DNA of 64,000 bases from Hyphomicrobiales bacterium (GTDB lineage Bacteria; Pseudomonadota; Alphaproteobacteria; Rhizobiales; Xanthobacteraceae), in NCBI GenBank assembly GCA_021732215.1, contig JAKFVL010000023.1:62001-126000 (forward strand), read 5' to 3'. This document shows positions 1 to 64,000 of this stretch, one piece after another. The position numbers were made by a program, and so were the translations under genes. Each line of letters opens with the position of its first letter. The stretch's first letter is position 1. A model generated the notes under the pieces. The model made no database searches and was not told where the DNA came from. It saw nothing but the letters and a program-made list of their open reading frames with translations.

Positions 1-279
1 TTCGAGGTGTGCCTTGATGCCGTCGAGCGCCGCGCGCACGATCTTGCCGTCGGGCAACAGCGTGATGATCGCGGCCGCCGATGTCACCGCAGCCTCCGCG
101 GTCGCGGCTGCTTTTCCACCTCCGGCCACATAACGCTGACGGGCGGCGTCCGACATGTCGAATCCGGTGACGTCATATCCCGCGCGGACAAGGCACGCCG
201 ACATCGGCCGTCCCATGTTGCCCAACCCGATGACTGCGATTCTGGCGGGCGGACTGATGATCAGGCTCTGCGCGGACAT
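1..279 (-). CDS. NAD(P)-dependent oxidoreductase, HIBADH family (partial)
   Basis: The reverse strand is open from an ATG at 279 to the left edge: 93 codons, with the C-terminal two thirds outside the window. Residues 14-26 read IAVIGLGNMGRPM, the Rossmann signature of the 3-hydroxyisobutyrate / 6-phosphogluconate dehydrogenase-type beta-hydroxyacid dehydrogenases. GYDVTGFD and AAIITLLPDG follow at the expected spacing. Such enzymes oxidise a beta-hydroxyacid with NAD(P), but the substrate cannot be read from this part. The gene diverges from the dehydrogenase/SDR pair at 519-2354 and may share its control region. A second, complete member of the family lies at 35446-36342. Confidence 0.85.
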   Translation of the reverse strand, partial: MSAQSLIISPPARIAVIGLGNMGRPMSACLVRAGYDVTGFDMSDAARQRYVAGGGKAAATAEAAVTSAAAIITLLPDGKIVRAALDGIKAHLE

Positions 280-315
280 GTATGCTTCCTTGTTCAGGAT
301 ATTGATTGCATTCAA

Positions 316-330
316 CGGACAGATTGTCCG
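316..330. promoter_or_regulatory. Palindrome in divergent promoter region (possible operator)
   Basis: CGGACA-GAT-TGTCCG is a perfect 6+6 bp palindrome with a 3-bp centre. It lies between the divergent oxidoreductase gene (start 279) and the dehydrogenase gene (start 519). A further CTGTC lies a few bases downstream. It may be the operator of an unlinked regulator. No regulator gene lies beside it in the window. Confidence 0.3.
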
Positions 331-518
331 GCAGTCTGTCAAGACGCCCGATAACTCTTGTCGCTCAGCCACTTCTTTTCATAGGCTGCAAGGGCATGAA
401 CCGGCGAATTGACCTCGTCCAATCATCATCTAGGGTTGATATCGACGAGATGTGCACATTCCAACGATAAGCCAGCGGCGAGGATCAAGCGCTGCTGCAA
501 ACCGGGAGACGGACTGCG

Positions 519-1562
519 ATGGCAAAGTTCAGGGTGGTCACGCCGAAAGGGGCGAGCTTCACGACGGCCGGCGGCGGCTACGGCTATGAGAGCGAGGCGC
601 TCGCTCCGATCGGCGCGGAGATTATCGAAGCGCCGGCCGACGAGGCCGGTTTCATCGCAGCAGCGCGGACCGCGGATGCGATCTATGCCAAGGGCATTCG
701 GATGTCGAAGGCGATCATCGACAGCCTCGAGAACTGCAAGGTGATTTCGCTGGGCAGCGTCGGCGTCGATAGCGTCGATGTGAAAGCGGCGAGCGCGCGC
801 GGCATTCCGGTGACCAACATTCCCGACACCTTCATCGAGGAAGTCGCCGATCATGCCATGGCGCTGCTCTTGGCAGGATTTCGCCGTCTCATCGCGCAGG
901 ACAGGATGGTGAGGGAAGGGCGCTGGTCCGAAGGTCGGCCGGCGCTGCTGAAAATTCCAAGGCTGGCGGGGCAGACGCTCGGCTTCGTCTCGTTCGGGCG
1001 CGTTGCGCGGCTGGTGGCGAAACGTGCGGCGCCGTTCGGTCTGCGCATGATGGCCTTTGATCCGTTCATTGACGAGACAGTGATCTCGGATCACGGCGTG
1101 CTGCCCGCGACACTGTCAGAAGTGCTGTCGCAGTCGGACTTCGTGTCGATGCATGCTCCCGCGCGTCCCGAAGTGTATCACATGCTCGGCGAGAGCCATT
1201 TCCGCCAGATGAAGCCGTCGGCGATTTTCGTCAATACAGGCCGCGGAACGACAGTCGATGAGGAAGCGCTGATCAAGGCGCTGCAGGAAGGCTGGATCGC
1301 CCATGCCGCGCTCGACGTGCTGGAAAAGGAACCGCCGTCGCACAACAATCCGCTGCTCGGCATGGAGAACGTCACGCTGTCGCCTCACAATGCGTCGGCC
1401 TCCGCGCGCTTCGATGAGGCACGCAAACGGCGCGTCGGTTACGAGTTGTCGCTCGTGTTGCAGGGGCTTTGGCCGATGAGTTGCGTCAATCCGACCGTGC
1501 TGCAGACAACGTCGCTGCGTCGCTGGCAGCCGATCGGCATGGATCGCGGCCCGAACAGCTAA
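519..1562 (+). CDS. D-2-hydroxyacid dehydrogenase family protein
   Basis: 347 aa, the usual length for NAD-dependent D-2-hydroxyacid dehydrogenases. The catalytic Arg lies in FVNTGRG, the Glu in LEKEPP and the His in SPHNASASA. The substrate region around LGSVGVDSVD is also typical. The nucleotide-binding loop is unusual: where most members have GxGxxG, this reads VSFGRVAR, so the first and third glycines are Ser and Ala. A third-position Ala is, as I recall, seen in the CtBP-like subgroup; the Ser is less expected. A GGGAGA lies upstream of the ATG. The SDR at 1587 follows 24 bp later, so the two probably form one transcript for oxidation or reduction of a hydroxyacid or sugar acid. Confidence 0.85.
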   Translation: MAKFRVVTPKGASFTTAGGGYGYESEALAPIGAEIIEAPADEAGFIAAARTADAIYAKGIRMSKAIIDSLENCKVISLGSVGVDSVDVKAASARGIPVTNIPDTFIEEVADHAMALLLAGFRRLIAQDRMVREGRWSEGRPALLKIPRLAGQTLGFVSFGRVARLVAKRAAPFGLRMMAFDPFIDETVISDHGVLPATLSEVLSQSDFVSMHAPARPEVYHMLGESHFRQMKPSAIFVNTGRGTTVDEEALIKALQEGWIAHAALDVLEKEPPSHNNPLLGMENVTLSPHNASASARFDEARKRRVGYELSLVLQGLWPMSCVNPTVLQTTSLRRWQPIGMDRGPNS

Positions 1563-1586
1563 GAAAAGAGCAAAGAAGGGAACCTG

Positions 1587-2354
1587 GTGGTGGGAAAGCT
1601 CGACGGAAAAGTCGCTTGGGTGACGGGTGCTGGAAGTGGTATCGGCGAGGCCGCGGCCTTAGCGCTTGCCGAGGAAGGGGCGGTGCTCATTCTGACCGGC
1701 CGCCGTGAGCCGCCGCTGACGGACCTTTCCAACCGCATCACGAAGAGCGGCGGTCATGCGATAGTGGAGGCGGCGGATCTGACCGATGCCAAGGCGGTCG
1801 ATGGCATCGTTGAGCGCATTGCTAAGAAATTTTCCCGGCTCGATCTTCTCGTCAACAACGCGGGCCTCAATATCGTCGAGCGGAGCTGGAAGCAGATCAG
1901 CGCGGAGGGAGTCGACAAGCTCGTGCACGGCAATCTGACGTCGGCGTTCTATTGCGCGCGGGCTGTGCTGCCGATGATGCGCGCTCAGGGAGGCGGGCAG
2001 ATGATCCATACCTCGTCGATGGCCGGCCGCAACGTCAGTCCGCTTGCCGGTCCGGGTTACATTGCGAGCAAGCATGCCGTCGTCGCGATGAGCCACAGCA
2101 TCAATGTGGAGGAATGCATCAACGGCATTCGCAGCACGGTAGTCTGCCCGGGTGAAGTGAATACGCCGATTCTGAAGAACCGGCCCAATCCGTTGTCCGA
2201 CACGGACCTCGCACGCATGTTGAAGCCGGAGGATTGCGGCGATCTGATCCGCTACATCGCCTGCCTGCCACCAGGCGTGACCATGAACGAGGTCTGGATC
2301 ACCCCGACATGGAATCGCGGATATGTCGCAGCGCTGGAGCGGCGGCCGCTCTAG
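1587..2354 (+). CDS. SDR family oxidoreductase
   Basis: 255 aa classical short-chain dehydrogenase/reductase. The cofactor motif TGAGSGIG is near residues 10-17. LLVNNAGLN is in the middle. Ser and YxxxK (YIASK) of the active site are near residues 155-165. The start is a GTG at 1587 preceded by AAGAAGGGAA. It lies directly behind the D-2-hydroxyacid dehydrogenase, suggesting a shared pathway acting on hydroxy or keto acids. The frame ends at 2354, just before the remnant of a sugar ABC permease, so this pair may once have belonged to a carbohydrate uptake and oxidation operon. Substrate unknown. Confidence 0.88.
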   Translation: MVGKLDGKVAWVTGAGSGIGEAAALALAEEGAVLILTGRREPPLTDLSNRITKSGGHAIVEAADLTDAKAVDGIVERIAKKFSRLDLLVNNAGLNIVERSWKQISAEGVDKLVHGNLTSAFYCARAVLPMMRAQGGGQMIHTSSMAGRNVSPLAGPGYIASKHAVVAMSHSINVEECINGIRSTVVCPGEVNTPILKNRPNPLSDTDLARMLKPEDCGDLIRYIACLPPGVTMNEVWITPTWNRGYVAALERRPL

Positions 2355-2440
2355 CGCCAATGGCTGCGAGCCGTTGTGGGATGACGGGCTGCAGGCGGTG
2401 GCCGCCTCGGCGTATTCTGCGACATCGGCTGAACCAGTGA

Positions 2441-2548
2441 GGCGCGCTGATGGCGGGCTCGCTGCTGGGGTCTTTGCCGGTCGCGATCTTCTATTCGCTG
2501 TTTGTGGATTACTATGTGTCGTCGCCGACCGGAACGGTGAAGGAGTAA
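2441..2548 (+). pseudogene. 3' stump of a MalG/ThuG-type sugar ABC transporter permease
   Basis: From 2441 to a TAA at 2546-2548 the frame reads GALMAGSLLGSLPVAIFYSL, then FVDYYVSSPTGTVKE. This resembles the very C-terminus of MalG-family permeases: last membrane helix, VxxYYVSG-like segment and VKE end. An in-frame TGA at 2438-2440 stands immediately upstream, and no other part of such a gene is visible. The simplest reading is that a deletion removed the rest of a sugar ABC transporter. The 5' part of the gap (2355-2440) shows nothing recognisable. Confidence 0.6.
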
Positions 2549-2667
2549 GCGGCTCTCGACCGGGTTGCCCGGCCGCGAGACCGGGCCTGACGCTTGCCTT
2601 CTCGCTGGAACGGGAGGGGATTGGGGAGTACCATATCGGTGCTTCATCCCGGTTTCCTGAACGGCAG

Positions 2668-4482
2668 ATGAGAACCCGCACGAAATCCATCATCCTTGTC
2701 GGCGCCTCGCTTTGTCTCGTATGTGCCGTCACGTTTCTCGCCCAGAGCTTCTGGCGCGAGAGCGGACTGCGCTCGCTGCAGGCCGTCAACAAGCCCCGCA
2801 TCGAACTCGTCGCCAACGCCATGCGGGCGGAGATCAGCCGGCAGGATCACCTCCCGTTCGTTCTGTCAGTCGATCCGGATGTTCAGCGTGCGCTTGCCGC
2901 GCCGTCGGACGCTGCGCTGCGTGATCGCCTGAACGACAAGCTCAAGCGTGTCAGCCGCGAAGCCGATACCCGCGCACTCTACGTGATCGCGCCGTCCGGC
3001 AAAGTCTTTGCGGCTGACGATGCTGGCCAACCCGGTTCGCAACTCGATCGCGATCTGAGCGATCGGCCGTATTTCCGCAACGCGATTGCTTCCGGGCGAA
3101 GCGCGTTCCTCGGCGTGGAGCCCGGCAGCAATCGGGCGCGATACTACGTTGCGAATGCAATCGGGGAATTGCCGGTCCTTGGAATCGCGGTCGTGCGGAT
3201 TGAATTCGACCAGATCGAAGCGGACTGGGAGAGAGCGGGCGAGCGCGTTCTGGTGACCGATGCGCTGGGCAAGGTGTTCCTGTCGAGCGATCCGTCGTTA
3301 CGAAACCGGGTTCTCGGCATCGCCGCGGATGCGGTCCGCGGCGCACCGCCGGCGCAGGACGACACCGATCCAGCGCAGGCGATCGATTTCAAGGTGCTGG
3401 AAGAGCATCTCGGCAGCCAGATCGTCCGTATCCAGACGCCCGATGACACCAGCACGTATCTCTATCAGCCAATGCGCGTTCCCGAGTATGGCTGGACCGT
3501 TCATCGCCTCTCTGATCTGACGACGGTCGCCACCGACCAGCGGGATGGCGGCATCATCGGTGCGGCCATCTCGATCATTGCCGTGTCCGGCCTGTTTTAC
3601 TTGCGTCAGCGCCAGCAAGCTCTCGTCGCCGCGCGCAAAGCGGGCGCCGAACTGTCAACCGAGGTCGCCAACCGCACTCAGGAACTCAGGGCAGCGAACG
3701 CCGCGCTGCATTCGGAGGTCGATGAGCGCAAACGTACTGAAGCGCGACTCCGCAACACCCAGAACTCGCTGATGCAGGCTGGAAAGCTCGCAGCCCTTGG
3801 CCAGATGTCGGCGGCGATCGCTCACGAGATCAATCAGCCGCTGGCCGCGATCCGGACGTTTGTCGCCAGCACGAAAGTCTTTTCAGAGCGCAACGACGCG
3901 GCAAAGGTCAGAGCCAATCTCGATCTGATCAGCGGACTGGCGGAACGGATGGCCAACATCACGTCCCACCTCAAGACGTTTGCCCGCAAGAGCGAACCGG
4001 GAAAGCCGGAGATCGTCGATGTCGATCGCGCCATCCATGGTTCGATGCTGTTGATGGAAAGCCAGCTTCGTCTTGCCGGCGTCACCGTGGAAATCGACGT
4101 TCCGCGCAACATCTTCGTCAAGGGCTACGCGGTTCAGCTGGAGCAGGTCATCGTGAATTTGCTTCAGAACGCGCTTCAGGCGGTTGCCGAAGTCGAAAAT
4201 CCGGCGATACGGCTCGACGTGACGGCGGCCGGCACGATCGTGAAGATCAGCGTGTTCGACAACGGCGCCGGAATAGCGCAGGAGCACATCGACCAGATTT
4301 TCGATCCGTTCTTTACGACGAAAGCGATCGGAAAAGGTCTGGGCCTGGGTCTCTCGATTTCCTACGGCATCGTACGCGACTTCGGCGGTGAAATTCGCGC
4401 CGTCAATCGCAGCGGGGGCGGTGCTGAAATGATCATCGAGCTGCCAAGGTTTCATCCGGAAAGCGCGATGCTTCATGTCTGA
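2668..4482 (+). CDS. Sensor histidine kinase, DctB-like
   Basis: 604 aa from the ATG at 2668, chosen because it starts a classic membrane anchor (residues 8-27); the frame stays open further upstream but runs through the permease remnant. There is a periplasmic sensor of about 260 residues of the DctB/double-Cache kind, a second membrane helix near 294-312, a coiled coil, and then the dimerisation/phosphoacceptor motif [17 protein letters not shown] with His386. The ATPase domain has [26 protein letters not shown] and GLGLGLSI. It phosphorylates the response regulator encoded next door (overlap 8 bp). DctB senses C4-dicarboxylates, but the target here appears to be the efflux operon downstream, so the ligand is open. 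Confidence 0.88.
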
Positions 4483-4519
4483 TCGAATTATGTCTGATCG
4501 CACTATGTCTGATCGCAAT
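4475..4519 (+). repeat. Tandem 15-bp repeat carrying three start codons
   Basis: ATGTCTGATCGAATT, ATGTCTGATCGCACT and ATGTCTGATCGCAAT follow one another without a gap. They encode [15 protein letters not shown] at the N-terminus of the response regulator. The first unit overlaps the stop of the kinase gene. Each unit begins with an ATG, so the copy number changes the number of possible translation starts and the spacing to the upstream gene but never the frame. Confidence 0.95.
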
Positions 4520-5902
4520 CGCGTCCTGCTTGTCGATGACGAAGAGCCGATGCGCCAGGCGATCGGTCAATGGCTCGATCTGGCCGGTTTTGAGGTGAAG
4601 ACCCATGGTCAGGCGAAGCCGGCCATGGATGCCATCACATCGGACTACACCGGAATTATCGTCACCGACCTGAAGATGGAAGGCGTCGATGGAATGGCGC
4701 TGCTGGGCTACGCTCAGGAAATCGATCCCGATCTTCCGGTGGTGATGATCACCGGCCATGGCGATATCCAGATCGCGGTCGAGGCCATGCGCCTTGGCGC
4801 CTACGATTTTGTCGAGAAGCCTTTCGAGCCGGAGCGGTTTCTCGACATCGTCCGGCGCGCGAGCGAAAAGCGGCGGCTGGTTCTGGATAACAGACGCCTT
4901 CGCAGAGCCATGATCGAACCGCAGCTCGGATCGCTTATCATCGGCGTGTCGCGCGCCGCCGAGGCGCTCCGCACGCAGGTCGCAGAACTTGCCGCGACCG
5001 ACGTCAGCGTCGTGATCTACGGGGAAACCGGCGCAGGCAAGGATCTGGTCGCCCGAAGCCTGCATGACCTCGGCCGCCGCAGCAAAGGCAATTATGTCGC
5101 GATCAACTGCGCAGCGGTCCCCGAAACCATGGCCGAGAGCGAGTTTTTCGGACACGACGCCGGTGCGTTTACGGGAGCATTGAAAACGAGACCCGGCCGC
5201 ATCGAGCATGCGAGCGGCGGCACGCTGTTTCTCGACGAGATCGACAGCATGCCGCTTGCCATGCAGGGGAAACTCCTGCGCGTTCTGCAGGAGCGGCAGA
5301 TCGAGCGTCTCGGTTCAAATCACAGCATCGCGGTTGATTTCCGGCCCGTCGCCGCGAGCAAGATCGATCTGAATCAAGCGCAAATCCAGAACCGCTTTCG
5401 CCCCGACCTGTATTACAGACTTTGCGTCGCCGAGATCGTCGTGCCTCCGTTGCGCCAGCGCCGAGACGACATTCTCCTGCTCTTCGACTACTTCGCCGCC
5501 GCTGCGGCAAAAACCCATCGACGCGACGTTCGTCCTCCGTCAGCGGCGATGTCCGACAAGCTCGTCCGTCACGATTGGCCGGGAAACATTCGCGAGTTGC
5601 GCAACGCGGCGGAGCGTTATGCACTCGGTCTTCATCGCGCGGCGAGCACGCCGGCTGAAACGGCTCAGGCCCAAACGCTCGCGGATCAGGTCGATGCGTT
5701 CGAAAAGGCCACGATCGAGCAATGCCTGATCGAGGCAAGTGGGCGTATCCATGTCGTGATCGAAAAACTGGGCATCCCGCGGCGCACACTTGCCGACAAG
5801 ATGGCGCGGTTCGGTCTTGATCGAAAGCGTTATGCGGATGGCGATGAGCAGAAGTCCGCCAATGAAAATGAGCCGAGTGGCGGAAAGTCGCCAGTTGCCT
5901 GA
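4475..5902 (+). CDS. Sigma-54-dependent response regulator, DctD-like
   Basis: 475 aa with a receiver domain (VLLVDDEE, phospho-acceptor Asp65 in VTDLKME, Lys in VEKPFEP) and an AAA+ domain. The AAA+ domain has Walker A GETGAGKD, the sigma-54 contact loop GAFTGA, and Walker B GGTLFLDEID. A Fis-type helix-turn-helix follows at the end (IPRRTLADKM). It should remodel RNA polymerase-sigma-54 when phosphorylated by the kinase encoded upstream. The start is ambiguous: three tandem 15-bp units each give an in-frame ATG (4475, 4490, 4505). The third gives the most family-like N-terminus. A near-consensus sigma-54 promoter lies 70 bp after its stop, in front of the RND operon. Confidence 0.92.
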   Translation: MSDRIMSDRTMSDRNRVLLVDDEEPMRQAIGQWLDLAGFEVKTHGQAKPAMDAITSDYTGIIVTDLKMEGVDGMALLGYAQEIDPDLPVVMITGHGDIQIAVEAMRLGAYDFVEKPFEPERFLDIVRRASEKRRLVLDNRRLRRAMIEPQLGSLIIGVSRAAEALRTQVAELAATDVSVVIYGETGAGKDLVARSLHDLGRRSKGNYVAINCAAVPETMAESEFFGHDAGAFTGALKTRPGRIEHASGGTLFLDEIDSMPLAMQGKLLRVLQERQIERLGSNHSIAVDFRPVAASKIDLNQAQIQNRFRPDLYYRLCVAEIVVPPLRQRRDDILLLFDYFAAAAAKTHRRDVRPPSAAMSDKLVRHDWPGNIRELRNAAERYALGLHRAASTPAETAQAQTLADQVDAFEKATIEQCLIEASGRIHVVIEKLGIPRRTLADKMARFGLDRKRYADGDEQKSANENEPSGGKSPVA

Positions 5903-5933
5903 TCGCTCGGCAACAATTCGCGCGTAAATTAAT

Positions 5934-5950
5934 GATATTGCAGCGATATC
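5934..5950. promoter_or_regulatory. Imperfect palindrome upstream of sigma-54 promoter
   Basis: GATATTGCAGCGATATC is a 17-bp imperfect palindrome with perfect 5-bp outer arms. Its right end is about 22 bp upstream of the -24 element at 5973. It is a candidate binding site for the DctD-like activator encoded immediately upstream. Activator sites usually lie further upstream, so this is tentative. Confidence 0.3.
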
Positions 5951-5972
5951 TCTTTCATCCGTGTCGGCGCTC

Positions 5973-5988
5973 TGGCATGCAGCTTGCT
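5973..5988 (+). promoter_or_regulatory. Sigma-54 (-24/-12) promoter of the RND efflux operon
   Basis: TGGCATG-CAGC-TTGCT matches the sigma-54 consensus TGGCACG-N4-TTGCW in all but one position. GG and GC are separated by exactly 10 bp. The predicted transcript start is near 5999, leaving a leader of about 66 nt before the ATG at 6065. This also argues against a translation start at 5984, which lies inside the promoter. A sigma-54 activator gene ends 70 bp upstream. Confidence 0.7.
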
Positions 5989-6064
5989 GATAAGGGACAG
6001 AGTTGAGGCGGCGCCAAGAGGCATCCGGTCAACTGCTGTCTGGCTGCCGGGTCGTCTTGAACTG

Positions 6065-7612
6065 ATGTCACATTTTCAGTGGAGCATTGCTTTTGGCTTC
6101 TGGCCGAAAACGCGCCGCTATCGTGGACGGTCACGGCAGCTTGCAGCGTGCTGCGTGATGTTGACCGCGCCGCTCCTGAACGCTTGCACGCTCGGGCCGG
6201 ACTTCAAGTCGCCCGATGCTCCTGCCGCGCAAGGCTATATTCCAGGGCAGGTGCTGACTGCGCCGTCAGATGTGCCGGGCCGTTGGTGGGATCGCTTTCG
6301 TTCGCAGAACTTGAGCAAGCTGATCGACGACGGTCTCGAGCGTAACACCGACCTGCAGGCCGCGGAGGCTGCGCTGCGCGTCGCGCAAGTCAATACATAC
6401 ACGCAACGTGCGGCGCTGTTCCCGATCATCACGGCAGGCTTCGACGGCAATCGCATTCGCGTGCCGACGGAAGTGCTGACCACGGACTCGGCTGCCGGCA
6501 AGAACATCTACAGCGTCAACACGGCGCAGGTCAGCGTCGCATTCGTTCCGGATGTCTTCGGCGGCATCCGCCGTCAGATCGAATCCACCGAAGCGCTCGC
6601 CGAGGTCCAGGCTTTCCAGCGCGAAGGCGTGTTCCTCACGCTGTCGGCCAACATCGCGCTTGCTGCCATCCAGGAAGCATCGCTGCGCGGACAGATCGCC
6701 GTCACTCGCCGGCTGATCGAGATCCAGAACCAGTCCCTGAGCACGCTCAAAATTCAATATGACCGCGGACAGATCGCGCTGCCCGATGTGGTCGCCCAGG
6801 AGACGGCCGTGGCGCAGGCACGTTTGTTGCTGCCCGTACTTGAAAAGCAGCTGGGGCAACAGCGCAATCTGCTCGCCTATCTGACAGGCCGCTTGCCGGG
6901 TGAGGGTATCGCGGAAACGTTTCAGCTTGGCTCGTTCAGATTGCCGCGGCCTGTGCCGGTCAGTCTGCCTGCCGACCTGATCCGTCAGCGGCCGGATGTG
7001 CGGGCGGCCGAAGCCAACCTGCGTTCGGTCAATGCCCAGATCGGAGTCGCGATTGCCAATCGCTTGCCGCAAATCAATCTCACTGGAAACGTCGGCAGTA
7101 GCGCATCGACCATCGGCAATCTGTTCACGCCACAGACCGCGGTGTGGCTGGTCGCGGGCAGCGTTGCGCAAACCGTGTTCGACGCCGGCGCGAAGGAATC
7201 GAAGCAGCGTGCAGCGGAAGCCGCGACGGAACAGGCGCTCGCGCTTTACAGGAGTGCCGTTCTGGCCTCGTTCCAGAACGTCGCGGATGTGCTTCGAGCA
7301 TTGCAGGCTGACGAGCGTGCGCTCGCGGCCGCCACAGCCGCCGAGACATCCGCCAACCGCAGCATCGAACTGGCGCGTGCACAGATAGAGCGCGGACAAT
7401 TTACCATCTCGGTCCTGCTGACGGCTCAGCAGGCCTACCTTCAGGCGTCGCTGGCCCGCGTTCAGGCGCAGGCTGCGCGACTCGCAGATACGGTCGCGCT
7501 GTTTCAGGCGCTGGGCGGCGGCTGGTGGAACAGGGTCGAGGTGATCCCCGCCGGGCCGGCCGCCGCAACACTTCAAGCAAAAAACGAAATTTCCCGGGAA
7601 ACGCCGCAATGA
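6065..7612 (+). CDS. RND efflux outer membrane lipoprotein, NodT/OprM family
   Basis: 515 aa. A twin-arginine-rich N-terminus and hydrophobic stretch end in a lipobox (LLNAC, then TLGPDF), so the protein is a lipoprotein of the TolC-like channel family. The mature part shows the duplicated outer membrane efflux domain: GRWWDRF, LQAAEAALRVAQ, then LIRQRPDVRAAEANLRSVNAQIGVAIA, the hallmark of NodT/OprM. It forms the trimeric exit duct for the adaptor and pump encoded next. Its stop overlaps the adaptor ATG (ATGA). Expression is probably from the sigma-54 promoter at 5973. Confidence 0.92.
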   Translation: MSHFQWSIAFGFWPKTRRYRGRSRQLAACCVMLTAPLLNACTLGPDFKSPDAPAAQGYIPGQVLTAPSDVPGRWWDRFRSQNLSKLIDDGLERNTDLQAAEAALRVAQVNTYTQRAALFPIITAGFDGNRIRVPTEVLTTDSAAGKNIYSVNTAQVSVAFVPDVFGGIRRQIESTEALAEVQAFQREGVFLTLSANIALAAIQEASLRGQIAVTRRLIEIQNQSLSTLKIQYDRGQIALPDVVAQETAVAQARLLLPVLEKQLGQQRNLLAYLTGRLPGEGIAETFQLGSFRLPRPVPVSLPADLIRQRPDVRAAEANLRSVNAQIGVAIANRLPQINLTGNVGSSASTIGNLFTPQTAVWLVAGSVAQTVFDAGAKESKQRAAEAATEQALALYRSAVLASFQNVADVLRALQADERALAAATAAETSANRSIELARAQIERGQFTISVLLTAQQAYLQASLARVQAQAARLADTVALFQALGGGWWNRVEVIPAGPAAATLQAKNEISRETPQ

Positions 7613-8820
7613 AGATTGCTTCTGACTCGACCCCTCGACGTCGCTGGCTGCATCGAAACGCGCGCCTCGCGGCTGCGGCGATCGCATGTCTGGCGCTGCA
7701 TGCCAATCCGGCGTCGGCCGTCGACAACGATGGCGTCACCGTTGGCAAGGTCACCGTGACCAACGACCAGATGCGGCAGCTTGAAGTCATCCCGGCCAGC
7801 GTAAAGACGTTCACGCTGACGCGATCCGCCATCGGACAGATTGCCTTCAACGAGGATGCCAGCACCGCCGTGCTGACCCCGTTTTCGGGTCGGGTGACAC
7901 GCCTTTTGAAGAAGGTCGGCGAGGATGTCCGCCGCGGCGAGCCGCTGTTCGAGATCGACAGCCCCGAGGTTGTACAGGCGCAGACCGATTTCATCGCGGC
8001 GCTGCAGGCCTACGAAAAAGCCAGGTCACAGTTCAATCTGACCAAGCGCACGCTCGACCGCCAGCTCTCCTTGCTCAGCGACAAGGCGACGGCGATGCGG
8101 GACGTCGATCAGGCCAAAAACGACAATGCAGCCGCGGAGTCCGATCTTGGGACTGCGCAGGGCGCGGTATCCGCAGCACGCAACCGGCTCCGCGTCATCA
8201 TCGGCCGCGATGGCCAGGAAATCGAACGGCTTGAGAAAGAGCGTGTCATCAATCCACTGATTACGATCAACGCGCCGATCGACGGTACGGTGGTCAATCG
8301 CAAGATCGGACCTGGCCAGTTCATCCGCGCCGACGCTGGCGAGCCGCTCTACTCGGTCTCCGATCTTTCCGTGATGTGGCTCAAGGCCTTCGTGCCGGAA
8401 AGCGATATTGCCTATATCCGGGCCGGGCAGGAGCTTGAGGTCAAGGTTAGCGCTTTCCCCGATCGGGTCTTTACCGCGCGTGTCAGCAGCATCGGGGCGT
8501 CATCGGATCAGCAGACGCGCCGCATTGTCGTTCGCTCCGAGATCGACAACCCCGGCCGCATCCTCAAGGCCGAGATGTTCGCGACATTCCGGATCGCGAC
8601 GGGAGAGCCGATTACAAGACCCATGGTGCCGGTAACGTCCATCATTCGCGAGGGTGACACTGCGAGCGTCTGGGTCGAATCCGGGCCGAAGGTTTTCGAG
8701 CGGCGGCAGGTTCAGCTTGGCGGCGAGGCCAACGGACAGGTGCAGGTCACAGCCGGACTGAAGCCGGGCGAGCGCGTCGTCGGCCGGGGCGCAATCTTTG
8801 TCGATAACGAAGTGAAGTGA
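7609..8820 (+). CDS. RND efflux periplasmic adaptor subunit (CusB/CzcB-like)
   Basis: 403 aa with an export signal ending around ANPASA. A barrel-sandwich (lipoyl) half follows (FSGRVTRLLKKVGEDVRRGEPLFEIDSPEVVQAQTD, in pieces), then a coiled-coil hairpin around residues 150-195 and the second half TINAPIDGTVVNRKIGPGQF. A beta-barrel follows, and the end is LKPGERVVGRGAIF. It bridges the inner membrane pump and the outer membrane duct. The ATG overlaps the stop of the duct gene by 4 bp, so translation is coupled. I see no Met-rich metal-binding N-terminus of the CusB kind, so metal specificity is not supported by this subunit. Confidence 0.9.
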   Translation: MKIASDSTPRRRWLHRNARLAAAAIACLALHANPASAVDNDGVTVGKVTVTNDQMRQLEVIPASVKTFTLTRSAIGQIAFNEDASTAVLTPFSGRVTRLLKKVGEDVRRGEPLFEIDSPEVVQAQTDFIAALQAYEKARSQFNLTKRTLDRQLSLLSDKATAMRDVDQAKNDNAAAESDLGTAQGAVSAARNRLRVIIGRDGQEIERLEKERVINPLITINAPIDGTVVNRKIGPGQFIRADAGEPLYSVSDLSVMWLKAFVPESDIAYIRAGQELEVKVSAFPDRVFTARVSSIGASSDQQTRRIVVRSEIDNPGRILKAEMFATFRIATGEPITRPMVPVTSIIREGDTASVWVESGPKVFERRQVQLGGEANGQVQVTAGLKPGERVVGRGAIFVDNEVK

Positions 8821-8836
8821 CAAGGCGCGCTTTGCA

Positions 8837-11800
8837 ATGATGCGCGGTCTCATCGGGTTTTGTCTGGCGCGGCGCTCGCTGGTCCTGATCGCGTTCGTGG
8901 CCTTCATCGGCGCCGGGGCGGCCGCCTTCCGTTCGCTGAATATCGAGGCTTATCCGGATCCGGCGCCGCCGATCATCGAAGTCATCGCCCAGTGGCCGGG
9001 CCAGTCGCCCGAGGAAGTCGAACGATACGTTACGACGCCGATCGAGATCGCCGTTTCGAGCACGCCCGGATTGAAATTCACCCGGTCCAATACGGTGTTT
9101 GCGCTCGGCTTCGTCCGGCTGCAGTTCGAGTATGGGCGCGACTATCATTTTGTCCGTCAGCAAACCATCAACCGCTTGAAGGACGCGCAGCTTCCGGCCG
9201 GCGTGCAGCCGGTGATCTCGCCAGCGGGCGGCATCAGCGAAATCTTCCGTTATCAGCTCACCGGCCCGCCCGGCATGAGCGTGATGGAGCTGAAGACTCT
9301 TCAGGACTGGGTTGTCGAGCGAAGGCTGAGGATCGTGTCCGGCGTCGCCGATGTGGCGGTGCTGGGCGGCAACACCAAGGAGTATCAGGTCGAGGTCGAC
9401 TCGAACCGGATGATGTCCTACGGACTGACCCTGCCGCAGATCGTGGCCGCAATCACGACAAGCAATTCAAACGTCGGCGGCCGAACCATCGCGATCGGCG
9501 AGCAATCGGCCAATGTGCGCGGCATCGGCGTCATTACGTCACTCGAGGACATCGGACACATCGTCCTGACCCAGCAGGGCGGGGTGCCCATCCTGCTGGC
9601 CGACGTCGCCAGTATCCAGATCGGCTTCAAGCCACGCATCGGCATGTCGGGCCGAGACGGCGTCACCGACACCGTGACCGGCATCGTGCTGATGCAAAAG
9701 CTGGAACGGACGATGGAAGTCGTCCAGCGCGTGCGCAACGCCGTCCAGCGCATCAATACCGACGGCACGCTGCCGGAGGGCGTGAAGATCGAGCCATTCT
9801 ACGATCGCGGCGATCTGGTCGCGATCACCGTCGATACGGTGCTGCATAATCTCTTGTTCGGCGTCGCGCTGATCTTCCTGATCCAGTGGGTATTTCTCGG
9901 CAACTTGCGATGCGCGATCATTGTCGCGGCGACCATTCCCGTCGCGCTGCTGCTTGCGGTGATGATTACGGTGGCGCGGGGAGAATCCGCGAACTTGCTG
10001 TCCGTGGGCGCGATCGACCTCGGCATCATCGTCGACGGGACAGTGATCATGGTGGAAAATATCTTCCGCCATCTGGCGCATTACGATCCGCATACGCGGC
10101 CGCAGGATACGCCTCGTTTCTCCGATCGCCTGCATCGCATCCTCACTGCAGCGGTCGAGGTCGACAAGGCCATTTTCTTCTCGGTGATCATCACCATCGC
10201 TGCGTTTCTGCCGCTGTTCACCATGCAGGGCGTGGAGGGGCAGATCTTTGGGCCGATGGCGCGCACATATGCATATGCGCTGCTCGGCGCGGTGATCGCG
10301 ACATTTACTGTCACGCCGGTGATGGCTGCCGTTCTACTGCCGGCGCGCGTCGCGGAGATCGAGACGTTCTTCGTCCGGTGGCTGCGCAAAGGTTATCAGG
10401 CGGTGCTTCCCCGCGCGGTCGGCGCCTATAGGCTGTCGCTGGCGATTGCCGGCGTTTTCCTGGTTCTGACGGCGTTCGGCGCGAGCCGTCTCGGCACCGA
10501 ATTCCTGCCGAAGCTGGAAGAAGGCAACATGTGGATTCGAGCGGTGATGCCGCCGACCATCGCGCTCGATGCGGGCAAGGACACGGTGGCGCGCATCCGC
10601 GATGTGATCCGCAGCTACCCTCCGGTCAGGACGGTGGTGTCGGAACAGGGCCGCGGCGAGGAGGGCACGGACCCGGACGGATCGTTCCTCGCCGAGTTCT
10701 TCGTGCCGCTCAAGCCATTCAATGAATGGCCGGGCGGGCTGACGAAAGACATCCTCGTCAAGAAGCTGAGCGAACGCCTCAATCGTGAGTTCGTCGGCGT
10801 CGACTTCAATTTCTCGCAATACATTCAGGACAACATCGAGGAAGCCGTATCGGGCGTGAAGGGCGAGAACTCGATCAAGATTTTCGGCCGCGATCTGGCT
10901 GAACTCGAGAGGTTGTCGAAGGCGGTCAAGACCGAAATCGGAAAGGTCGAAGGCGTGCGCGATCCGGCCGCCTTCAATTTGCTCGGGCAGCCCAATCTCA
11001 TCATCAGGATCAATCGCGAGACAGCGGCGCGATACGGATTTTCGGTCGGTGACATCAACGCGGTTGTTCAGGCGGCGATCGGCGGGCAGGAGGTGTCTCG
11101 CGTCTACGAAGGCGAGAAGAACTTCGCTCTCACGATCCGCTTCGCTCCGGAATATCGTCAGAACATCGATGCCATCCGCGCGATTCCGGTGGCGCTCCCG
11201 AGCACCGACGGCAAATCGCCGCCGGCCTATATCCCGCTGGGCGATCTCGGCGAGGTCAAACTGGAGCCCGGCGCCGCCTATATCTACCGGGAAAACAGCC
11301 AGCGCTTCATCCCGCTGAAATACAGCGTGCGCGACCGCGATCTGGGCTCGACGGTGGCCGAGGCGCAAAGCGCGATCGGCAACAGCGTCAAGATTCCGCA
11401 AGGTTACAGCCTCGAATGGTCGGGCGAATTCGGCGCGCTGCAGGAAGCCAAGCAGCGTTTGCTGGTGATCGTCCCGCTGAGTCTCGTGCTGATCGTGATG
11501 CTGCTCTACAGCCTGTTCAACTCAGTGCGGGACAGCCTGCTTGCCTTGTCGGGGATTCCGTTCGCCGTCGCGGGCGGCATCTGGGGACTTTATGTCGGCG
11601 GCCTGAACTTCAGCGTGTCGGCCGCCGTGGGATTCATCTCGCTGTTCGGCGTATCGGCGATGGATGGAATTCTGCTGGTCTCGTACATCCGCAAGAATTT
11701 CGAAGAACACGGCATGAGTACCGAGCAAGCGATCGTATCCGCCGGCGAAACGCGGATGCGTCAGATCTTCATGACCGGGTTGTCGGCGTGTATCGGTCTT

Positions 11801-12004
11801 GTGCCCGCGGCCTTGTCGACCGGCATCGGTTCACAGGTTCAGCAGCCGCTGGCGTGTGTGATCGTGGGCGGCATGCTGCTGTCGCCGTTCTGCAGCCTTT
11901 TGATCATACCCGTGATCGCGCGTGCGATCATGCGCGAGGCGCCAGACGAAGGTATCCCGCAAAAATCTGCGCGCGATAGCTCACACGGTCTTCAGCCGCA
12001 TTGA
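8837..12004 (+). CDS. RND efflux permease, CusA/CzcA (HME-like) type
   Basis: 1055 aa inner membrane RND pump with twelve expected membrane helices and two large periplasmic loops. TM4 reads GAIDLGIIVDGTVIMVEN. The D-x5-D-x6-E arrangement is that of the heavy-metal efflux (HME) branch (DFGIIVDGAV in CzcA) and not the DD pair of drug pumps. The start ATG at 8837 lies 16 bp after the adaptor gene. With the duct and adaptor genes it completes a tripartite exporter controlled, by inference, by the upstream two-component system. The motif shows the subfamily; which ion or compound is exported is not shown. Confidence 0.9.
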   Translation: MMRGLIGFCLARRSLVLIAFVAFIGAGAAAFRSLNIEAYPDPAPPIIEVIAQWPGQSPEEVERYVTTPIEIAVSSTPGLKFTRSNTVFALGFVRLQFEYGRDYHFVRQQTINRLKDAQLPAGVQPVISPAGGISEIFRYQLTGPPGMSVMELKTLQDWVVERRLRIVSGVADVAVLGGNTKEYQVEVDSNRMMSYGLTLPQIVAAITTSNSNVGGRTIAIGEQSANVRGIGVITSLEDIGHIVLTQQGGVPILLADVASIQIGFKPRIGMSGRDGVTDTVTGIVLMQKLERTMEVVQRVRNAVQRINTDGTLPEGVKIEPFYDRGDLVAITVDTVLHNLLFGVALIFLIQWVFLGNLRCAIIVAATIPVALLLAVMITVARGESANLLSVGAIDLGIIVDGTVIMVENIFRHLAHYDPHTRPQDTPRFSDRLHRILTAAVEVDKAIFFSVIITIAAFLPLFTMQGVEGQIFGPMARTYAYALLGAVIATFTVTPVMAAVLLPARVAEIETFFVRWLRKGYQAVLPRAVGAYRLSLAIAGVFLVLTAFGASRLGTEFLPKLEEGNMWIRAVMPPTIALDAGKDTVARIRDVIRSYPPVRTVVSEQGRGEEGTDPDGSFLAEFFVPLKPFNEWPGGLTKDILVKKLSERLNREFVGVDFNFSQYIQDNIEEAVSGVKGENSIKIFGRDLAELERLSKAVKTEIGKVEGVRDPAAFNLLGQPNLIIRINRETAARYGFSVGDINAVVQAAIGGQEVSRVYEGEKNFALTIRFAPEYRQNIDAIRAIPVALPSTDGKSPPAYIPLGDLGEVKLEPGAAYIYRENSQRFIPLKYSVRDRDLGSTVAEAQSAIGNSVKIPQGYSLEWSGEFGALQEAKQRLLVIVPLSLVLIVMLLYSLFNSVRDSLLALSGIPFAVAGGIWGLYVGGLNFSVSAAVGFISLFGVSAMDGILLVSYIRKNFEEHGMSTEQAIVSAGETRMRQIFMTGLSACIGLVPAALSTGIGSQVQQPLACVIVGGMLLSPFCSLLIIPVIARAIMREAPDEGIPQKSARDSSHGLQPH

Positions 12005-12021
12005 CCGGACGCAAGACAGAT

Positions 12022-12045
12022 CCGGCCGGAGCATGGTCCGGCCGG
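12022..12045. terminator. Hairpin between convergent genes
   Basis: CCGGCCGGA-GCATGG-TCCGGCCGG is a perfect 9-bp stem with a 6-nt loop, 18 bp after the RND pump stop and just before the stop of the convergent csbD-like gene. There is no T-run, so it may act as a transcript-end stabiliser rather than a classical terminator. Confidence 0.4.
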
Positions 12046-12056
12046 CGTCCGGGAAG

Positions 12057-12257
12057 TTAGTTCAGACTGTTGAACCAGGTGTCGACGTCCTTGCGAACCT
12101 GATCCTTGGCATAGCCGTAGCGCTGCTGAATGCGGCCCTCGAGCTGATCGCGGCGGCCTTCGATCGCCTTCAGATCGTCATCGGTGAGTTTGCCCCACTG
12201 TTCTTTGGCTTTGCCCTTGAATTCCTTCCAGTTACCTTCAACCCGGTTCCAATCCAT
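12057..12257 (-). CDS. CsbD family stress-response protein
   Basis: 66 aa, small and highly charged, with the family pattern MDWNRVEGNWKEFKGKAKEQ, then WGKLTDDDLKAIEGRRDQLEGRIQQRYG. CsbD-like proteins are general stress proteins of unknown biochemical function. In alphaproteobacteria many are part of the EcfG (PhyR) regulon. Here an EcfG-like promoter lies upstream (12285-12309) and a PRC-barrel gene is the next gene upstream on the same strand. GGAGGAC gives a good ribosome binding site. Confidence 0.93.
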   Translation of the reverse strand: MDWNRVEGNWKEFKGKAKEQWGKLTDDDLKAIEGRRDQLEGRIQQRYGYAKDQVRKDVDTWFNSLN

Positions 12258-12284
12258 GATGTCCTCCGTTGTGGATGGTGTTTG

Positions 12285-12309
12285 AACACCTCAACCATCA
12301 ATCCGTTCC
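12285..12309 (-). promoter_or_regulatory. EcfG-type promoter upstream of csbD-like gene
   Basis: On the reverse strand GGAAC, 16 bp, TGTT matches the alphaproteobacterial general-stress sigma factor consensus GGAAC-N16/17-CGTT in eight of nine bases. It lies about 30 bp upstream of the csbD-like ATG at 12257. CsbD-like genes are frequent members of this regulon. Confidence 0.5.
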
Positions 12310-12338
12310 GGTAGCCGAACAGAGTTATCGGCGGATGA

Positions 12339-12725
12339 TCAGTAGGCCGGGAAGGGGACGCCGTAATAATCGTTGACCTTGCGGCTGCGATCGGAATCGT
12401 CCCAGTTCCAATCGCTGTTGCTCGCATACTTGGGTGCGCCCTGGATTTTTCCGATCGGAATCATGGTCTGATAGCCGCCGAGCTCGGTGTTGTACTTCAG
12501 CGTTGCCCACGGAAGCGGGTAGTGGTCGTCGCCGATACCGAGCAAACCGCCGAAGCTCAGCACGGCATACGCGACCTTGCCGCCGATCTTTTCGATCATG
12601 ACGCGGTCAATCGCTCCGATTCGCTCGCCGTCGGCTGAGTAGACGGCTGTGCCTTCGACCTTGTCGCTTCCGATCAGTCCGGCGGTCTCGCGGCTTTTCA
12701 CGTCAGTCTGCATTTCAAGCGTCAC
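12339..12725 (-). CDS. PRC-barrel domain protein
   Basis: 128 aa from a GTG at 12725 with AGGAG six bases upstream. Residues 20-90 form a PRC-barrel: GSDKVEGTAVYSADGERIG, AIDRVMIEKIGGKVAYAVLS, FGGLLGIGDDHYPLPWATLKY. The tail is Asp/Ser/Tyr-rich. Stand-alone PRC-barrel proteins of this size are common stress-associated proteins in Rhizobiales. Function is not known in detail. It is followed on the same strand by the csbD-like gene 81 bp downstream. Confidence 0.88.
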   Translation of the reverse strand: MTLEMQTDVKSRETAGLIGSDKVEGTAVYSADGERIGAIDRVMIEKIGGKVAYAVLSFGGLLGIGDDHYPLPWATLKYNTELGGYQTMIPIGKIQGAPKYASNSDWNWDDSDRSRKVNDYYGVPFPAY

Positions 12726-13162
12726 AGCGATCTCCTGGCATCGAGGCGCGCCCTGGCCCTGGGGCGAGGCGTCGCATGGGTCCGAATTTTACTGGTGGGG
12801 TAACGCGACAGCTGGCCTATGGTTTCGGTCGTCTGGAGGCAGCGCCCCTTCATCTCGGGAGCCATGACGTGGCCGCCACTGACCGTTTCATGGGCATTTG
12901 GCGCATGTGCAGCCGCAGCATTCTTGTTTCAGGTCCGAACTGGCCCGGGGGCACCCTGTTTCGTCTCGCAAGTGCGTTCTTTCATGTGCTGAAGGCGCAC
13001 TCTTGATTCCCCGGGACCGACTGGTCATGCTGCCATCGGTCGGGATTCCAGAATCTGAAGTGCAGCTACAATCGACGTCGGATATCGGCGATCAAGAAAC
13101 GGCATTCAAAAAAATTTCCTCGTCGATGGATCGGCATACACACAAAATGTGGAGGGAAACGC
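12726..13162. other. Intergenic region, no gene recognised
   Basis: 437 bp between the divergent PRC-barrel and TRAP binding-protein genes. It must hold promoters for both. An imperfect hairpin (ACCGA-c-TGG / CCATCGGT) spans 13016-13040. Short open frames in it have no ribosome binding site and no family resemblance. I did not find an EcfG-type GGAAC motif facing the PRC-barrel gene. Confidence 0.5.
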
Positions 13163-14254
13163 ATGAAACGTCGTGATTTTCTGAAGACAGCGGGCGTCGG
13201 CCTTGCTGCAAGTGCTGGTGTCGCTGCGCCCGCGATCGCGCAATCGATGCCCGAGATCAAGTGGCGCATGCAGGCGAGCTGGCCGAAGTCGCTCGATACG
13301 CTCTATGGCGGCGTCGAGGTGTTCTGCAAGCGGGTCAGTGAAATCACCGACAACCGTTTCCAGATCCAACCCTTCGCGGCCGGTGAAATCGTCGGCGGAC
13401 TGCAAGTGCTGGACGCCGTGCAGGCCGGTACGGTCGAAATCGGAAATACCGCGCTCTATTACTACTGGGGCAAAAACCCGGCCTTTACATTCGGAACCTC
13501 GCTGCCGTTCGGCCTGAACACACGCCAGCATATGTCGTGGATGCTGTTCGACGGCGGCATGGCCATGCTCAACGACCTGCTCAAGGAATACAACTGCCAC
13601 GGCGTTCCGACCGGATCGACCGGCGCGCAGATGGGCGGCTGGTTCCGCAAGGAGATCAAGTCGACCGAAGATCTGAAAGGTCTGAAGTTCCGCGTCGGCG
13701 GATTTGCCGGCACCATCATCGCGAAGGTCGGCGGCGTGCCACAACAGATCGCAGCGGGCGATATCTATCCGTCGCTGGAAAAAGGCACGATCGACGCAGC
13801 CGAATGGGTCGGCCCCTATGACGACGAGAAGCTCGGCTTCGTCAAGGTCGCAAAGTACTACTACTATCCGGGTTGGTGGGAAGGCACCGGTCAGGGCCAC
13901 AACATCATCAACATGCAGAAGTGGAACGAATTGCCGAAGCACTATCAGGCGGCGATCACGGCCGCTTCGCATGAGCAGTTCGCCTGGGTGACAGGCAAGT
14001 ATGACGCCGTCAATCCGGCCGCACTGAAGCGGCTGCTTGCATCCGGCGCGATTCTCAAGCCCTTCCCGCAGGAAGTGCTGGAGACCTGCTACAAGGCCGC
14101 GAATGAGATTTACGCGGACCTGTCGAAGAGCAATGCGCATTTCGGCAAGATGCATGCAAGCCTGTCGAACTACCGCAACGAATCGTACGCCTGGATGCAG
14201 GTTGCCGAGCTTTCGTTCGATACGTTCATGATGCGGATGCGTACCCGAACCTGA
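13163..14254 (+). CDS. TRAP transporter substrate-binding protein, DctP family
   Basis: 363 aa. The N-terminus MKRRDFLKTAGVGLAASAG carries a twin-arginine (Tat) signal, with cleavage expected after AIAQ. The mature protein has the DctP pattern (WRMQASWPKSLDTLYGG, FQIQPFAAGEIVGGLQVLDA, YKYYYYPGW-like segments), closest in style to the 2-keto-acid-binding TRAP receptors. It is preceded by GGAGGGAAACGC. No DctQ or DctM membrane subunit lies nearby, and a strong terminator follows 38 bp after the stop, so the gene is transcribed alone and must work with a membrane pair encoded elsewhere. Confidence 0.9.
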   Translation: MKRRDFLKTAGVGLAASAGVAAPAIAQSMPEIKWRMQASWPKSLDTLYGGVEVFCKRVSEITDNRFQIQPFAAGEIVGGLQVLDAVQAGTVEIGNTALYYYWGKNPAFTFGTSLPFGLNTRQHMSWMLFDGGMAMLNDLLKEYNCHGVPTGSTGAQMGGWFRKEIKSTEDLKGLKFRVGGFAGTIIAKVGGVPQQIAAGDIYPSLEKGTIDAAEWVGPYDDEKLGFVKVAKYYYYPGWWEGTGQGHNIINMQKWNELPKHYQAAITAASHEQFAWVTGKYDAVNPAALKRLLASGAILKPFPQEVLETCYKAANEIYADLSKSNAHFGKMHASLSNYRNESYAWMQVAELSFDTFMMRMRTRT

Positions 14255-14291
14255 TCAGGATCCGGGCCAACCACAAAACCGCGGAGACACA

Positions 14292-14324
14292 AAACCACGG
14301 AGACCATGTCTCCGTGGTTTTTTT
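14292..14324 (+). terminator. Rho-independent terminator of TRAP binding-protein gene
   Basis: AAACCACGGAGAC-CAT-GTCTCCGTGGTTT is a perfect 13-bp stem with a 3-nt loop. The right arm runs into a seven-T tract (14318-14324). It is a strong intrinsic terminator 38 bp after the stop at 14254. Confidence 0.92.
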
Positions 14325-14371
14325 GCGCGCCTTGATGGCTTCCCTGGCGAGGCGCGGAGAATTCGGGCGCC

Positions 14372-14400
14372 TTGCAATTCAGGCGTTGCGGCCTCATATT
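14372..14400 (+). promoter_or_regulatory. Possible sigma-70-type promoter of mini-ORF transcript
   Basis: TTGCAA, 17 bp, CATATT: four of six matches in each hexamer. It lies 20 bp before the extended Shine-Dalgarno sequence of the mini-ORF and just after the terminator of the preceding gene. It is supported only by position and weak matches. Confidence 0.35.
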
Positions 14401-14419
14401 ATCGTGGTCGTCAACAACG

Positions 14420-14433
14420 AAAGGAGGTGGTCC
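14420..14433 (+). promoter_or_regulatory. Extended Shine-Dalgarno sequence
   Basis: AAAGGAGGTGGTCC can pair with the 3' end of 16S rRNA (GGAUCACCUCCUUU) over 14 positions, with a single G-U wobble. GGAGG stands 7 bases from the GTG of the mini-ORF. It is far longer than any other ribosome binding site in the window. Confidence 0.75.
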
Positions 14434-14434
14434 A

Positions 14435-14479
14435 GTGTCTCATACCAAGCGCTGTCACCTCGCTGGGGTCGCCCAATAG
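14435..14479 (+). CDS. 14-codon mini-ORF (putative leader or small peptide)
   Basis: A GTG start follows the extended Shine-Dalgarno at ideal spacing and gives VSHTKRCHLAGVAQ before a TAG. I do not recognise the peptide. It lies between the terminator of the TRAP gene and a second hairpin terminator at 14545-14583, so it appears to be a short transcription unit of its own of about 180 nt. It could alternatively be an attenuator leader for the secreted FKBP gene at 14682. No run of one regulatory amino acid is present, unlike classic biosynthetic leaders; Cys, His and Lys/Arg are notable for so short a peptide. Confidence 0.5.
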   Translation: MSHTKRCHLAGVAQ

Positions 14480-14544
14480 GTTTCTGGAATTCTCTTCAGG
14501 GCTTATGCGTGGCGCTCCCGGGCGTCAGGCCAGCGAGATTGAGG

Positions 14545-14583
14545 AAGGGCGCGCCGATTGAGTTCGGTGCGCCTTTCTGTTTG
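14545..14583 (+). terminator. Hairpin terminator after mini-ORF
   Basis: GGCGCGCCGA-TTGAGT-TCGGTGCGCC forms a 10-bp stem with one G-T pair. It can be extended by AAG/TTT and is followed by a T-rich tail TTTCTGTTTGTT. It lies 66 bp after the mini-ORF stop and 100 bp before the FKBP start, so it separates the two or serves as an attenuator. Confidence 0.7.
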
Positions 14584-14681
14584 TTGCCTCGATCCCGCTT
14601 CGCGGGAGAATCGGCGTTGGCGGCTTTCAGGGATTTGGGCTAAACACCCCGTCCCAATGATCAATCCAACAGGAGACGAAC

Positions 14682-15137
14682 GTGCAGCGGTTTCAGAATG
14701 CAAGACGTGCCTTGATCGCCGCCGCTGTGTTCGGGCTCGCGACCGCAGCCATCAACCCCGCTGCCGCACAAGTTTCAGGAGCAAAAGTGACCACATCATC
14801 CGGACTTCAGATCACAGATACCGTCGTTGGTACGGGTGCGACGCCCAAGACCGGCCAGACATGCGTGATGCATTACACGGGTTGGCTCTACGAGAACGGC
14901 CAGAAGGGCAAGAAATTCGACAGCTCGGTTGATCGCGGCCAGCCTTTTGAATTCCCGATCGGTACGCAGCGTGTGATCAAGGGCTGGGACGAAGGGGTTG
15001 CGACCATGAAGGTCGGTGGCAAGCGCACGCTGATCATCCCGGCTGAACTTGGTTACGGCGCGCGGGGCGCCGGCGGTGTGATCCCGCCGAATGCCACGCT
15101 GATCTTCGATGTCGAACTGCTCGGCGTGAAAAACTAG
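14682..15137 (+). CDS. Secreted FKBP-type peptidyl-prolyl cis-trans isomerase
   Basis: 151 aa from a GTG at 14682 with AGGAG six bases upstream. The signal peptide ends near NPAAAQ. A single FKBP domain follows: VGTGATPKTGQTCVMHYTGW, then FDSSVDRGQPFEFPIG, VIKGWDEGVATMKVGGKR and IPPNATLIFDVELLGV, with the Tyr, Phe, Asp, Trp and Ile residues that line the active site. It probably assists folding of periplasmic proteins. The upstream mini-ORF and terminator may modulate its transcription. The convergent gene on its right ends 9 bp away. Confidence 0.93.
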   Translation: MQRFQNARRALIAAAVFGLATAAINPAAAQVSGAKVTTSSGLQITDTVVGTGATPKTGQTCVMHYTGWLYENGQKGKKFDSSVDRGQPFEFPIGTQRVIKGWDEGVATMKVGGKRTLIIPAELGYGARGAGGVIPPNATLIFDVELLGVKN

Positions 15138-15145
15138 AGCATGGT

Positions 15146-15673
15146 CTAGCTCACGACCTCGCCTGCGGGCTGCAGGTCGATGGCGAAGGTCTCCAGAAAC
15201 TTCGACGTCATGATGTAGAAACCAATGGACAATTGAAGTTCGACTAGTCCGCCGGGCGTCAATTTTCCGGCAATCGCGTCGAACGTCGCGTCGGTCGGCT
15301 TGCTCATGCCGACCACTTCGTCCGTGAAGGCGAGTGCGGCGCGCTGTGTTTCGTCAAAGCATGACGCTGGCTTCCAGTCGTCGAGGGCCGCGTTCTGTTC
15401 GTCGGTGACGCCGACGCCTTTACCGATCCGCTTGTGCGCGACCACCTCGTATGGCGCTTCGCACAGGATGCCGGTACGTGTGATCGCCAGTTCGCGGATG
15501 ACCGGATCGAGTTCGCCCTTAAAGCGGATGGCGCGGCCAAGTCTGCAATACTGTTCGAAGTAATCAGGTGAATGGGCCAGCATACGGAAGATATTGGCGT
15601 TGCGATTCTTTGCCAGAATCTCGCGGGTGCGCTCGCTTGCCTGAGCGGGATCGGAATAAGCGATACGCGCCAT
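15146..15673 (-). CDS. Carboxymuconolactone decarboxylase family protein
   Basis: 175 aa from an ATG at 15673 preceded by AGGAGAAG. Fold pattern of the CMD/AhpD-like family: FRMLAHSPDYFEQYCRLGRA, ELDPVIRELAITRTGILCEA, PYEVVAHKRIGKG, AALAFTDEVV. The AhpD-type CxxC pair is absent, since a single Cys stands in GILCEAPYE, so thiol peroxidase activity of that type is not supported. Members include gamma-carboxymuconolactone decarboxylase and many uncharacterised proteins. It may be coupled with the neighbouring aminotransferase gene, which diverges from it. Confidence 0.85.
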   Translation of the reverse strand: MARIAYSDPAQASERTREILAKNRNANIFRMLAHSPDYFEQYCRLGRAIRFKGELDPVIRELAITRTGILCEAPYEVVAHKRIGKGVGVTDEQNAALDDWKPASCFDETQRAALAFTDEVVGMSKPTDATFDAIAGKLTPGGLVELQLSIGFYIMTSKFLETFAIDLQPAGEVVS

Positions 15674-15870
15674 GATTGTTCTTCTCCTGGAATTTTCTGG
15701 CCGCCTTTGTGAAAAAATGGCGGACTGGGCATGTTCGGCGAAACTACACCGCCGTGCACGCAATGGCTCCACCCTGTTTCATCATGGCATGCTTGCGGGA
15801 TGATCCGGATGGCTTTTATAAATTTGGCTGCAACGATTGCGTCGCCATCGTCGATTGAAAGCAGGCTTTC

Positions 15871-17097
15871 ATGAACGCTGTAGCCGAGACACCGGACCAA
15901 CACCTGCGCGCCCGCGCACGGCGCGTCATTCCGGGCGGAATGTACGGCCATATGCGAAGCGAGGGCCTGCCTGCGAGCTATCCGCAGTTCTTCGAACGCG
16001 GCGAGGGCTGCTATCTCTGGGATGTCAACGGGCGGCGCTATATCGATTTCATGTGCAGCTGGGGACCGGTCATTGTCGGTCATCGGCATCCGGAGGTCAC
16101 CGAAGCGGTGCAGCGGCAAATGCTGCTCGGCGATTGTCTCAATGGTCCATCGCCGCGGATGGTCGAACTCGCTGAGCGTCTTGTCGATCTCATTCCGCAT
16201 GCCGACTGGGCGATGTTCTCCAAGAACGGAACGGATGCGACGACGACATGCATCACGTTGGCTCGCGCTGCGACTGGACGCCGCAAAATTCTGATCGCTC
16301 GCGGCGCCTATCATGGGGCGATCCCGTGGTGCACACCGAATACGCTTGGTGTGACCGCGGAAGATCGCGCGCACCTGCTGTATTTCGGCTTCAACGATAT
16401 CGAGAGTCTCGAAATCGCCGCCGAACAGGCTGGCGATGACCTGGCGGGGATCATGGTGTCGGCGTTCCGCCATGACTACGGCCTCGATCAGCATTTGCCG
16501 ACGCCCGCGTTTGCGAAGCGCCTGCGCGAACTCTGCGATGCGACAGGCGCGGCTTTGATCCTCGACGACGTGCGTGCCGGTTTCAGAATGAACCTGCGCG
16601 GCAGTTGGGATTCGCTAGGTGTTCAACCGGATCTGAGTGCCTGGAGCAAGGCCATCGCCAATGGTTACGCGCTGGCGGCCGTCACAGGCAACGATCGGTT
16701 TCGCGATGCGGCTGCGCGTATCTTCGTGACCGGATCGTTCTGGTGCAGCGCGGTTTCAATGGCCGCCGCACTTGCGACCCTCGATGTGCTCGTGCGTGAG
16801 AACGGGCCTGATCGCATGCATGCGACAGGCATGCGGTTGCGCGACGGAATTGCGGCGCAGGCCCAGGCGGCCGGCATCGGCGTGCGCCAGAGCGGGCCGC
16901 CGCAAATGCCGACGCTGCTGTTCGATGACGATGCCGATTTCGCCAAGGGCGAGAGTTTCTGTGCGGAGGCGCTCAAGCGCGGCGTCTATCTGCATCCGCG
17001 CCACAACATGTTTCTATCGACCGCCCATACCGAAGCCGATATCGATGCCGCGCTTTCCGCGACCAGGGATGCATTCGCGGCGCTGGCGGCCGGCTGA
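15871..17097 (+). CDS. Class III aminotransferase, glutamate-1-semialdehyde aminomutase-like
   Basis: 408 aa PLP-dependent fold type I enzyme. Seen: RVIPGGMYGHMR and FERGEGCYLWDVNGRRYIDF near the N-terminus, the phosphate-binding region FSKNGTDATT, GAYHG, the Asp of ILDDVRAGFR that contacts the pyridine nitrogen, and the PLP lysine in SAWSKAIANG. The family includes HemL and many omega-transaminases acting on amino or keto compounds. It is unlikely to be the housekeeping hemL, because the sequence diverges and no tetrapyrrole genes are near. Substrate unknown. No strong terminator is visible after it. Confidence 0.87.
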   Translation: MNAVAETPDQHLRARARRVIPGGMYGHMRSEGLPASYPQFFERGEGCYLWDVNGRRYIDFMCSWGPVIVGHRHPEVTEAVQRQMLLGDCLNGPSPRMVELAERLVDLIPHADWAMFSKNGTDATTTCITLARAATGRRKILIARGAYHGAIPWCTPNTLGVTAEDRAHLLYFGFNDIESLEIAAEQAGDDLAGIMVSAFRHDYGLDQHLPTPAFAKRLRELCDATGAALILDDVRAGFRMNLRGSWDSLGVQPDLSAWSKAIANGYALAAVTGNDRFRDAAARIFVTGSFWCSAVSMAAALATLDVLVRENGPDRMHATGMRLRDGIAAQAQAAGIGVRQSGPPQMPTLLFDDDADFAKGESFCAEALKRGVYLHPRHNMFLSTAHTEADIDAALSATRDAFAALAAG

Positions 17098-17274
17098 TCG
17101 AGTCGGCGTCGGCGAACGCGGGCGATCTCCAGCAGTCATGCTGCATGTGCTTCGCCGCATGACGTCCATGCCGGATTGCTGCCGGATTGATGCAGATTTC
17201 CGCAGGATTCCCTGATATTCGGAATCTGCCTTGTGCCGCGGCGATTTTTGCTGCTCTGCGAGGCCAACAGCCGG

Positions 17275-18597
17275 ATGTCTCAAGGCTCGCGCATGGCAGC
17301 GGGCAGGGCAGCCGGGCGGGAGACTTCAACAGTCCTCGCATCGACGATGGGAGATGTTTTGAAATTTTCGCCATTTCGCGTCCGGAATTATCGATTTCAG
17401 TGGCCCGCCGATCTGCTCACATCGTGGGCCTTCGAGATGGAGACGCTGATTCTCGGCTGGTACATTCTGGTCGAAACCGGCTCCGTCTTGCTTCTCACCC
17501 TGTTCGCAGCCCTCTACTTCGTCGGCACGCTTGTTGCTCCGGTGCTCGGTGTCGTCGGCGATCGCATCGGTCATCGCAACCTGCTGGTCGGCATGCGCAT
17601 GGTCTACATGGCGCTGGCCGCGACACTGACCTTGCTGATCTTCACCGGCAATCTGACGCCGCTTTACGTCTTCATCATTGCAGGCATCATGGGACTGGTG
17701 CGCCCGTCCGATCTCGGCGTGCGGGGCGCATTGGTCGCGACCATCATGCCGCACGATCAGCTGATCGGCGCGTTGAGCATTTCGCGAACGACCATGGACA
17801 CGGCGCGCATGGCCGGCGCGCTTAGCGGTGCGGGGCTGTTTGCCCTGCTCGGCATGGGGCCGGCGTATGTCGCGATCTTCACGATCTACTCGGTCAGCAC
17901 CTTGCTGACGCTCTGCATCGTCGCGCCCGCGAAGCCTCACCCGACCGAAGATATTGCGGGTCAACTATCGCGCCAGTCGCCGCTGCGCGACTTGAAGGAA
18001 GGCATCGCCTATGTGTGGAACACGCCGCGTATGCAGGCGTCGATCTGGGTCGCCTTTCTTGTGAACCTCACCGCCTATCCGCTTTCGGGAGGATTGCTGC
18101 CTTACATCGCGCGCGAGGTGTATGGCGCCAACGAAACCGGTCTTGGCTATCTGTCGGCGAGCTTCGCGGCGGGTTCGCTGGCTGGATCTGTCGGGCTCGG
18201 GCTGGTTGGCGGCGTCAGGGTCGCGCGCCTCATGATTGCCGCAACCCTGTTGTGGTACGTGATGCTGCTGATTTTTGCCCAGGTGCAGACAGTTCCGACC
18301 GCCATCGCATGCCTTGTGGTGGCCGGTTTTGCCCAGAGCCTCGCCATGATTTCGCTGGCGGTGATTCTGATGCGCACAGCGAGCGAGCATCTGCGCGGCC
18401 GCGTGATGGGTGTCCGGATGATGGCGATCTATAGCCTGCCGCTCGGGCTGCTTGCGGCTGGCAATCTGATCGGTCAGATCGGCTTTCCCACGACCGCAAC
18501 CCTCTATGCGGCGAGCGGCTTGACGTTGCTGCTGTTCATCGTGCTGCGCTGGCGCTCGGAGCTGTGGCACCGCCATGCGCCGGCCAACGTGAAATAG
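17275..18597 (+). CDS. MFS transporter (EntS-like, MFS_3 group)
   Basis: 440 aa from the first in-frame ATG at 17275; the start is uncertain, with ATGs at 17293 and 17347 also possible. The latter begins MGDVLKFSPFRVRNYRFQW, typical for the family. About twelve hydrophobic helices. Motif A-like GVVGDRIGHRNLLVGMR lies between helices 2 and 3. The sequence VGDRIG...R is the proton-coupled exporter type found in EntS and macrolide exporters. Substrate unknown. It lies alone between an aminotransferase gene and a convergent small membrane protein. Confidence 0.88.
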   Translation: MSQGSRMAAGRAAGRETSTVLASTMGDVLKFSPFRVRNYRFQWPADLLTSWAFEMETLILGWYILVETGSVLLLTLFAALYFVGTLVAPVLGVVGDRIGHRNLLVGMRMVYMALAATLTLLIFTGNLTPLYVFIIAGIMGLVRPSDLGVRGALVATIMPHDQLIGALSISRTTMDTARMAGALSGAGLFALLGMGPAYVAIFTIYSVSTLLTLCIVAPAKPHPTEDIAGQLSRQSPLRDLKEGIAYVWNTPRMQASIWVAFLVNLTAYPLSGGLLPYIAREVYGANETGLGYLSASFAAGSLAGSVGLGLVGGVRVARLMIAATLLWYVMLLIFAQVQTVPTAIACLVVAGFAQSLAMISLAVILMRTASEHLRGRVMGVRMMAIYSLPLGLLAAGNLIGQIGFPTTATLYAASGLTLLLFIVLRWRSELWHRHAPANVK

Positions 18598-18629
18598 AAT
18601 CCGCCGCGCCAACCATTGCCTGCACTCAT

Positions 18630-18881
18630 TCAAAGATGCAGAGCGGCATACGTCCGGGCGTTCAGCACACAGGTTGGCACGGTTTGGCGAAGCTGCACCG
18701 TGGCCTGTTGCGCGCCCGGTACAAGGCTGCCCGGCTCGATTGTCGTGAAGATCAGGTCGCTGCCGAATATCGCCAGAATCAAAACCACTTCGACCAGCAG
18801 CAAGAGCAGCGCGAACAGCAGGATGGTCTTGATACCAAGGCCAGCCAAACGACCCGAAGATGTTTCCCGTGTACCTTGCAT
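18630..18881 (-). CDS. Small single-span membrane protein (hypothetical)
   Basis: 83 aa with one strongly hydrophobic segment near residues 18-41 (IKTILLFALLLLLVEVVLIL). The N-terminus is short and basic, and a polar tail of about 40 residues contains PGSLVPGAQQ. I do not recognise a family. The gene is supported by a GGGAGGGG ribosome binding site five bases from the ATG and by an upstream Crp/Fnr-type promoter (18910-18952). It lies immediately downstream of, and in the same direction as, a Crp/Fnr-family regulator gene. Confidence 0.6.
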   Translation of the reverse strand: MQGTRETSSGRLAGLGIKTILLFALLLLLVEVVLILAIFGSDLIFTTIEPGSLVPGAQQATVQLRQTVPTCVLNARTYAALHL

Positions 18882-18909
18882 GATCCCCTCCCGTATCGGG
18901 CTTCAGCAA

Positions 18910-18952
18910 TTAGTAGCGGCGGGGAGGTCTGGCGGATGTGATCCACCTCACA
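18910..18952 (-). promoter_or_regulatory. Crp/Fnr-type class II promoter
   Basis: On either strand 18937-18952 reads TGTGA-N6-TCACA, the perfect Crp/Fnr half-site pair. On the reverse strand a TACTAAT -10-like element lies at 18915-18909, which puts the centre of the site at about -41, as in class II activation. The transcript would start about 22 nt before the ATG of the small membrane protein. The adjacent Crp/Fnr regulator (19012-19740) is the natural candidate to bind it. Confidence 0.55.
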
Positions 18953-19011
18953 GGTCGCGTGGACTTTTTCAGGGTTCCAGCAACATCATTTTTGCTATAT
19001 GTATCAGATAT

Positions 19012-19740
19012 TTAACGATCATCCATAGCCAGCTTAGCGAGCGCCTTCGAGTCCAAAACCCGTATTTCGCCCTGGTCGAGCTCGATCCATCCCTGTTTCG
19101 ACCATCGGCGCAGCTCCTTGTTGACGCTTTCCCGGGTGGCCCCCACCATCTCGCTGATTTCCCGCTGGGTGGCGGTAATAATGCTGCCGCCCGGTTTGTC
19201 GTCCTTGCTGACGAGGGCGCCGACCGTTCTGGCGAGGCGGCTCGACAGGTCCGAGAGCATGACGTGCTCGACCTGTTCGCTGGTCCAGCGCAACCGGGTG
19301 CACAGCAACTGGATGAAGTTGAATGCCAGCTTCGGCTGCTGCTCGATGAACGGCAGAAAATCACGCCGCTCGATCGCCAGCAGCTCACAGTCAGTGTGGG
19401 CGACTGCGTTCGCGGTCCGCCTTTGGCCGTCCAGCAATGCGATCTCGCCGAAGATCTCGTTGCTACGGATCAGATTGAGTGTGGCGCCGCGCCCGTCCGA
19501 CGACGAGATACTGATCCGTACCGTGCCCTTGCGAACCGCGTAGAGGCGATCGCCGCTGTCGCCACGAGAGAAGATCGTGGCCCCGCGCCGCAAGCTGAGA
19601 ATCTTTGCATACTTGAACAACTGCTCGATGGCGCTGTCGTCAATCCCCCGGAATATGGGATGATCGCGCAACGCGGCGGCCTTGCCTGCGCGCGGTGGAC
19701 TGGGGTTTCTGCTGCCGGACCTTGCGCCCTCTGGCATCAC
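19012..19740 (-). CDS. Crp/Fnr family transcriptional regulator
   Basis: 242 aa. Residues 25-150 form a cyclic-nucleotide-binding-type beta-roll (PIFRGIDDSAIEQLFKYAK, GDRLYAVRKGTVRISI, GEIALLDGQRRTANAVA). Then come the dimer helix and a winged helix-turn-helix (TQREISEMVGATRESVNKEL, residues about 183-202). There is no N-terminal cysteine cluster, so it is not an oxygen-sensing FNR. The beta-roll keeps GEIALLDGQRRTA, close to the cAMP-binding signature GE-ALL-RxA, so a small-molecule ligand such as a cyclic nucleotide is plausible. A canonical recognition site lies downstream in front of the small membrane gene. The gene follows the diguanylate cyclase gene by 53 bp. Confidence 0.92.
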   Translation of the reverse strand: MMPEGARSGSRNPSPPRAGKAAALRDHPIFRGIDDSAIEQLFKYAKILSLRRGATIFSRGDSGDRLYAVRKGTVRISISSSDGRGATLNLIRSNEIFGEIALLDGQRRTANAVAHTDCELLAIERRDFLPFIEQQPKLAFNFIQLLCTRLRWTSEQVEHVMLSDLSSRLARTVGALVSKDDKPGGSIITATQREISEMVGATRESVNKELRRWSKQGWIELDQGEIRVLDSKALAKLAMDDR

Positions 19741-19793
19741 CGCATCCAGCTCGATGTTCGCTCAAACGGAGCGTTATTCTCGCACGGAAAATG

Positions 19794-20843
19794 CTAGCTG
19801 GCCAGCAGGTCGGAACCGAGCTGATGTTCGGTCATCACGCGATTGCGGCCGCTGCTTTTAGCTGCGTAAAGCGCGTTGTCGCAGCGTTCGATAAATTCCG
19901 CGGCCGGCTCGCCGGGCCGGAACTGGGCAACGCCGATGGATACGGTAATGCCTGGAAGGGCCTCACCCGAAGCACGGCGTGTGATCTTTGCCTCGGCGAT
20001 CGACGTGCGGATGCGTTCGGCGACGGCAGCGCAAGTATTCATGTCTGCTGCGGGCAATACCACGATCAATTCTTCGCCGCCGTAACGTGCTGCAAGATCG
20101 TTCTCGCGGACGCGCTCCTTCAAGACACCGCCAAGCAGTTTGAGAACCTGATCTCCGACGTTGTGTCCGAAATCGTCATTGAATCGCTTGAAATGATCCA
20201 CGTCGATCAGGAGCAATCCGAGCGGGTCGCCCTTTTCCATCGCGGCGGTCTGCGCAAGGCGGAGGAATTCGTCGAAGCCGCGGCGATTGGGAAGGCCGGT
20301 CAGCATGTCTGTCTTCGAACGCTCTTCGGCTTTCTCGAGCGAGTGGCGAATGGTGTCGAGCTCGCGGGACGACGCTGCAAAGTTCTGCTCGAGTTTCGAG
20401 GCGCGTGTCGCGGCCTTGCTCAATTCCTTGACGAGGCTTTCCACCAGCAATTTGGGATCGGCTCCATTCGAGACGGCGCCCGCCGCATCGCCGATAGTCC
20501 TCATCTGAGACTTGTTGTCGGCGATGGCGGTGCTCAAAAACGCGCGTGCGGCATCGACAACGGCGGAGAGCTGCTGCGAAGCGCCCGCGGCTCCGGGTTC
20601 CGATTCAGCAAAGGTTGCCGACAGATCGCGGTTGGTCTGGGCATCGAATGCTCGCTTGTTTCCGATCAGGACGTCGATTGTTCGCTTCAGGCTGGCCGGC
20701 GCGCCTTGCGCATAGCTGGCCCATACTCTGAAATTCTCAGGTGTCGGTGGAATCCGGTGCTGCGACATGTGACGCATCGCGCGCTCGGCGACGCTGATCG
20801 CATAGTCGTAGTCGATCTCATCATCCTGCAATGCAGCGGTCAT
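19794..20843 (-). CDS. Diguanylate cyclase (GGDEF domain)
   Basis: 349 aa, no membrane segment. The N-terminal half is helical with no recognised sensor (AISVAERAMRHMSQHRIPPT, then a coiled coil to about residue 175). The C-terminal GGDEF domain has DMLTGLPNRRGFDEF, LLLIDVDHFKRFND and the active-site GGEEL at residues 255-259. It also carries the product-inhibition I-site REND five residues upstream (RxxD). It should make cyclic di-GMP and be inhibited by it. The Crp/Fnr gene lies just downstream on the same strand, which suggests but does not prove a link between second messenger and regulator. Confidence 0.93.
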   Translation of the reverse strand: MTAALQDDEIDYDYAISVAERAMRHMSQHRIPPTPENFRVWASYAQGAPASLKRTIDVLIGNKRAFDAQTNRDLSATFAESEPGAAGASQQLSAVVDAARAFLSTAIADNKSQMRTIGDAAGAVSNGADPKLLVESLVKELSKAATRASKLEQNFAASSRELDTIRHSLEKAEERSKTDMLTGLPNRRGFDEFLRLAQTAAMEKGDPLGLLLIDVDHFKRFNDDFGHNVGDQVLKLLGGVLKERVRENDLAARYGGEELIVVLPAADMNTCAAVAERIRTSIAEAKITRRASGEALPGITVSIGVAQFRPGEPAAEFIERCDNALYAAKSSGRNRVMTEHQLGSDLLAS

Positions 20844-21082
20844 GAGCCCAATTCACCTTCGCGATCCGATCAGACCAGACCATTGTCACAAAGGTATTAA
20901 TGTAGCCTCAAGGCGGGATCGTTGCGCTGCGGTAAAGCTCTATGTTTGAAGGGTAAATCGGTAGTTCTGGCATCGCACGATCTCATTCAGTTTGCCGCCG
21001 GTCACAAGTATCCGGTAGCCTGATCCGAACCGGCGGGAATATCTCGTGCGTGCCGGAGTTTTGCTGTTGGGGAGAACCATTC

Positions 21083-21964
21083 ATGCGATTGATCATTGCT
21101 GCCATTGCCACGCTCGGACTGACAACAGGTGCGTTCGCGCAACAGCCGCCGGCGCCGCCGACGTTCGCGGCCACGAAGGTTGAGGGCACCGAAAACGTCT
21201 ATATCTTCCGCTATATGAACCATCAGGCGATGTTCATCGTCACGCCGGCTGGCGTGATCGCGACAGATCCCATCAGCTACGGCCGTCCGCAGGCTGCAAA
21301 GGCGTATCTTGAAGAGATACGGAAGATTACTCAGGCTCCGATCAAGTATCTGGTCTACAGCCATCATCACTACGATCACATCGCCGGCGGCAAGCCATTC
21401 AAGGATGCGGGTGCCAAGGTGGTCGCGCACAAGCGTGCGAAGGAGCGGCTGGCGGCGCTGAAGGGTCTCGATGTCGTGGTTCCTGACGAAGGGGTGAACC
21501 GGAAAAAGACCATCAAGCTCGGCGGTACAACGCTGGAGCTGGTCTATACCGGGCGAAATCATTCTGACTCGTCGCTGGTGATGTTCCTTCCAAAGGAAAA
21601 GATCATCTTCGCTGTCGACTTCAATTCGCTGGGCGCGGTGCCGTCACGGTTGGCCGTGAACGACTCCTATCCGATCGAATGGGAGGCATCGCTGAAGAAG
21701 ACGCTCGAGCTCGGCTGGGAGCGCATGATCCCGGGTCATCCCGGCCCCGGAGGCCGGCTTGGCACCAGAAAGGATATGGAGCAGCAACTCGCATTCTTGA
21801 CCGACCTGTCGGCTGAAGTGAAAAAGGCGTCTGCTGAAGGAAAATGCTTCACCCCCGCGGATACTGAACTGAAAATGCCGCAGTACGCTACGCTGCAGAA
21901 CTATGAGCAGAATCTCGCGTGGAACGTCCATCGCTGGTGCGGTTACTGGGGACGCGGCATCTGA
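21083..21964 (+). CDS. Secreted metallo-beta-lactamase-fold hydrolase
   Basis: 293 aa from the ATG at 21083, chosen because it starts a clear signal peptide (MRLIIAAIATLGLTTGAFAQ) behind TTGGGGAGAA. The zinc-binding motif HHHYDH is in LVYSHHHYDHIAGG. A downstream His lies in TGRNHSDSS and an Asp in IIFAVDFNS, with a late His in MIPGHPGPGG. Periplasmic MBL-fold proteins of this size include quinoprotein-relay proteins and lactamase-like hydrolases. Substrate unknown. It is a single gene with a palindromic element after its stop. Confidence 0.87.
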   Translation: MRLIIAAIATLGLTTGAFAQQPPAPPTFAATKVEGTENVYIFRYMNHQAMFIVTPAGVIATDPISYGRPQAAKAYLEEIRKITQAPIKYLVYSHHHYDHIAGGKPFKDAGAKVVAHKRAKERLAALKGLDVVVPDEGVNRKKTIKLGGTTLELVYTGRNHSDSSLVMFLPKEKIIFAVDFNSLGAVPSRLAVNDSYPIEWEASLKKTLELGWERMIPGHPGPGGRLGTRKDMEQQLAFLTDLSAEVKKASAEGKCFTPADTELKMPQYATLQNYEQNLAWNVHRWCGYWGRGI

Positions 21965-22020
21965 GTGATTTGCCCTCGTCAGGGCTGCACAACTTTTCGC
22001 AGCAGGGCCGGTATTGTCCC

Positions 22021-22090
22021 GTCATTGCGAGGAGCTCTTTGCGACGAAGCAATCCAGCGCTGGATTGCTTCGCTTCGCCCGCAATGCCGA
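22021..22090. repeat. REP-like palindromic intergenic element
   Basis: GTCATTGCGAGGAGCTC at 22021 leads into a perfect 26-bp palindrome GAAGCAATCCAGC/GCTGGATTGCTTC (22046-22071), followed by CGCTTCGCCCGCAATG. From memory this matches a repeated element scattered between genes in Bradyrhizobium-type genomes; only one copy is in this window. It sits exactly between two convergent stops (21964 and 22094) and can fold on both strands, so it may also act as a bidirectional transcript end. Confidence 0.7.
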
Positions 22091-22093
22091 ATT

Positions 22094-23431
22094 CTAGATT
22101 GTCGCGGGCAATCCCGGATTGAACTTCAAATGGGTTTCGACCCATTTGGCGACGCAGAGTGTCTTGTAATCCTCTCGATAGGCGCCGACGACCTGAACCG
22201 CGAGCGGCAAACCGTTTTTTCCAAATCCCGCAGGGAGTGAGAGCGCGGGCATTCCGAGCAATGTCCACGGCGTGCAATAGGCCGCGTCGCCCGTGTATAT
22301 CAATCCCTTCGGAGCCTCGCCAAACGCGGAGAGGGTAAGCACCGCATCGAAGCCGGACAGTTGCGAGGCCGCGTCGTCCCGCAGCGTATCCTGGACCTTC
22401 TTCGCCACAAGATAGTCGTGCGCGCTGAGCGCTTTCCCCGCGCTCACCAGTTCCTTCAGGTGGTCGCTGGTCTTGTCCGGATAGCGCGCGACCAGATCGC
22501 TGAACAGCGCGCTGCCTTCGCTTGAGAGGATCGTATGCGTGACCTCCCAGGCCTTGGGATCGAGGTTCGGCAGTTCGATGTCTTCAACAATCGCGCCGGC
22601 GGCCTTCAGCTTGGCTATCGCATTCTCAAAAGCAGCTTGCTGTTCCGGTTCGACGCGCGACCACAGCGAAAAACGGACGGCTGCAATCCGTGGCGGAATT
22701 CCCAGCGGCAATCCATTGTTGACGTGAACGTCAAACGAAGGAACCGGCCTGCCGTGAATATCGGTATCGCTGGTACCTGCGAGAAGTGACAGCGCGTAGG
22801 CGACGTCATCGACGCGGCGGGCGAAGAATCCCACATGATCGAGCGATTGGCTGAGATGATGAACGCCGGTACGCGGGATCGCGCCGAAGCTCGGCTTAAA
22901 ACCGACCACTCCGTTGAAAGCGGCTGGGCGAATGATCGAGCCGAGCGTCTGGCTTCCGAGAGCGAGCGGTACAATTCCCGCGCCGACGGCTGCGGCCGAT
23001 CCGGATGACGAGCCGCCCGGCGTATGATGGCGATTCCACGGATTGACGGTGGCGCCCGGATGCCGCCAGGCAAACTCGGTGGACACCGTCTTGCCGAAGA
23101 TCGTGGCGCCGAGATTGCGCAGCCGTTCGACGATCCAGGCATCCGCAGCCGGGACGTGATCCTTGTAGATCGCAGAGCCATTGGTGGTCGGCATGTCGCT
23201 GGTTGCGAAAATGTCTTTGACAGCGACCGGGATGCCAGCCAGTGCGCCCTGGGTTCTGGCCTTGCCGATCACCGGACGATATTCGAACGCCTTCAGAACG
23301 GGTTCGACAGCATTGAGTCTGGAAAGGCAAGCAGCGGCGTATCGATCAGCGGCGTTGCTGTCGGTGGCGAACAACCGCAGCAGGTCCAGCACGCCCGACT
23401 CCGGCGCGATCGCGTTGCGTGCAGTCATCAT
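22094..23431 (-). CDS. Amidase (amidase signature family)
   Basis: 445 aa from the ATG at 23431 (AAGG six bases upstream; ATGs two codons up and one codon down are also possible). It has the amidase-signature catalytic Lys in VAVKDIF (about residue 72), the cis-Ser region GGSSSGSAAAVGAG, and LGSQTLGSIIRPAAF around the nucleophile. The last motif deviates from the usual GTDTGGSIR, having Gln and Leu. It hydrolyses an amide to acid plus ammonia. It is the last gene of the ABC operon 22094-26156, so the imported solute is probably an amide or its product. A hairpin lies in the 59-bp gap to the binding-protein gene. Confidence 0.9.
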   Translation of the reverse strand: MMTARNAIAPESGVLDLLRLFATDSNAADRYAAACLSRLNAVEPVLKAFEYRPVIGKARTQGALAGIPVAVKDIFATSDMPTTNGSAIYKDHVPAADAWIVERLRNLGATIFGKTVSTEFAWRHPGATVNPWNRHHTPGGSSSGSAAAVGAGIVPLALGSQTLGSIIRPAAFNGVVGFKPSFGAIPRTGVHHLSQSLDHVGFFARRVDDVAYALSLLAGTSDTDIHGRPVPSFDVHVNNGLPLGIPPRIAAVRFSLWSRVEPEQQAAFENAIAKLKAAGAIVEDIELPNLDPKAWEVTHTILSSEGSALFSDLVARYPDKTSDHLKELVSAGKALSAHDYLVAKKVQDTLRDDAASQLSGFDAVLTLSAFGEAPKGLIYTGDAAYCTPWTLLGMPALSLPAGFGKNGLPLAVQVVGAYREDYKTLCVAKWVETHLKFNPGLPATI

Positions 23432-23456
23432 GAGCATCCTTGAAGTCCGGCGGAGA

Positions 23457-23482
23457 GCAGGCTCGTTGTTACGCGAGCCTGC
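23457..23482 (-). terminator. Intercistronic hairpin between binding protein and amidase genes
   Basis: GCAGGCTCG-TTGTTACG-CGAGCCTGC is a perfect 9-bp stem with an 8-nt loop in the 59-bp gap. There is no T-run, so it probably stabilises or partly separates the binding-protein message from that of the amidase. Confidence 0.5.
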
Positions 23483-23490
23483 GTCACCGG

Positions 23491-24456
23491 TTACTTCAAA
23501 GCCAGCGCTGGCTCAATGTACTTCTTCACGACGAAGGCCTTGTAATCAGGCTGAGCCGCAAGATTGCCAAGCGCGATCTGGGTGTCCATCGACACTTTCA
23601 GCGCATCGGCCGTGATATCGACGCTCGATGGATAAACGCCGTCTCCGAGCATGCGCTTCACCGCGGCTTCCACCACCTGTGGATCGAGCGTCGGGAACTC
23701 CTTCCGCGCGATTTCGACGGTGCGGGCTTCATTCTTGGTCATGAACCGCATCGCCATTTCCATCGCATTGACGACACGCTGCGCGGTATCGGCATCGATG
23801 TCGTTGCGGGCGGTCACGGCGGAGAAGGCGTAGGGTCCGTAGGACTTCGGAAATCCGAGGACGACCTTCATGCCCTTGGCCACCACCTGATCGAGTCCGG
23901 GCTCATACATCACTGCGATTTTGGCCTGCTGGGCAAGGAACGGACCTGGCTCGGTCCCGATTTGAACCTGAATCATTTCCACGTCGGTCTTGGCGTCCAT
24001 GCCGTTTTCCTTGAGCAGCTTGATAAACAAGGAGGTGCTTGTGGTCGGCATCAGGCCGGTGACGACTTTCTGACCCTTGATGTCCTTGATGCTCTCGAAC
24101 TTGAAATCCGGTGTGGTGGCGATCCACACGGCCGCGCCATTGACGACGTTGGCAATGATGTTCACCGGCGCGCCCTTCGAGGCCGCAATGGCTGTCCATT
24201 CCGGACCATGAATCGAGAACTGGGCGCTGCCGGAAATCACCGCGGACAGCGCGACACTCGGTGCGCCGGCGGTTTCCTTGGTGAGGTCGATGCCCTGCTG
24301 GGTGAAGAACCCTTCGTTGACTGCGACGTAAAGCGGCAGATAGAGCATCGACTGGAAGGCCTGCGACAGCACGACTTTCTTGTTTTGCGCAAGCGCTGGC
24401 GTCGATAACAGAACGGCCGCGATAACGGCGCCGGTAACACGCTGAAGCAACGACAT
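23491..24456 (-). CDS. ABC transporter substrate-binding protein, NitT/TauT (SsuA-like) type
   Basis: 321 aa with a signal peptide (VIAAVLLSTPALAQ). The mature part has the SsuA/NMT1 pattern: LSQAFQSMLYLPLYVAVNEG, FFTQQGIDL, GSAQFSIHGPEW, DIKGQKVVTG, MYEPGLDQVV. It is the periplasmic receptor of the transporter made with the permease (24499) and ATPase (25350). The family binds sulfonates, taurine, nitrate, thiamine precursors and aromatic acids; the ligand here is not predictable. The neighbouring amidase hints at a nitrogen-containing organic compound. Confidence 0.9.
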   Translation of the reverse strand: MSLLQRVTGAVIAAVLLSTPALAQNKKVVLSQAFQSMLYLPLYVAVNEGFFTQQGIDLTKETAGAPSVALSAVISGSAQFSIHGPEWTAIAASKGAPVNIIANVVNGAAVWIATTPDFKFESIKDIKGQKVVTGLMPTTSTSLFIKLLKENGMDAKTDVEMIQVQIGTEPGPFLAQQAKIAVMYEPGLDQVVAKGMKVVLGFPKSYGPYAFSAVTARNDIDADTAQRVVNAMEMAMRFMTKNEARTVEIARKEFPTLDPQVVEAAVKRMLGDGVYPSSVDITADALKVSMDTQIALGNLAAQPDYKAFVVKKYIEPALALK

Positions 24457-24498
24457 ATGACGTCTCCGTTGAATGAATTGAATTTTCAGGCCACACCT

Positions 24499-25353
24499 TC
24501 AGACTTGCACCTGATGCGTGGTGCTGGACAATTTCCACGGCAGCGTCGCTCTCTCGATGATATCGATCACGTAATAGAGGATGAAGCCGATGACCATGAG
24601 CGTGAACAGACCGACCCACACGGTGTTGAGATCGTAAAGGCTGGAGGCGGTGAAGATCATGTGACCGAGCCCGTGCTGCGAGGAGATGAATTCCCCGACC
24701 ACAGCACCGACGAGGCCAAAGCCGATGTTGATGCGGAACGTTGCGATGATCGCGGGCAGCGTCGATGGCACGACGGCCTTGAAAAACACCTGATGCTTGG
24801 TCGCGCCCATCGAGATCAGCAGCGATTGCAGATCGGTATCGGCATCTTTCGCCGCCTGATAGGCCGCAATCAGCGCGACGATCGCGGTCAATGAGACCGA
24901 AAGCGCGACTTTCGACACGAGGCCGGTACCGAACCAAAGAACGATGATCGGCGCCAGCGCGATCTTGGGTACGCTGTTGATGGCAACGATGAACGGTTCC
25001 ACCAACCGCGCCACGAACACGGAATACCAGAGGGCCAGTCCGAGCAACGAGCCCATGATCGTTCCGATCACGAAACCAAGAATCGCCTCGAACAGCGTGT
25101 AGGATGTGTCCACCAGCAGTTCGCCGTTCGCGATCAAGCGGATCGTGAGGTTGAAAATTCCGACAGGCGAGCCGACGAGGAAATTGGAAATCCAGCCGAG
25201 GCGCACGCCGAGTTCCCATGCCGCGAAGAATGCCGCAACGGCGACGGCTTGCACCAGAGCGCGGCCAATCGTGGTATCGAGCGCAGCCAAACGAGGCGCG
25301 GCTCGGCGTTTCCGCTTCTGCAGAGATGGGGTATCGCGAATGACAATAGTCAC
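24499..25353 (-). CDS. ABC transporter permease, SsuC/TauC-like
   Basis: 284 aa from a GTG at 25353 that overlaps the ATPase stop (GTGA). About six membrane helices. The permease EAA-type loop is near VPKIALAPIIVLWFGTG. Also typical are SLGATKHQVFFK-like SMGATKHQVF and the end LFTLMVIGFILYYVIDIIER. It forms the inner membrane channel of the NitT/TauT-type importer. A 42-bp gap separates it from the binding-protein gene. Confidence 0.9.
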   Translation of the reverse strand: MTIVIRDTPSLQKRKRRAAPRLAALDTTIGRALVQAVAVAAFFAAWELGVRLGWISNFLVGSPVGIFNLTIRLIANGELLVDTSYTLFEAILGFVIGTIMGSLLGLALWYSVFVARLVEPFIVAINSVPKIALAPIIVLWFGTGLVSKVALSVSLTAIVALIAAYQAAKDADTDLQSLLISMGATKHQVFFKAVVPSTLPAIIATFRINIGFGLVGAVVGEFISSQHGLGHMIFTASSLYDLNTVWVGLFTLMVIGFILYYVIDIIERATLPWKLSSTTHQVQV

Positions 25354-26156
25354 GTTGTTGTCCCTGCAGGTGTCTTTTCTGTCTGGATATCCAGCTCGGC
25401 GCACAATGCGTGGAAATATCCCGAGAACTGGCTGTCGCTGCGCGCCGCAATGGGTGAGCGCGCGTCGATATCGATGGTGTGAACCGTTTTGACGCGGGCG
25501 GGGCGCCCGCTCAGTACAACCACGCGCTTCGACAACGCCACGGCTTCGTCGATGTCGTGCGTGACGAGAATAACGGTCTTGTTGTAGGTTTCGACCGCGT
25601 CCTTGAGCACGCCTTCGAGATAAAGGCGGGTCTGATAGTCCAAAGCCGAGAACGGTTCGTCGAGCAAAAGAATGTCGGGGTCCATGATCAGGGTGCGGAT
25701 CAGCGCGACCCGCTGCCTCATGCCGCCGGACAGCGTCTTGGGATAGGCGTTCTCGAAACCGGCAAGGCCGAACTGCTTGAGATATTCGTGCGCCCGTGCT
25801 TCGGCGACCTCGCGGGCCACGCCCTTCATTTCCAGTCCGAGCAGCACGTTCTGCAAAACAGTTCGCCAGGGAAACAGCAGGTCCTTTTGCATCATGTAGC
25901 CGACGCGCCCGCGCAGGCTTTCGATCTCCTCACCGCGATACAAAATGCTGCCGGAGTCCGGCTCCAGCAGTCCCGCGATAATGTTGAAGATCGTCGTCTT
26001 GCCACAGCCGCTCGGGCCAATGATGCTGACGAAGTCGCGTTCGTTGATGGAGAAGCTGAGATCTTCGAGCACGCGAACCTCTCCGGCTTTATCGCGGAAG
26101 GATTTGCTGACGTTCCGGACGCTCAGTTGAATGGGTGGTTGAGGTGGCGGTGTCAT
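25350..26156 (-). CDS. ABC transporter ATP-binding protein, SsuB/TauB-like
   Basis: 268 aa. Walker A GPSGCGKTT, Q-loop region YMMQKDLLFPW, signature LSGGMRQRV, Walker B LLLLDEPFSALD and switch His in VTHDIDEAVAL are all present, so the ATPase should be active. It is first in the operon ATPase-permease-binding protein-amidase. A near-perfect sigma-54 promoter motif lies just upstream, so close that its transcript would start one base before this ATG. Only a weak GGGTGGG precedes the ATG. If the sigma-54 promoter is used, the message would be leaderless. Confidence 0.93.
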   Translation of the reverse strand: MTPPPQPPIQLSVRNVSKSFRDKAGEVRVLEDLSFSINERDFVSIIGPSGCGKTTIFNIIAGLLEPDSGSILYRGEEIESLRGRVGYMMQKDLLFPWRTVLQNVLLGLEMKGVAREVAEARAHEYLKQFGLAGFENAYPKTLSGGMRQRVALIRTLIMDPDILLLDEPFSALDYQTRLYLEGVLKDAVETYNKTVILVTHDIDEAVALSKRVVVLSGRPARVKTVHTIDIDARSPIAARSDSQFSGYFHALCAELDIQTEKTPAGTTT

Positions 26157-26167
26157 CCCACCCTATA

Positions 26168-26183
26168 CGCAACTTGTGTGCCA
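26168..26183 (-). promoter_or_regulatory. Sigma-54-type promoter motif before ABC/amidase operon
   Basis: The reverse strand reads TGGCACA-CAAG-TTGCG, with GG and GC exactly 10 bp apart. It is identical to the conserved TGGCAC and TTGC blocks of sigma-54 promoters. The predicted start (about 26157) abuts the ATG at 26156. Nitrogen (NtrC) control would suit an amide-uptake operon, but the lack of a leader keeps the call moderate. Confidence 0.5.
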
Positions 26184-26348
26184 TTCGCGGCCGTGCTGGC
26201 AGCTTCCGATTTGGTGCCGTTTCATGCGCAAATGCTGGAAAGAACGAGGCTTGTGCCACTACCCTAGGCAGCGATTGGCGCTGTGAGGCGTGATTTTATG
26301 CAACACTGCAAAATGGTAAAATGAGGTTCTGATCCGGCAGGTTGCAGT

Positions 26349-27110
26349 TCAACCGGTGAGAGGCAATCCCAGCCGCCCGATGCCGGGAAGTTTGATGGCG
26401 GGGCGCCGGATATCGATTCCGAGCACCGCGCCGAAGAAGTTCAATTCGACGCCTTCGATCCATCCGATTGTCAGCCCGAGATAGCCGCCGAACGAGGCGA
26501 AAAGACCCGTCTGTGAGGCTGTCAGGCCAAACCAGCGTCCGTCGTAGGGATAGTCCTTGCCGATTGCTGTCGGCGGCAGGGTGCTGCCCAGTTCAGGCAC
26601 GGCGTCCATTACGGCCTTGACGAACGTGTTGGAGTTCGGTCCGGGCCATGCGCTGTAATCGCCATACTCGTTGTATTTGTAGTCCGCGATCGCAGCCTTG
26701 ATTTTTGGAATGAGCCTGCTGGCTTCCTCGCCTCCTACCGATACGACGGTTTCAGGGATCGATCCGAACCAGCGGCCGTCGGCCTGGAAACGATCGACCG
26801 AAATCGGATCGCCCCATGCGGTGTAGTCGTAACGCATATAACGCGGTGCGTTCTTCTCCTTGACCACGATCCAGCTATGAACCGCGAAGATGCCGCGCCA
26901 GCGCACCGTGCGCGCGGCGAACACGCGCACCAGCGCCTCCGGATGATCCGATGCGGCGGGGAGAAGGCCGGCGCTGGAGCGGTCGGCTGATTGCCAGTTT
27001 GCTGAGCGATCGCCGGACCAATAGACGGCGGCGGAAACTCCGATCGGTACAGCAAGGAGAAGAATGAAAATCAGCAACAGTTTTCTCAACGAAGGGGTCC
27101 GCTTCAGCAA
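26349..27110 (-). CDS. DUF3750 family protein
   Basis: 253 aa with one N-terminal membrane anchor or uncleaved signal (LLLIFILLLAVPIGVSAAVY). The rest has the DUF3750 pattern: VFAARTVRWRGIFAVHSWIV, VKEKNAPRYMRYDYTAWGDP, YSAWPGPNSNTFV. The conserved His, Tyr and Asn residues suggest an envelope-located enzyme or transglutaminase-like fold, but no activity is established. It is monocistronic and diverges from the TctC-type gene at 27274. Confidence 0.82.
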   Translation of the reverse strand: MLKRTPSLRKLLLIFILLLAVPIGVSAAVYWSGDRSANWQSADRSSAGLLPAASDHPEALVRVFAARTVRWRGIFAVHSWIVVKEKNAPRYMRYDYTAWGDPISVDRFQADGRWFGSIPETVVSVGGEEASRLIPKIKAAIADYKYNEYGDYSAWPGPNSNTFVKAVMDAVPELGSTLPPTAIGKDYPYDGRWFGLTASQTGLFASFGGYLGLTIGWIEGVELNFFGAVLGIDIRRPAIKLPGIGRLGLPLTG

Positions 27111-27273
27111 TTGTCAGTCTGACAGATGGGTATCCCGGATGATTTCGCCAGCCTGCCGGTAAAATCAACTCACAATTCACGAGACCGCAATGAATCCCGC
27201 TGGCTTTACGATGCCGGATGCTGCTGAATAAGCGAATATTCGAGGCAACGCGAGTGAAGCTGGAGCAGGTTCG

Positions 27274-28236
27274 ATGAAGCGGTTTACCGGATGCGCTGCG
27301 ATTGTTGCCGGTGTCTTGATTTCGGTTGCAGCACAGGCCGAAACGTGGCCGTCGCGCATCATCAAGGCCGTCGTTCCGTTCGGCGCGGGCAGCGCGACCG
27401 ACGTCGTCCCGCGGCTCGTTTTCGAGAAGATCGGTGCCGAACTCGGCCAGCCCATTACGGTCGAAAATCGGGCCGGTGCGGGAGGCACCGTAGGCTCGAC
27501 GGCCGTGGCGCGAGCGGAGCCGGACGGCTACACGCTGATGGCTCATTCATCGGCGCACACGATCGCCCCGTCGATCTTCACGGACATCAAATACGATCCG
27601 GCAAAGGATTTTTCATCCGTGCTGATGATCGGCTACAGCGCCAATGTGATGATCACGTCACCATCGAAACCGTGGAAAACGGTTCAGGAGTTTGTCGCGG
27701 CGGCCAAGGACAAGAACGCTGCGATGACGTTTGGCTCGGTCGGGGTTGGCTCCGCCGTCCATATCAGCGCCGAGAAATTCAAGCTCGCGGCCGGGTTCGA
27801 TGCGACGCACGTTCCTTATCGCGGTGGCTCAGAGGTGATCTCCGATATTCTCGGCGGTCGCATCGATTTCTATTTCTGTCCGCTCTCGACCGCCTTGCCG
27901 CTCATCAAGGGAGGTCAGGTCCGCGCGCTTGTCATTTCGACCGACAAGCGTTCCGCCGAGTTGCCGGATATACCGACGCCGCTGGAGGCGGGTTACAAGA
28001 ACGGTGAGACCGCCATCTGGTTCGGCGTATTCATGCCGTCAAAAACGCCGCGCGATATCGTCGAGAGGTTCTATGCCGCCGGCAGCAAGGTGCTGGCTAC
28101 TCCAGAAATGCAGAAGGACTTGCGCCGTCTTGGCGTCGATCCATTGCCGATGACACCATCGCAGATGGATGAATTTGTCGGCCGTGAGCTTGCGGCCAAC
28201 GCGGCTCTGGTGAAGGCGGCAGGTATCAAGCAGTAG
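27274..28236 (+). CDS. Tripartite tricarboxylate transporter substrate-binding protein (TctC/Bug)
   Basis: 320 aa with a signal peptide ending VAAQA. Bug-family pattern: WPSRIIKAVVPFGAGSATDV, ENRAGAGGTVG, YTLMAHSSAH, FGSVGVGSAVHISAEKF, HVPYRGGSEVISDILGGRID. It is a periplasmic receptor for carboxylic acids or related solutes. No TctA/TctB membrane genes are near, which is common for Bug proteins in Burkholderiales and Bradyrhizobium-type bacteria. The downstream liv/aldehyde dehydrogenase operon converges on it. Preceded by GGAGCAGG. Confidence 0.92.
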   Translation: MKRFTGCAAIVAGVLISVAAQAETWPSRIIKAVVPFGAGSATDVVPRLVFEKIGAELGQPITVENRAGAGGTVGSTAVARAEPDGYTLMAHSSAHTIAPSIFTDIKYDPAKDFSSVLMIGYSANVMITSPSKPWKTVQEFVAAAKDKNAAMTFGSVGVGSAVHISAEKFKLAAGFDATHVPYRGGSEVISDILGGRIDFYFCPLSTALPLIKGGQVRALVISTDKRSAELPDIPTPLEAGYKNGETAIWFGVFMPSKTPRDIVERFYAAGSKVLATPEMQKDLRRLGVDPLPMTPSQMDEFVGRELAANAALVKAAGIKQ

Positions 28237-28264
28237 AGCCAGTTGCCCGCATCCCGGTGATCCG

Positions 28265-29716
28265 TCAGATCGGATAGTGCTGCGGTCCGGTCTCGATCGT
28301 GATCCAGCGCAACTCGGTGAATTCGGCGATCCCAGCCTTGCCGCCGAAGCGGCCATATCCTGACGCCTTGGCTCCGCCAAACGGCATTTGTGCCTCGTCA
28401 TGCACCGTCGGTCCGTTGACGTGACAAATGCCGGATTCGATCCGTTTGGCGATGTCGAACGCGCGGGCGATGTCCTTGCCGAATACGGCGGCGGACAAGC
28501 CGTATTCCGTGTCGTTGGCGACGCGCACGGCTTCATCGGCTCCGTTAACGCGAACCACGCAGGCGACCGGGCCGAATGATTCCTCACCATAGATGCGCAT
28601 CGACGAGTTGACGCGGTCGAGCACGGTGGCCGACATCAGCGTGCCTTCGGCGCGTCCTCCGGCGACGATCTTCGCGCCTTTGCTGACCGCATCGTTGACC
28701 AGAGCCTGAATGCGCGTTGCGGCATCGATGCCTATCAGAGACCCGAGCGGCGTGTTCCCCTTGCGCGGATCGCCCGCAACCAGCGAGCCGGCTTTGGTTG
28801 CGAGCTTGGCAACGAAGGCATCCGCGATCTTCTCGTCCACGACAAGGCGCTCGGTCGACATGCAGATCTGACCCTGGTTCATGAATGCCCCGAAGCCGGC
28901 GGCGGCCACTGCTGCATCGAGATCGGCGTCGTCGAGCACGATCATCGGCGCCTTGCCGCCGAGTTCGAGCAGAGCCGGCTTCAGATGCTTCGCTGCAACC
29001 TGTGCGATGATACGGCCGACACGGGTCGAGCCGGTGAAGTTGATCCGCCGCACCGCCGGATGCGCGATCAATGCTTCGATCAAAGCGGGCGCGTCCTCTG
29101 GCGCATTGGTCAGAACATTAAGAACGCCAGGAGGCAGACCGGCTTCGCGCAAGCACTCGGCGATCAGGCGGTGCGTACCGGGACATATTTCGGATGCCTT
29201 GAGAACCACCGTATTGCCGCACGCGAGCGGCAAGGCCAATGCACGCACGCCGAGGATGACCGGCGCGTTCCAGGGCGCCATGCTGAGCACGACACCCGCA
29301 GGCTGGCGGATCGCCATCGAGAGACATCCCGGTTTATCGGACGGGATGACCTCGCCGGAAATCTGCGTCGTCATGGACGCCGCTTCGCGCAGCATCCCGG
29401 ACGCCAGATGCACGTTGAACCCCGCCCAGCCAGCGGTCGCGCCGGTTTCCGCAGCCATCAGTTCGATGAAACGCGGTGCCTTCGATACCAGAATGTCAGC
29501 GGCCTTCAGCAGGATCATGCGGCGTGCGTTCGGACCGGTCGCCGACCATGCCGGGAAAGCCGCTGCAGCTGAATCGGCTGCGCGCTTGGCGTCGGCAATC
29601 TGCGCCGCGGCGGCCCGGCTCGCGATATCGCCCGTCACGGGATTGAGACGATCGAATGTTGCGCCGTTCGACGCCGGCACATCCTTGCTTTCTAGCAACA
29701 GGGCGATCTCGTTCAT
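28265..29716 (-). CDS. Aldehyde dehydrogenase (vanillin/benzaldehyde/salicylaldehyde dehydrogenase-like)
   Basis: 483 aa when started at the internal ATG 29716, the normal length for NAD(P)-dependent aldehyde dehydrogenases. Catalytic Glu in LLELGGKAPMIV, catalytic Cys in NQGQICMSTERLV, cofactor loop FTGSTRVGRII, and PWNAPVILGVRALALPLACG for the Asn/Pro region. The style (GQICMST, SSMRIYGEESFGPV) is that of aromatic-aldehyde dehydrogenases; substrate is inference. It is co-transcribed with a Liv-type importer, suggesting that the imported solute is degraded through an aldehyde. The frame is continuous with the upstream ATPase, see the overlapping fusion entry. Confidence 0.85.
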   Translation of the reverse strand: MNEIALLLESKDVPASNGATFDRLNPVTGDIASRAAAAQIADAKRAADSAAAAFPAWSATGPNARRMILLKAADILVSKAPRFIELMAAETGATAGWAGFNVHLASGMLREAASMTTQISGEVIPSDKPGCLSMAIRQPAGVVLSMAPWNAPVILGVRALALPLACGNTVVLKASEICPGTHRLIAECLREAGLPPGVLNVLTNAPEDAPALIEALIAHPAVRRINFTGSTRVGRIIAQVAAKHLKPALLELGGKAPMIVLDDADLDAAVAAAGFGAFMNQGQICMSTERLVVDEKIADAFVAKLATKAGSLVAGDPRKGNTPLGSLIGIDAATRIQALVNDAVSKGAKIVAGGRAEGTLMSATVLDRVNSSMRIYGEESFGPVACVVRVNGADEAVRVANDTEYGLSAAVFGKDIARAFDIAKRIESGICHVNGPTVHDEAQMPFGGAKASGYGRFGGKAGIAEFTELRWITIETGPQHYPI

Positions 29717-30481
29717 GATTTTTTCTCCCTTTGGAGCGGCAGTGATGTGGATCTGTTGACTGACAGCCGGTGGCCCGCCCCCGAGATACGCCCGCTGGAC
29801 GGCCGGATTGGCTTTGAGATTTGCAGCCGTATCGTGATCGACGATGGACCCGTTTTCGAGCACGTAACCGCGGTCAGCGATGCGCAGGCTCTCCTGCGCG
29901 TTCTGTTCGACGAGAAGCAATCCCACGCCGGATTCGCGCACGTGACGCAGAGTCGCGAACAGTTCGTGCACCATCACCGGCGAGAGGCCGAGCGACGGCT
30001 CGTCGAGCAGAAGGATATCGGGATTCGACATCAGCGCGCGGCCGATGGCGAGCATCTGCTGTTCTCCGCCGCTCATGGTGCGCGCCACCTGCGAAGCACG
30101 CTCACGCAGACGCGGGAACAAATTCAGGACTTTTTCGCGGCGCTCGGCTTCGCCATCACGTGCGCGTTTCGGGTTCGCGCCGAGCAGCAGGTTTTCCCTG
30201 ACCGTCAGTTCTCCGAAAATGCCCCGGCCTTCCGGCACCAGCGCCAACCCATGCTCGACAACGTCGTGTGCGGGAAGGGCGGACAGGTCGTGGCCCCCGA
30301 GCTTGACCTGTTTGCCGGGCAGGGTGCGGACGACGCCCGCAATGGCTTTCAGCAGCGACGTCTTGCCTGCGCCGTTCGCGCCGAGAATCGTCACGATCTC
30401 GCCGCGGCCGACATCGAGCGCCACGTTGTCGAGTGCGCGGTGCTGGCCATAAACGACACTGAGACTGGCGACCTCAAGCAT
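28265..30481 (-). CDS. LivF-like ABC ATPase fused in frame to aldehyde dehydrogenase
   Basis: One uninterrupted 738-codon frame. Residues 1-237 are a complete LivF-type ATPase: Walker A GANGAGKTS, LVPEGRGIFGELTVRENLLL, signature MSGGEQQML, Walker B ILLLDEPSLGLS and the usual C-terminal YLGGG. Instead of stopping there, the frame passes through about 17 residues (PPAVSQQIHITAAPKGEKI) into an aldehyde dehydrogenase that starts with its own Met at residue 256. That internal ATG (29716) has AAAGGGAG upstream. The cell may therefore make a fusion protein, a separate dehydrogenase, or both. The ATPase energises the Liv-type importer 30474-34275. Its ATG overlaps the LivG stop by 8 bp. Confidence 0.75.
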   Translation of the reverse strand: MLEVASLSVVYGQHRALDNVALDVGRGEIVTILGANGAGKTSLLKAIAGVVRTLPGKQVKLGGHDLSALPAHDVVEHGLALVPEGRGIFGELTVRENLLLGANPKRARDGEAERREKVLNLFPRLRERASQVARTMSGGEQQMLAIGRALMSNPDILLLDEPSLGLSPVMVHELFATLRHVRESGVGLLLVEQNAQESLRIADRGYVLENGSIVDHDTAANLKANPAVQRAYLGGGPPAVSQQIHITAAPKGEKIMNEIALLLESKDVPASNGATFDRLNPVTGDIASRAAAAQIADAKRAADSAAAAFPAWSATGPNARRMILLKAADILVSKAPRFIELMAAETGATAGWAGFNVHLASGMLREAASMTTQISGEVIPSDKPGCLSMAIRQPAGVVLSMAPWNAPVILGVRALALPLACGNTVVLKASEICPGTHRLIAECLREAGLPPGVLNVLTNAPEDAPALIEALIAHPAVRRINFTGSTRVGRIIAQVAAKHLKPALLELGGKAPMIVLDDADLDAAVAAAGFGAFMNQGQICMSTERLVVDEKIADAFVAKLATKAGSLVAGDPRKGNTPLGSLIGIDAATRIQALVNDAVSKGAKIVAGGRAEGTLMSATVLDRVNSSMRIYGEESFGPVACVVRVNGADEAVRVANDTEYGLSAAVFGKDIARAFDIAKRIESGICHVNGPTVHDEAQMPFGGAKASGYGRFGGKAGIAEFTELRWITIETGPQHYPI

Positions 30482-31217
30482 GGGCGGCTACCCCGCCGAG
30501 GTAGGCTTCGACGACAACAGGATTCGACAGCACATCAGATGTGGCGCCTTCCGCGATCTTCCGCCCGCTGCTCATGACGACGCAGCGGTCGCACAGCGCC
30601 CGCACCGCGGCCATCACATGTTCAACCAGCACAACAGTAATGCCGTCGTCCTTCAGCGAGCGGATCAGGTCGATGCCGATCGTCAGTTCTGACGGATTAA
30701 GGCCGGCGAGCCATTCATCGAGCAACAGCAACTGCGGCCCAGCGGCCAGCGCGCGCGCCAGTTCGAGACGTTTTCGATCGATGTAGGTCAGGTCGGCGGC
30801 TGGCCGGTTTCCCTGTCCAGCCAGGCCAACACGATCCAGCAGCGCGGTGATGTCAGACTCGATCCCCGCTGCCCGGACCTGCGGCTTGTTGAACACAATC
30901 CCGGCTCTGATGTTGTCCCGGCAATCCATACCGTCGAGCACGCGAACAAGCTGGAACGTCCGCGTCAGCCCGAGGCGAGCGATCTTGAACGCAGGCAGCC
31001 CGGATATGTCATGTCCGTTCAGGCGAATGGCTCCGGCATCGGAACGCAGCAGGCCTGACATGAGATTGAGCGCTGTTGTCTTGCCTGAACCGTTGGGGCC
31101 GAGCAGGCCGAGAACCTCGCCGCTTGCGACGCTGAAGCTCAGGTCATTGACCGCGACAAGGCCGCCAAAGGCGCGTCTGAGTTTTTCAACGTCGAGTATG
31201 TGCTGTGGCCCGCTCAT
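30474..31217 (-). CDS. ABC transporter ATP-binding protein, LivG-like
   Basis: 247 aa. Walker A GPNGSGKTT and LTRTFQLVRVLDGM as in LivG. Two motifs deviate: the signature is LTYIDRKRLELARALA and Walker B is LLLLDEWLAG, with Trp where Pro is usual. LivG proteins often have a relaxed signature (LPYGDQRR), so activity may be retained. Switch His is in VLVEHVMAAV. The ATG overlaps the permease stop (ATGA) and its stop overlaps the next ATPase start, so the operon is tightly coupled. Confidence 0.88.
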   Translation of the reverse strand: MSGPQHILDVEKLRRAFGGLVAVNDLSFSVASGEVLGLLGPNGSGKTTALNLMSGLLRSDAGAIRLNGHDISGLPAFKIARLGLTRTFQLVRVLDGMDCRDNIRAGIVFNKPQVRAAGIESDITALLDRVGLAGQGNRPAADLTYIDRKRLELARALAAGPQLLLLDEWLAGLNPSELTIGIDLIRSLKDDGITVVLVEHVMAAVRALCDRCVVMSSGRKIAEGATSDVLSNPVVVEAYLGGVAAHA

Positions 31218-32158
31218 GCGACGGCTCGCGGTTTGAAAGTCTCGCCCCACCTGGCCTTGCCCGACTCGAGCAGGCCCGCGACGCCACGCGGCAGCAGGTA
31301 GACAATGAGCAGAAAGATGCATCCGAGGATGATGGTGAAGGTGTTCGGAAAGCGCGCGCTCAGCAGCTCGAACAGAATCACCAGCGGTACGGCGCCAAGG
31401 ATTGGGCCCCATAGCCGGTGCGCGCCGCCGAGGAGGGCCATGATCAACACCTGAAACGAGATCATCGCATTGAACGCGATCGACGGCTCGATGTAGGTCC
31501 AGCGCGGCGCCATGATCGCGCCGACGATCGTCATGATGGTCGCGCTTATGGTGAACAACGCGACTTTGGCAATCGTTGTATTGATGCCGCAGTGCGTGGC
31601 GACGGTTTCGTCCTCACCGATAATACGCAGCGCGAAGCCCAGACGCGATCGCGCGACCAGCCATCCGATCAGGAAAACGGCGATAGCCAGGATCAGGAGT
31701 TGCCAATAGATATCGCTTTGCGTGACGTTGACGAACACATAGCGGCCGAGGACGCGCGATTTGTTGACCTCGAACCAGACAACAAGCTGACGGACCAGTT
31801 CGGCCAGTCCGAACGTGAAGATCACGAAATAGACGCCGCTGAGCCGCAGCGTCGACAACCCGACGACAGCCGCAAGGATGGCGCCGAGGCTTGCCGCGAC
31901 AACAAGAACAACCGGCCAAGGCAGAACCTCGCCGAGCACGGCGACCGTATAAGCGCCGACGCCAAAGAACGCCGTTGTTGCCAGCGACACATAGCGGGTC
32001 GGGCCGGAAAACATTCCCCATGCGGTGGCCAGCACCGTGTACTGCAGCAGGCTGATTGCAAGCGCCAGATAATATGGATTGGCCAACCGCGGCACGAACG
32101 CGAGCAGCACGATTGCCGCCAGCGCGATCGCGCCCAGCGTCGTCGTTCGCAGCGTCAT
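31214..32158 (-). CDS. Branched-chain amino acid-type ABC permease, LivM-like
   Basis: 314 aa from the ATG at 32158, which overlaps the LivH-like stop (ATGA). Nine or ten membrane helices. LivM pattern: NPYYLALAISLLQYTVLATA, GQ-like GPTRYVSLATTAFFGVGAYT, LSGVYFVIFTFGLAELVRQL, SRLGFALRIIGEDETVATHCGI. With the LivH-like partner it forms the inner membrane channel. LivHM-type systems import branched-chain amino acids, amides, urea or aromatic acids. Confidence 0.92.
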   Translation of the reverse strand: MTLRTTTLGAIALAAIVLLAFVPRLANPYYLALAISLLQYTVLATAWGMFSGPTRYVSLATTAFFGVGAYTVAVLGEVLPWPVVLVVAASLGAILAAVVGLSTLRLSGVYFVIFTFGLAELVRQLVVWFEVNKSRVLGRYVFVNVTQSDIYWQLLILAIAVFLIGWLVARSRLGFALRIIGEDETVATHCGINTTIAKVALFTISATIMTIVGAIMAPRWTYIEPSIAFNAMISFQVLIMALLGGAHRLWGPILGAVPLVILFELLSARFPNTFTIILGCIFLLIVYLLPRGVAGLLESGKARWGETFKPRAVA

Positions 32159-33024
32159 CGTGTCGCCCTGCCGAACAGGCCTGCGGGCTTCACGAGCAAT
32201 ACCGCGAGAAACAATGCGAAGTTGACGGCAAGCGTCAGTCCCGGATCGACCAGCGATGCGACAAGCGCTTCGCTCACTCCCAGCAGCAATCCCGCGATCA
32301 GACAACCGAGAATGTTGCCGACGCCGCCCATCACCACGATGATGAGCGCCTTCATCGTGAATACGACGCCGGACGATGCGCTGAAGGTGAGAAAGGTGCT
32401 GACCAGCACGCCGGCCGCGGCCACCAGCGCACCACCCAGAGCGAAAGTGAGTGCGGACGTGCGCTCCACATTGATGGCGACAAGCTGGGCTGCGGCCGGA
32501 TCGACCGCAACCGCGCGGATCGCGGTGCCTGCGCGAGTGCGTGTCAGCGCAAGATAAAGAGCCAGCCCGAGGACGACCGTGATGCCCAGCGCGGCGAGAC
32601 GGTTGGCGGAGAGCGTTTCGCCGAGCACCTGAACCGGGAAGGCCAGATACGAATAGCTGTAGTAGGCGCCGCCGAACATCGACTGCATCGAGCCCTGAAC
32701 GATGAAGGTCAGTCCGAAGGTCGCCAGAATGCTGTCGACCTCAAGCGCGTCGCGCGTTCGGGCGCGTCGCACCAGAGGCGTCAGCAGTAGCTTGTAAACG
32801 GCGAAGTTCACGGCAAAGGCGGCCGGAACCACAAACGCCATCCCGACGAACGGGCTGAGCGCCCATCCGGTGAACAGCCAGTGCGCTGTGAAGGCGGCGG
32901 CAATCAGAAACTCGCCGTAAGACAGGTTCATGATCCGCGCGACCCCGTACTGGAGCGTCAGCCCCATCGCGATCAACGCATACATGCCGCCCAGCATCAG
33001 GCCGGTCAGGATAGCGTTTGTCAT
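32155..33024 (-). CDS. Branched-chain amino acid-type ABC permease, LivH-like
   Basis: 289 aa, hydrophobic throughout. LivH pattern: LTGLMLGGMYALIAMGLTLQ, YGVARIMNLSYGEFLI, RAVAVDPAAAQLVAINVERT and MKALIIVVMGGVGNILG. It is the partner of the LivM-like permease. It starts 28 bp after the binding-protein stop. Confidence 0.92.
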   Translation of the reverse strand: MTNAILTGLMLGGMYALIAMGLTLQYGVARIMNLSYGEFLIAAAFTAHWLFTGWALSPFVGMAFVVPAAFAVNFAVYKLLLTPLVRRARTRDALEVDSILATFGLTFIVQGSMQSMFGGAYYSYSYLAFPVQVLGETLSANRLAALGITVVLGLALYLALTRTRAGTAIRAVAVDPAAAQLVAINVERTSALTFALGGALVAAAGVLVSTFLTFSASSGVVFTMKALIIVVMGGVGNILGCLIAGLLLGVSEALVASLVDPGLTLAVNFALFLAVLLVKPAGLFGRATR

Positions 33025-33051
33025 GGCTCAGTCCGTCAGCTTTGAGCGGCG

Positions 33052-34275
33052 TTATTGCGCCACCCAAGCCGGCTTCGGCACGACGGCCTTGCGCGCGCCT
33101 TCGTTGGCGGCGGGCGCGACGCCGTAGAACTCGCCGTCCTGCCACTGGCCGACCCACCAGTAACGTGTTGGCATGTTGTTCTCGAGCTTCACCTTGCCGA
33201 TCACCGTGTCGAACGTGCCCGTCTGCAGTTCCTTGATGACGGCCGCACGGTCGACCTTGCCGACCTTCTCGATGGCCTGTTGCAGCATCTGGAGGCTGGC
33301 GTAGGTCACGGCACTCGCCCAGCGGTCAGGCTCCGCGCCATTTGCCGCGGAGGCTTTGTGTCTGGCGAGATAGTCCTTGATTGCCGGGCTGTCGCCGCTC
33401 CAGCCGCCGATCCCCATCACCCCCTCGGTGTTCTTGCCGAAGCGCTGGCGATAGAGCGGAAATGCCGTCCCGACGCCGGTGTAGAACACCTTCGGATTGA
33501 GCCCGGCAATCCGCGATTGTTCGGTCAGCGCCAGCGTGTCCGGCGGATAGCTGAAGGCGATGAACACGTCCGGATTGAGCGCCTTCACCTCGTTGATGAT
33601 CGGCGCCAGATCCTGTGTGCCGATCGGGTAGCTCTTGTCGTAGGCGAGTTTGAACTTGGCGTCGGTCAAGGCCTTGCGCCCGGCCGACGACAGATCGATG
33701 CCGAAACCGTCGGCGATGCTGACCATCGCCACGGTGTCGCCGATCGCCTTGTCGTCGCGCAGTTTCACGAGCAGGTCGACCAGCGTCTTGGCGGCATCGG
33801 CGCTGGTGCCGAGCAGCCAGAAGCTGTTGGGCCAGCGCTTGGCGAGCTCCGGCGCGCGATCTGTCACGGCAGTCGCGGCGAGATGCGGATAGCCTTCGCG
33901 GTTGAGCGTGGGCCCGACGGCGAGGTTGAGACCCGTGCCCCATGGCGGCAGAATGAAATCGACCTTGTCCTGGTTGACCAGCCGCTCGATGGCGCGGACG
34001 GCTTCTTCGGCGTTCGAGCGATCGTCGTATTGCACGATCTCGATCGGCACGCGCTTGTCGCCGAGCTTGATGCCGCCGGCCGCGTTCACTTCTTTAACCC
34101 ACAACTCATAGTTCGGCAGCGTGGTGACCGCGGCGCCCCCGGTATTCGGGCCCGTTCGCGAAATCGCGTAACCGATCTTGAGCGACGCCTGCGCGTGAGC
34201 TGTGGCGACCAATCCGAACGTGGCAGCACAGACGGATGCGAGCAGCGCCATGCGGCGCGTGATGGTTGTTCCCAT
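33052..34275 (-). CDS. ABC transporter substrate-binding protein, LivK-like (periplasmic binding type 1)
   Basis: 407 aa. Signal peptide ends VATAHAQ. Pattern of the Leu/Ile/Val-binding family: LKIGYAISRTGPNTGGAAVT, WVKEVNAAGGI, VEIVQYDD-like IEIVQYDDRS and DFILPPWGTG. First gene of the operon binding protein-LivH-LivM-LivG-LivF/aldehyde dehydrogenase. GGGAGGAGAAC is a strong ribosome binding site. The divergent AraC gene at 34446 is the probable regulator. Ligand unknown; the aldehyde dehydrogenase at the operon end favours a degradable aromatic or aliphatic solute over a plain amino acid. Confidence 0.9.
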   Translation of the reverse strand: MGTTITRRMALLASVCAATFGLVATAHAQASLKIGYAISRTGPNTGGAAVTTLPNYELWVKEVNAAGGIKLGDKRVPIEIVQYDDRSNAEEAVRAIERLVNQDKVDFILPPWGTGLNLAVGPTLNREGYPHLAATAVTDRAPELAKRWPNSFWLLGTSADAAKTLVDLLVKLRDDKAIGDTVAMVSIADGFGIDLSSAGRKALTDAKFKLAYDKSYPIGTQDLAPIINEVKALNPDVFIAFSYPPDTLALTEQSRIAGLNPKVFYTGVGTAFPLYRQRFGKNTEGVMGIGGWSGDSPAIKDYLARHKASAANGAEPDRWASAVTYASLQMLQQAIEKVGKVDRAAVIKELQTGTFDTVIGKVKLENNMPTRYWWVGQWQDGEFYGVAPAANEGARKAVVPKPAWVAQ

Positions 34276-34445
34276 GTTCTCCTCCCAGAGATGCGTTGAG
34301 CGGCGTCATTGGCTGGCGCTCGTGAATACCCGGACGTTAGAGGAGGTCGCCGCATGCTTGGAATTGGACGAAACCGAGGAAAGATTGTATTCTTCTGGCA
34401 GAAACGTGTCGCATTGGGCGGCGTATTGTCTCAGCGAGAGCTGCC

Positions 34446-35357
34446 ATGCTGGCGTCGCCGGGTTTCAGAGGATTACCGGTTGGTGTTGCTTTGGCCGTCA
34501 GAGCCGAGGCATTTTCGGCAGCACTCGCGCCCCGCACCTGGATTCTCCGGCAAAAAGGCGAGCGCCGAGCGCACCTCATGCTGCTGCAGGGCGACCGCGC
34601 GACGGCCTCATGGCAAGGGACGACTGCCACGCTCGAAGCGCCTGCACTGCTTTGGCTTCCAGGTAACATCGATGCTGTCATCGAAGTCAGCGCCGGTGCG
34701 AATGGACTGCTGATCTCGATGGACGATGATCTTCTCATCAAGATCGTGGCGGGCAGCGCCGAGGCGCTCGACCTTCGCCGCGCGACGGATCGCTTTGCGC
34801 TGATCGAAAGCGAATCGCTGATCGCACAACTCGAAACGATTGCGAGTTCGTGCCGTTCCATCGAGTCCGAACTTCGAAATCCGGGGCATGGCGGGGCAAC
34901 GCTCATCTCGTCCCACATTCTGATGCTATGCCTGCATTTGTGGCGGCTCGGGACGCCGCGCGAATCGCAACCTGAATCTGCTGCACGCGGAGGCGGCGTC
35001 GCGCTGGTCGGCAATTTTCTCCAGATGGTGGAATTGCATTATCGCGACGGCTGGACGGTGGCGCGCTATGCCGCAATGCTTGGTGTGACGTCCGACAAAC
35101 TGCACGCGCATTGTCAGCGTGAAAAAGGCAGCGGACCGCGCGCCATCATTCATGAGCGTCTGGTGCGGGAAGCCTGTGCCCGCCTCGAACAGCTCGATCT
35201 GCCGGTCGAACAGATCGGCTACGGTCTGGGTTTCCGCGACCCTGCGTATTTCAACCGCTTCTTCCGGAAGTATCGCGGTGCGTCGCCGGGTCTCTATCGG
35301 CGTCAGATCCGGCTCGAACATGCGCGCAGCGGACCATCCTATGCGGCATGGCCATGA
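34446..35357 (+). CDS. AraC family transcriptional regulator
   Basis: 303 aa. The N-terminal about 190 residues form a cupin-like ligand domain (LMLLQGDRATASWQGTTATL). The C-terminal AraC DNA-binding domain has two helix-turn-helix units (WTVARYAAMLGVTSDKLHAH and EQIGYGLGFRDPAYFNRFFR) and ends with KYRGASPGLYRRQ. Divergent from the liv-type operon with a 170-bp gap, and upstream of the oxidoreductase/TcuAB genes, so it probably controls one or both in response to the imported compound. Confidence 0.9.
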   Translation: MLASPGFRGLPVGVALAVRAEAFSAALAPRTWILRQKGERRAHLMLLQGDRATASWQGTTATLEAPALLWLPGNIDAVIEVSAGANGLLISMDDDLLIKIVAGSAEALDLRRATDRFALIESESLIAQLETIASSCRSIESELRNPGHGGATLISSHILMLCLHLWRLGTPRESQPESAARGGGVALVGNFLQMVELHYRDGWTVARYAAMLGVTSDKLHAHCQREKGSGPRAIIHERLVREACARLEQLDLPVEQIGYGLGFRDPAYFNRFFRKYRGASPGLYRRQIRLEHARSGPSYAAWP

Positions 35358-35445
35358 GCGCTGGCAAGCCAAACGTGACTTCTGCTAAACATGGCGCATG
35401 ATGCGTCGCCGGCGGCGGCGATCTTCCGCAAAATGGAACACGCAG

Positions 35446-36342
35446 ATGACGCAGACGATCGGCTTTGTCGGGCTCGGGGTGATGGGCGAGCCGATGTGCC
35501 GGAATCTCGCGCGCAAAAGCGGCGCAGCGGTTGTCGGCTACGATCGCGATTCAGCGCCGCTGGATCGTTTGCGGCCGTTCGGCGTCGAGGCTGCGGCCTC
35601 GCTCTCCGATCTCGCCGCGCGGTGCGAGATTATTTTTCTGGCGCTGCCGAGCGGCGCCCATGTCGAAGCCGTCTGCGATGGATCCGATGGGTTGCTGGCT
35701 CACGCGGGTGCACGACACACGATCGTCGACCTCGGTACATCGCCGGTCGATCTCACCCGCGATCTGGCCGCGCGATTTGCGGCCAGAAGCGCAGGCTACG
35801 CGGATTCGCCGATTGCGCGGACGCGGCAGGCGGCTGAAGACGGCACGCTCAGCGTCATGGTCGGCGCCGACGACGTCGTATTCGCGTCTATCAAGCCGCT
35901 GCTTGCGACGTTTGCGACCGACATCACGCATTGCGGTCCGGTCGGTGCGGGTCAGATCGTCAAGATCCTGAACAATATGGTTCTGGTGGAGACAGTTGTC
36001 GCGTTGGGCGAAGCGCTGGCGACAGCGCGAAACGCGGGGCTCGACGGAAAAATCCTGTTCGAGACGTTGACCAAAGGCTCGGCGGACAGCTTCGCGCTGC
36101 GCAATCACGGCATGAAAGCGATGCTCTTGGACAACTTTCCGGAGCGGGCATTTTCCACGCAGTATGCGCGCAAGGACATTGGCTACGCGCTCGAGCTCGC
36201 CGCATCCGTCGGCATGAAATTACCGGGCGCGGAAAACGCCGATAGCATACTGGCGGAGGCGGCTGGCGCAGGTTTTGGCGATCTTTATTGGCCGGTGATC
36301 TACCGCGTGATTGCGGACGTGCAACGCAGAACCGCTCCCTGA
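35446..36342 (+). CDS. NAD(P)-dependent oxidoreductase, HIBADH family
   Basis: 298 aa from the ATG at 35446. TIGFVGLGVMGEPMCRNLAR is the Rossmann motif, IIFLALPSG follows, and the substrate motif DSPIARTRQAAEDGTLSVMV is near residue 120 (family DxPVSGG is altered to DSPIART). Catalytic Lys in GAGQIVKILNNM. Beta-hydroxyacid dehydrogenases of this group act on 3-hydroxyisobutyrate, tartronate semialdehyde and similar acids; the changed substrate loop points to something else. TcuA starts 5 bp after its stop, so it is probably part of the same catabolic operon. Confidence 0.88.
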   Translation: MTQTIGFVGLGVMGEPMCRNLARKSGAAVVGYDRDSAPLDRLRPFGVEAAASLSDLAARCEIIFLALPSGAHVEAVCDGSDGLLAHAGARHTIVDLGTSPVDLTRDLAARFAARSAGYADSPIARTRQAAEDGTLSVMVGADDVVFASIKPLLATFATDITHCGPVGAGQIVKILNNMVLVETVVALGEALATARNAGLDGKILFETLTKGSADSFALRNHGMKAMLLDNFPERAFSTQYARKDIGYALELAASVGMKLPGAENADSILAEAAGAGFGDLYWPVIYRVIADVQRRTAP

Positions 36343-36346
36343 CGCG

Positions 36347-37744
36347 ATGCCTGATTTCACCCGGCGCTTTGATGTTCTCATTATCGGCGGCGGCAATGCC
36401 GCGCTCTGCGCCGCGATCAGCGCGCGTCGGGCCGGCGCGTCTGTGCTGGTGCTGGAAGGTGCGCCGAAATTCTATCGCGGCGGCAACACGCGCCATACGC
36501 GCAACATGCGCTGCGCGCATGATACCGCAACCCAGCATTTGACTGGTCCCTATACCGAGGATGAATTCTGGGATGATCTCAAGCGCGTGACGCAAGGTCA
36601 TACCGACGAGGAGCTGGCGCGATTCACGATCGCCCAGTCAAAGGAGATGCTCAGCTGGATCGGAGAGCAGGGCGTGCGATTTCAGCCGCCGCTGGGAGGT
36701 ACGTTGAGCCTCGGGCGCACCAACTCGTTCTTTCTCGGTGGCGGCCGCGCCATGCTCAATGCGCTGTATCTGACAGCGGAGGCGCTGGGCGTCGAAGTCG
36801 TCTACGATGCGGAGGTCACCGATCTTGACATCGACGATGGCGTGTTTCTTTCGGCGACGGCCGTTTTTGGCGGGCAATCAGTGAACGTGCGCGCTGGCGC
36901 GCTGGTCGCCGCTGCAGGCGGTTTTGAAGCCAACATCGAATGGCTGAAGCAATACTGGGGCGCCGCCGCGGATAATTTTCTCATTCGTGGCACGCCGTAT
37001 AATCGCGGCACCATTCTGCGGATGCTGCTCGATCATGGCGTTCAGGAGGTCGGCGATCCGACGCAGTGCCATGCGGTCGCGATCGACGCGCGATCGCCGC
37101 GTTTCGACGGCGGCATCATCACGCGCCTCGACTGCGTGGTGTTCGGTGTCGTGCTGAACAAGCATGCCGAACGCTTTTATGATGAGGGCGAGGATTTCTG
37201 GCCGAAGCGCTACGCGATCTGGGGACGTCTGATTGCGGGACAGCCGGATCAGATCGCCTATATCGTGTTCGACGCCAAATCGCTCAACGCATTCATGCCG
37301 TCGCTGTATCCACCGATAACCGCACCGACCATCCGCGAGCTGGCAGACAGACTCGAACTTGATCCGGACAGAGCGGATGCGACCATTGCCGCATTCAATT
37401 CCGCGGTCGTTCCGGGCTCGTTCGATCACACGATCCTCGACAACTGCCGCACCGAAGGACTGACGCCGCCAAAAACCCACTGGGCGCTGCCGCTCGATAC
37501 GCCGCCATACTATGCCTATCCGGTTCGGCCGGGCATCACCTTCACTTATCTTGGCACCCGCGTAAACCGCGATGCGCGAATGATCATGAACAGCGGCAAA
37601 CCATCGGCCAATATGTTTTCCGCAGGCGAGATCATGGCGGGCAATGTACTGGGGCGCGGCTATGCTGCCGGAATCGGGATGACGATCGGCAGCGTGTTCG
37701 GCCGCGTCGCCGGCCGCACCGCTGCAATGACTGTGCGCAATTGA
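36347..37744 (+). CDS. tcuA: FAD-dependent tricarballylate dehydrogenase TcuA
   Basis: 465 aa. The FAD-binding N-terminus is FDVLIIGGGNAALCAAISAR, then the TcuA hallmark GGNTRHTRNMRC. The C-terminus has GEIMAGNVLGRGYAAGIGMT of the fumarate reductase/succinate dehydrogenase flavoprotein group. In Salmonella TcuA oxidises tricarballylate to cis-aconitate and hands electrons to TcuB. TcuB follows 16 bp downstream. Tricarballylate itself is not proven here; a related tricarboxylate is possible. No TcuC carrier is near, but a TctC-type binding protein lies at 27274. Confidence 0.88.
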   Translation: MPDFTRRFDVLIIGGGNAALCAAISARRAGASVLVLEGAPKFYRGGNTRHTRNMRCAHDTATQHLTGPYTEDEFWDDLKRVTQGHTDEELARFTIAQSKEMLSWIGEQGVRFQPPLGGTLSLGRTNSFFLGGGRAMLNALYLTAEALGVEVVYDAEVTDLDIDDGVFLSATAVFGGQSVNVRAGALVAAAGGFEANIEWLKQYWGAAADNFLIRGTPYNRGTILRMLLDHGVQEVGDPTQCHAVAIDARSPRFDGGIITRLDCVVFGVVLNKHAERFYDEGEDFWPKRYAIWGRLIAGQPDQIAYIVFDAKSLNAFMPSLYPPITAPTIRELADRLELDPDRADATIAAFNSAVVPGSFDHTILDNCRTEGLTPPKTHWALPLDTPPYYAYPVRPGITFTYLGTRVNRDARMIMNSGKPSANMFSAGEIMAGNVLGRGYAAGIGMTIGSVFGRVAGRTAAMTVRN

Positions 37745-37760
37745 GCAAGACAGGCGATCG

Positions 37761-38882
37761 ATGCTGGATTTGACGAGTGCCGCATACCCGTCGCCGCTTC
37801 CGGCAGGTGGAAACCTTGCCGAAGCCGAACGGCTGATGACGATCTGCAACGCCTGCCGCTATTGCGAGGGGCTTTGCGCGGTTTTCCCGGCGATGGAATT
37901 GCGCCGCGCGTTCACTCCCGGCGACCTCAATTACCTGGCCAATCTCTGCCACAGTTGCGGAGCCTGCTACTACGACTGCCAGTTTGCGACACCGCACGAG
38001 TTTGCCGTTAACGTGCCGCAAACTCTGGCGGCTGTGCGGGCGGACTCTTATGCGGCCTACACCTGGCCGCGATTTTTCTCCGGAGCCTTTCGGCGCAACG
38101 GGCTGACGATCAGCCTTGCCGCTGCGTTGAGTGTTGCGGGCTTCATGATGGCATTCATGGCGCTGAACGATCCGGCGGTGATGTTCGGCACGCATGTCGG
38201 GCAGGGAGCATTCTACAAAATCATGCCGCACGGAGCGATGGTCGCGATCTTTGGCGCGGCATTTCTCTATTCGCTGCTGGCGCTGGCGATGGGATTCCGG
38301 CTGTTCTGGAAAGATGTGTCGCCAAGCGCTCATGCGGTTTCGTTGTGGGAAGCGGTCAAGGATGCGTCGCAGCTACGCTATCTCGATGGCGGCGGCGTCG
38401 GGTGCATGAATGAGAACGACAAGCCGCGCGATCGCCGCCGGCTCTATCACCACCTGACATTTTACGGCTTCTGGCTGTGCTTCGCATCGACAACGGTTGC
38501 GACGATCTATGCCTACGGTTTCGGCTGGCACGCGCCGTATCGCATCACCGATTTTCCTGTGGTGCTGGGGACGGTCGGGGGCATCGGATTGGTGATCGGT
38601 CCGATCGGGCTCTTGCTCGCGAAACGGCAGCGCGATCCGGCCATGGTTGAAGCAAGCCAAACCGGGATGGACACCGGTTTCATCGTCATGCTGCTGCTCA
38701 CGTCAATCACAGGTTTGCTGTTGCTGGTGCTGCGCGCGACGCCCGCCATGGGCACGCTGCTCGCGCTGCATCTCGGATTTGTGTTCGGCTTCTTCGTGAC
38801 GATGCCCTACAGCAAGTTTGTCCATGGCATCTACCGGTTTGGCGCGCTCGTCAAATACGCCGCCGAACGCAAAGCATCATGA
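37761..38882 (+). CDS. tcuB: Tricarballylate utilization protein TcuB
   Basis: 373 aa membrane iron-sulfur/cytochrome protein. Two cysteine clusters lie in the N-terminal third (CNACRYCEGLC and CHSCGACYYDC), enough for two 4Fe-4S clusters. They are followed by about six membrane helices with conserved His residues (LYHHLTFYGFW, KFVHGIYR) suited to haem binding. It re-oxidises the FADH2 of TcuA and passes electrons to the membrane quinone pool. Last gene of the group; the next gene converges. Confidence 0.9.
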   Translation: MLDLTSAAYPSPLPAGGNLAEAERLMTICNACRYCEGLCAVFPAMELRRAFTPGDLNYLANLCHSCGACYYDCQFATPHEFAVNVPQTLAAVRADSYAAYTWPRFFSGAFRRNGLTISLAAALSVAGFMMAFMALNDPAVMFGTHVGQGAFYKIMPHGAMVAIFGAAFLYSLLALAMGFRLFWKDVSPSAHAVSLWEAVKDASQLRYLDGGGVGCMNENDKPRDRRRLYHHLTFYGFWLCFASTTVATIYAYGFGWHAPYRITDFPVVLGTVGGIGLVIGPIGLLLAKRQRDPAMVEASQTGMDTGFIVMLLLTSITGLLLLVLRATPAMGTLLALHLGFVFGFFVTMPYSKFVHGIYRFGALVKYAAERKAS

Positions 38883-38915
38883 TCCGGCGGCGGCTGCGAC
38901 AGGTGGGCAGCAGGG

Positions 38916-40307
38916 CTACTGCGGCGGTTGCGGCCACGGCCGCTGCGGACCGCGCATTTCCTCGAACGTTTTCGCCATCTGCAGTACGCCGAGATCGTCG
39001 AAGCGCTTGCCGATGATCTGCAGACCGATCGGAAAACCGCTGGCGTCGTATCCGGCATTGATCGACGCTGCCGGTTGCTCGGACATGTTCCAGCATGCCG
39101 TATAGGTGATGTGATCGAATGGCCGGGCCGGATCGTTCAACGGCGAGGCAAGTTCGGCTGGGAACTTCACCACTGGCGAGACCGGAGACAGCACATAGTC
39201 GACAGTCTGGAACAGTTTCGCCGACGCAGTGCGCATCGCCATGGTGGCGTTGAAGCCGCGCATCACATCGAGACCCGTCAGCTTCGCGGCTTGTTCGGCC
39301 CAGGCGTAGATATAGGGCAGCACCTTCTTCTGCTCACCGGCCGGAAGTTTCGAGATATCGTCCCATGATCGCGCGCGCCAGAACGTATCAAGTCCATCGA
39401 GCATCTCGCGCGTCATTGCTGTCGGCACCTCGGTGACAACCGCGCCGGCGCTTTCGAACAGTTTCGCGGCGGCAGTGACCGCTTTTCTCACCTCGTCCTC
39501 GAGCGGCATACCGAAGCCCAGATCGAGCATCAGTCCGATCTTTACGCCCTTCGGCGATGACTCCAGCGATTGCCAGTGAATGCTCGACGGCGGCAGGTTC
39601 ATCGAATCACGCGCATCGGGTTGCGAAAGCACACTCATCATCAATGCTGCATCCTCGACCGTGCGCGTCATCGGTCCGGCGACACGGCCGACGTAAGGCG
39701 GATCGATCGGGACGCGGCCAAGGCTGGGCTTCAGCGCGAACAGGCCGCACCAGCATGCGGGAAGCCGTACCGAACCGCCGATGTCGGTGCCGAGATGCAA
39801 CGGACCATATCCCGCAGCGCCAGCCGCAGCTGCGCCCGCGCTGGAGCCGCCGGGGTTCTTGCTGAGATCCCAAGGATTGCGCGTCAGCGGGTGAAAGCTC
39901 GACAGGCCCGACGACAGCATACCGTAGTCCGGCATCGTGGTCTTGGAATAGATCACTGCTCCCGCTTCGCGCATGCGCGCGGCCGGCGGTGCATCGGCTT
40001 CCGCCATCACCAGCTTCGTCGTGATCGATCCCAGCGGCACCGGCACGCCTTTGGTTGCGATGTTTTCCTTGATGGTCGCGGGAATGCCGTCCAGCGAGCC
40101 GATCGGCGCGCTTTTGGCCCAGCGTTCGGTCGACGTCTTCGCGGCAGCGCGTGCGCTGTCCGGATCGAACGCATAGAGCGCCTGGATATGCGGTTCCCAG
40201 CGCGCGATGTGCGCAAAAACGTCTTCGAGCACGTCCGACGGCGAAAACGTCTTTTCGTGATACCCGAACAGAAGTTCGACGGCGGAGAGATCGTGCAGAT
40301 CGGTCAT
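38916..40307 (-). CDS. Amidase (amidase signature family)
   Basis: 463 aa. Catalytic Lys in GIPATIKENIATKG, Ser region NPGGSSAGAAAAGAAGYG and nucleophile motif HLGTDIGGSVRLPA are all intact. It hydrolyses amides to acids. It is the most downstream gene of a same-strand series of hydrolases and a peptide-type ABC transporter (38916-46565), with short gaps of 34 bp to the M20 gene and 18 bp beyond it, so it probably processes the same imported compounds. Substrate unknown. Confidence 0.9.
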   Translation of the reverse strand: MTDLHDLSAVELLFGYHEKTFSPSDVLEDVFAHIARWEPHIQALYAFDPDSARAAAKTSTERWAKSAPIGSLDGIPATIKENIATKGVPVPLGSITTKLVMAEADAPPAARMREAGAVIYSKTTMPDYGMLSSGLSSFHPLTRNPWDLSKNPGGSSAGAAAAGAAGYGPLHLGTDIGGSVRLPACWCGLFALKPSLGRVPIDPPYVGRVAGPMTRTVEDAALMMSVLSQPDARDSMNLPPSSIHWQSLESSPKGVKIGLMLDLGFGMPLEDEVRKAVTAAAKLFESAGAVVTEVPTAMTREMLDGLDTFWRARSWDDISKLPAGEQKKVLPYIYAWAEQAAKLTGLDVMRGFNATMAMRTASAKLFQTVDYVLSPVSPVVKFPAELASPLNDPARPFDHITYTACWNMSEQPAASINAGYDASGFPIGLQIIGKRFDDLGVLQMAKTFEEMRGPQRPWPQPPQ

Positions 40308-40341
40308 GACGCTGGCTCCGCCGGCATTGCTGAATGAGCGG

Positions 40342-41508
40342 CTATGCCGACAGCGGCATCCGTGTCTCGATCAGGCGGGAGAAAATACTGGCGCCGATCG
40401 GCAGAATTTTGTCATCCAGCACGTAGCCGGGATTATGCACAGGTACCGAGCCGTCATGGCCGAGCCAGAAGTAAGCGCCCGGCACCGCATGCAGCATGTC
40501 GGCGAAATCCTCGCTGCCCATCTTGGGGCGGGCTGCGGTGGACACATTGTCCTTTCCGACAACGCCGCGGGCGATGTCCGCGACCGCAAGGGCATGCTCC
40601 TCATGATTGACGAGGACTGAGAAGATGTCGCGGATATCGACCTTGATCTCGACCTGAAACGCCGCTGCGATGCCTGCGGCAATCGCCTTCATGCGCTCGC
40701 GGATCAGCTTGCGGACACCATCGTCGAAGGCGCGCACGGTGCCGGCGAGATGGGCCTCCCCCGGGATGACGTTGTAGGCCGAACCCGCGTGAATTTTCGT
40801 GATGGAAAGCACCGCCGATTTCAGTGGGTTGACGTTGCGGCTGACGATGGATTGCAGCGCCTGCCCCAGTGTCAGGGCGATCACGACCGGGTCTTTCGAT
40901 TTGTCGGGCATCGCGCCGTGGCTGCCGTATCCGGTGATGTGGATATCGAAGAAATCCGCGCCCGCCATCGCCGGGCCTGGAAACACTGCGACCTGTCCGT
41001 GATCGAGGTCGGGAGCGTTGTGCAGGCCGTAAACCTCGTCGCAAGGAAAGCGCTTGAACAGATCGTCCTTGAGCATCGCGCGCGCCCCGCCAAGGCCTTC
41101 CTCGGCAGGCTGGAAGATGAAAACCGCGGTGCCATCGAAGTTGCGTGTCTCGGCGAGATAGCGCGCAGTGCCAAGCAACATCGTTGTGTGGCCATCATGA
41201 CCGCAGCCATGAAAGCGCCCCGGAATGGTCGAGCGCCAGGGCAGGTTGGTGTTTTCTTCCATCGGCAGCGCATCCATGTCGGCGCGCAAGCCGATGCGCT
41301 TTGCACCGCCGCCTTTGCCCTTGAGCACGCCGATCACGCCGGTGCCGCCGATCCCGCGATGAACCTCGACGCCCCATTGTTTCAGTTTGTCGGCAACGAT
41401 GCCGGAGGTCCGGTGTTCCTCGAAGCCGATCTCGGGATGGGCATGGAAATCGCGGCGGATCGCAGTGAGTTCGTCGGCAAAATTTTCGATCAGGTCGATA
41501 GTCGGCAT
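40342..41508 (-). CDS. M20 family amidohydrolase (hippurate hydrolase-like)
   Basis: 388 aa. M20D pattern: DFHAHPEIGFEEHRTSGIVA, the zinc ligands in HGCGHDGHTTMLLG, EEGLGGARAML with the catalytic Glu, GSHGAMPDKSKDPV and the late motif MGSEDFADML with a metal ligand. Such enzymes remove N-acyl groups from amino acids or cleave aminobenzoyl amides, acting in the cytoplasm. It lies between the MlrC-like gene (18 bp) and the amidase gene (33 bp) in the scavenging operon. Confidence 0.9.
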   Translation of the reverse strand: MPTIDLIENFADELTAIRRDFHAHPEIGFEEHRTSGIVADKLKQWGVEVHRGIGGTGVIGVLKGKGGGAKRIGLRADMDALPMEENTNLPWRSTIPGRFHGCGHDGHTTMLLGTARYLAETRNFDGTAVFIFQPAEEGLGGARAMLKDDLFKRFPCDEVYGLHNAPDLDHGQVAVFPGPAMAGADFFDIHITGYGSHGAMPDKSKDPVVIALTLGQALQSIVSRNVNPLKSAVLSITKIHAGSAYNVIPGEAHLAGTVRAFDDGVRKLIRERMKAIAAGIAAAFQVEIKVDIRDIFSVLVNHEEHALAVADIARGVVGKDNVSTAARPKMGSEDFADMLHAVPGAYFWLGHDGSVPVHNPGYVLDDKILPIGASIFSRLIETRMPLSA

Positions 41509-41526
41509 GGCTGATTTCCGGGCTCT

Positions 41527-43044
41527 CTAGAATAAACGGTCAGGTTTTGACGAGAAGGCGGGGCCGTTCGGCTTGATACGAATACCGGGACGCAAGCGCG
41601 TCCAAGGCAACGCTGCCGTGTCGGCGGGCATCGCACCGGGCGCGGCGCAAATGATGATCTCCTCGGCGATGGGCGTAAAGTCGGCGCGGAAATGCACCGA
41701 GCTTTTGTTGACGAGGATGGATTGTTCGGTCGGCTCGATTCCGACAAAACGGAACATGGCTTGATCGGCCAGTTGCGATTTGCGCGAGCCGACAACCACG
41801 CGCACGTCGCCGATCCGCAGGCACGCAGAGGGACCGAGATTCATCCGGCTGCCGCCGAAATAGGGGCCGGGGGCGATGAAGCGTCCGTCGGACAGTTCCT
41901 CGACGACGAACGTGCCCTCGAACGGTGTATCGCCCGGAATGCCTGATTTGCCGCCGAGCGACAACGTCACGCTGGTTCCCTTGCCCGCGCTATGCGCCGT
42001 CGCCGCCGTCGCCGGATCGACGATGACACCGATCGCCGCTTTGGTCGCGCCGTTGCGCACCAGTGCGCGCAGCATTCCGGTGGTGTCCGAGTCGCCGCCG
42101 GCGCCGGGATTATCCTGGGTATCGGCAATCACGATCGGTTTGCTGGCGCGCCGGGAACGCTCCATCGCATAGCGCACGCCGTCGTCGGGCGCGTAAATCT
42201 TGCCGTCGAAATCGTTTTCGTGCGCGCCGATCAGATCGGCGATGGTATCGGCCGCAAGGTCTGCATCGGCTTGCGTTCGGCCATATGCAAAGATCGAGGG
42301 GCCGCAGTCGGGAAAATCCGCAGCCGGAAATCCCGGTGCGAAGGAGAGCGTCGGAACACGGTCACTCTCGAGCGCTGCCAGCTTTGCATAAATGCTCTTG
42401 CAGGGCTCCAGATCGGTGCATTGCCAGCTAATAGGAATGAGAAAAGGCGGCTGGCGAAACGCCTTCGCAAACTTCTGCTTCGACTTCAGCAGCAGCGCGA
42501 GATGTTTCGCCGCGGCGCGGCCTGTGTCGGCCATATCGATATGCGGATAGGTGCGGTAGGCGATCAGCGCGTCGGCATGCTCGACCATCTCCGGCGTCAC
42601 ATTGGCGTGCAGATCGAGGCTGACGACGAGCGGCAAGTCCTTGCCGATGAGCTTGCGCACGCGGGCCAGCAATTCGCCCTCGCCATCGTCGAAATGCTCG
42701 GTCACCATCGCGCCGTGCAGGTCGAGATAGACCGCATCGATCGGACCCGCTTCTGCGATGCCACCCAGGATCGCTTTTGCGACCCGTTCGTAGGCGTCCT
42801 CGGTTACGTGAGCCGATGGGCTCGCCGCGCACCAGATGGTGGGAATCAGATCCCAGCCGTAGCCGCGTGCGTGATCAACGAAGCCAGACATGCCGACATT
42901 GATGTTGTGGGTGGCCGCGAACATTGCCTCGCCCCGCGACATTGGCGGCCAGCCGCCGCCGTGCACGAAGGCATCGTAGACCGCTTTGGTCGGCGCAAAA
43001 GTATTGGTCTCGTGCAGGAAGCCGCCGATCGCGATCCGGGTCAT
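41527..43044 (-). CDS. M81 family metallopeptidase, MlrC-like
   Basis: 505 aa with the M81/DUF1485 N-terminal part (IAIGGFLHETNTFAPTKAVY, YLDLHGAMVTEHFDDGEGEL, LDLHANVTPEMVEHADALIA, RTYPHIDMADTGRAA) and the MlrC C-terminal domain (IADTQDNPGAGGDSDTTGML). Conserved His/Asp/Glu residues fit a zinc enzyme. MlrC was named for microcystin breakdown in sphingomonads, where it cleaves linear peptide products. Relatives beside Dpp transporters in other bacteria are presumably peptide or amide hydrolases. It lies directly after the ABC ATPase gene (13 bp), so it is co-expressed with the transporter. Confidence 0.9.
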   Translation of the reverse strand: MTRIAIGGFLHETNTFAPTKAVYDAFVHGGGWPPMSRGEAMFAATHNINVGMSGFVDHARGYGWDLIPTIWCAASPSAHVTEDAYERVAKAILGGIAEAGPIDAVYLDLHGAMVTEHFDDGEGELLARVRKLIGKDLPLVVSLDLHANVTPEMVEHADALIAYRTYPHIDMADTGRAAAKHLALLLKSKQKFAKAFRQPPFLIPISWQCTDLEPCKSIYAKLAALESDRVPTLSFAPGFPAADFPDCGPSIFAYGRTQADADLAADTIADLIGAHENDFDGKIYAPDDGVRYAMERSRRASKPIVIADTQDNPGAGGDSDTTGMLRALVRNGATKAAIGVIVDPATAATAHSAGKGTSVTLSLGGKSGIPGDTPFEGTFVVEELSDGRFIAPGPYFGGSRMNLGPSACLRIGDVRVVVGSRKSQLADQAMFRFVGIEPTEQSILVNKSSVHFRADFTPIAEEIIICAAPGAMPADTAALPWTRLRPGIRIKPNGPAFSSKPDRLF

Positions 43045-43057
43045 GGTGTCATTGTAG

Positions 43058-44737
43058 TCAGGAATTCAATGCGATGTCGCGGGTTTTTGCCGGAGCAGCC
43101 ATGCCAGCGGCGAGGGGCCTGAAGTTGGCGAAATCCCACCCGCGGCCGGGCGCTGCGTCGAGCAATTGTTGTGTGTAGGCCTGCTTCGGATTGGTCAGGA
43201 TGTCGCCCGCCGGACCTTGCTCGACGATGTGCCCATGCTGCATGACGATCACGTCGTCGCAAATCTGCGCCGCCACCCGCAGGTCGTGAGTAATGAACAA
43301 AAGCGCGATGCCGAGCCGGGCTTGAATGTCATCGAGCAGCTGCAGCACCTGCGCCTGCACCGACACGTCCAGCGCAGAAACGGCTTCATCGGCAACCAGC
43401 ACATCGGGGTCCATCGCCAACGCGCGCGCGATGGCGATGCGCTGGCGTTGCCCGCCGGAAAACTGGTGCGGATAGCGCGAGATTGCGTCGGGTGGAAGAT
43501 CGACCAGTTCCAGCAACTCTCTCGCGCGCCTGAGTGCTTCTGGCTTCGGCGTTCCGTAATTGACCGGGCCTTCCGCGATGGTTTCGCCGACGGTGAGGCG
43601 CGGATTGAGCGAGCGATACGGATCCTGAAAGATGATCTGGATATGCTTGCGGTGCGGCCGCAGCAGGTTCCGCGACAGGAACGAGATTTCCTTGCCGATC
43701 ACGCGGATGCCGCCGGAGGTCGGATCGATCAGCCGGAGAATGCAGCGCGCAACAGTGGATTTTCCCGAGCCGCTTTCGCCGACGATGCCGAGTGTCCGGC
43801 CCCTGTGCAGCGTAAGGGTGACGTCTTTCGCTGCCGCGACCTCACGGACTTTGCCGAGAATCGATCGCTCGCGATAAACCTTCGTCAGTTCCGAGGTGTC
43901 TAGCACCACGGGCGCGGAGGCCGTCGCCGGGCGGGCAGCGCGGGGTACGAGGCTCGGAACGGCAGACAGCAGATTGCGCGTGTAGTCCTGCGTCGGTGCG
44001 CGCAGGATCGCATCGAGCGGACCCGTCTCAACCACATGGCCATAGCGCATCACGGCGACCCGATCTGCGATCTCGGCGACCACACCCATATCGTGCGTGA
44101 TGAACAGCACGGCGGTCCCGTGATCCTTTTGCAGGTCGCGGATCAGGCTGAGAATTTGCTTCTGCGTCGTCACATCGAGAGCGGTGGTCGGCTCGTCCGC
44201 GATCAGCAGTTTGGGTTCAAGAACCAGCGCCATAGCGATCATGATGCGCTGGCGCTGCCCGCCCGAGAGACGGTGCGGATAGGATGCGAAGATGCGCTCC
44301 ACATCCGGCAGCCGGACTTGCTCCATCATCTCGAGAATGCGTTTGCGCCGGCTTCGCGCGTCCAGACTGGTATGAGTGCGCAGCACTTCGTCGATCTGTT
44401 TGCCGACCGGGACCACCGGATTGAGCGCGGTCATCGGCTCCTGGAAGATCATCGCCATGGTGGTGGCCCGAAGCGCGCGGAGGCGGCGGTCGGTGGCGGT
44501 GAGAATTTCCTCGCCGGCAAGGCGTACACTGCCGTGCGTCGGCACGAGAATTTTCTTCGGCAACAACCCCATGATCGTGAGCGATGTCACCGACTTGCCC
44601 GAGCCGCTCTCGCCGACAAGGCACAGCGTCTCCCCTTCACTGACCTGTAACGAGACATTATCGAGAATTTTTGCAGCGTCCGGCTGAGCGCCGACACCGA
44701 CCACGAGATTGTTGATCTCGACGACTTTGCCGCTCAT
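43058..44737 (-). CDS. Peptide-type ABC transporter, fused double ATPase (DppD-DppF/GsiA-like)
   Basis: 559 aa from the ATG at 44737 that overlaps the permease stop (ATGA). Two complete oligopeptide-type ATPases in tandem. The first has GESGSGKSVTSL, YPHRLSGGQRQRI and LLIADEPTTALDV. The second has GESGSGKSTVARC, YPHQFSGGQRQRI and VLVADEAVSALDV, with Ala for Pro in Walker B. The first ends with the APTQDYTRNLLSAVP and the second with the NPKQAYTQQLL segment typical of Dpp/Opp ATPases. It powers the DppB/DppC-like channel encoded upstream. Confidence 0.93.
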   Translation of the reverse strand: MSGKVVEINNLVVGVGAQPDAAKILDNVSLQVSEGETLCLVGESGSGKSVTSLTIMGLLPKKILVPTHGSVRLAGEEILTATDRRLRALRATTMAMIFQEPMTALNPVVPVGKQIDEVLRTHTSLDARSRRKRILEMMEQVRLPDVERIFASYPHRLSGGQRQRIMIAMALVLEPKLLIADEPTTALDVTTQKQILSLIRDLQKDHGTAVLFITHDMGVVAEIADRVAVMRYGHVVETGPLDAILRAPTQDYTRNLLSAVPSLVPRAARPATASAPVVLDTSELTKVYRERSILGKVREVAAAKDVTLTLHRGRTLGIVGESGSGKSTVARCILRLIDPTSGGIRVIGKEISFLSRNLLRPHRKHIQIIFQDPYRSLNPRLTVGETIAEGPVNYGTPKPEALRRARELLELVDLPPDAISRYPHQFSGGQRQRIAIARALAMDPDVLVADEAVSALDVSVQAQVLQLLDDIQARLGIALLFITHDLRVAAQICDDVIVMQHGHIVEQGPAGDILTNPKQAYTQQLLDAAPGRGWDFANFRPLAAGMAAPAKTRDIALNS

Positions 44738-45624
44738 TTGCCCGCCTTGCGTTGCTTCATGCGGGGATCCAGCGCGTCGCGCGTGGCGTCGCCGATCAGG
44801 TTGATCGACAGAATGGCGATGGACAAAACCACTCCCGGCCAGAAGATCAGCGACGGCTTGATCTGGAAGAACGCGCGGCCCTCGGCCATAATGTTCCCCC
44901 AGGTCGGGGTTTCCGGATTGATGCCCGCGCCAAGGAACGACAGGATTGCCTCGGTGAGAATTGCCGATGCGCAGATATACGTTCCTTGCACGATCAACGG
45001 TGCAAACGTGTTTGGCATGATGTGCCGCCACAGGATTTTCGGCAGACCGGAGCCGATCGCGATCGCCGCTTCGACGTAAGGCTCCTCGCGCACTGACAGC
45101 ACGACGGAACGCACCAGCCGCACCACGCGCGGAACTTCCGGAATGATGATGGCGATCAGAACCGTCTTCAGACTGGCCCCGGAAAGAGACACCACAGCGA
45201 TGGCGAGCAGGATACTCGGAATCGCCATCAAGCCATCCATGATGCGCATGATGATGGCGTCCGCCCAGCGGAAGAAACCCGACACGAGGCCGATCGCAAG
45301 CCCGATCGTAACGCTGACGACCGCGGCGCCGACGCCGATCATCAGCGAGATGCGGCCGCCGTAGAGAATGCGCGAGAGCAGGTCGCGCCCATATGCGTCG
45401 GTTCCGAGCGGGAAGCCGGGCATCCCGGGCTTGAGCCGCATCGCCGGAGCGAGTTTCTGCGGATCCTGCGGCGCAATGAAGCCGGCGAAGATCGCGGACG
45501 CGACGACGACGATCAGGCAGATCGCGGCGATGGTGATGATCGTGCTCGAGGGCCTCAGGCTGACGCGCGGACCGCTCGCCGCGCCCGCGGAGATCGACGA
45601 TGGCTCGATGGTGTCGATGGCCAT
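44734..45624 (-). CDS. Peptide-type ABC transporter permease, DppC-like
   Basis: 296 aa from the ATG at 45624. Five or six membrane helices. DppC pattern: FPLGTDAYGRDLLSRILYGG, RISLMIGVGAAVVSVTIGLA, GYFRW-like GFFRWADAIIMRIMD and ILTEAILSFLGAGINPETPT, with the end DATRDALDPRM. The reading frame remains open upstream inside the dppB-like gene, but the ATG that overlaps its stop by one base is the natural start. Confidence 0.93.
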   Translation of the reverse strand: MAIDTIEPSSISAGAASGPRVSLRPSSTIITIAAICLIVVVASAIFAGFIAPQDPQKLAPAMRLKPGMPGFPLGTDAYGRDLLSRILYGGRISLMIGVGAAVVSVTIGLAIGLVSGFFRWADAIIMRIMDGLMAIPSILLAIAVVSLSGASLKTVLIAIIIPEVPRVVRLVRSVVLSVREEPYVEAAIAIGSGLPKILWRHIMPNTFAPLIVQGTYICASAILTEAILSFLGAGINPETPTWGNIMAEGRAFFQIKPSLIFWPGVVLSIAILSINLIGDATRDALDPRMKQRKAGK

Positions 45625-46565
45625 CAGTATCTGATCCTTGGGTCGAGCAGGGTGTAGAGGAGATCGATCACCAGATTGATCGTGACGTACAATCCGCTGG
45701 TGAGCAGAATCATCGCCTGGATCACCGGATAATCGCGCGCCAGCACCGCATCGACGGTGAGGCGGCCGATGCCGGGAATGTTGAACACGCTCTCGGTCAC
45801 CACCACGCCGGAGATCAGCAGCGCGAAACCGGTGCCGATCACGGTGATGACCGGTACGGCAGCGTTGCGCAGCGCATGGCGCATCAGCACTCCGGCTTCG
45901 CCGATGCCCTTGGCGCGCGCGGTCCGAACATAATCTTCGCCGAGCACTTCCAGCATCGAGGCGCGGGTGATGCGCGCGATCAAGGCGATGTAGATAAAGG
46001 ACAGCGCCATGGTCGGCAGGATGGCGCGCTCGAAGAACGGGCCGAAGCCGCCGGTGATGCTGCGGAATCCCTGTACCGGCAGCCAGCGGAATTCGATGGC
46101 GAATATCTGAATGAGAACGTAGCCGACCACGAACACCGGAACCGAGAAGCCGAGAACCGACAGGCTCATCACCACACGGTCGATCCAGGTGCCATGCTTC
46201 CATGCGGCAATGACGCCGAGCGGCACCGCGATCAGGATCGCGAGTGTGATGGTCGAGAGTGCGATGCTGATGGTCGGCTCGATGCGCTGACTGATCATCT
46301 TGATCACGGGAACCTGCGAGATCAGCGACACGCCCAAATCGCCCTGCAGGATTTTCCAGATCCAGGTAAGGAACTGGGTATGCAGCGGCTCGTTCAAGCC
46401 GAGCGATGTGCGGATGCGTTCCAGTTGCTCGGGCGTTGCGAGATCGCCGGCGATGATCGCGGCCGGATCGCCGGGGGTCAGGCGCAGAAGCAGGAAAACG
46501 ACGAGAGCCACTACGCCCATGACGGGGATCGCGGCGAGGATACGGCGGATCAGGTATCCGAGCAT
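45624..46565 (-). CDS. Peptide-type ABC transporter permease, DppB-like
   Basis: 313 aa. MLGYLIRRILAAIPVMGVVA is the typical DppB start. LRLTPGDPAAIIAGDLATPE, QLERIRTSLGLNEPL, YVRTARAKGIGEAGVLMRHA and VTESVFNIPGIGRLTVDAV complete the pattern. First gene of the operon DppB-DppC-double ATPase-MlrC-M20-amidase. A perfect inverted repeat (46693-46714) stands about 130 bp upstream. Confidence 0.93.
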   Translation of the reverse strand: MLGYLIRRILAAIPVMGVVALVVFLLLRLTPGDPAAIIAGDLATPEQLERIRTSLGLNEPLHTQFLTWIWKILQGDLGVSLISQVPVIKMISQRIEPTISIALSTITLAILIAVPLGVIAAWKHGTWIDRVVMSLSVLGFSVPVFVVGYVLIQIFAIEFRWLPVQGFRSITGGFGPFFERAILPTMALSFIYIALIARITRASMLEVLGEDYVRTARAKGIGEAGVLMRHALRNAAVPVITVIGTGFALLISGVVVTESVFNIPGIGRLTVDAVLARDYPVIQAMILLTSGLYVTINLVIDLLYTLLDPRIRY

Positions 46566-46692
46566 CAGCCGTGCCTCGATTTCTTGCGCCGGCGAGCAGG
46601 GCGTATTTTCAGCTTCATGCGCTTGTCCATCGGCGTTCCCTTGACGCCAAAATCCAGCAAATAGTGTGCCATCAATCGCACCCGCTCAAGAG

Positions 46693-46714
46693 GTTGCACA
46701 ATGATTTGTGCAAC
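46693..46714. promoter_or_regulatory. Perfect inverted repeat upstream of dppB-like operon (operator candidate)
   Basis: GTTGCACAA-TGAT-TTGTGCAAC: 9-bp perfect arms and a 4-bp centre in the 183-bp gap between the M20 peptidase stop and the dppB-like start. No T-run follows on either strand and the stem is AT-mixed, so an operator is likelier than a terminator. No regulator gene lies next to it. Confidence 0.45.
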
Positions 46715-46748
46715 GACGGACGCAAAGCGGCCATCGACAGGCGCCTGT

Positions 46749-47879
46749 CTAGCTGAGAGTTGCCAGCAGCCCGGCCATCAGTCGCCCGCGCTCGGCAAGA
46801 CAATCGACCTCGATATGCTCCTGCAGCGTATGCCCGCCGCCGCCGCGCATGCCGAGGCCGTCGAGTGTCGGAATACCCTTGGCGCCGGTGAAGTTGCCGT
46901 CCGATCCGCCGCCGGCGCTGCCCTGAATCAGATCGATGCCGATCTGCTTGCCGATATCGCGCGCGAGTCCGTAGAGCTTCATGGTGCCGGCGTCCGGTTC
47001 CCATACCGGCCGCGTCACGCCGCGCGTCACGTTGAATGTCACGTCATTGTTCGTGCCGGACAGAGCGAGCATCCGCTCGACGCCGCGATCGAGATCGGCC
47101 TGGCGTTTGGCCATGCTGAGCGCTTCGCCTGTGCAACGCGAGGCGACGCAATTGACCCATTGACCGCCGTGAACGATGCCGACGCTGAACGTGCAGTCCT
47201 CGCCGGTCATTTCGTCGATCTGAACGATCCGCCGCGCCATTTCGCGGATCGCGGATCGCCCCGCCGAAAGCCTCGCGCCGGAGTGGCTCGGCACGCCGAT
47301 CGCTTCCAGATTGTACCGGGCGATCGCGTAACGTCCGGTCACCACGCCCTTGTTCTCGAACGCTGGCTCCGGCACCAGCACGTACTTGTTGCGCGATGCC
47401 TCGGCTTCCACGAGATCGCGCGTGCTCGGCGTGCCGACTTCCTCGTCGGGCGTGAACAGGATGGTAAGGGGCAACGGCGTCGTGAAGGCGATCTTCTGCA
47501 ACTGGCGGATCGCTTCGAGGGCTGCGTAGTTTCCGCCTTTCATATCGAAAATACCCGGGCCAAAGCATTTGCCGTTGTCCCGCCGCCACGGCAACTGCGC
47601 GATCGTGCCGACCGGATGCACCGTATCCATGTGTCCGGCGATCAGAATGCCCGGTTTGCCGAAGTCAGGATGGGGAAAGCGTGCGCGAATGCAGCCACCG
47701 AACCCCATTCGTCCGGCGATCCGCTCGATCGTTGCGCCATTGAGCGCCATGTCGCGGGCGGCGAGATCGAGCATGCGGTCAACTGCCGCAGCATCCCATG
47801 TCGGGCTTTCGCACTCGACCCATGGCCGCAGACCGGCGAGCATGGCTTCGCTGTCGAACGGCAGATTGACTGGATTCAT
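46749..47879 (-). CDS. M20 family metallopeptidase (glutamate carboxypeptidase/CPG2-like)
   Basis: 376 aa from the ATG at 47879, which aligns with the family N-terminus; the frame is open for 71 more codons but without family resemblance. Zinc motifs: AGHMDTVHPVG, FGPGIFDMKGGNYAAL, the catalytic Glu pair in FTPDEEVGTPSTRD, and the late His in GGGGHTLQEHIEVDCL. The dimerisation insert around residues 175-280 is present. It probably removes C-terminal glutamate or hydrolyses dipeptide-like compounds imported by the neighbouring Dpp-type system. Confidence 0.88.
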   Translation of the reverse strand: MNPVNLPFDSEAMLAGLRPWVECESPTWDAAAVDRMLDLAARDMALNGATIERIAGRMGFGGCIRARFPHPDFGKPGILIAGHMDTVHPVGTIAQLPWRRDNGKCFGPGIFDMKGGNYAALEAIRQLQKIAFTTPLPLTILFTPDEEVGTPSTRDLVEAEASRNKYVLVPEPAFENKGVVTGRYAIARYNLEAIGVPSHSGARLSAGRSAIREMARRIVQIDEMTGEDCTFSVGIVHGGQWVNCVASRCTGEALSMAKRQADLDRGVERMLALSGTNNDVTFNVTRGVTRPVWEPDAGTMKLYGLARDIGKQIGIDLIQGSAGGGSDGNFTGAKGIPTLDGLGMRGGGGHTLQEHIEVDCLAERGRLMAGLLATLS

Positions 47880-48180
47880 CCGGTTGTCCCTGATCTTGCG
47901 CGCCAACGCGATATTTTGTTGAACTCGTTGAACGATGCGTGGAATGCATTTCAGAACGTCTTGAAGCTCGCGGCAAGCGGCAATCTTCGCAGTCGCGCAT
48001 GTGGTGGGGATGCCTTGCGCAAATGGCGATTGACGCATCACAGGGTTGGTGCAAGTCTTGCTTGAGAAGTCTTGATAAGCGAGCAGGTTCAAAGTCTTAG
48101 ACTTCGATCAAGCTCAATCTTCGATCAGGATGCACAAGCAATCATCCGGTAATGAACAGTTCTCAGTCAGGAGCGATGCG
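47880..48180. other. Divergent intergenic region with short repeats
   Basis: 301 bp between the M20 gene and the peptide-binding-protein gene. It contains direct repeats GTTGAAC (47918, 47927), AAGTCT-T-AGACTT (palindrome, 48092-48104) and two TTCGATCA copies 17 bp apart (48103 and 48120). These may be regulator or polymerase contact points for the binding-protein gene. No gene recognised. Confidence 0.4.
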
Positions 48181-49803
48181 ATGTCTGATTTTTCGCGTGG
48201 GTGGCGTGCTTCAGCTTTGATGAAAACGCGGTTGCCTGTTGTTCTGATCGCGGCGGGTTTGGCGCTTTCCGCCACGACCTCGCTGTCTTTCGCCCAAAAG
48301 GGCAAAACAATTTCGGCGGTGATGCATTCCGACCTGCGTGTGATCGACCCGATCATCACCACGGCCTACATCACCCGTAATCACGGTTACATGGTGTACG
48401 ACACGCTGCTGGCGATGGACTCCAGCTTCAAGGTCCAGCCGCAGATGGCGAGCTGGAAAATATCGGACGACAAGCTCACTTACACGTTCACGCTGCGCGA
48501 CGGGCTGAAATGGCATGACGGCAAGCCAGTCACTGCGGAAGATTGCGTTGCGTCCTTGAAACGCTGGGGCCAGCGCGATGGCATGGGCCAGAAGCTGATG
48601 GACTTTGTCGGGTCGCTCGACGCGACGGATGACAAGACGATCACGCTGAAACTGAAGGAGCCCTACGGCCTCGTTCTGGAATCGATCGGCAAGCCGTCCT
48701 CGGTGGTGCCGTTCATGATGCCGAAGCGTATCGCCGAGACGCCGGCGGACAAGGCAATCGCGGAACAGATCGGTTCGGGTCCGTTCAAGTTCATCCCGAG
48801 CGAGTTTCAGCCGGGCGTGAAAGTCGCTTACGAAAAGAACAAGGATTATGTCCCCCGCTCCGAACCGCCGAGCTGGACCTCGGGCGGCAAGGTGGTGAAG
48901 GTCGATCGCGTCGAGTGGATCACCATGCCGGACGCGCAGACTCAAGTGAACTCGCTGTTGTCCGGCGATATCGACTTCCTCGAAAATCCATCGTTCGATC
49001 TGCTCCCTGCGCTGACTGGCGACAAGAATATCAAGGTCGAAGTGCTCAACAAGCTGGGCTTTCAGACGCTCGGCCGGATGAATTTTCTTCATCCTCCGTT
49101 CGACAATGTGAAGGTACGCCGCGCCGCTTTTCTGGCGATGAGCCAGAAACCTGTCCTCGATGCGCTGATCGGCAATCCCCAATACTACAAGATGTGCGGA
49201 GCGGTGTTCGGCTGCGGCACGCCGCTTGCGACCGAAGCGGGTGGTGAGACTCTCGTCAAAGGCGACGGCATGGCGGAAGCAAAAAAGGAACTGGCCGCTT
49301 CCGGCTATGACGGAACGCCGGTCGTGGTGATGGCGCCTGGCGACGTGGTAACGTTGAAAGCGCAGCCGATCGTCGCAGCGCAATTGTTGCGCGATGCCGG
49401 TTTCAAGGTCGAGGTGCAAGCGACCGATTGGCAAACTGTGGTCACGCGCCGCGCCAGCCAGAAGCCGCCGAAGGAAGGCGGCTGGAACATGTTCTTCACC
49501 AACTGGGTCGCGGCCGACATTCTCAACCCGGTCGGCAATGCATCGATCTCGGGCCGGGGCAAGGCCGGAGGCTGGTTCGGCTGGTTCGACGACCCGAAGA
49601 TGGAAGAGTTGCGCGACAAGTTTGCTCGCTCGACCTCGCCGGATGAGCAAAAGAAACTCGCAGCGGACATCCAGAAGATCGCGTACGATCAGGTCGCCTA
49701 CATTCCGCTCGGTCAATATACGATCCCGAACGCATGGCGGAACCAGATCACCGGCGTGCTGGATGGCCCGGTGCCGGTGTTCTGGAACGTCGAAAAGAAG
49801 TAA
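48181..49803 (+). CDS. ABC transporter substrate-binding protein, DppA/OppA (SBP family 5)
   Basis: 540 aa from the ATG at 48181, with AGGAG seven bases upstream; an ATG 17 codons earlier lacks a ribosome binding site. Signal peptide ends SLSFAQ. Family 5 pattern: LTYTFTLRDGLKWHDGKPVT, AEDCVASLKRW, IGSGPFKFIPSEFQPGVKVA and YIPLGQYTIPNAWR. It should be the receptor for the DppBC/double ATPase encoded on the other side of the M20 gene, although transcribed in the opposite direction. An intrinsic terminator follows 15 bp after the stop. Confidence 0.92.
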   Translation: MSDFSRGWRASALMKTRLPVVLIAAGLALSATTSLSFAQKGKTISAVMHSDLRVIDPIITTAYITRNHGYMVYDTLLAMDSSFKVQPQMASWKISDDKLTYTFTLRDGLKWHDGKPVTAEDCVASLKRWGQRDGMGQKLMDFVGSLDATDDKTITLKLKEPYGLVLESIGKPSSVVPFMMPKRIAETPADKAIAEQIGSGPFKFIPSEFQPGVKVAYEKNKDYVPRSEPPSWTSGGKVVKVDRVEWITMPDAQTQVNSLLSGDIDFLENPSFDLLPALTGDKNIKVEVLNKLGFQTLGRMNFLHPPFDNVKVRRAAFLAMSQKPVLDALIGNPQYYKMCGAVFGCGTPLATEAGGETLVKGDGMAEAKKELAASGYDGTPVVVMAPGDVVTLKAQPIVAAQLLRDAGFKVEVQATDWQTVVTRRASQKPPKEGGWNMFFTNWVAADILNPVGNASISGRGKAGGWFGWFDDPKMEELRDKFARSTSPDEQKKLAADIQKIAYDQVAYIPLGQYTIPNAWRNQITGVLDGPVPVFWNVEKK

Positions 49804-49818
49804 TCGCGACACGAAGTC

Positions 49819-49852
49819 GAAAGGCCGCGGAGCAGATGCTGCGCGGCCTTTC
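49819..49852 (+). terminator. Rho-independent terminator of peptide-binding-protein gene
   Basis: GAAAGGCCGCG / CGCGGCCTTTC is a perfect 11-bp stem. The 12-nt loop can fold further (AGCA-GA-TGCT). The right arm contains TTT but no long T-tract follows. Confidence 0.75.
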
Positions 49853-49902
49853 TGATTCTCAAGTTCCGCTGATTCTCAAGTTCCGCTGATTCTCAAGTTT
49901 CG
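49852..49902 (+). repeat. 17-bp tandem repeat, three copies
   Basis: CTGATTCTCAAGTTCCG occurs at 49852 and 49869. A third copy with one change (CTGATTCTCAAGTTTCG) is at 49886. The array directly follows the terminator stem and lies between the convergent stops of the peptide-binding-protein and molybdopterin oxidoreductase genes. The first copy shares its first base with the stem. Confidence 0.93.
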
Positions 49903-49916
49903 GGTTTCGAAGCCTG

Positions 49917-52016
49917 TTATGGCTGCGCGGCCACTTTCCTCGCCCACACCTTGTTGTCGTGGAAAGCCGCGCCGCCATGCGGTGCGACAGCTTCCGCTCC
50001 GGTGAGCACATTGATGCCACGGCCGCCGCGGTGGTTCTTGTTCGGGTGAATTGATTCCGCGATCAGCACGCCGCGGCGGACGCCGTCAAAGATTTTCACA
50101 GTCAGCGTCGTCTCGCCGCGCGTGTTACCCACCGCCACAGCGTCGCCGTCCGCGACTTGAAGTTTTTCGGCATCGGCGGAATGCATCATGACGGATGGCG
50201 TGCCCTCGCGTGCGAGCGACGACGGCGTTTCCGCAAATGAAGAATTGAGGAAGCTGCGCGACGGGCTGGTGGCAAGCCGGAACGGATGCTCTGCGTCCGC
50301 TTTCTCGATGACAGCCCAATGATCTGGCAGCGATGGCATGCTGCCGATCGGCCCCAGATTGTTGCTGTTGGCCATCGGAATTTTGGCCCAGTCCGGTTTG
50401 AAACGGAATTTGCCGTCCGGGTAGGCGAAGCCGTCGAGGTAATGCGACTTGCGGAATTCCGGCTGGATGTCGCGCCAGAGTTCGGCCTGCAGCGTGTCGA
50501 TGTCGCCGTGACCGCTGGCCTTGAGCGTCGCGTCGATCATCTCGCGCGCCGTCATGTGGAAGGTCGGATGCGTGATGCCGAGCCTGTCGGCCAGCCCCTT
50601 CATCACGTCCTGGTTGGAGCGGCACTCGCCCGGCGGTTCGATCAGCTTGGCTCCGACGGAGATGTGCTGGTGGCCGCCGCCGTAATAGAGGTCGTCGTGT
50701 TCCATGAACATCGTCGCTGGCAGTACGATGTCCGCCATCAACGCCGTCTCGGTCATGAACTGCTCATGGACCGCGACGAACAAATCCTCCCGCGCAAAAC
50801 CCCGCCGGACCAGATCCTGCTCAGGCGCGACGTTCATCGGGTTGGTGTTCTGAATGATCATGGCCTTGATGGGCGGCCCGCCCTGCAGCGCCTTGGCATC
50901 GCCCGTCAGAATGCGGCCGACCTCAGACTGGTCGAGCTGGCGGATGTTCTTGTCCACCTCGTCGAGCGTCTCGATCAGTGTGTGGTTGAATCCCCAGATG
51001 CCTGCGTTGTTGAAGAACGCGCCGCCGCCTTCGTGCTGCCATGCGCCGGTGACGGTCGGAATGCAAAGCGCGGCATGCATCTGCGCAGCGCCGTTGCGGC
51101 TGCGGGTAAAGCCGTAGCCGAGACGGAAATAAGCGCGAGGGGTTTCACCGACGGCGCGGGCGAAAGCCTCGATTTCGGCAACCGGCACTCCGCAGATCGC
51201 CGACGCCCACTCGGGCGTGCGGGTTTTCAGATGGGCTTCGAGCTCATCGGGGCAATCGGCGTAGCGCGCCATGTAATCGCGGTCGGCGTATCCGTCGCGA
51301 AACAACACATGCATGACGCCGCATGCGAACGCGCCGTCCGTGCCGGGCCGCAGGACAATCTTGATGTCCGCCTGCTTCATCGTGTCGTTTTCGTAGATGT
51401 CGACCACCGCGATCTTTGCACCGCGTTCCTTGCGGGCGCGTATCGCGTGGGTCATTACGTTGACCTGCGTCGATACCGGGTTGGTGCCCCAGATCACCAC
51501 AAGATCGGACTTCGCCATCTCGCGCGGATCGACGCCCGCGACCTTGCCTGTGCCGGCGGCAAAGCCCGCGCGCGCAATCGTCGCGCAGATCGTGCTGTAG
51601 AACCGCGAATACTTTTTTGCATGCGCCAGGCGATTGACGCTGAAGCGCATCACCAGACCCATGGTGCCGGCATAGTAGTAGGGCCAAACCGACTCGGCGC
51701 CGAATTCACGCTCCGCGGCATCGAAGCGCGTTGCGATCTCGTCGAGCGCGTCGTCCCACGTAATTTGCTTGAACTGGCCGGAGCCTTTTGGGCCGGTGCG
51801 TTTCAGCGGCACCATCAGACGCTCGGGATGATGCACGCGCTCGGCGTATCGCGCGACCTTGGCGCAAACGACGCCCGCCGTGTAGGTCTGCTGTTTCGAT
51901 CCACGGACGCGGCCGATGGTCGAACCATCGACGATCTCGATGTCGAGGGCGCAGGCAGACGGGCAGTCGTGGGGGCAGGTGGAATGACCGATCCGAATGT
52001 CCGCGCGCTGGTTCAT
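49917..52016 (-). CDS. Molybdopterin-dependent oxidoreductase (DMSO reductase family)
   Basis: 699 aa from the ATG at 52016 (family-like MNQRADIRIGHSTCPHDCPS; an ATG at 52067 is possible). The N-terminal 4Fe-4S site has CPHDCPSAC and a fourth Cys in GVVCAKVARYAERVHHPERL. Molybdopterin domains follow with VVIWGTNPVSTQVNVMTHAI, GGGHQHISVGAKLIEPPGEC and the C-terminal dinucleotide domain (HPNKNHRGGRGINVLTGAE). There is no Tat signal, so it is probably cytoplasmic. No small electron-transfer subunit is beside it. Substrate unknown. Confidence 0.9.
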   Translation of the reverse strand: MNQRADIRIGHSTCPHDCPSACALDIEIVDGSTIGRVRGSKQQTYTAGVVCAKVARYAERVHHPERLMVPLKRTGPKGSGQFKQITWDDALDEIATRFDAAEREFGAESVWPYYYAGTMGLVMRFSVNRLAHAKKYSRFYSTICATIARAGFAAGTGKVAGVDPREMAKSDLVVIWGTNPVSTQVNVMTHAIRARKERGAKIAVVDIYENDTMKQADIKIVLRPGTDGAFACGVMHVLFRDGYADRDYMARYADCPDELEAHLKTRTPEWASAICGVPVAEIEAFARAVGETPRAYFRLGYGFTRSRNGAAQMHAALCIPTVTGAWQHEGGGAFFNNAGIWGFNHTLIETLDEVDKNIRQLDQSEVGRILTGDAKALQGGPPIKAMIIQNTNPMNVAPEQDLVRRGFAREDLFVAVHEQFMTETALMADIVLPATMFMEHDDLYYGGGHQHISVGAKLIEPPGECRSNQDVMKGLADRLGITHPTFHMTAREMIDATLKASGHGDIDTLQAELWRDIQPEFRKSHYLDGFAYPDGKFRFKPDWAKIPMANSNNLGPIGSMPSLPDHWAVIEKADAEHPFRLATSPSRSFLNSSFAETPSSLAREGTPSVMMHSADAEKLQVADGDAVAVGNTRGETTLTVKIFDGVRRGVLIAESIHPNKNHRGGRGINVLTGAEAVAPHGGAAFHDNKVWARKVAAQP

Positions 52017-52368
52017 GATTGCAGAGGTATCATCATTCTCAGGCACTGAGAACGGCCGCAACGGCATGTCTCATAGCCGTGCAAGTGCCGCTTCCGCCAT
52101 GATTTGGCTCCGGCTTGCCGGGCCGACGATCGCAGCGCAGCTCATGGCCGAATCTTTCTATCAGTCGACTTGCAACGGTTAAGACGGTCACGACTTCGAC
52201 TGCCCGCGAGGATTGCAATTGGTCAGCTTACTGTATCCATATACCTCTAAAATCATTGCTTTTCCCAACCTTTATCGATCCGGTTAAGCCGAAATTAGCC
52301 CTTCCCGTTTACTTTTTGTCCGAGGCGACGGGGTTTCGCCTGCTGCTCATCGGTTAAAGGGGAACAAT
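52017..52368. other. Divergent intergenic region
   Basis: 352 bp between the molybdopterin oxidoreductase and Cache-protein genes. From about 52200 on it is AT-richer than its surroundings, as expected for promoters. I see no convincing sigma-54 or EcfG motif and no gene. Confidence 0.4.
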
Positions 52369-52836
52369 ATGTTGCGAAAACTTGTCACAGCTCTGTTTGC
52401 CATGGCGGCGATTGCCGGCGTGCATTTCGTCGCGGTCGCGAACGAAAATGGTTCGGCGGACGAAGCAAAGATCATGGTGGAAAAGGCGTTCACGCTTGTC
52501 TCGAAGGAAGGCAAGGAGAAGGCCTATGAGGCGTTCAATGACCCGAACGGAGGGTTCAAGGATCGCGATCTTTACGTCTTCATCATCGCATTGAACGATG
52601 GCGTTGTTCAGGCGCATGGCGCGAACAAGGCTCTGATCGGCAAATCGCTGCTCAACGTCAAGGACGGTGACGGCCGCTTGTTTATTCAGGACATGATTGC
52701 CCTGGCGAAGGGTGAGGGGACCGGCTGGATCGACTACAAATGGCCGAACCCGACCACCAAGAAGGTCGAGCCGAAATCCAGCTACGTCAAGAAGTTCGAC
52801 GACGTTCTCGTCGGCGTTGGCATCTACAAGGGCTAA
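52369..52836 (+). CDS. Secreted single-Cache domain protein
   Basis: 155 aa. Signal peptide [20 protein letters not shown] with cleavage expected near AVA-NEN. The mature 130 residues are one Cache (type 2) sensor domain: [80 protein letters not shown] and [18 protein letters not shown]. No membrane anchor, so it is free in the periplasm. Cache domains bind small organic ligands and are usually part of receptors. The next gene is a chemoreceptor, so it may supply ligand sensing to it in trans. A terminator lies between the two. Confidence 0.88.
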
Positions 52837-52844
52837 AGCTCTCG

Positions 52845-52880
52845 AGACCGGAGCGGCGTCGCCGCTCCGGTCTTTCTTTT
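52845..52880 (+). terminator. Strong hairpin terminator between Cache and chemoreceptor genes
   Basis: AGACCGGAGCGGC-GTC-GCCGCTCCGGTCT is a perfect 13-bp stem with a 3-nt loop, followed by TTCTTTTCCTCTT. It starts 9 bp after the Cache-gene stop and ends about 30 bp before the chemoreceptor ATG. It should strongly reduce transcription into the receptor gene unless read through. Confidence 0.88.
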
Positions 52881-52907
52881 CCTCTTGCTGGATGCTGGAG
52901 CCTGGCG

Positions 52908-54617
52908 ATGTTTGCGTTTATTGGATCGCGCTTGAACAACACCCGAATTGCGATCAAGCTCTTCATTGCGCCTGCTCTGGTCATGATCTTCATGATCGGA
53001 ATCGCGTTAATCTCCTATCAGGAGATCAGCCGCGGCCGTGCCGTGATCGATGAAATGTCGACAACGACGATCGTGAAAATGGAGACCGCCGAAGCGGCAA
53101 CCCAGGCGGTCATGACTGCGCACATGACTGTGTTCCGGTTGCTGAGCTGGGCCGCCAACAGCTCCGACACCAAGCGCATCGATGAACTGACGAAACAGAT
53201 CGGACAGGATCTGACGAAAATTCCGTCATTCTTCGACCAGCTATCCAAACTCATCAAGACAGATGCCGAACGTCAGGCGCTCGACGCGATCGTCAAGGCT
53301 TTCGCCCAGTACAGCGAAGCCGCCAAGAGCACAGTCGAGCTCTCCAGCGCCGACGTGGCGACCGCGCTCGTCTTCATGAGCGATACCGACACGAAATTTA
53401 ACAGCATGCATACCGTTTTCAAACGTATGCATCAGCTTCAGAACGAGTTGAGCGCGCAAGCCGTCGCGTTGACGAAAATCGAAGCTGATCGCGCGACGAT
53501 ACTCTTCTTTAGTCTGTTGGGTATTGCATTGGCATCAGGCATCGGCGTGACCGTCGGCATTACCCGTCTGATTGCGCGGCCGGTTGTCGCCATGACCCAC
53601 GCGATGACCGCTTTGGCCGGAGGCCAGAAGGATGTCGAGATTGGCGGTGCCGCGCGTAAGGACGAAATCGGCGCCATGGCGAAGGCTGTGCTGGTGTTCA
53701 AGCAGAACATGATTCAGGCGGAAACTCTGGCAGCCGAACAGGAACGCGAGCGAGCCGCTCGGGAAAAACGCGCACGCCGAGTTGAATCCAGTGCACAGGA
53801 CTTTGACCGCAATGTTGGCGGTGTCGTCAGCGCGGTTTCTTCTGCGACAGCCCAATTGCAGGACTTTGCGCAGACCATGAGTTCAGTGGCGGAGGAGGCA
53901 AGCCGCCAGGCGACAATCGTTGCCACCGCCTCGGAGCAAGCAACGGTCAATGTGCAGACAGTCGCCTCCGCGGCGGAGGAGCTGTCGAGTTCGATCCTGG
54001 AAATTGGTCGTCAGGTCGGGCAGTCAGCGCAGATCGCGCAGAACGCCGTGACCAATGCCGAGAAGACGAATGCCACCGTGCAAGGACTGGCCAACGCAGC
54101 ACAGCGCGTGGGCGACGTCGTCAAGCTGATCAGCGATATCGCTTCGCAAACCAACCTGCTGGCGCTGAACGCCACCATCGAGGCGGCACGGGCCGGTGAA
54201 GCTGGCCGCGGATTTGCCGTCGTGGCTGCCGAGGTGAAAAACCTGGCCACTCAGACCGCGAAGGCGACTGAGGAGATCGGAACGCATATCAGCGGGATTC
54301 AGGCGACGACCGCAGATTCCGTTGTGGCCATTCAAGCCATCGGTGCGACGATCCGGGACATCAACGAGATCACGTCGGCGATCGCCGCGGCTGTTGAAGA
54401 GCAGGGCGCTGCGACCCAGGAAATCGCCCGCAACGTGCAACAGGCGGCGATGGGCACAAGCGAAGTGTCCGCCAATATCGTGGGCGTGACCCGAGCCTCA
54501 AGCGAGACCGGCCAAACCGCAAATCAGGTTCTGATTGCGGCAAAGGAAATGGCGGAGCGGACCGATTCCCTGCGCGGGGAAGTCGAACGCTTCCTGTCGG
54601 AGGTGAAAGCTGCCTGA
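52908..54617 (+). CDS. Methyl-accepting chemotaxis protein
   Basis: 569 aa from the ATG at 52908 (GGAG eight bases upstream). TM1 about 17-37; a periplasmic helical region of about 160 residues resembling a four-helix bundle; TM2 about 197-217; HAMP 220-270 ([20 protein letters not shown]). Then the cytoplasmic signalling coiled coil with the invariant hairpin [20 protein letters not shown] and [20 protein letters not shown] near 408-445. It controls CheA/CheW. No CheR pentapeptide tether at the C-terminus (it ends EVKAA). The adjacent Cache protein is a possible ligand-binding partner. Confidence 0.92.
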
Positions 54618-54641
54618 GTTCAGCCGGCGCAGGCTGCGGCG

Positions 54642-56138
54642 TCAGCAAGCCTGCCGCAGCGCGTGATCGGCAACCGCCGCCGGCGCGCGCTTGAATTCCA
54701 TCGCGCCGTCCTGGAGTGAGCCCAGCCTCAGGCTTACGATGTCGAGGGCGTAATTCTGATACAGCCGCCACGGCTTGCGCGATCCCTGACGCGGGAACTT
54801 GTCGAGCGAGCGCTGGACGTATCCCGATGAGAAATCGATCCACGGCACTTCCGTGACGGTCGGATCGTTCCGGCGCGGCGTGCACTGCGTGAAGCCGTTG
54901 GCCTTCATGTGGTTCAGCAAACGGCAAACGTATTCGCAAGTGAGATCGCACTTCAGCGTCCATGATGCGTTGGTGTAGCCGAACGCGGATGCGAAATTCG
55001 GCACCCCGCTGTACATCAGGCCCTTGTAGTTCATGGTTTTTGAAAAATCGATGCGCTCGCCGTCGACGCTGACCTCAAGACCACCGAGCACCTGCAGGTC
55101 GAGACCGGTTGCGGTCACGACGAGATCGGCTTCGAGCTCTTCACCGGATTGAAGTTTGATTCCTTTCGCCGTGAACGTCTCGATCTGATCGGTGACGACG
55201 GCCGCCTTGCCGCTCTTGATCGATTCGAACAGATCGCCGTTTGGCACCAGGCACAGCCGTTGATCCCACGGCTTGTAGCGTGGCGTGAAATGCTTGGCGA
55301 TGTCGTAGTCCGGTCCGAGCGCCTGCTTCACGCCACCGAGGATCAATTGCTTGACCTTCTCGGGCTTGCGTTTGCAGAGCTTGAAGAAATACATCCCGAG
55401 CAGCACGTTCTTCCAGCGGGTGATGCCGTAGGCCGCTCTCGCGGGCAGCCGCGCGCGCAGCCAGTTCGCGATGACGTCCTGATCGGGACGCGCAACGACG
55501 TACGTCGGCGAGCGCTGCAGCATGGTGACGTGCGCCGCGGTCTTCGCCATCTCCGGCACCAGCGTCACGGCGGTCGCGCCGCTGCCGATCACCACGACTC
55601 TCCTGTTGGCATGGTCGATATCGTCGGTCCATCTCTGCGGATGGACCACGCGGCCGGAGAAATTCGCGATGCCGGGAAATTCAGGCGTGTAGCCTTGTTC
55701 GTATTTGTAGTAGCCGCTGCACATGAAGAGGAAGTTGCAGGTCAGCCGCTCGGCCGCTTTTTCGGGCCCGCGCTCAACCTCGACGGTCCACTTTGCATCC
55801 ACCGACGACCACGCCGCGCGCTTGACGCGATGGTTGAACCGGATCTTCTGATCGATGCCGTATACGCGCGCGGTCTCGCGCACGTAATTCAGGATTGACG
55901 GCCCGTCGGCGATCGCCTTTGCCTCGGTCCACGGCCGGAATGAATAGCCGAGCGTGAACATGTCGCTGTCCGACCGCACCCCCGGATAACGAAACAGATC
56001 CCAGGTGCCGCCGATACAGTCGCGGCCTTCGAGAATGGCGTAGCTTCGGTCAGGGCAGTTGGTTTGCAGGTGATACCCCGCGCCGATGCCGGAGAGACCT
56101 GCGCCAACGATCAGCACGTCGAGATGATTGGCGGTCAC
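54642..56138 (-). CDS. Flavin-containing monooxygenase (Baeyer-Villiger/FMO type)
   Basis: 498 aa from a GTG at 56138 behind a perfect GGAGG at 7-base spacing. FAD site LIVGAGLSGIGAGYHL, second Rossmann site VVIGSGATAVTLVPEM for NADPH, and the type I monooxygenase fingerprint FSGRVVHPQRW (FxGxxxHxxxW) between them. DLVVTATGLDLQ is typical for the C-terminal part. It inserts one oxygen atom into ketones or heteroatoms at the expense of NADPH. It stands alone, convergent with the chemoreceptor gene and divergent from the RND adaptor gene. Substrate unknown. Confidence 0.92.
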   Translation of the reverse strand: MTANHLDVLIVGAGLSGIGAGYHLQTNCPDRSYAILEGRDCIGGTWDLFRYPGVRSDSDMFTLGYSFRPWTEAKAIADGPSILNYVRETARVYGIDQKIRFNHRVKRAAWSSVDAKWTVEVERGPEKAAERLTCNFLFMCSGYYKYEQGYTPEFPGIANFSGRVVHPQRWTDDIDHANRRVVVIGSGATAVTLVPEMAKTAAHVTMLQRSPTYVVARPDQDVIANWLRARLPARAAYGITRWKNVLLGMYFFKLCKRKPEKVKQLILGGVKQALGPDYDIAKHFTPRYKPWDQRLCLVPNGDLFESIKSGKAAVVTDQIETFTAKGIKLQSGEELEADLVVTATGLDLQVLGGLEVSVDGERIDFSKTMNYKGLMYSGVPNFASAFGYTNASWTLKCDLTCEYVCRLLNHMKANGFTQCTPRRNDPTVTEVPWIDFSSGYVQRSLDKFPRQGSRKPWRLYQNYALDIVSLRLGSLQDGAMEFKRAPAAVADHALRQAC

Positions 56139-56481
56139 GCAAGCGCCTCCGGGCTTAGATGGGTGTTCGTCAGCAGCCGGTGCAGCCGGCGCGAGGTCTC
56201 GGAACCTCAAAAGCGTATCCAAACATCGTTGGTTCGATCTCTTCACCGACTCAACACGATTTGGTTAGATGATATAAGCTGATTTTTTTCAATATCTTAT
56301 CGTTGCGCGACATTGGGTCGCCGCCCGTTCATGTCGCGTTCATGTTGCAATGCACTCGCGGCTCCCTCATCTTCCCTGTGTCGCTGGATTCGTGAGCCTT
56401 TGGTTGCTCTGGCTAACCCTTGATCGGAGCCGGTGCAGCGGAGCGTTTCTTGCAGGCGAAGAACAAGAAAAGGTGCTGAAA
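56139..56481. other. Divergent intergenic region
   Basis: 343 bp between the monooxygenase and RND adaptor genes. An AT-rich block with GATATAAG and ATATCTTATC lies around 56270-56302 and is a plausible promoter/operator area. No regulator gene of TetR type, usual beside AcrAB systems, is present. No gene recognised in the stretch. Confidence 0.4.
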
Positions 56482-57693
56482 ATGAACTCCTGGGCACGGT
56501 CCCTGGCAAAAGCCACGATGCTGTTCGGAATGGCCTTATTTCTGTCGGCGTGCGACGAACCTGTCGCGGCCACGGCGGTTCCTCCTCCTCCGGACGTCAG
56601 CGTCGTCACTGTCAAGCCGACATCGAAGGCGATCGTGCGCGAATTGCCCGGACGTATATCCCCCACGCGGGTCGCGGACGTCCGGCCGCGCGTGTCCGGC
56701 ATCATCGTCGCCCGGTTGTTCGAACAGGGCAGCACGGTTCGTGCCGGCGACCCGTTGTACCGCATCGATCCCAAGCCGTTTGAGGTCGAATTGCAGGCCA
56801 ACGACGCGGCATTGGCCAAGGCGCAGGCCGTGCTTCAGCAGGCGACCCAGCAGTACAAGCGCACGTCCATCCTGATTACCAGCAAGGCCGTGTCGGAGAC
56901 CGAGAACGAAACCGCGCTCGCCAATATGCGACAGGCCGAAGCCGACGTCGCCGCGCGCCGGGCCGATATTGCGCGCAGCCGTCTCAATCTGGATTATGCG
57001 ACCATCCGCGCGCCGATCAGCGGCCTGATCGGTGCTGCGCTGATGAGCGAGGGCGCGCTGGTCCTGCAGAACGACACTTCAAGTCTCGGCACCATCCAGC
57101 AGCTCGATCCGGTCTACGCCGACTTCACGCAATCGATCAGCGAAGTGAACCGGCTGCGCCGCGAGTTCGAAGCCGGCGCGCTCGAGCATATTTCCCCGTC
57201 CGCCGCCAAGGTTCGCCTGGTGCTGGACGACGGATCGCTCTATCCGCTGCCGGGAAGGCTGCTGTTCGCTGACGCGAGGGTCGACGCCACCACAGGTCAG
57301 GTCACTTTGCGCGGCGAATTTCCCAACCCGCAACGCGAACTTCTGCCGGGCATGTACGTGCGCGTGCAGATCGAGCAGGGCATCGACAACGACGCCATCG
57401 TCGTTCCGCAGCAGGCGGTTCAGCGCAATGCGGGTGGCGGCGCGGAAGTCTATCTCGTCAAGGACGACAATCGCGTCACGACGCAGCCGATCCGCACCGC
57501 CTCGATGGTCGACGGGCAATGGCTGGTCAGCAACGGTCTGAAATCCGGCGACCGTGTCGTCGTCGAGGGGTTCCAGAAGTTCGCGCCGGGCGACACAGTC
57601 AGGCCGAATGTATGGAAAGACGTTGCATCGGCGTCGTCGAATGACGTGACCTCATCGTCGGCCGCCAGCGAAGCCTCGGCCGCGAGTCGCTGA
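56482..57693 (+). CDS. RND efflux periplasmic adaptor lipoprotein (AcrA/MexA-like)
   Basis: 403 aa from the ATG at 56482. Signal sequence with lipobox LSAC (Cys at about residue 24). MexA pattern: RELPGRISPTRVADVRPRVS, GIIVARLFEQGSTVRAGDPL, YRIDPKPFE, the coiled coil with QATQQYKRTSILITSKAVSE and LDYATIRAPISGLIG, and GQVTLRGEFPNPQRELLPGM. It is the adaptor for the AcrB-like pump that starts 2 bp later. Serine/alanine-rich tail. Confidence 0.93.
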   Translation: MNSWARSLAKATMLFGMALFLSACDEPVAATAVPPPPDVSVVTVKPTSKAIVRELPGRISPTRVADVRPRVSGIIVARLFEQGSTVRAGDPLYRIDPKPFEVELQANDAALAKAQAVLQQATQQYKRTSILITSKAVSETENETALANMRQAEADVAARRADIARSRLNLDYATIRAPISGLIGAALMSEGALVLQNDTSSLGTIQQLDPVYADFTQSISEVNRLRREFEAGALEHISPSAAKVRLVLDDGSLYPLPGRLLFADARVDATTGQVTLRGEFPNPQRELLPGMYVRVQIEQGIDNDAIVVPQQAVQRNAGGGAEVYLVKDDNRVTTQPIRTASMVDGQWLVSNGLKSGDRVVVEGFQKFAPGDTVRPNVWKDVASASSNDVTSSSAASEASAASR

Positions 57694-57695
57694 CG

Positions 57696-60600
57696 ATGCC
57701 ATCTTTCTTCATCGATCGGCCCATCTTCGCATGGGTGGTGGCTTTTTTCATATGCCTGATCGGCGTGATTGCGATTCCGCAATTGCCGATCGCGCAGTAT
57801 CCGATCATTGCGCCGCCATCGATCTCGATCTCGACCAGCTATCCCGGCGCGTCGCCGGAAAACCTCTACAACAGCGTGACGCGGCTGATCGAGGAGGAGT
57901 TGAACGGCGCCAGCGGCATTCTCAATTTCGAATCCACCAGCGACTCGCTGGGGCAGGTCGAGATCATCGCCAATTTCGTGCCGGGCACCGATTCAAACCT
58001 CGCTTCGGTCGAAGTCCAGAACCGCATCAAGCGGGTTGAAGCGCGGCTGCCGCGCTCGGTGATCCAGCAGGGCATTCTCGTTGAGGAAGCCTCCAGCGCG
58101 GTGCTGCAGATCGTCACGCTGAAATCGACCGACAAGACGCTCGACGAAGTCGGACTCGGCGATTTCATGATCCGCAACGTGCTTGGCGAAATCCGGCGTA
58201 TTCCGGGTGTCGGCCGTGCGACCCTGTTCTCGACGGAGCGTTCGCTGCGTGTCTGGGTCGATCCGACGAAACTTGTCGGTTACGGCCTCAACTCCGACGA
58301 TGTCACGAGGGCAATTGCTGCGCAGAATGCGCAGGTTGCGTCGGGCAGCGTCGGCGCAGAACCCAGCACACCGAACCAGCGCATCTCGGCGCTTGTGCTC
58401 GTCAAAGGCCAGCTCAGTTCGACCGAGGATTTCGGTGCGATCGTGCTGCGTGCCAACGCGGACGGCTCGACCGTGCGGCTGCGCGATGTGGCCCGTATCG
58501 AGATCGGCGGCCTTGGCTACCAGTTCACCACGCGGCTCAACGGCGAGCCGACGGCCGGTCTCTCGGTGTTGCTGTCGCCGACCGGAAATGCGCTCGCCAC
58601 CGCGCGTGCGGTCGAAGCCAAGATGAAGGAACTGTCGAAGTTCTTCCCGGCCAATATCGCCTATGAAATCCCCTACAACATCACACCCGTCGTCCAGGCC
58701 TCCATCACCAAGGTGCTGATAACCCTGCTCGAGGCGGTGGTGCTGGTGTTCGTGGTGATGTTCCTGTTCCTGCAGAACATCCGTTACACCGTTATTCCAA
58801 CAGTGGTCGTGCCGGTGGCGTTGCTCGGCACCAGCGCGATGCTGCTGCTGTTCGGATACTCGATCAACATTCTCACCATGTTCGGCATGGTGTTGGCGAT
58901 CGGCATCATCGTCGATGACGCCATCGTCGTCGTCGAGAACGTCGAGCGCATCATGGCGGAGGAAGGGCTCCCGCCAAAGGAAGCCACCCGCAAGGCGATG
59001 GGTCAGATCACCAGCGCCATCGTCGGCATCACGCTCGTGCTGGTCGCAGTGTTTCTGCCGATGGCGTTCTTTCCCGGATCGGTCGGCATCATCTATCGGC
59101 AATTCTCCGTCACGATGGCATCGGCGATCGGCTTCTCCGCGCTGATGGCGCTATCGCTGACGCCTGCTTTGTGCGCGACGTTCCTCAAACCCGTCGCGGC
59201 CGGACATGGCCACGCGCGGAAGGGTTTTTTCGGACTGTTCAACCGCGCGCTCGACAAGACCAAGAATGGCTACAGCGGCGTCGTGCGCTGGTCGATCGTG
59301 CGCACCGGGCGGCTGCTTGTGCTCTATGCCGTCATTATCGCCGCTGTTGCGTGGGCATTCGTGCGGCTGCCGGGCGGCTTCCTGCCGATCGACGATCAGG
59401 GCTTCATTACTGTCGATGTGCAGACGCCGTCGGATTCTGCATTCAGCCGGACCGCGAACGCCGTCGATCAGGTGGAGAAATATCTCGCTCAGAGATCCGG
59501 CGTCGATGAGGTGACATTCCTCACCGGCTTCAGCTTTCTCGGTCAGGGCCAGAACACGGCGCAGGCGTTCGTGACGCTGAAAGACTGGTCGGAGCGAGGA
59601 CCGAAAGACTCCGCGGCGGCGATCGTCGACGACGTCAATCGCAATCTTCTTTCGGTCCGCGACGCCAAGATCACGGCCCAGCAGCCGCCGCCGATCGACA
59701 ACCTCGGCAATTCGTCCGGCTTCAGCTTCCGGCTTCAGGATCGCGGACAGAAGGGTTACGCGGCGCTGATTGCCGCGAAGGATCAACTGCTGGCTGCGGC
59801 GAACAAGAGCCCGGTCCTGCAGGGTGTTTTCGTCGAAGGCTTGCCTCCGGCGCCGCAGGTGCAACTCAACGTCGATCGCGAAAAGGCGAGTGCGCTCGGC
59901 GTCACGTTCGAGGAAATCAACAACACGATCTCGACCAATCTCGGCTCGAACTACGTCAACGACTTCCCCAATCGCGGACGCATGCAGCGCGTCATCGTGC
60001 AGTCGGATGCGATCGCGCGCATGAACGCCAACGACATCCTGTCCTACAACGTCAAGAACAGCCGTGGCCAGCTTGTGCCATTGGCTTCCGTTGCGACAGT
60101 GGAATGGATCGTCGGTCCGACGCAGATCGTCGGCTTCAACTATTATCCATCGATCCGTATCAGCGGCAGCGCGCGGAACGGATTCACGTCGGGTGATGCC
60201 ATCGCCGAGATGGAACGGCTTACGGCGGCGTTGCCGCGCGGTTTCGGTTATGAATGGACCGGTCAGTCGCTGCAGGAAAAGCTGTCCGGTTCGCAGGCGC
60301 CGTTCCTGCTCGCGCTGTCGGCGCTGGTTGTCTTCCTGTGCCTGGCTGCCCTTTATGAGAGCTGGACCATTCCGGTCGCGGTGCTGATGACCGTGCCGCT
60401 TGGAATTCTTGGCGCGGTCGTGGCGGCTATGCTTCGCGGCTTGCCGAATGACGTCTATTTTACAGTCGGGCTCATCACCATCATCGGGCTGGCGGCGAAG
60501 GACGCGATCCTCATCATTGAGTTCGCCAAGGATCTACGCGCGCAGGGCAAGCCGATCCTGGAGGCGACGGCGGAAGCCTGCCATCTTCGATTCCGGCCGA

Positions 60601-60863
60601 TCCTGATGACCGGATTTGCCTTCGTGTGCGGTGTGCTGCCGATGGCGATCGCGACCGGCGCCGGCGGCCAAAGCCAGCAGGCAATCGGCACTATCGTCAT
60701 GGGCGGCATGATAGCGGTGGTGGTGCTGGCGCTGCTGATGGTGCCGGTGTTCTTTGTCGGTGTGCTGAAAGCGTTCTCGAAGAAGGTCCGCGAAGAGGCA
60801 AAAGAGTTGCCGGAAGCAGAGACATCGGCTCCGCATGGCGAGGCTAGGCCACATTCGGCGTAA
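57696..60863 (+). CDS. RND multidrug efflux permease (AcrB/MexB, HAE-1 type)
   Basis: 1055 aa. MPSFFIDRPIFAWVVAFFIC is the typical AcrB N-terminus. TM4 has the proton-relay pair in AIGIIVDDAIVVVENVERIM (DD, unlike the pump at 8837). GFSFLGQGQNTAQAFVTLK and the C-terminal RFRPILMTGFAFVCGVLPMA fit the HAE-1 drug pumps. It exports hydrophobic or amphiphilic compounds. No outer membrane duct gene follows, so it must use one encoded elsewhere, perhaps even the NodT-type duct at 6065. Confidence 0.94.
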   Translation: MPSFFIDRPIFAWVVAFFICLIGVIAIPQLPIAQYPIIAPPSISISTSYPGASPENLYNSVTRLIEEELNGASGILNFESTSDSLGQVEIIANFVPGTDSNLASVEVQNRIKRVEARLPRSVIQQGILVEEASSAVLQIVTLKSTDKTLDEVGLGDFMIRNVLGEIRRIPGVGRATLFSTERSLRVWVDPTKLVGYGLNSDDVTRAIAAQNAQVASGSVGAEPSTPNQRISALVLVKGQLSSTEDFGAIVLRANADGSTVRLRDVARIEIGGLGYQFTTRLNGEPTAGLSVLLSPTGNALATARAVEAKMKELSKFFPANIAYEIPYNITPVVQASITKVLITLLEAVVLVFVVMFLFLQNIRYTVIPTVVVPVALLGTSAMLLLFGYSINILTMFGMVLAIGIIVDDAIVVVENVERIMAEEGLPPKEATRKAMGQITSAIVGITLVLVAVFLPMAFFPGSVGIIYRQFSVTMASAIGFSALMALSLTPALCATFLKPVAAGHGHARKGFFGLFNRALDKTKNGYSGVVRWSIVRTGRLLVLYAVIIAAVAWAFVRLPGGFLPIDDQGFITVDVQTPSDSAFSRTANAVDQVEKYLAQRSGVDEVTFLTGFSFLGQGQNTAQAFVTLKDWSERGPKDSAAAIVDDVNRNLLSVRDAKITAQQPPPIDNLGNSSGFSFRLQDRGQKGYAALIAAKDQLLAAANKSPVLQGVFVEGLPPAPQVQLNVDREKASALGVTFEEINNTISTNLGSNYVNDFPNRGRMQRVIVQSDAIARMNANDILSYNVKNSRGQLVPLASVATVEWIVGPTQIVGFNYYPSIRISGSARNGFTSGDAIAEMERLTAALPRGFGYEWTGQSLQEKLSGSQAPFLLALSALVVFLCLAALYESWTIPVAVLMTVPLGILGAVVAAMLRGLPNDVYFTVGLITIIGLAAKDAILIIEFAKDLRAQGKPILEATAEACHLRFRPILMTGFAFVCGVLPMAIATGAGGQSQQAIGTIVMGGMIAVVVLALLMVPVFFVGVLKAFSKKVREEAKELPEAETSAPHGEARPHSA

Positions 60864-60866
60864 TTC

Positions 60867-60945
60867 TTATCCCGGACGCCACGCGCCGCGATCCCGGCTC
60901 TGCGACGCAGCGGTTCACGCTGCATCGCGTTCCGGACAACAGCCT
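60867..60945. repeat. Second palindromic intergenic element
   Basis: The gap between the RND pump and the convergent S9 peptidase reads CTTATCCCGGACGCC at its left, ATCCCGGCTCTGCG in the middle, a hairpin GCAGCG-GTTCA-CGCTGC at 60907-60923, and CGCGTTCCGGACAAC at its right. From memory this CCGGGA...GTCCGGGA-type block recurs between genes in Bradyrhizobium and Rhodopseudomonas genomes; one copy is in the window. It may serve as a transcript end for both genes. Confidence 0.55.
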
Positions 60946-63029
60946 CACTCCTGACCGACTGCCCACAATGCGAACGCATAGACGATCGCGATCTCGTCGA
61001 GCCGGTTGAAACGGCCGGACGCGCCGCCATGGCCTGCGCCCATATTGGTGCGAAGCGCGACCGGCCCGCCGCCGGTCATGGTGGCGCGCAGCCGCGCCAC
61101 CCATTTCGCAGGCTCCCAGTAGGTAACGCGCGGATCGGTCAAACCGCCCATCGCCAGGATCGCCGGATATTCTTTCGCCGCAACGTTGTCATAGGGCGAA
61201 TAGGACAGGATCGTCTTGAACGCGGCTGCATCGGTGATCGGGTTGCCCCATTCAGGCCATTCCGGCGGCGTCAGCGGCAGCGTGTCGTCGAGCATCGTGT
61301 TGAGCACATCGACGAACGGCACCTCGGCAACGATACCGGCGAACAATTCGCCGGAACGGTTGGCGACAGCGCCCATCAGCATGCCGCCGGCGCTGCCGCC
61401 GTGACCGACGATCTTCTGCACCGAGGTGTACTTCTTTTCGATCAGCGCCCGGCCAGCGGCGGCAAAATCGTCGAACGTGTTGGTTTTTTTCTCGCGCTTG
61501 CCGTCGAGATACCAGCCCCAACCCTTGTCGGAGCCGCCGCGGATATGGGCGATGGCATAAACGAATCCGCGATCGACCAGCGACAGACGGTTGGCCGCAA
61601 AAGATGCCGGCATGGCGTGGCCGTAGGAGCCGTAGCCATAAAGCAGCAGCGGGGCGTTGCCGTCGATCGGCGTGTCCTTCCGATACAGAATTGACACCGG
61701 CACCTGCGAGCCGTCGTGCGATGCCGCCATGATCCGGGTCGTCACGTAATCCGCGGGGTCGTGGCCCGACGGAATCTCCTGCCGCTTGCGCAATGTCCGC
61801 GCCCGCTTCTCCATGTCGTAGTCGAACACTTCCGATGGCGTTGTCATCGACGAATAGGAGAAACGCAAGTTGGTCGTCTCGAACTCGTAGCCGCCGAGCG
61901 TATCGAGCGAATAGGCTGTTTCGTCGAAAGCGATGGCATGTTCTTCTCCGGATCGCAGGTCGCGGATAATCACCGCTGGCAGCGCGTTCGCCCGCTCAAG
62001 CCGGACCAGATGGTTGGCGTAGAGTTCGAAGTCGAGAATGTAAACGCCTGCGCGATGTGGAATGAGGTCGCGCCAGTTCCTGCGCTCCGGCGCATTCAAG
62101 GGGGCCGTCGCGATCCTGAAATCGATCGCGCCATCGGCATTGGTCAGGATGAAAATCTGGTCACCGCGGTCGGCCGCCGAATACTGGACGCCGTCTTCGC
62201 GCTCAGCCACAAGCCGCGGCTTGTCGTCGTCCTGAGACAGATCGATCAGCGATTGCTCGGAGGTTTCGTGGTCGCCGCCGGCGATAACGCAGAAGCGGCC
62301 GCTGGCGCTCTCGTGAATATGGGTAAACCAGCCGGGATTTGTTTCCTCATAGACGAGCCTGTCATTGCTCTGCGGGTCGCCCAGCCTGTGATGAAGCACC
62401 TGGAGCGGGCGATGGTTGTCGTCGAGCTTCACATAGTAAAAGGACTTCGAGTCCGTGGCCCATACCACGCTGCCGTCGGCTTCCTCGACCCTGTCATCGA
62501 GGTCTTTCCCGCTCGCCCAGTCACGGACGCGGATGGTGAAGTATTCCGAGCCCTTGTCATCGACGCTCCAGGCGTGAAGTTTGTGATCGGGTGAATGCCG
62601 CGTGCCGCGAAGCTGGAAGTAAGAACTCTGCTTTGCGAGTTCGTCGCCATCGAGAATCAATGCCTCGCCGCCGCCGTCGCGCAACATGCGTCCGATCAGC
62701 GGATGCTGGCCGCCTTCGCGATATTTGCTGAAGTACGAGAAGGGTCCATCGGGCGAGGGGACGCTCGAATCGTCCTCCTTGATGCGCCCGCGCATCTCGG
62801 CGACGAGCTTCTTCCGCAATGCATCAGTGTGCCCGAGCAGGCTGTCGGTGTAGGCGTTCTCCGCTTCGAGATACGCGCGAATGTCTGCATCGAGCAGTTC
62901 GGGCTCACGCAATACCTTTTGCCAGTTTGGATCCTTCAGCCAGGCATAATCGTCGGTAATAACGATGCCGTGGGTTGTGAATTGATGCGGACGGCGCGGA
63001 GCGGAGGGAGGCTGCTGGGTCGGGGACAT
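60945..63029 (-). CDS. ptrB: S9 family peptidase, oligopeptidase B-like
   Basis: 694 aa. N-terminal beta-propeller (FTTHGIVITDDYAWLKDPNW, YSAADRGDQIFILTNADGA) and C-terminal alpha/beta-hydrolase. The nucleophile Ser is in VGHGGSAGGMLMGA, the acid lies near MGGLTDPRVTYWEPAKW, and the His is in MGAGHGGASGR. The length and the HIRGGSDKGWGWYLDGKREK block fit oligopeptidase B (protease II), a cytoplasmic serine peptidase for short peptides with basic residues. Single gene, convergent with the RND operon and divergent from ccdA. Confidence 0.88.
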   Translation of the reverse strand: MSPTQQPPSAPRRPHQFTTHGIVITDDYAWLKDPNWQKVLREPELLDADIRAYLEAENAYTDSLLGHTDALRKKLVAEMRGRIKEDDSSVPSPDGPFSYFSKYREGGQHPLIGRMLRDGGGEALILDGDELAKQSSYFQLRGTRHSPDHKLHAWSVDDKGSEYFTIRVRDWASGKDLDDRVEEADGSVVWATDSKSFYYVKLDDNHRPLQVLHHRLGDPQSNDRLVYEETNPGWFTHIHESASGRFCVIAGGDHETSEQSLIDLSQDDDKPRLVAEREDGVQYSAADRGDQIFILTNADGAIDFRIATAPLNAPERRNWRDLIPHRAGVYILDFELYANHLVRLERANALPAVIIRDLRSGEEHAIAFDETAYSLDTLGGYEFETTNLRFSYSSMTTPSEVFDYDMEKRARTLRKRQEIPSGHDPADYVTTRIMAASHDGSQVPVSILYRKDTPIDGNAPLLLYGYGSYGHAMPASFAANRLSLVDRGFVYAIAHIRGGSDKGWGWYLDGKREKKTNTFDDFAAAGRALIEKKYTSVQKIVGHGGSAGGMLMGAVANRSGELFAGIVAEVPFVDVLNTMLDDTLPLTPPEWPEWGNPITDAAAFKTILSYSPYDNVAAKEYPAILAMGGLTDPRVTYWEPAKWVARLRATMTGGGPVALRTNMGAGHGGASGRFNRLDEIAIVYAFALWAVGQE

Positions 63030-63148
63030 AAACTCGTTTTCAACTTCAAGTGAACTGGACGGGGTGAAGCGAGGGCTGCTTTTGAGTGGTGTGCCAAGGT
63101 TAACGCATGTATCGCTCGGACCGAAATCAAACTTATCGGCAGGAGATT

Positions 63149-63172
63149 TGTGGTCTATGATCTGTGGTCTAT
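63149..63172. repeat. Direct repeat upstream of ccdA
   Basis: TGTGGTCTAT occurs at 63149-63158 and again at 63163-63172, a 14-bp period in the promoter region about 150 bp before ccdA. It may be a regulator site or chance. Confidence 0.4.
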
Positions 63173-63322
63173 TCTGTCATCGACACGTTGTTTAGATGGC
63201 CGTCGCGCGGTTGCATCGCATCCAGGACGATCGAAACCACCTGACCGTAGCCACGTAGATTACGCCAGTTGCCATATCAATGCCGCCCATCCTGCGGCCC
63301 TCAGTGAAGGTCGGACAATCCC

Positions 63323-64000
63323 ATGGGTAGCGATATCTCGGTTCCTGCCGCGTTTCTTGCTGGAATCATCAGCTTCCTGTCGCCGTGCGTGCTGCCGCTG
63401 GTGCCGCCGTATCTGATCTATCTGACCGGCGCGACACTCAACAATGCAAATAACGATGAGGTTTCGTCGGCCTCCAAGAGCGCGATCATGTTGTCCGCGC
63501 TGATGTTCGTGCTCGGATTTTCGACAGTGTTTGTGGCGCTTGGCGCCAGCGCCAGTTTCATCGGAAGTTTCATTCGCGCCTACTCTGCCGAATTCTCGAT
63601 CGTTGCCGGCGTGCTTATCATCCTGATGGGCCTTCACTTCCTCGGCCTTACACGCTTCGCATTCCTGATGCGCGAAGGCCGCGCGACAATGTCGAAACCG
63701 GTCGGTTACACAGGCTCATATGTGATGGGACTGGCCTTTGCTTTTGGCTGGACCCCATGCATCGGCCCGATCCTTGCGGCCATCCTCTCCGTTGCAGCAA
63801 AAGATGCGACGGTCGCCAAGGGCGCCTGGCTTCTTGCGGTCTATTCCGCGGGCCTCGGCATTCCGTTTCTGATGGCGGCGTTCGCAATCGACCGCTTCTC
63901 GTCGGCTTTCAATCGCATGAAGCGGCAGTTGCATAATATCGAGCGTGCAATGGGCGTTCTGATGGTTGTCACCGGGGTCGCATTTATTACGGGCTCGATC
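63323..64000 (+). CDS. ccdA: Cytochrome c biogenesis protein CcdA (partial)
   Basis: 226 codons from the ATG at 63323 to the right edge; the usual length is about 240, so only a short tail is missing. Multi-spanning membrane protein with the two DsbD/CcdA cysteine motifs, SFLSPCVLPLVPPYLIY near residues 16-32 and FGWTPCIGPIL near 140-150. It carries reducing electrons across the inner membrane from thioredoxin to periplasmic thiol proteins for cytochrome c maturation and related repair. Confidence 0.93.
   Translation, partial: MGSDISVPAAFLAGIISFLSPCVLPLVPPYLIYLTGATLNNANNDEVSSASKSAIMLSALMFVLGFSTVFVALGASASFIGSFIRAYSAEFSIVAGVLIILMGLHFLGLTRFAFLMREGRATMSKPVGYTGSYVMGLAFAFGWTPCIGPILAAILSVAAKDATVAKGAWLLAVYSAGLGIPFLMAAFAIDRFSSAFNRMKRQLHNIERAMGVLMVVTGVAFITGSI

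Follow-up and report, generated by a model that had tools for sequence, protein, structure and literature searches.

Does the fusion of a LivF-type transport ATPase with an aldehyde dehydrogenase (ALDH), which closes a transporter operon on this contig, represent an accidental loss of a stop codon or a gene from which two useful proteins may be made? The window, i.e., the whole 64,000-nucleotide stretch that was analyzed and in which all positions are given, carries a single open reading frame of 738 codons on the minus strand (28265..30481, read from 30481), with zero internal stops in the ORF listing and its translation. Pfam places ABC_tran at residues 17-163 and Aldedh at residues 272-727 of the 738-aa protein. 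Past the AYLGGG end of LivF the frame continues through a linker of 57 nt or 19 codons (PPAVSQQIHITAAPKGEKI; 29717..29773, minus strand) and enters the ALDH at its methionine (29716), followed by NEIALLL. The usual LivF stop codon is missing in the window and both domains are complete, in agreement with the sequence-only reading, which had described a LivF without its own stop running in frame into a complete ALDH. Linker-sized shuffles (19 codons with the same composition) are stop-free about half the time, so an open linker is by itself not improbable; the weight of the window case comes from the absence of the usual LivF stop, set against the TGA present in a genome of the same genus (G016). 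Linker residues 235-253 are predicted to be disordered (pLDDT <50) in a structure prediction of the window protein built from a shallow, 20-row alignment (pTM 0.51), from which we use the low-confidence linker alone.

The ATPase domain (residues 1-236; 29774..30481, minus strand) has a Walker A motif (GANGAGKT), a signature motif (MSGGEQQ) and a Walker B motif (LLLLDEP), and the LivF motif columns are mostly invariant across 20 fused proteins. Its top NCBIfam match is LivF NF008626 (E = 1.5e-76, profile positions 5-237 of 237 covered), although the equivalog cutoff for the leucine LivF is failed (257 vs. 441 bits); the ATPase is LivF-like by position and sequence, and is not certified as the LivF of a leucine transporter. 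Upstream on the same strand are genes for a LivG-type ATPase (30474..31217), which overlaps the LivF start by 8 nt, a LivM-type permease (31214..32158), which overlaps LivG by 4 nt, a LivH-type permease (32155..33024) and the periplasmic solute-binding protein of the transporter (33052..34275; Pfam Peripla_BP_6, E = 5e-54). The two permeases are assigned from operon position and order, and the order is annotated likewise in Ensifer. The operon thus reads binding protein, LivH, LivM, LivG, LivF, ALDH, with the LivF-ALDH frame at its end. A gene for a TctC-type solute receptor (27274-28236, plus strand) is convergent with the operon, with 28 bp between the stop codons. Elsewhere, two open frames of 1055 codons each lie at opposite ends of the window (8837-12004 and 57696-60863, plus strand).

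The ALDH domain comprises 483 aa from its own ATG (residues 256-738; 28265..29716, minus strand) and is identified by its closest solved relatives and by invariant columns, among them the intact catalytic motifs with Glu506 in LELGGK and Cys540 in NQGQICM (fusion numbering). The best solved relatives are a salicylaldehyde dehydrogenase (6qhn, E = 1.6e-196), a vanillin dehydrogenase (9ihb, E = 7.7e-190) and NahF (4jz6, E = 1.2e-175). Given these salicylaldehyde and vanillin dehydrogenase relatives, the operon is probably devoted to an aromatic compound, and the importer's cargo is likely to be an aromatic acid or aldehyde. In Ensifer, the separate homologue is followed by genes for an SDR, a TPP enzyme and a member of the 2,4'-dihydroxyacetophenone dioxygenase family; the Pseudoroseomonas homologue adjoins a benzoylformate decarboxylase, and a further homologue (L079) is followed by an FAD monooxygenase-type protein and a lyase.

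Searches of whole genomes in the family, order, class and phylum, together with a scan of genome contigs, yielded 178 distinct ALDH loci, 100 of which have LivF immediately upstream. LivF and ALDH share an uninterrupted frame in 27 of these 100 distinct neighbor pairs, from Alpha- and Betaproteobacteria, a share (27%) that describes the collection and is not a population rate, since the family search was ranked by the joined protein and so favored in-frame pairs, and since some loci were fetched for their long open frames. The fusion in the window is therefore not a unique event. The sequence-only reading knew of no transport ATPase covalently joined to a catabolic enzyme; our full-text literature searches, with most subscription papers outside their reach, likewise turned up no LivF-ALDH fusion, but the architecture itself is recurrent. 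Comparison of orthologues for a stop between the two domains, as proposed from the sequence alone, shows none in the 27 fused pairs and a TGA in G016. The linkers of the 27 fusions range from 30 to 588 nt, and many are ~30-60 residues long and Ala/Pro-rich (e.g., in the Phreatobacter-type group). The longest by far (L140, in genome G010) is Pro/Glu/Ala-rich and spans 588 nt or 196 residues.

Across a tree built from 99 LivF+ALDH pairs, fused and separate states interchange at least six times, all changes being forced by well-supported branches, although this count alone does not separate gains from losses. Most fusions fall in one deep group (38 rows, 24 of them fused, support 94), in which many linkers are long and Ala/Pro-rich; fused states are clustered on the tree, so the number 27 far exceeds that of independent events. 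The window and two other loci (L123 and L124) fall outside this deep group. The window and G016, the sole same-genus genome compared with it, form a sister pair (support 100) within a 24-row clade in which 23 rows are unfused. Inheritance of the window fusion from the deep fused group is rejected on this placement. Both genes are ~95% identical between the window and G016, but G016 has a TGA 27 nt upstream of the ALDH ATG. DNA alignment of the two linkers reveals several changed bases around that TGA, and a single-base loss of the G016 stop is thus rejected as the cause; the linkers are 54 nt in G016 and 57 nt in the window, a difference of exactly three. Most simply, the window fusion would have arisen recently and independently. 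The recent loss of a stop, one of the options raised from the sequence alone, is supported for the window species, as G016 and the other 22 unfused rows of the 24-row clade indicate. On a branch neighboring that of the window species, the LivF of Bradyrhizobium sp. CSA112 (L032/L038) also lacks its stop, but in a frame other than that of the ALDH, into which it runs for 944 nt.

Several comparisons indicate that the frame is maintained among the fused relatives. All 7 linker length changes in sister pairs with at least one fusion are divisible by three, vs. 2 of 11 in separate pairs (Fisher p = 0.002). Pooled linker differences number 73, 49 and 97 at the first, second and third codon positions, respectively, the third being highest (p = 0.0004), and pooled pN/pS is 0.59 in frame vs. 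0.91 and 1.71 in the shifted frames. For the three closest Phreatobacter-type linker pairs, pN/pS is 0.24-0.45 when read in frame and 0.9-2.2 when the frame is shifted, while linkers of other fused groups have values of 0.55-0.80, nearer neutral. Judged from these substitution patterns, Phreatobacter-type linkers evolve as protein. In the deep group the fusion is probably older and maintained. Other junctions of the operon show no fusions between binding protein and LivH (0/36), LivH and LivM (0/37) or LivG and LivF (0/97). The first of these is the fairest control, with a gap of 5-100 nt in 25 of the 36 pairs; LivH-LivM and LivG-LivF are weak controls because the genes mostly overlap in another frame, and we rejected LivG-LivF as a strong control on account of its usual 8-nt overlap. 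LivM and LivG share one frame at 18 of 75 loci (L019-L024, L026, L050, L057, L079, L093, L102, L140-L142, L153-L155), largely in the deep group that also fuses LivF and ALDH, but also in Bradyrhizobium at loci with unfused LivF and ALDH.

The joined gene retains an internal start. A Shine-Dalgarno sequence (AAAGGGAG; 29725..29732, minus strand) sits 8 nt upstream of the ALDH ATG and is followed by an A6 run (29719-29724), which bears out the earlier statement that the ALDH keeps its own ATG (29716) and ribosome binding site. Predicted anti-Shine-Dalgarno pairing is -8.4 kcal/mol at this site vs. a mean of -4.3 kcal/mol for in-frame ATGs elsewhere inside this gene. The ALDH ATG is retained in all 27 fusions, where mean pairing (-7.4 kcal/mol) is like that of separate genes (-7.7 kcal/mol, p = 0.47) and stronger than at in-frame internal ATGs (-4.2 kcal/mol, p = 2e-11); it is undiminished behind linkers of >100 nt, including that of 588 nt. 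An in-frame internal start with its ribosome-binding site is thus kept across the relatives, as in a nested-start gene. In separate relatives the spacing from LivF stop to ALDH ATG is mostly 13-54 nt, distances at which termination-reinitiation is weak in the species where it was measured (PMC10666635), and the ancestral ALDH start was therefore probably autonomous already. A start that was probably autonomous before fusion and stayed so after, together with its retention in every fusion, suggests that two products are made. The option that both forms are made, raised from the sequence alone, is accordingly the best-supported functional reading.

We consider it reasonably probable, judging from the sequence comparisons, that the gene has a nested start and encodes both a transporter-tethered and a free ALDH in what is probably an aromatic-compound importer operon. 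Loss of the LivF stop codon with retention of the ALDH start would have joined the last two genes of the importer operon. Ribosomes translating LivF would read through the linker to yield a LivF-linker-ALDH protein, holding one ALDH subunit at the importer's cytoplasmic side, while entry at the internal Shine-Dalgarno sequence would yield a free 50-kDa ALDH. The free ALDH could then assemble with the tethered subunit at the membrane, a pairing in one oligomer that the disordered linker would permit. Channeling of the imported solute, the remaining option raised from the sequence alone, is unsupported; in ABC importers the ATPase does not itself carry solute. It is the fused relatives outside the window, chiefly those of the deep group, that make the case for a maintained dual product, as the one genus relative compared with the window has a stop. 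The window is a recent, independent case, by its place on the tree, of a gene architecture that recurs and that we did not find described elsewhere. More tentatively, and at less than even probability, we propose that such importers form a recurrent class: the ATPase would be covalently joined to a soluble catabolic enzyme, a conserved nested start would supply the free enzyme, the joined subunit of each importer would serve as a docking subunit for an ALDH oligomer at the membrane, and selection would keep the arrangement in the deep group.

A rival, which we regard as unlikely overall but as serious where the window species is considered by itself, and as far weaker for the deep group, is neutral loss of the stop: LivF would tolerate any C-terminal tail, nearly all ALDH would be translated from the internal ATG, and the fusion would be a harmless by-product. 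Retention of the internal start in 27 of 27 fusions fits this, as do the shortness of the window linker, with about half of its shuffles stop-free, and the out-of-frame stop loss close to the window's lineage (L032/L038), where a 944-nt overlap with the ALDH is apparently tolerated. Against it, length changes in the fused relatives keep the frame, Phreatobacter-type linkers are under coding constraint, and stop-free linkers of up to 196 codons would be unexpected of unselected tails.

The same internal starts bear on the converse proposal, that the fusion is the sole functional product and that the Shine-Dalgarno sequence is a relic or conserved for its codons. Single open frames and the predicted disorder of the window linker are consistent with this, but a relic should drift to the level of internal ATGs, whereas the Shine-Dalgarno sequences behind long linkers, including that of 588 nt, are undecayed; we consider a fusion-only gene improbable. 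Still less probable, to the point of being very doubtful, is an error of sequencing or assembly in the window, by which one base lost or gained near the A6 run masks a normal stop. With one base removed there, LivF would stop at a TGA that shares bases with the ALDH ATG, as in the common ATGA coupling (the change was modeled beside the A6 run, with the same frame and TGA as a change inside it), and this -4 arrangement is found in five separate relatives. However, the window and G016 linkers are exactly three nucleotides apart (57 vs. 54 nt), no nearest relative has the ATGA overlap, and such an error would leave the other 26 fusions unexplained.

If the dual-product reading is correct, an ABC importer bound covalently to a catabolic enzyme would tie uptake to metabolism physically in an unusual way. 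The repeated transitions provide species pairs that differ naturally in the stop, so that the consequences of tethering could be gauged, and retention of the nested start points to a simple route by which fusions may form without loss of the free enzyme. For annotators, there is also a caution that most joined LivF-ALDH genes are not sequencing errors.

The operon resembles branched-chain amino acid type ABC importers (HAAT family, LivFGMH-K) in gene set, gene order and LivF domain, and differs in that the window LivF bears a C-terminal catalytic enzyme. The ALDH matches NahF-type salicylaldehyde/vanillin dehydrogenases (6qhn, 9ihb, 4jz6) over nearly its full length and shares their catalytic Cys/Glu motifs, but is joined to an N-terminal transporter ATPase in 27 of the 100 neighbor pairs. 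Compared with the LivM-LivG permease-ATPase fusions, with which it shares operons and, largely, the deep group, LivF-ALDH links a component of the transporter to a catabolic enzyme and not to a second transporter component, and LivM and LivG are unfused in the window. PutA and ALDH1L1 also have C-terminal ALDH modules, and ALDH thus tolerates an N-terminal partner; in both proteins, however, that partner is an enzyme domain and not a transport ATPase. The architecture belongs to two known kinds of arrangement, gene fusion and nested start, and is not a new kind. Internal in-frame initiation giving two products is established for Cas11b, made from cas8b (PMC11899642). There, as we infer for LivF-ALDH, one gene encodes a long protein and, through a second start within its frame, a shorter one; in LivF-ALDH, by contrast, the short form would be a complete enzyme that is encoded by a separate gene in relatives.
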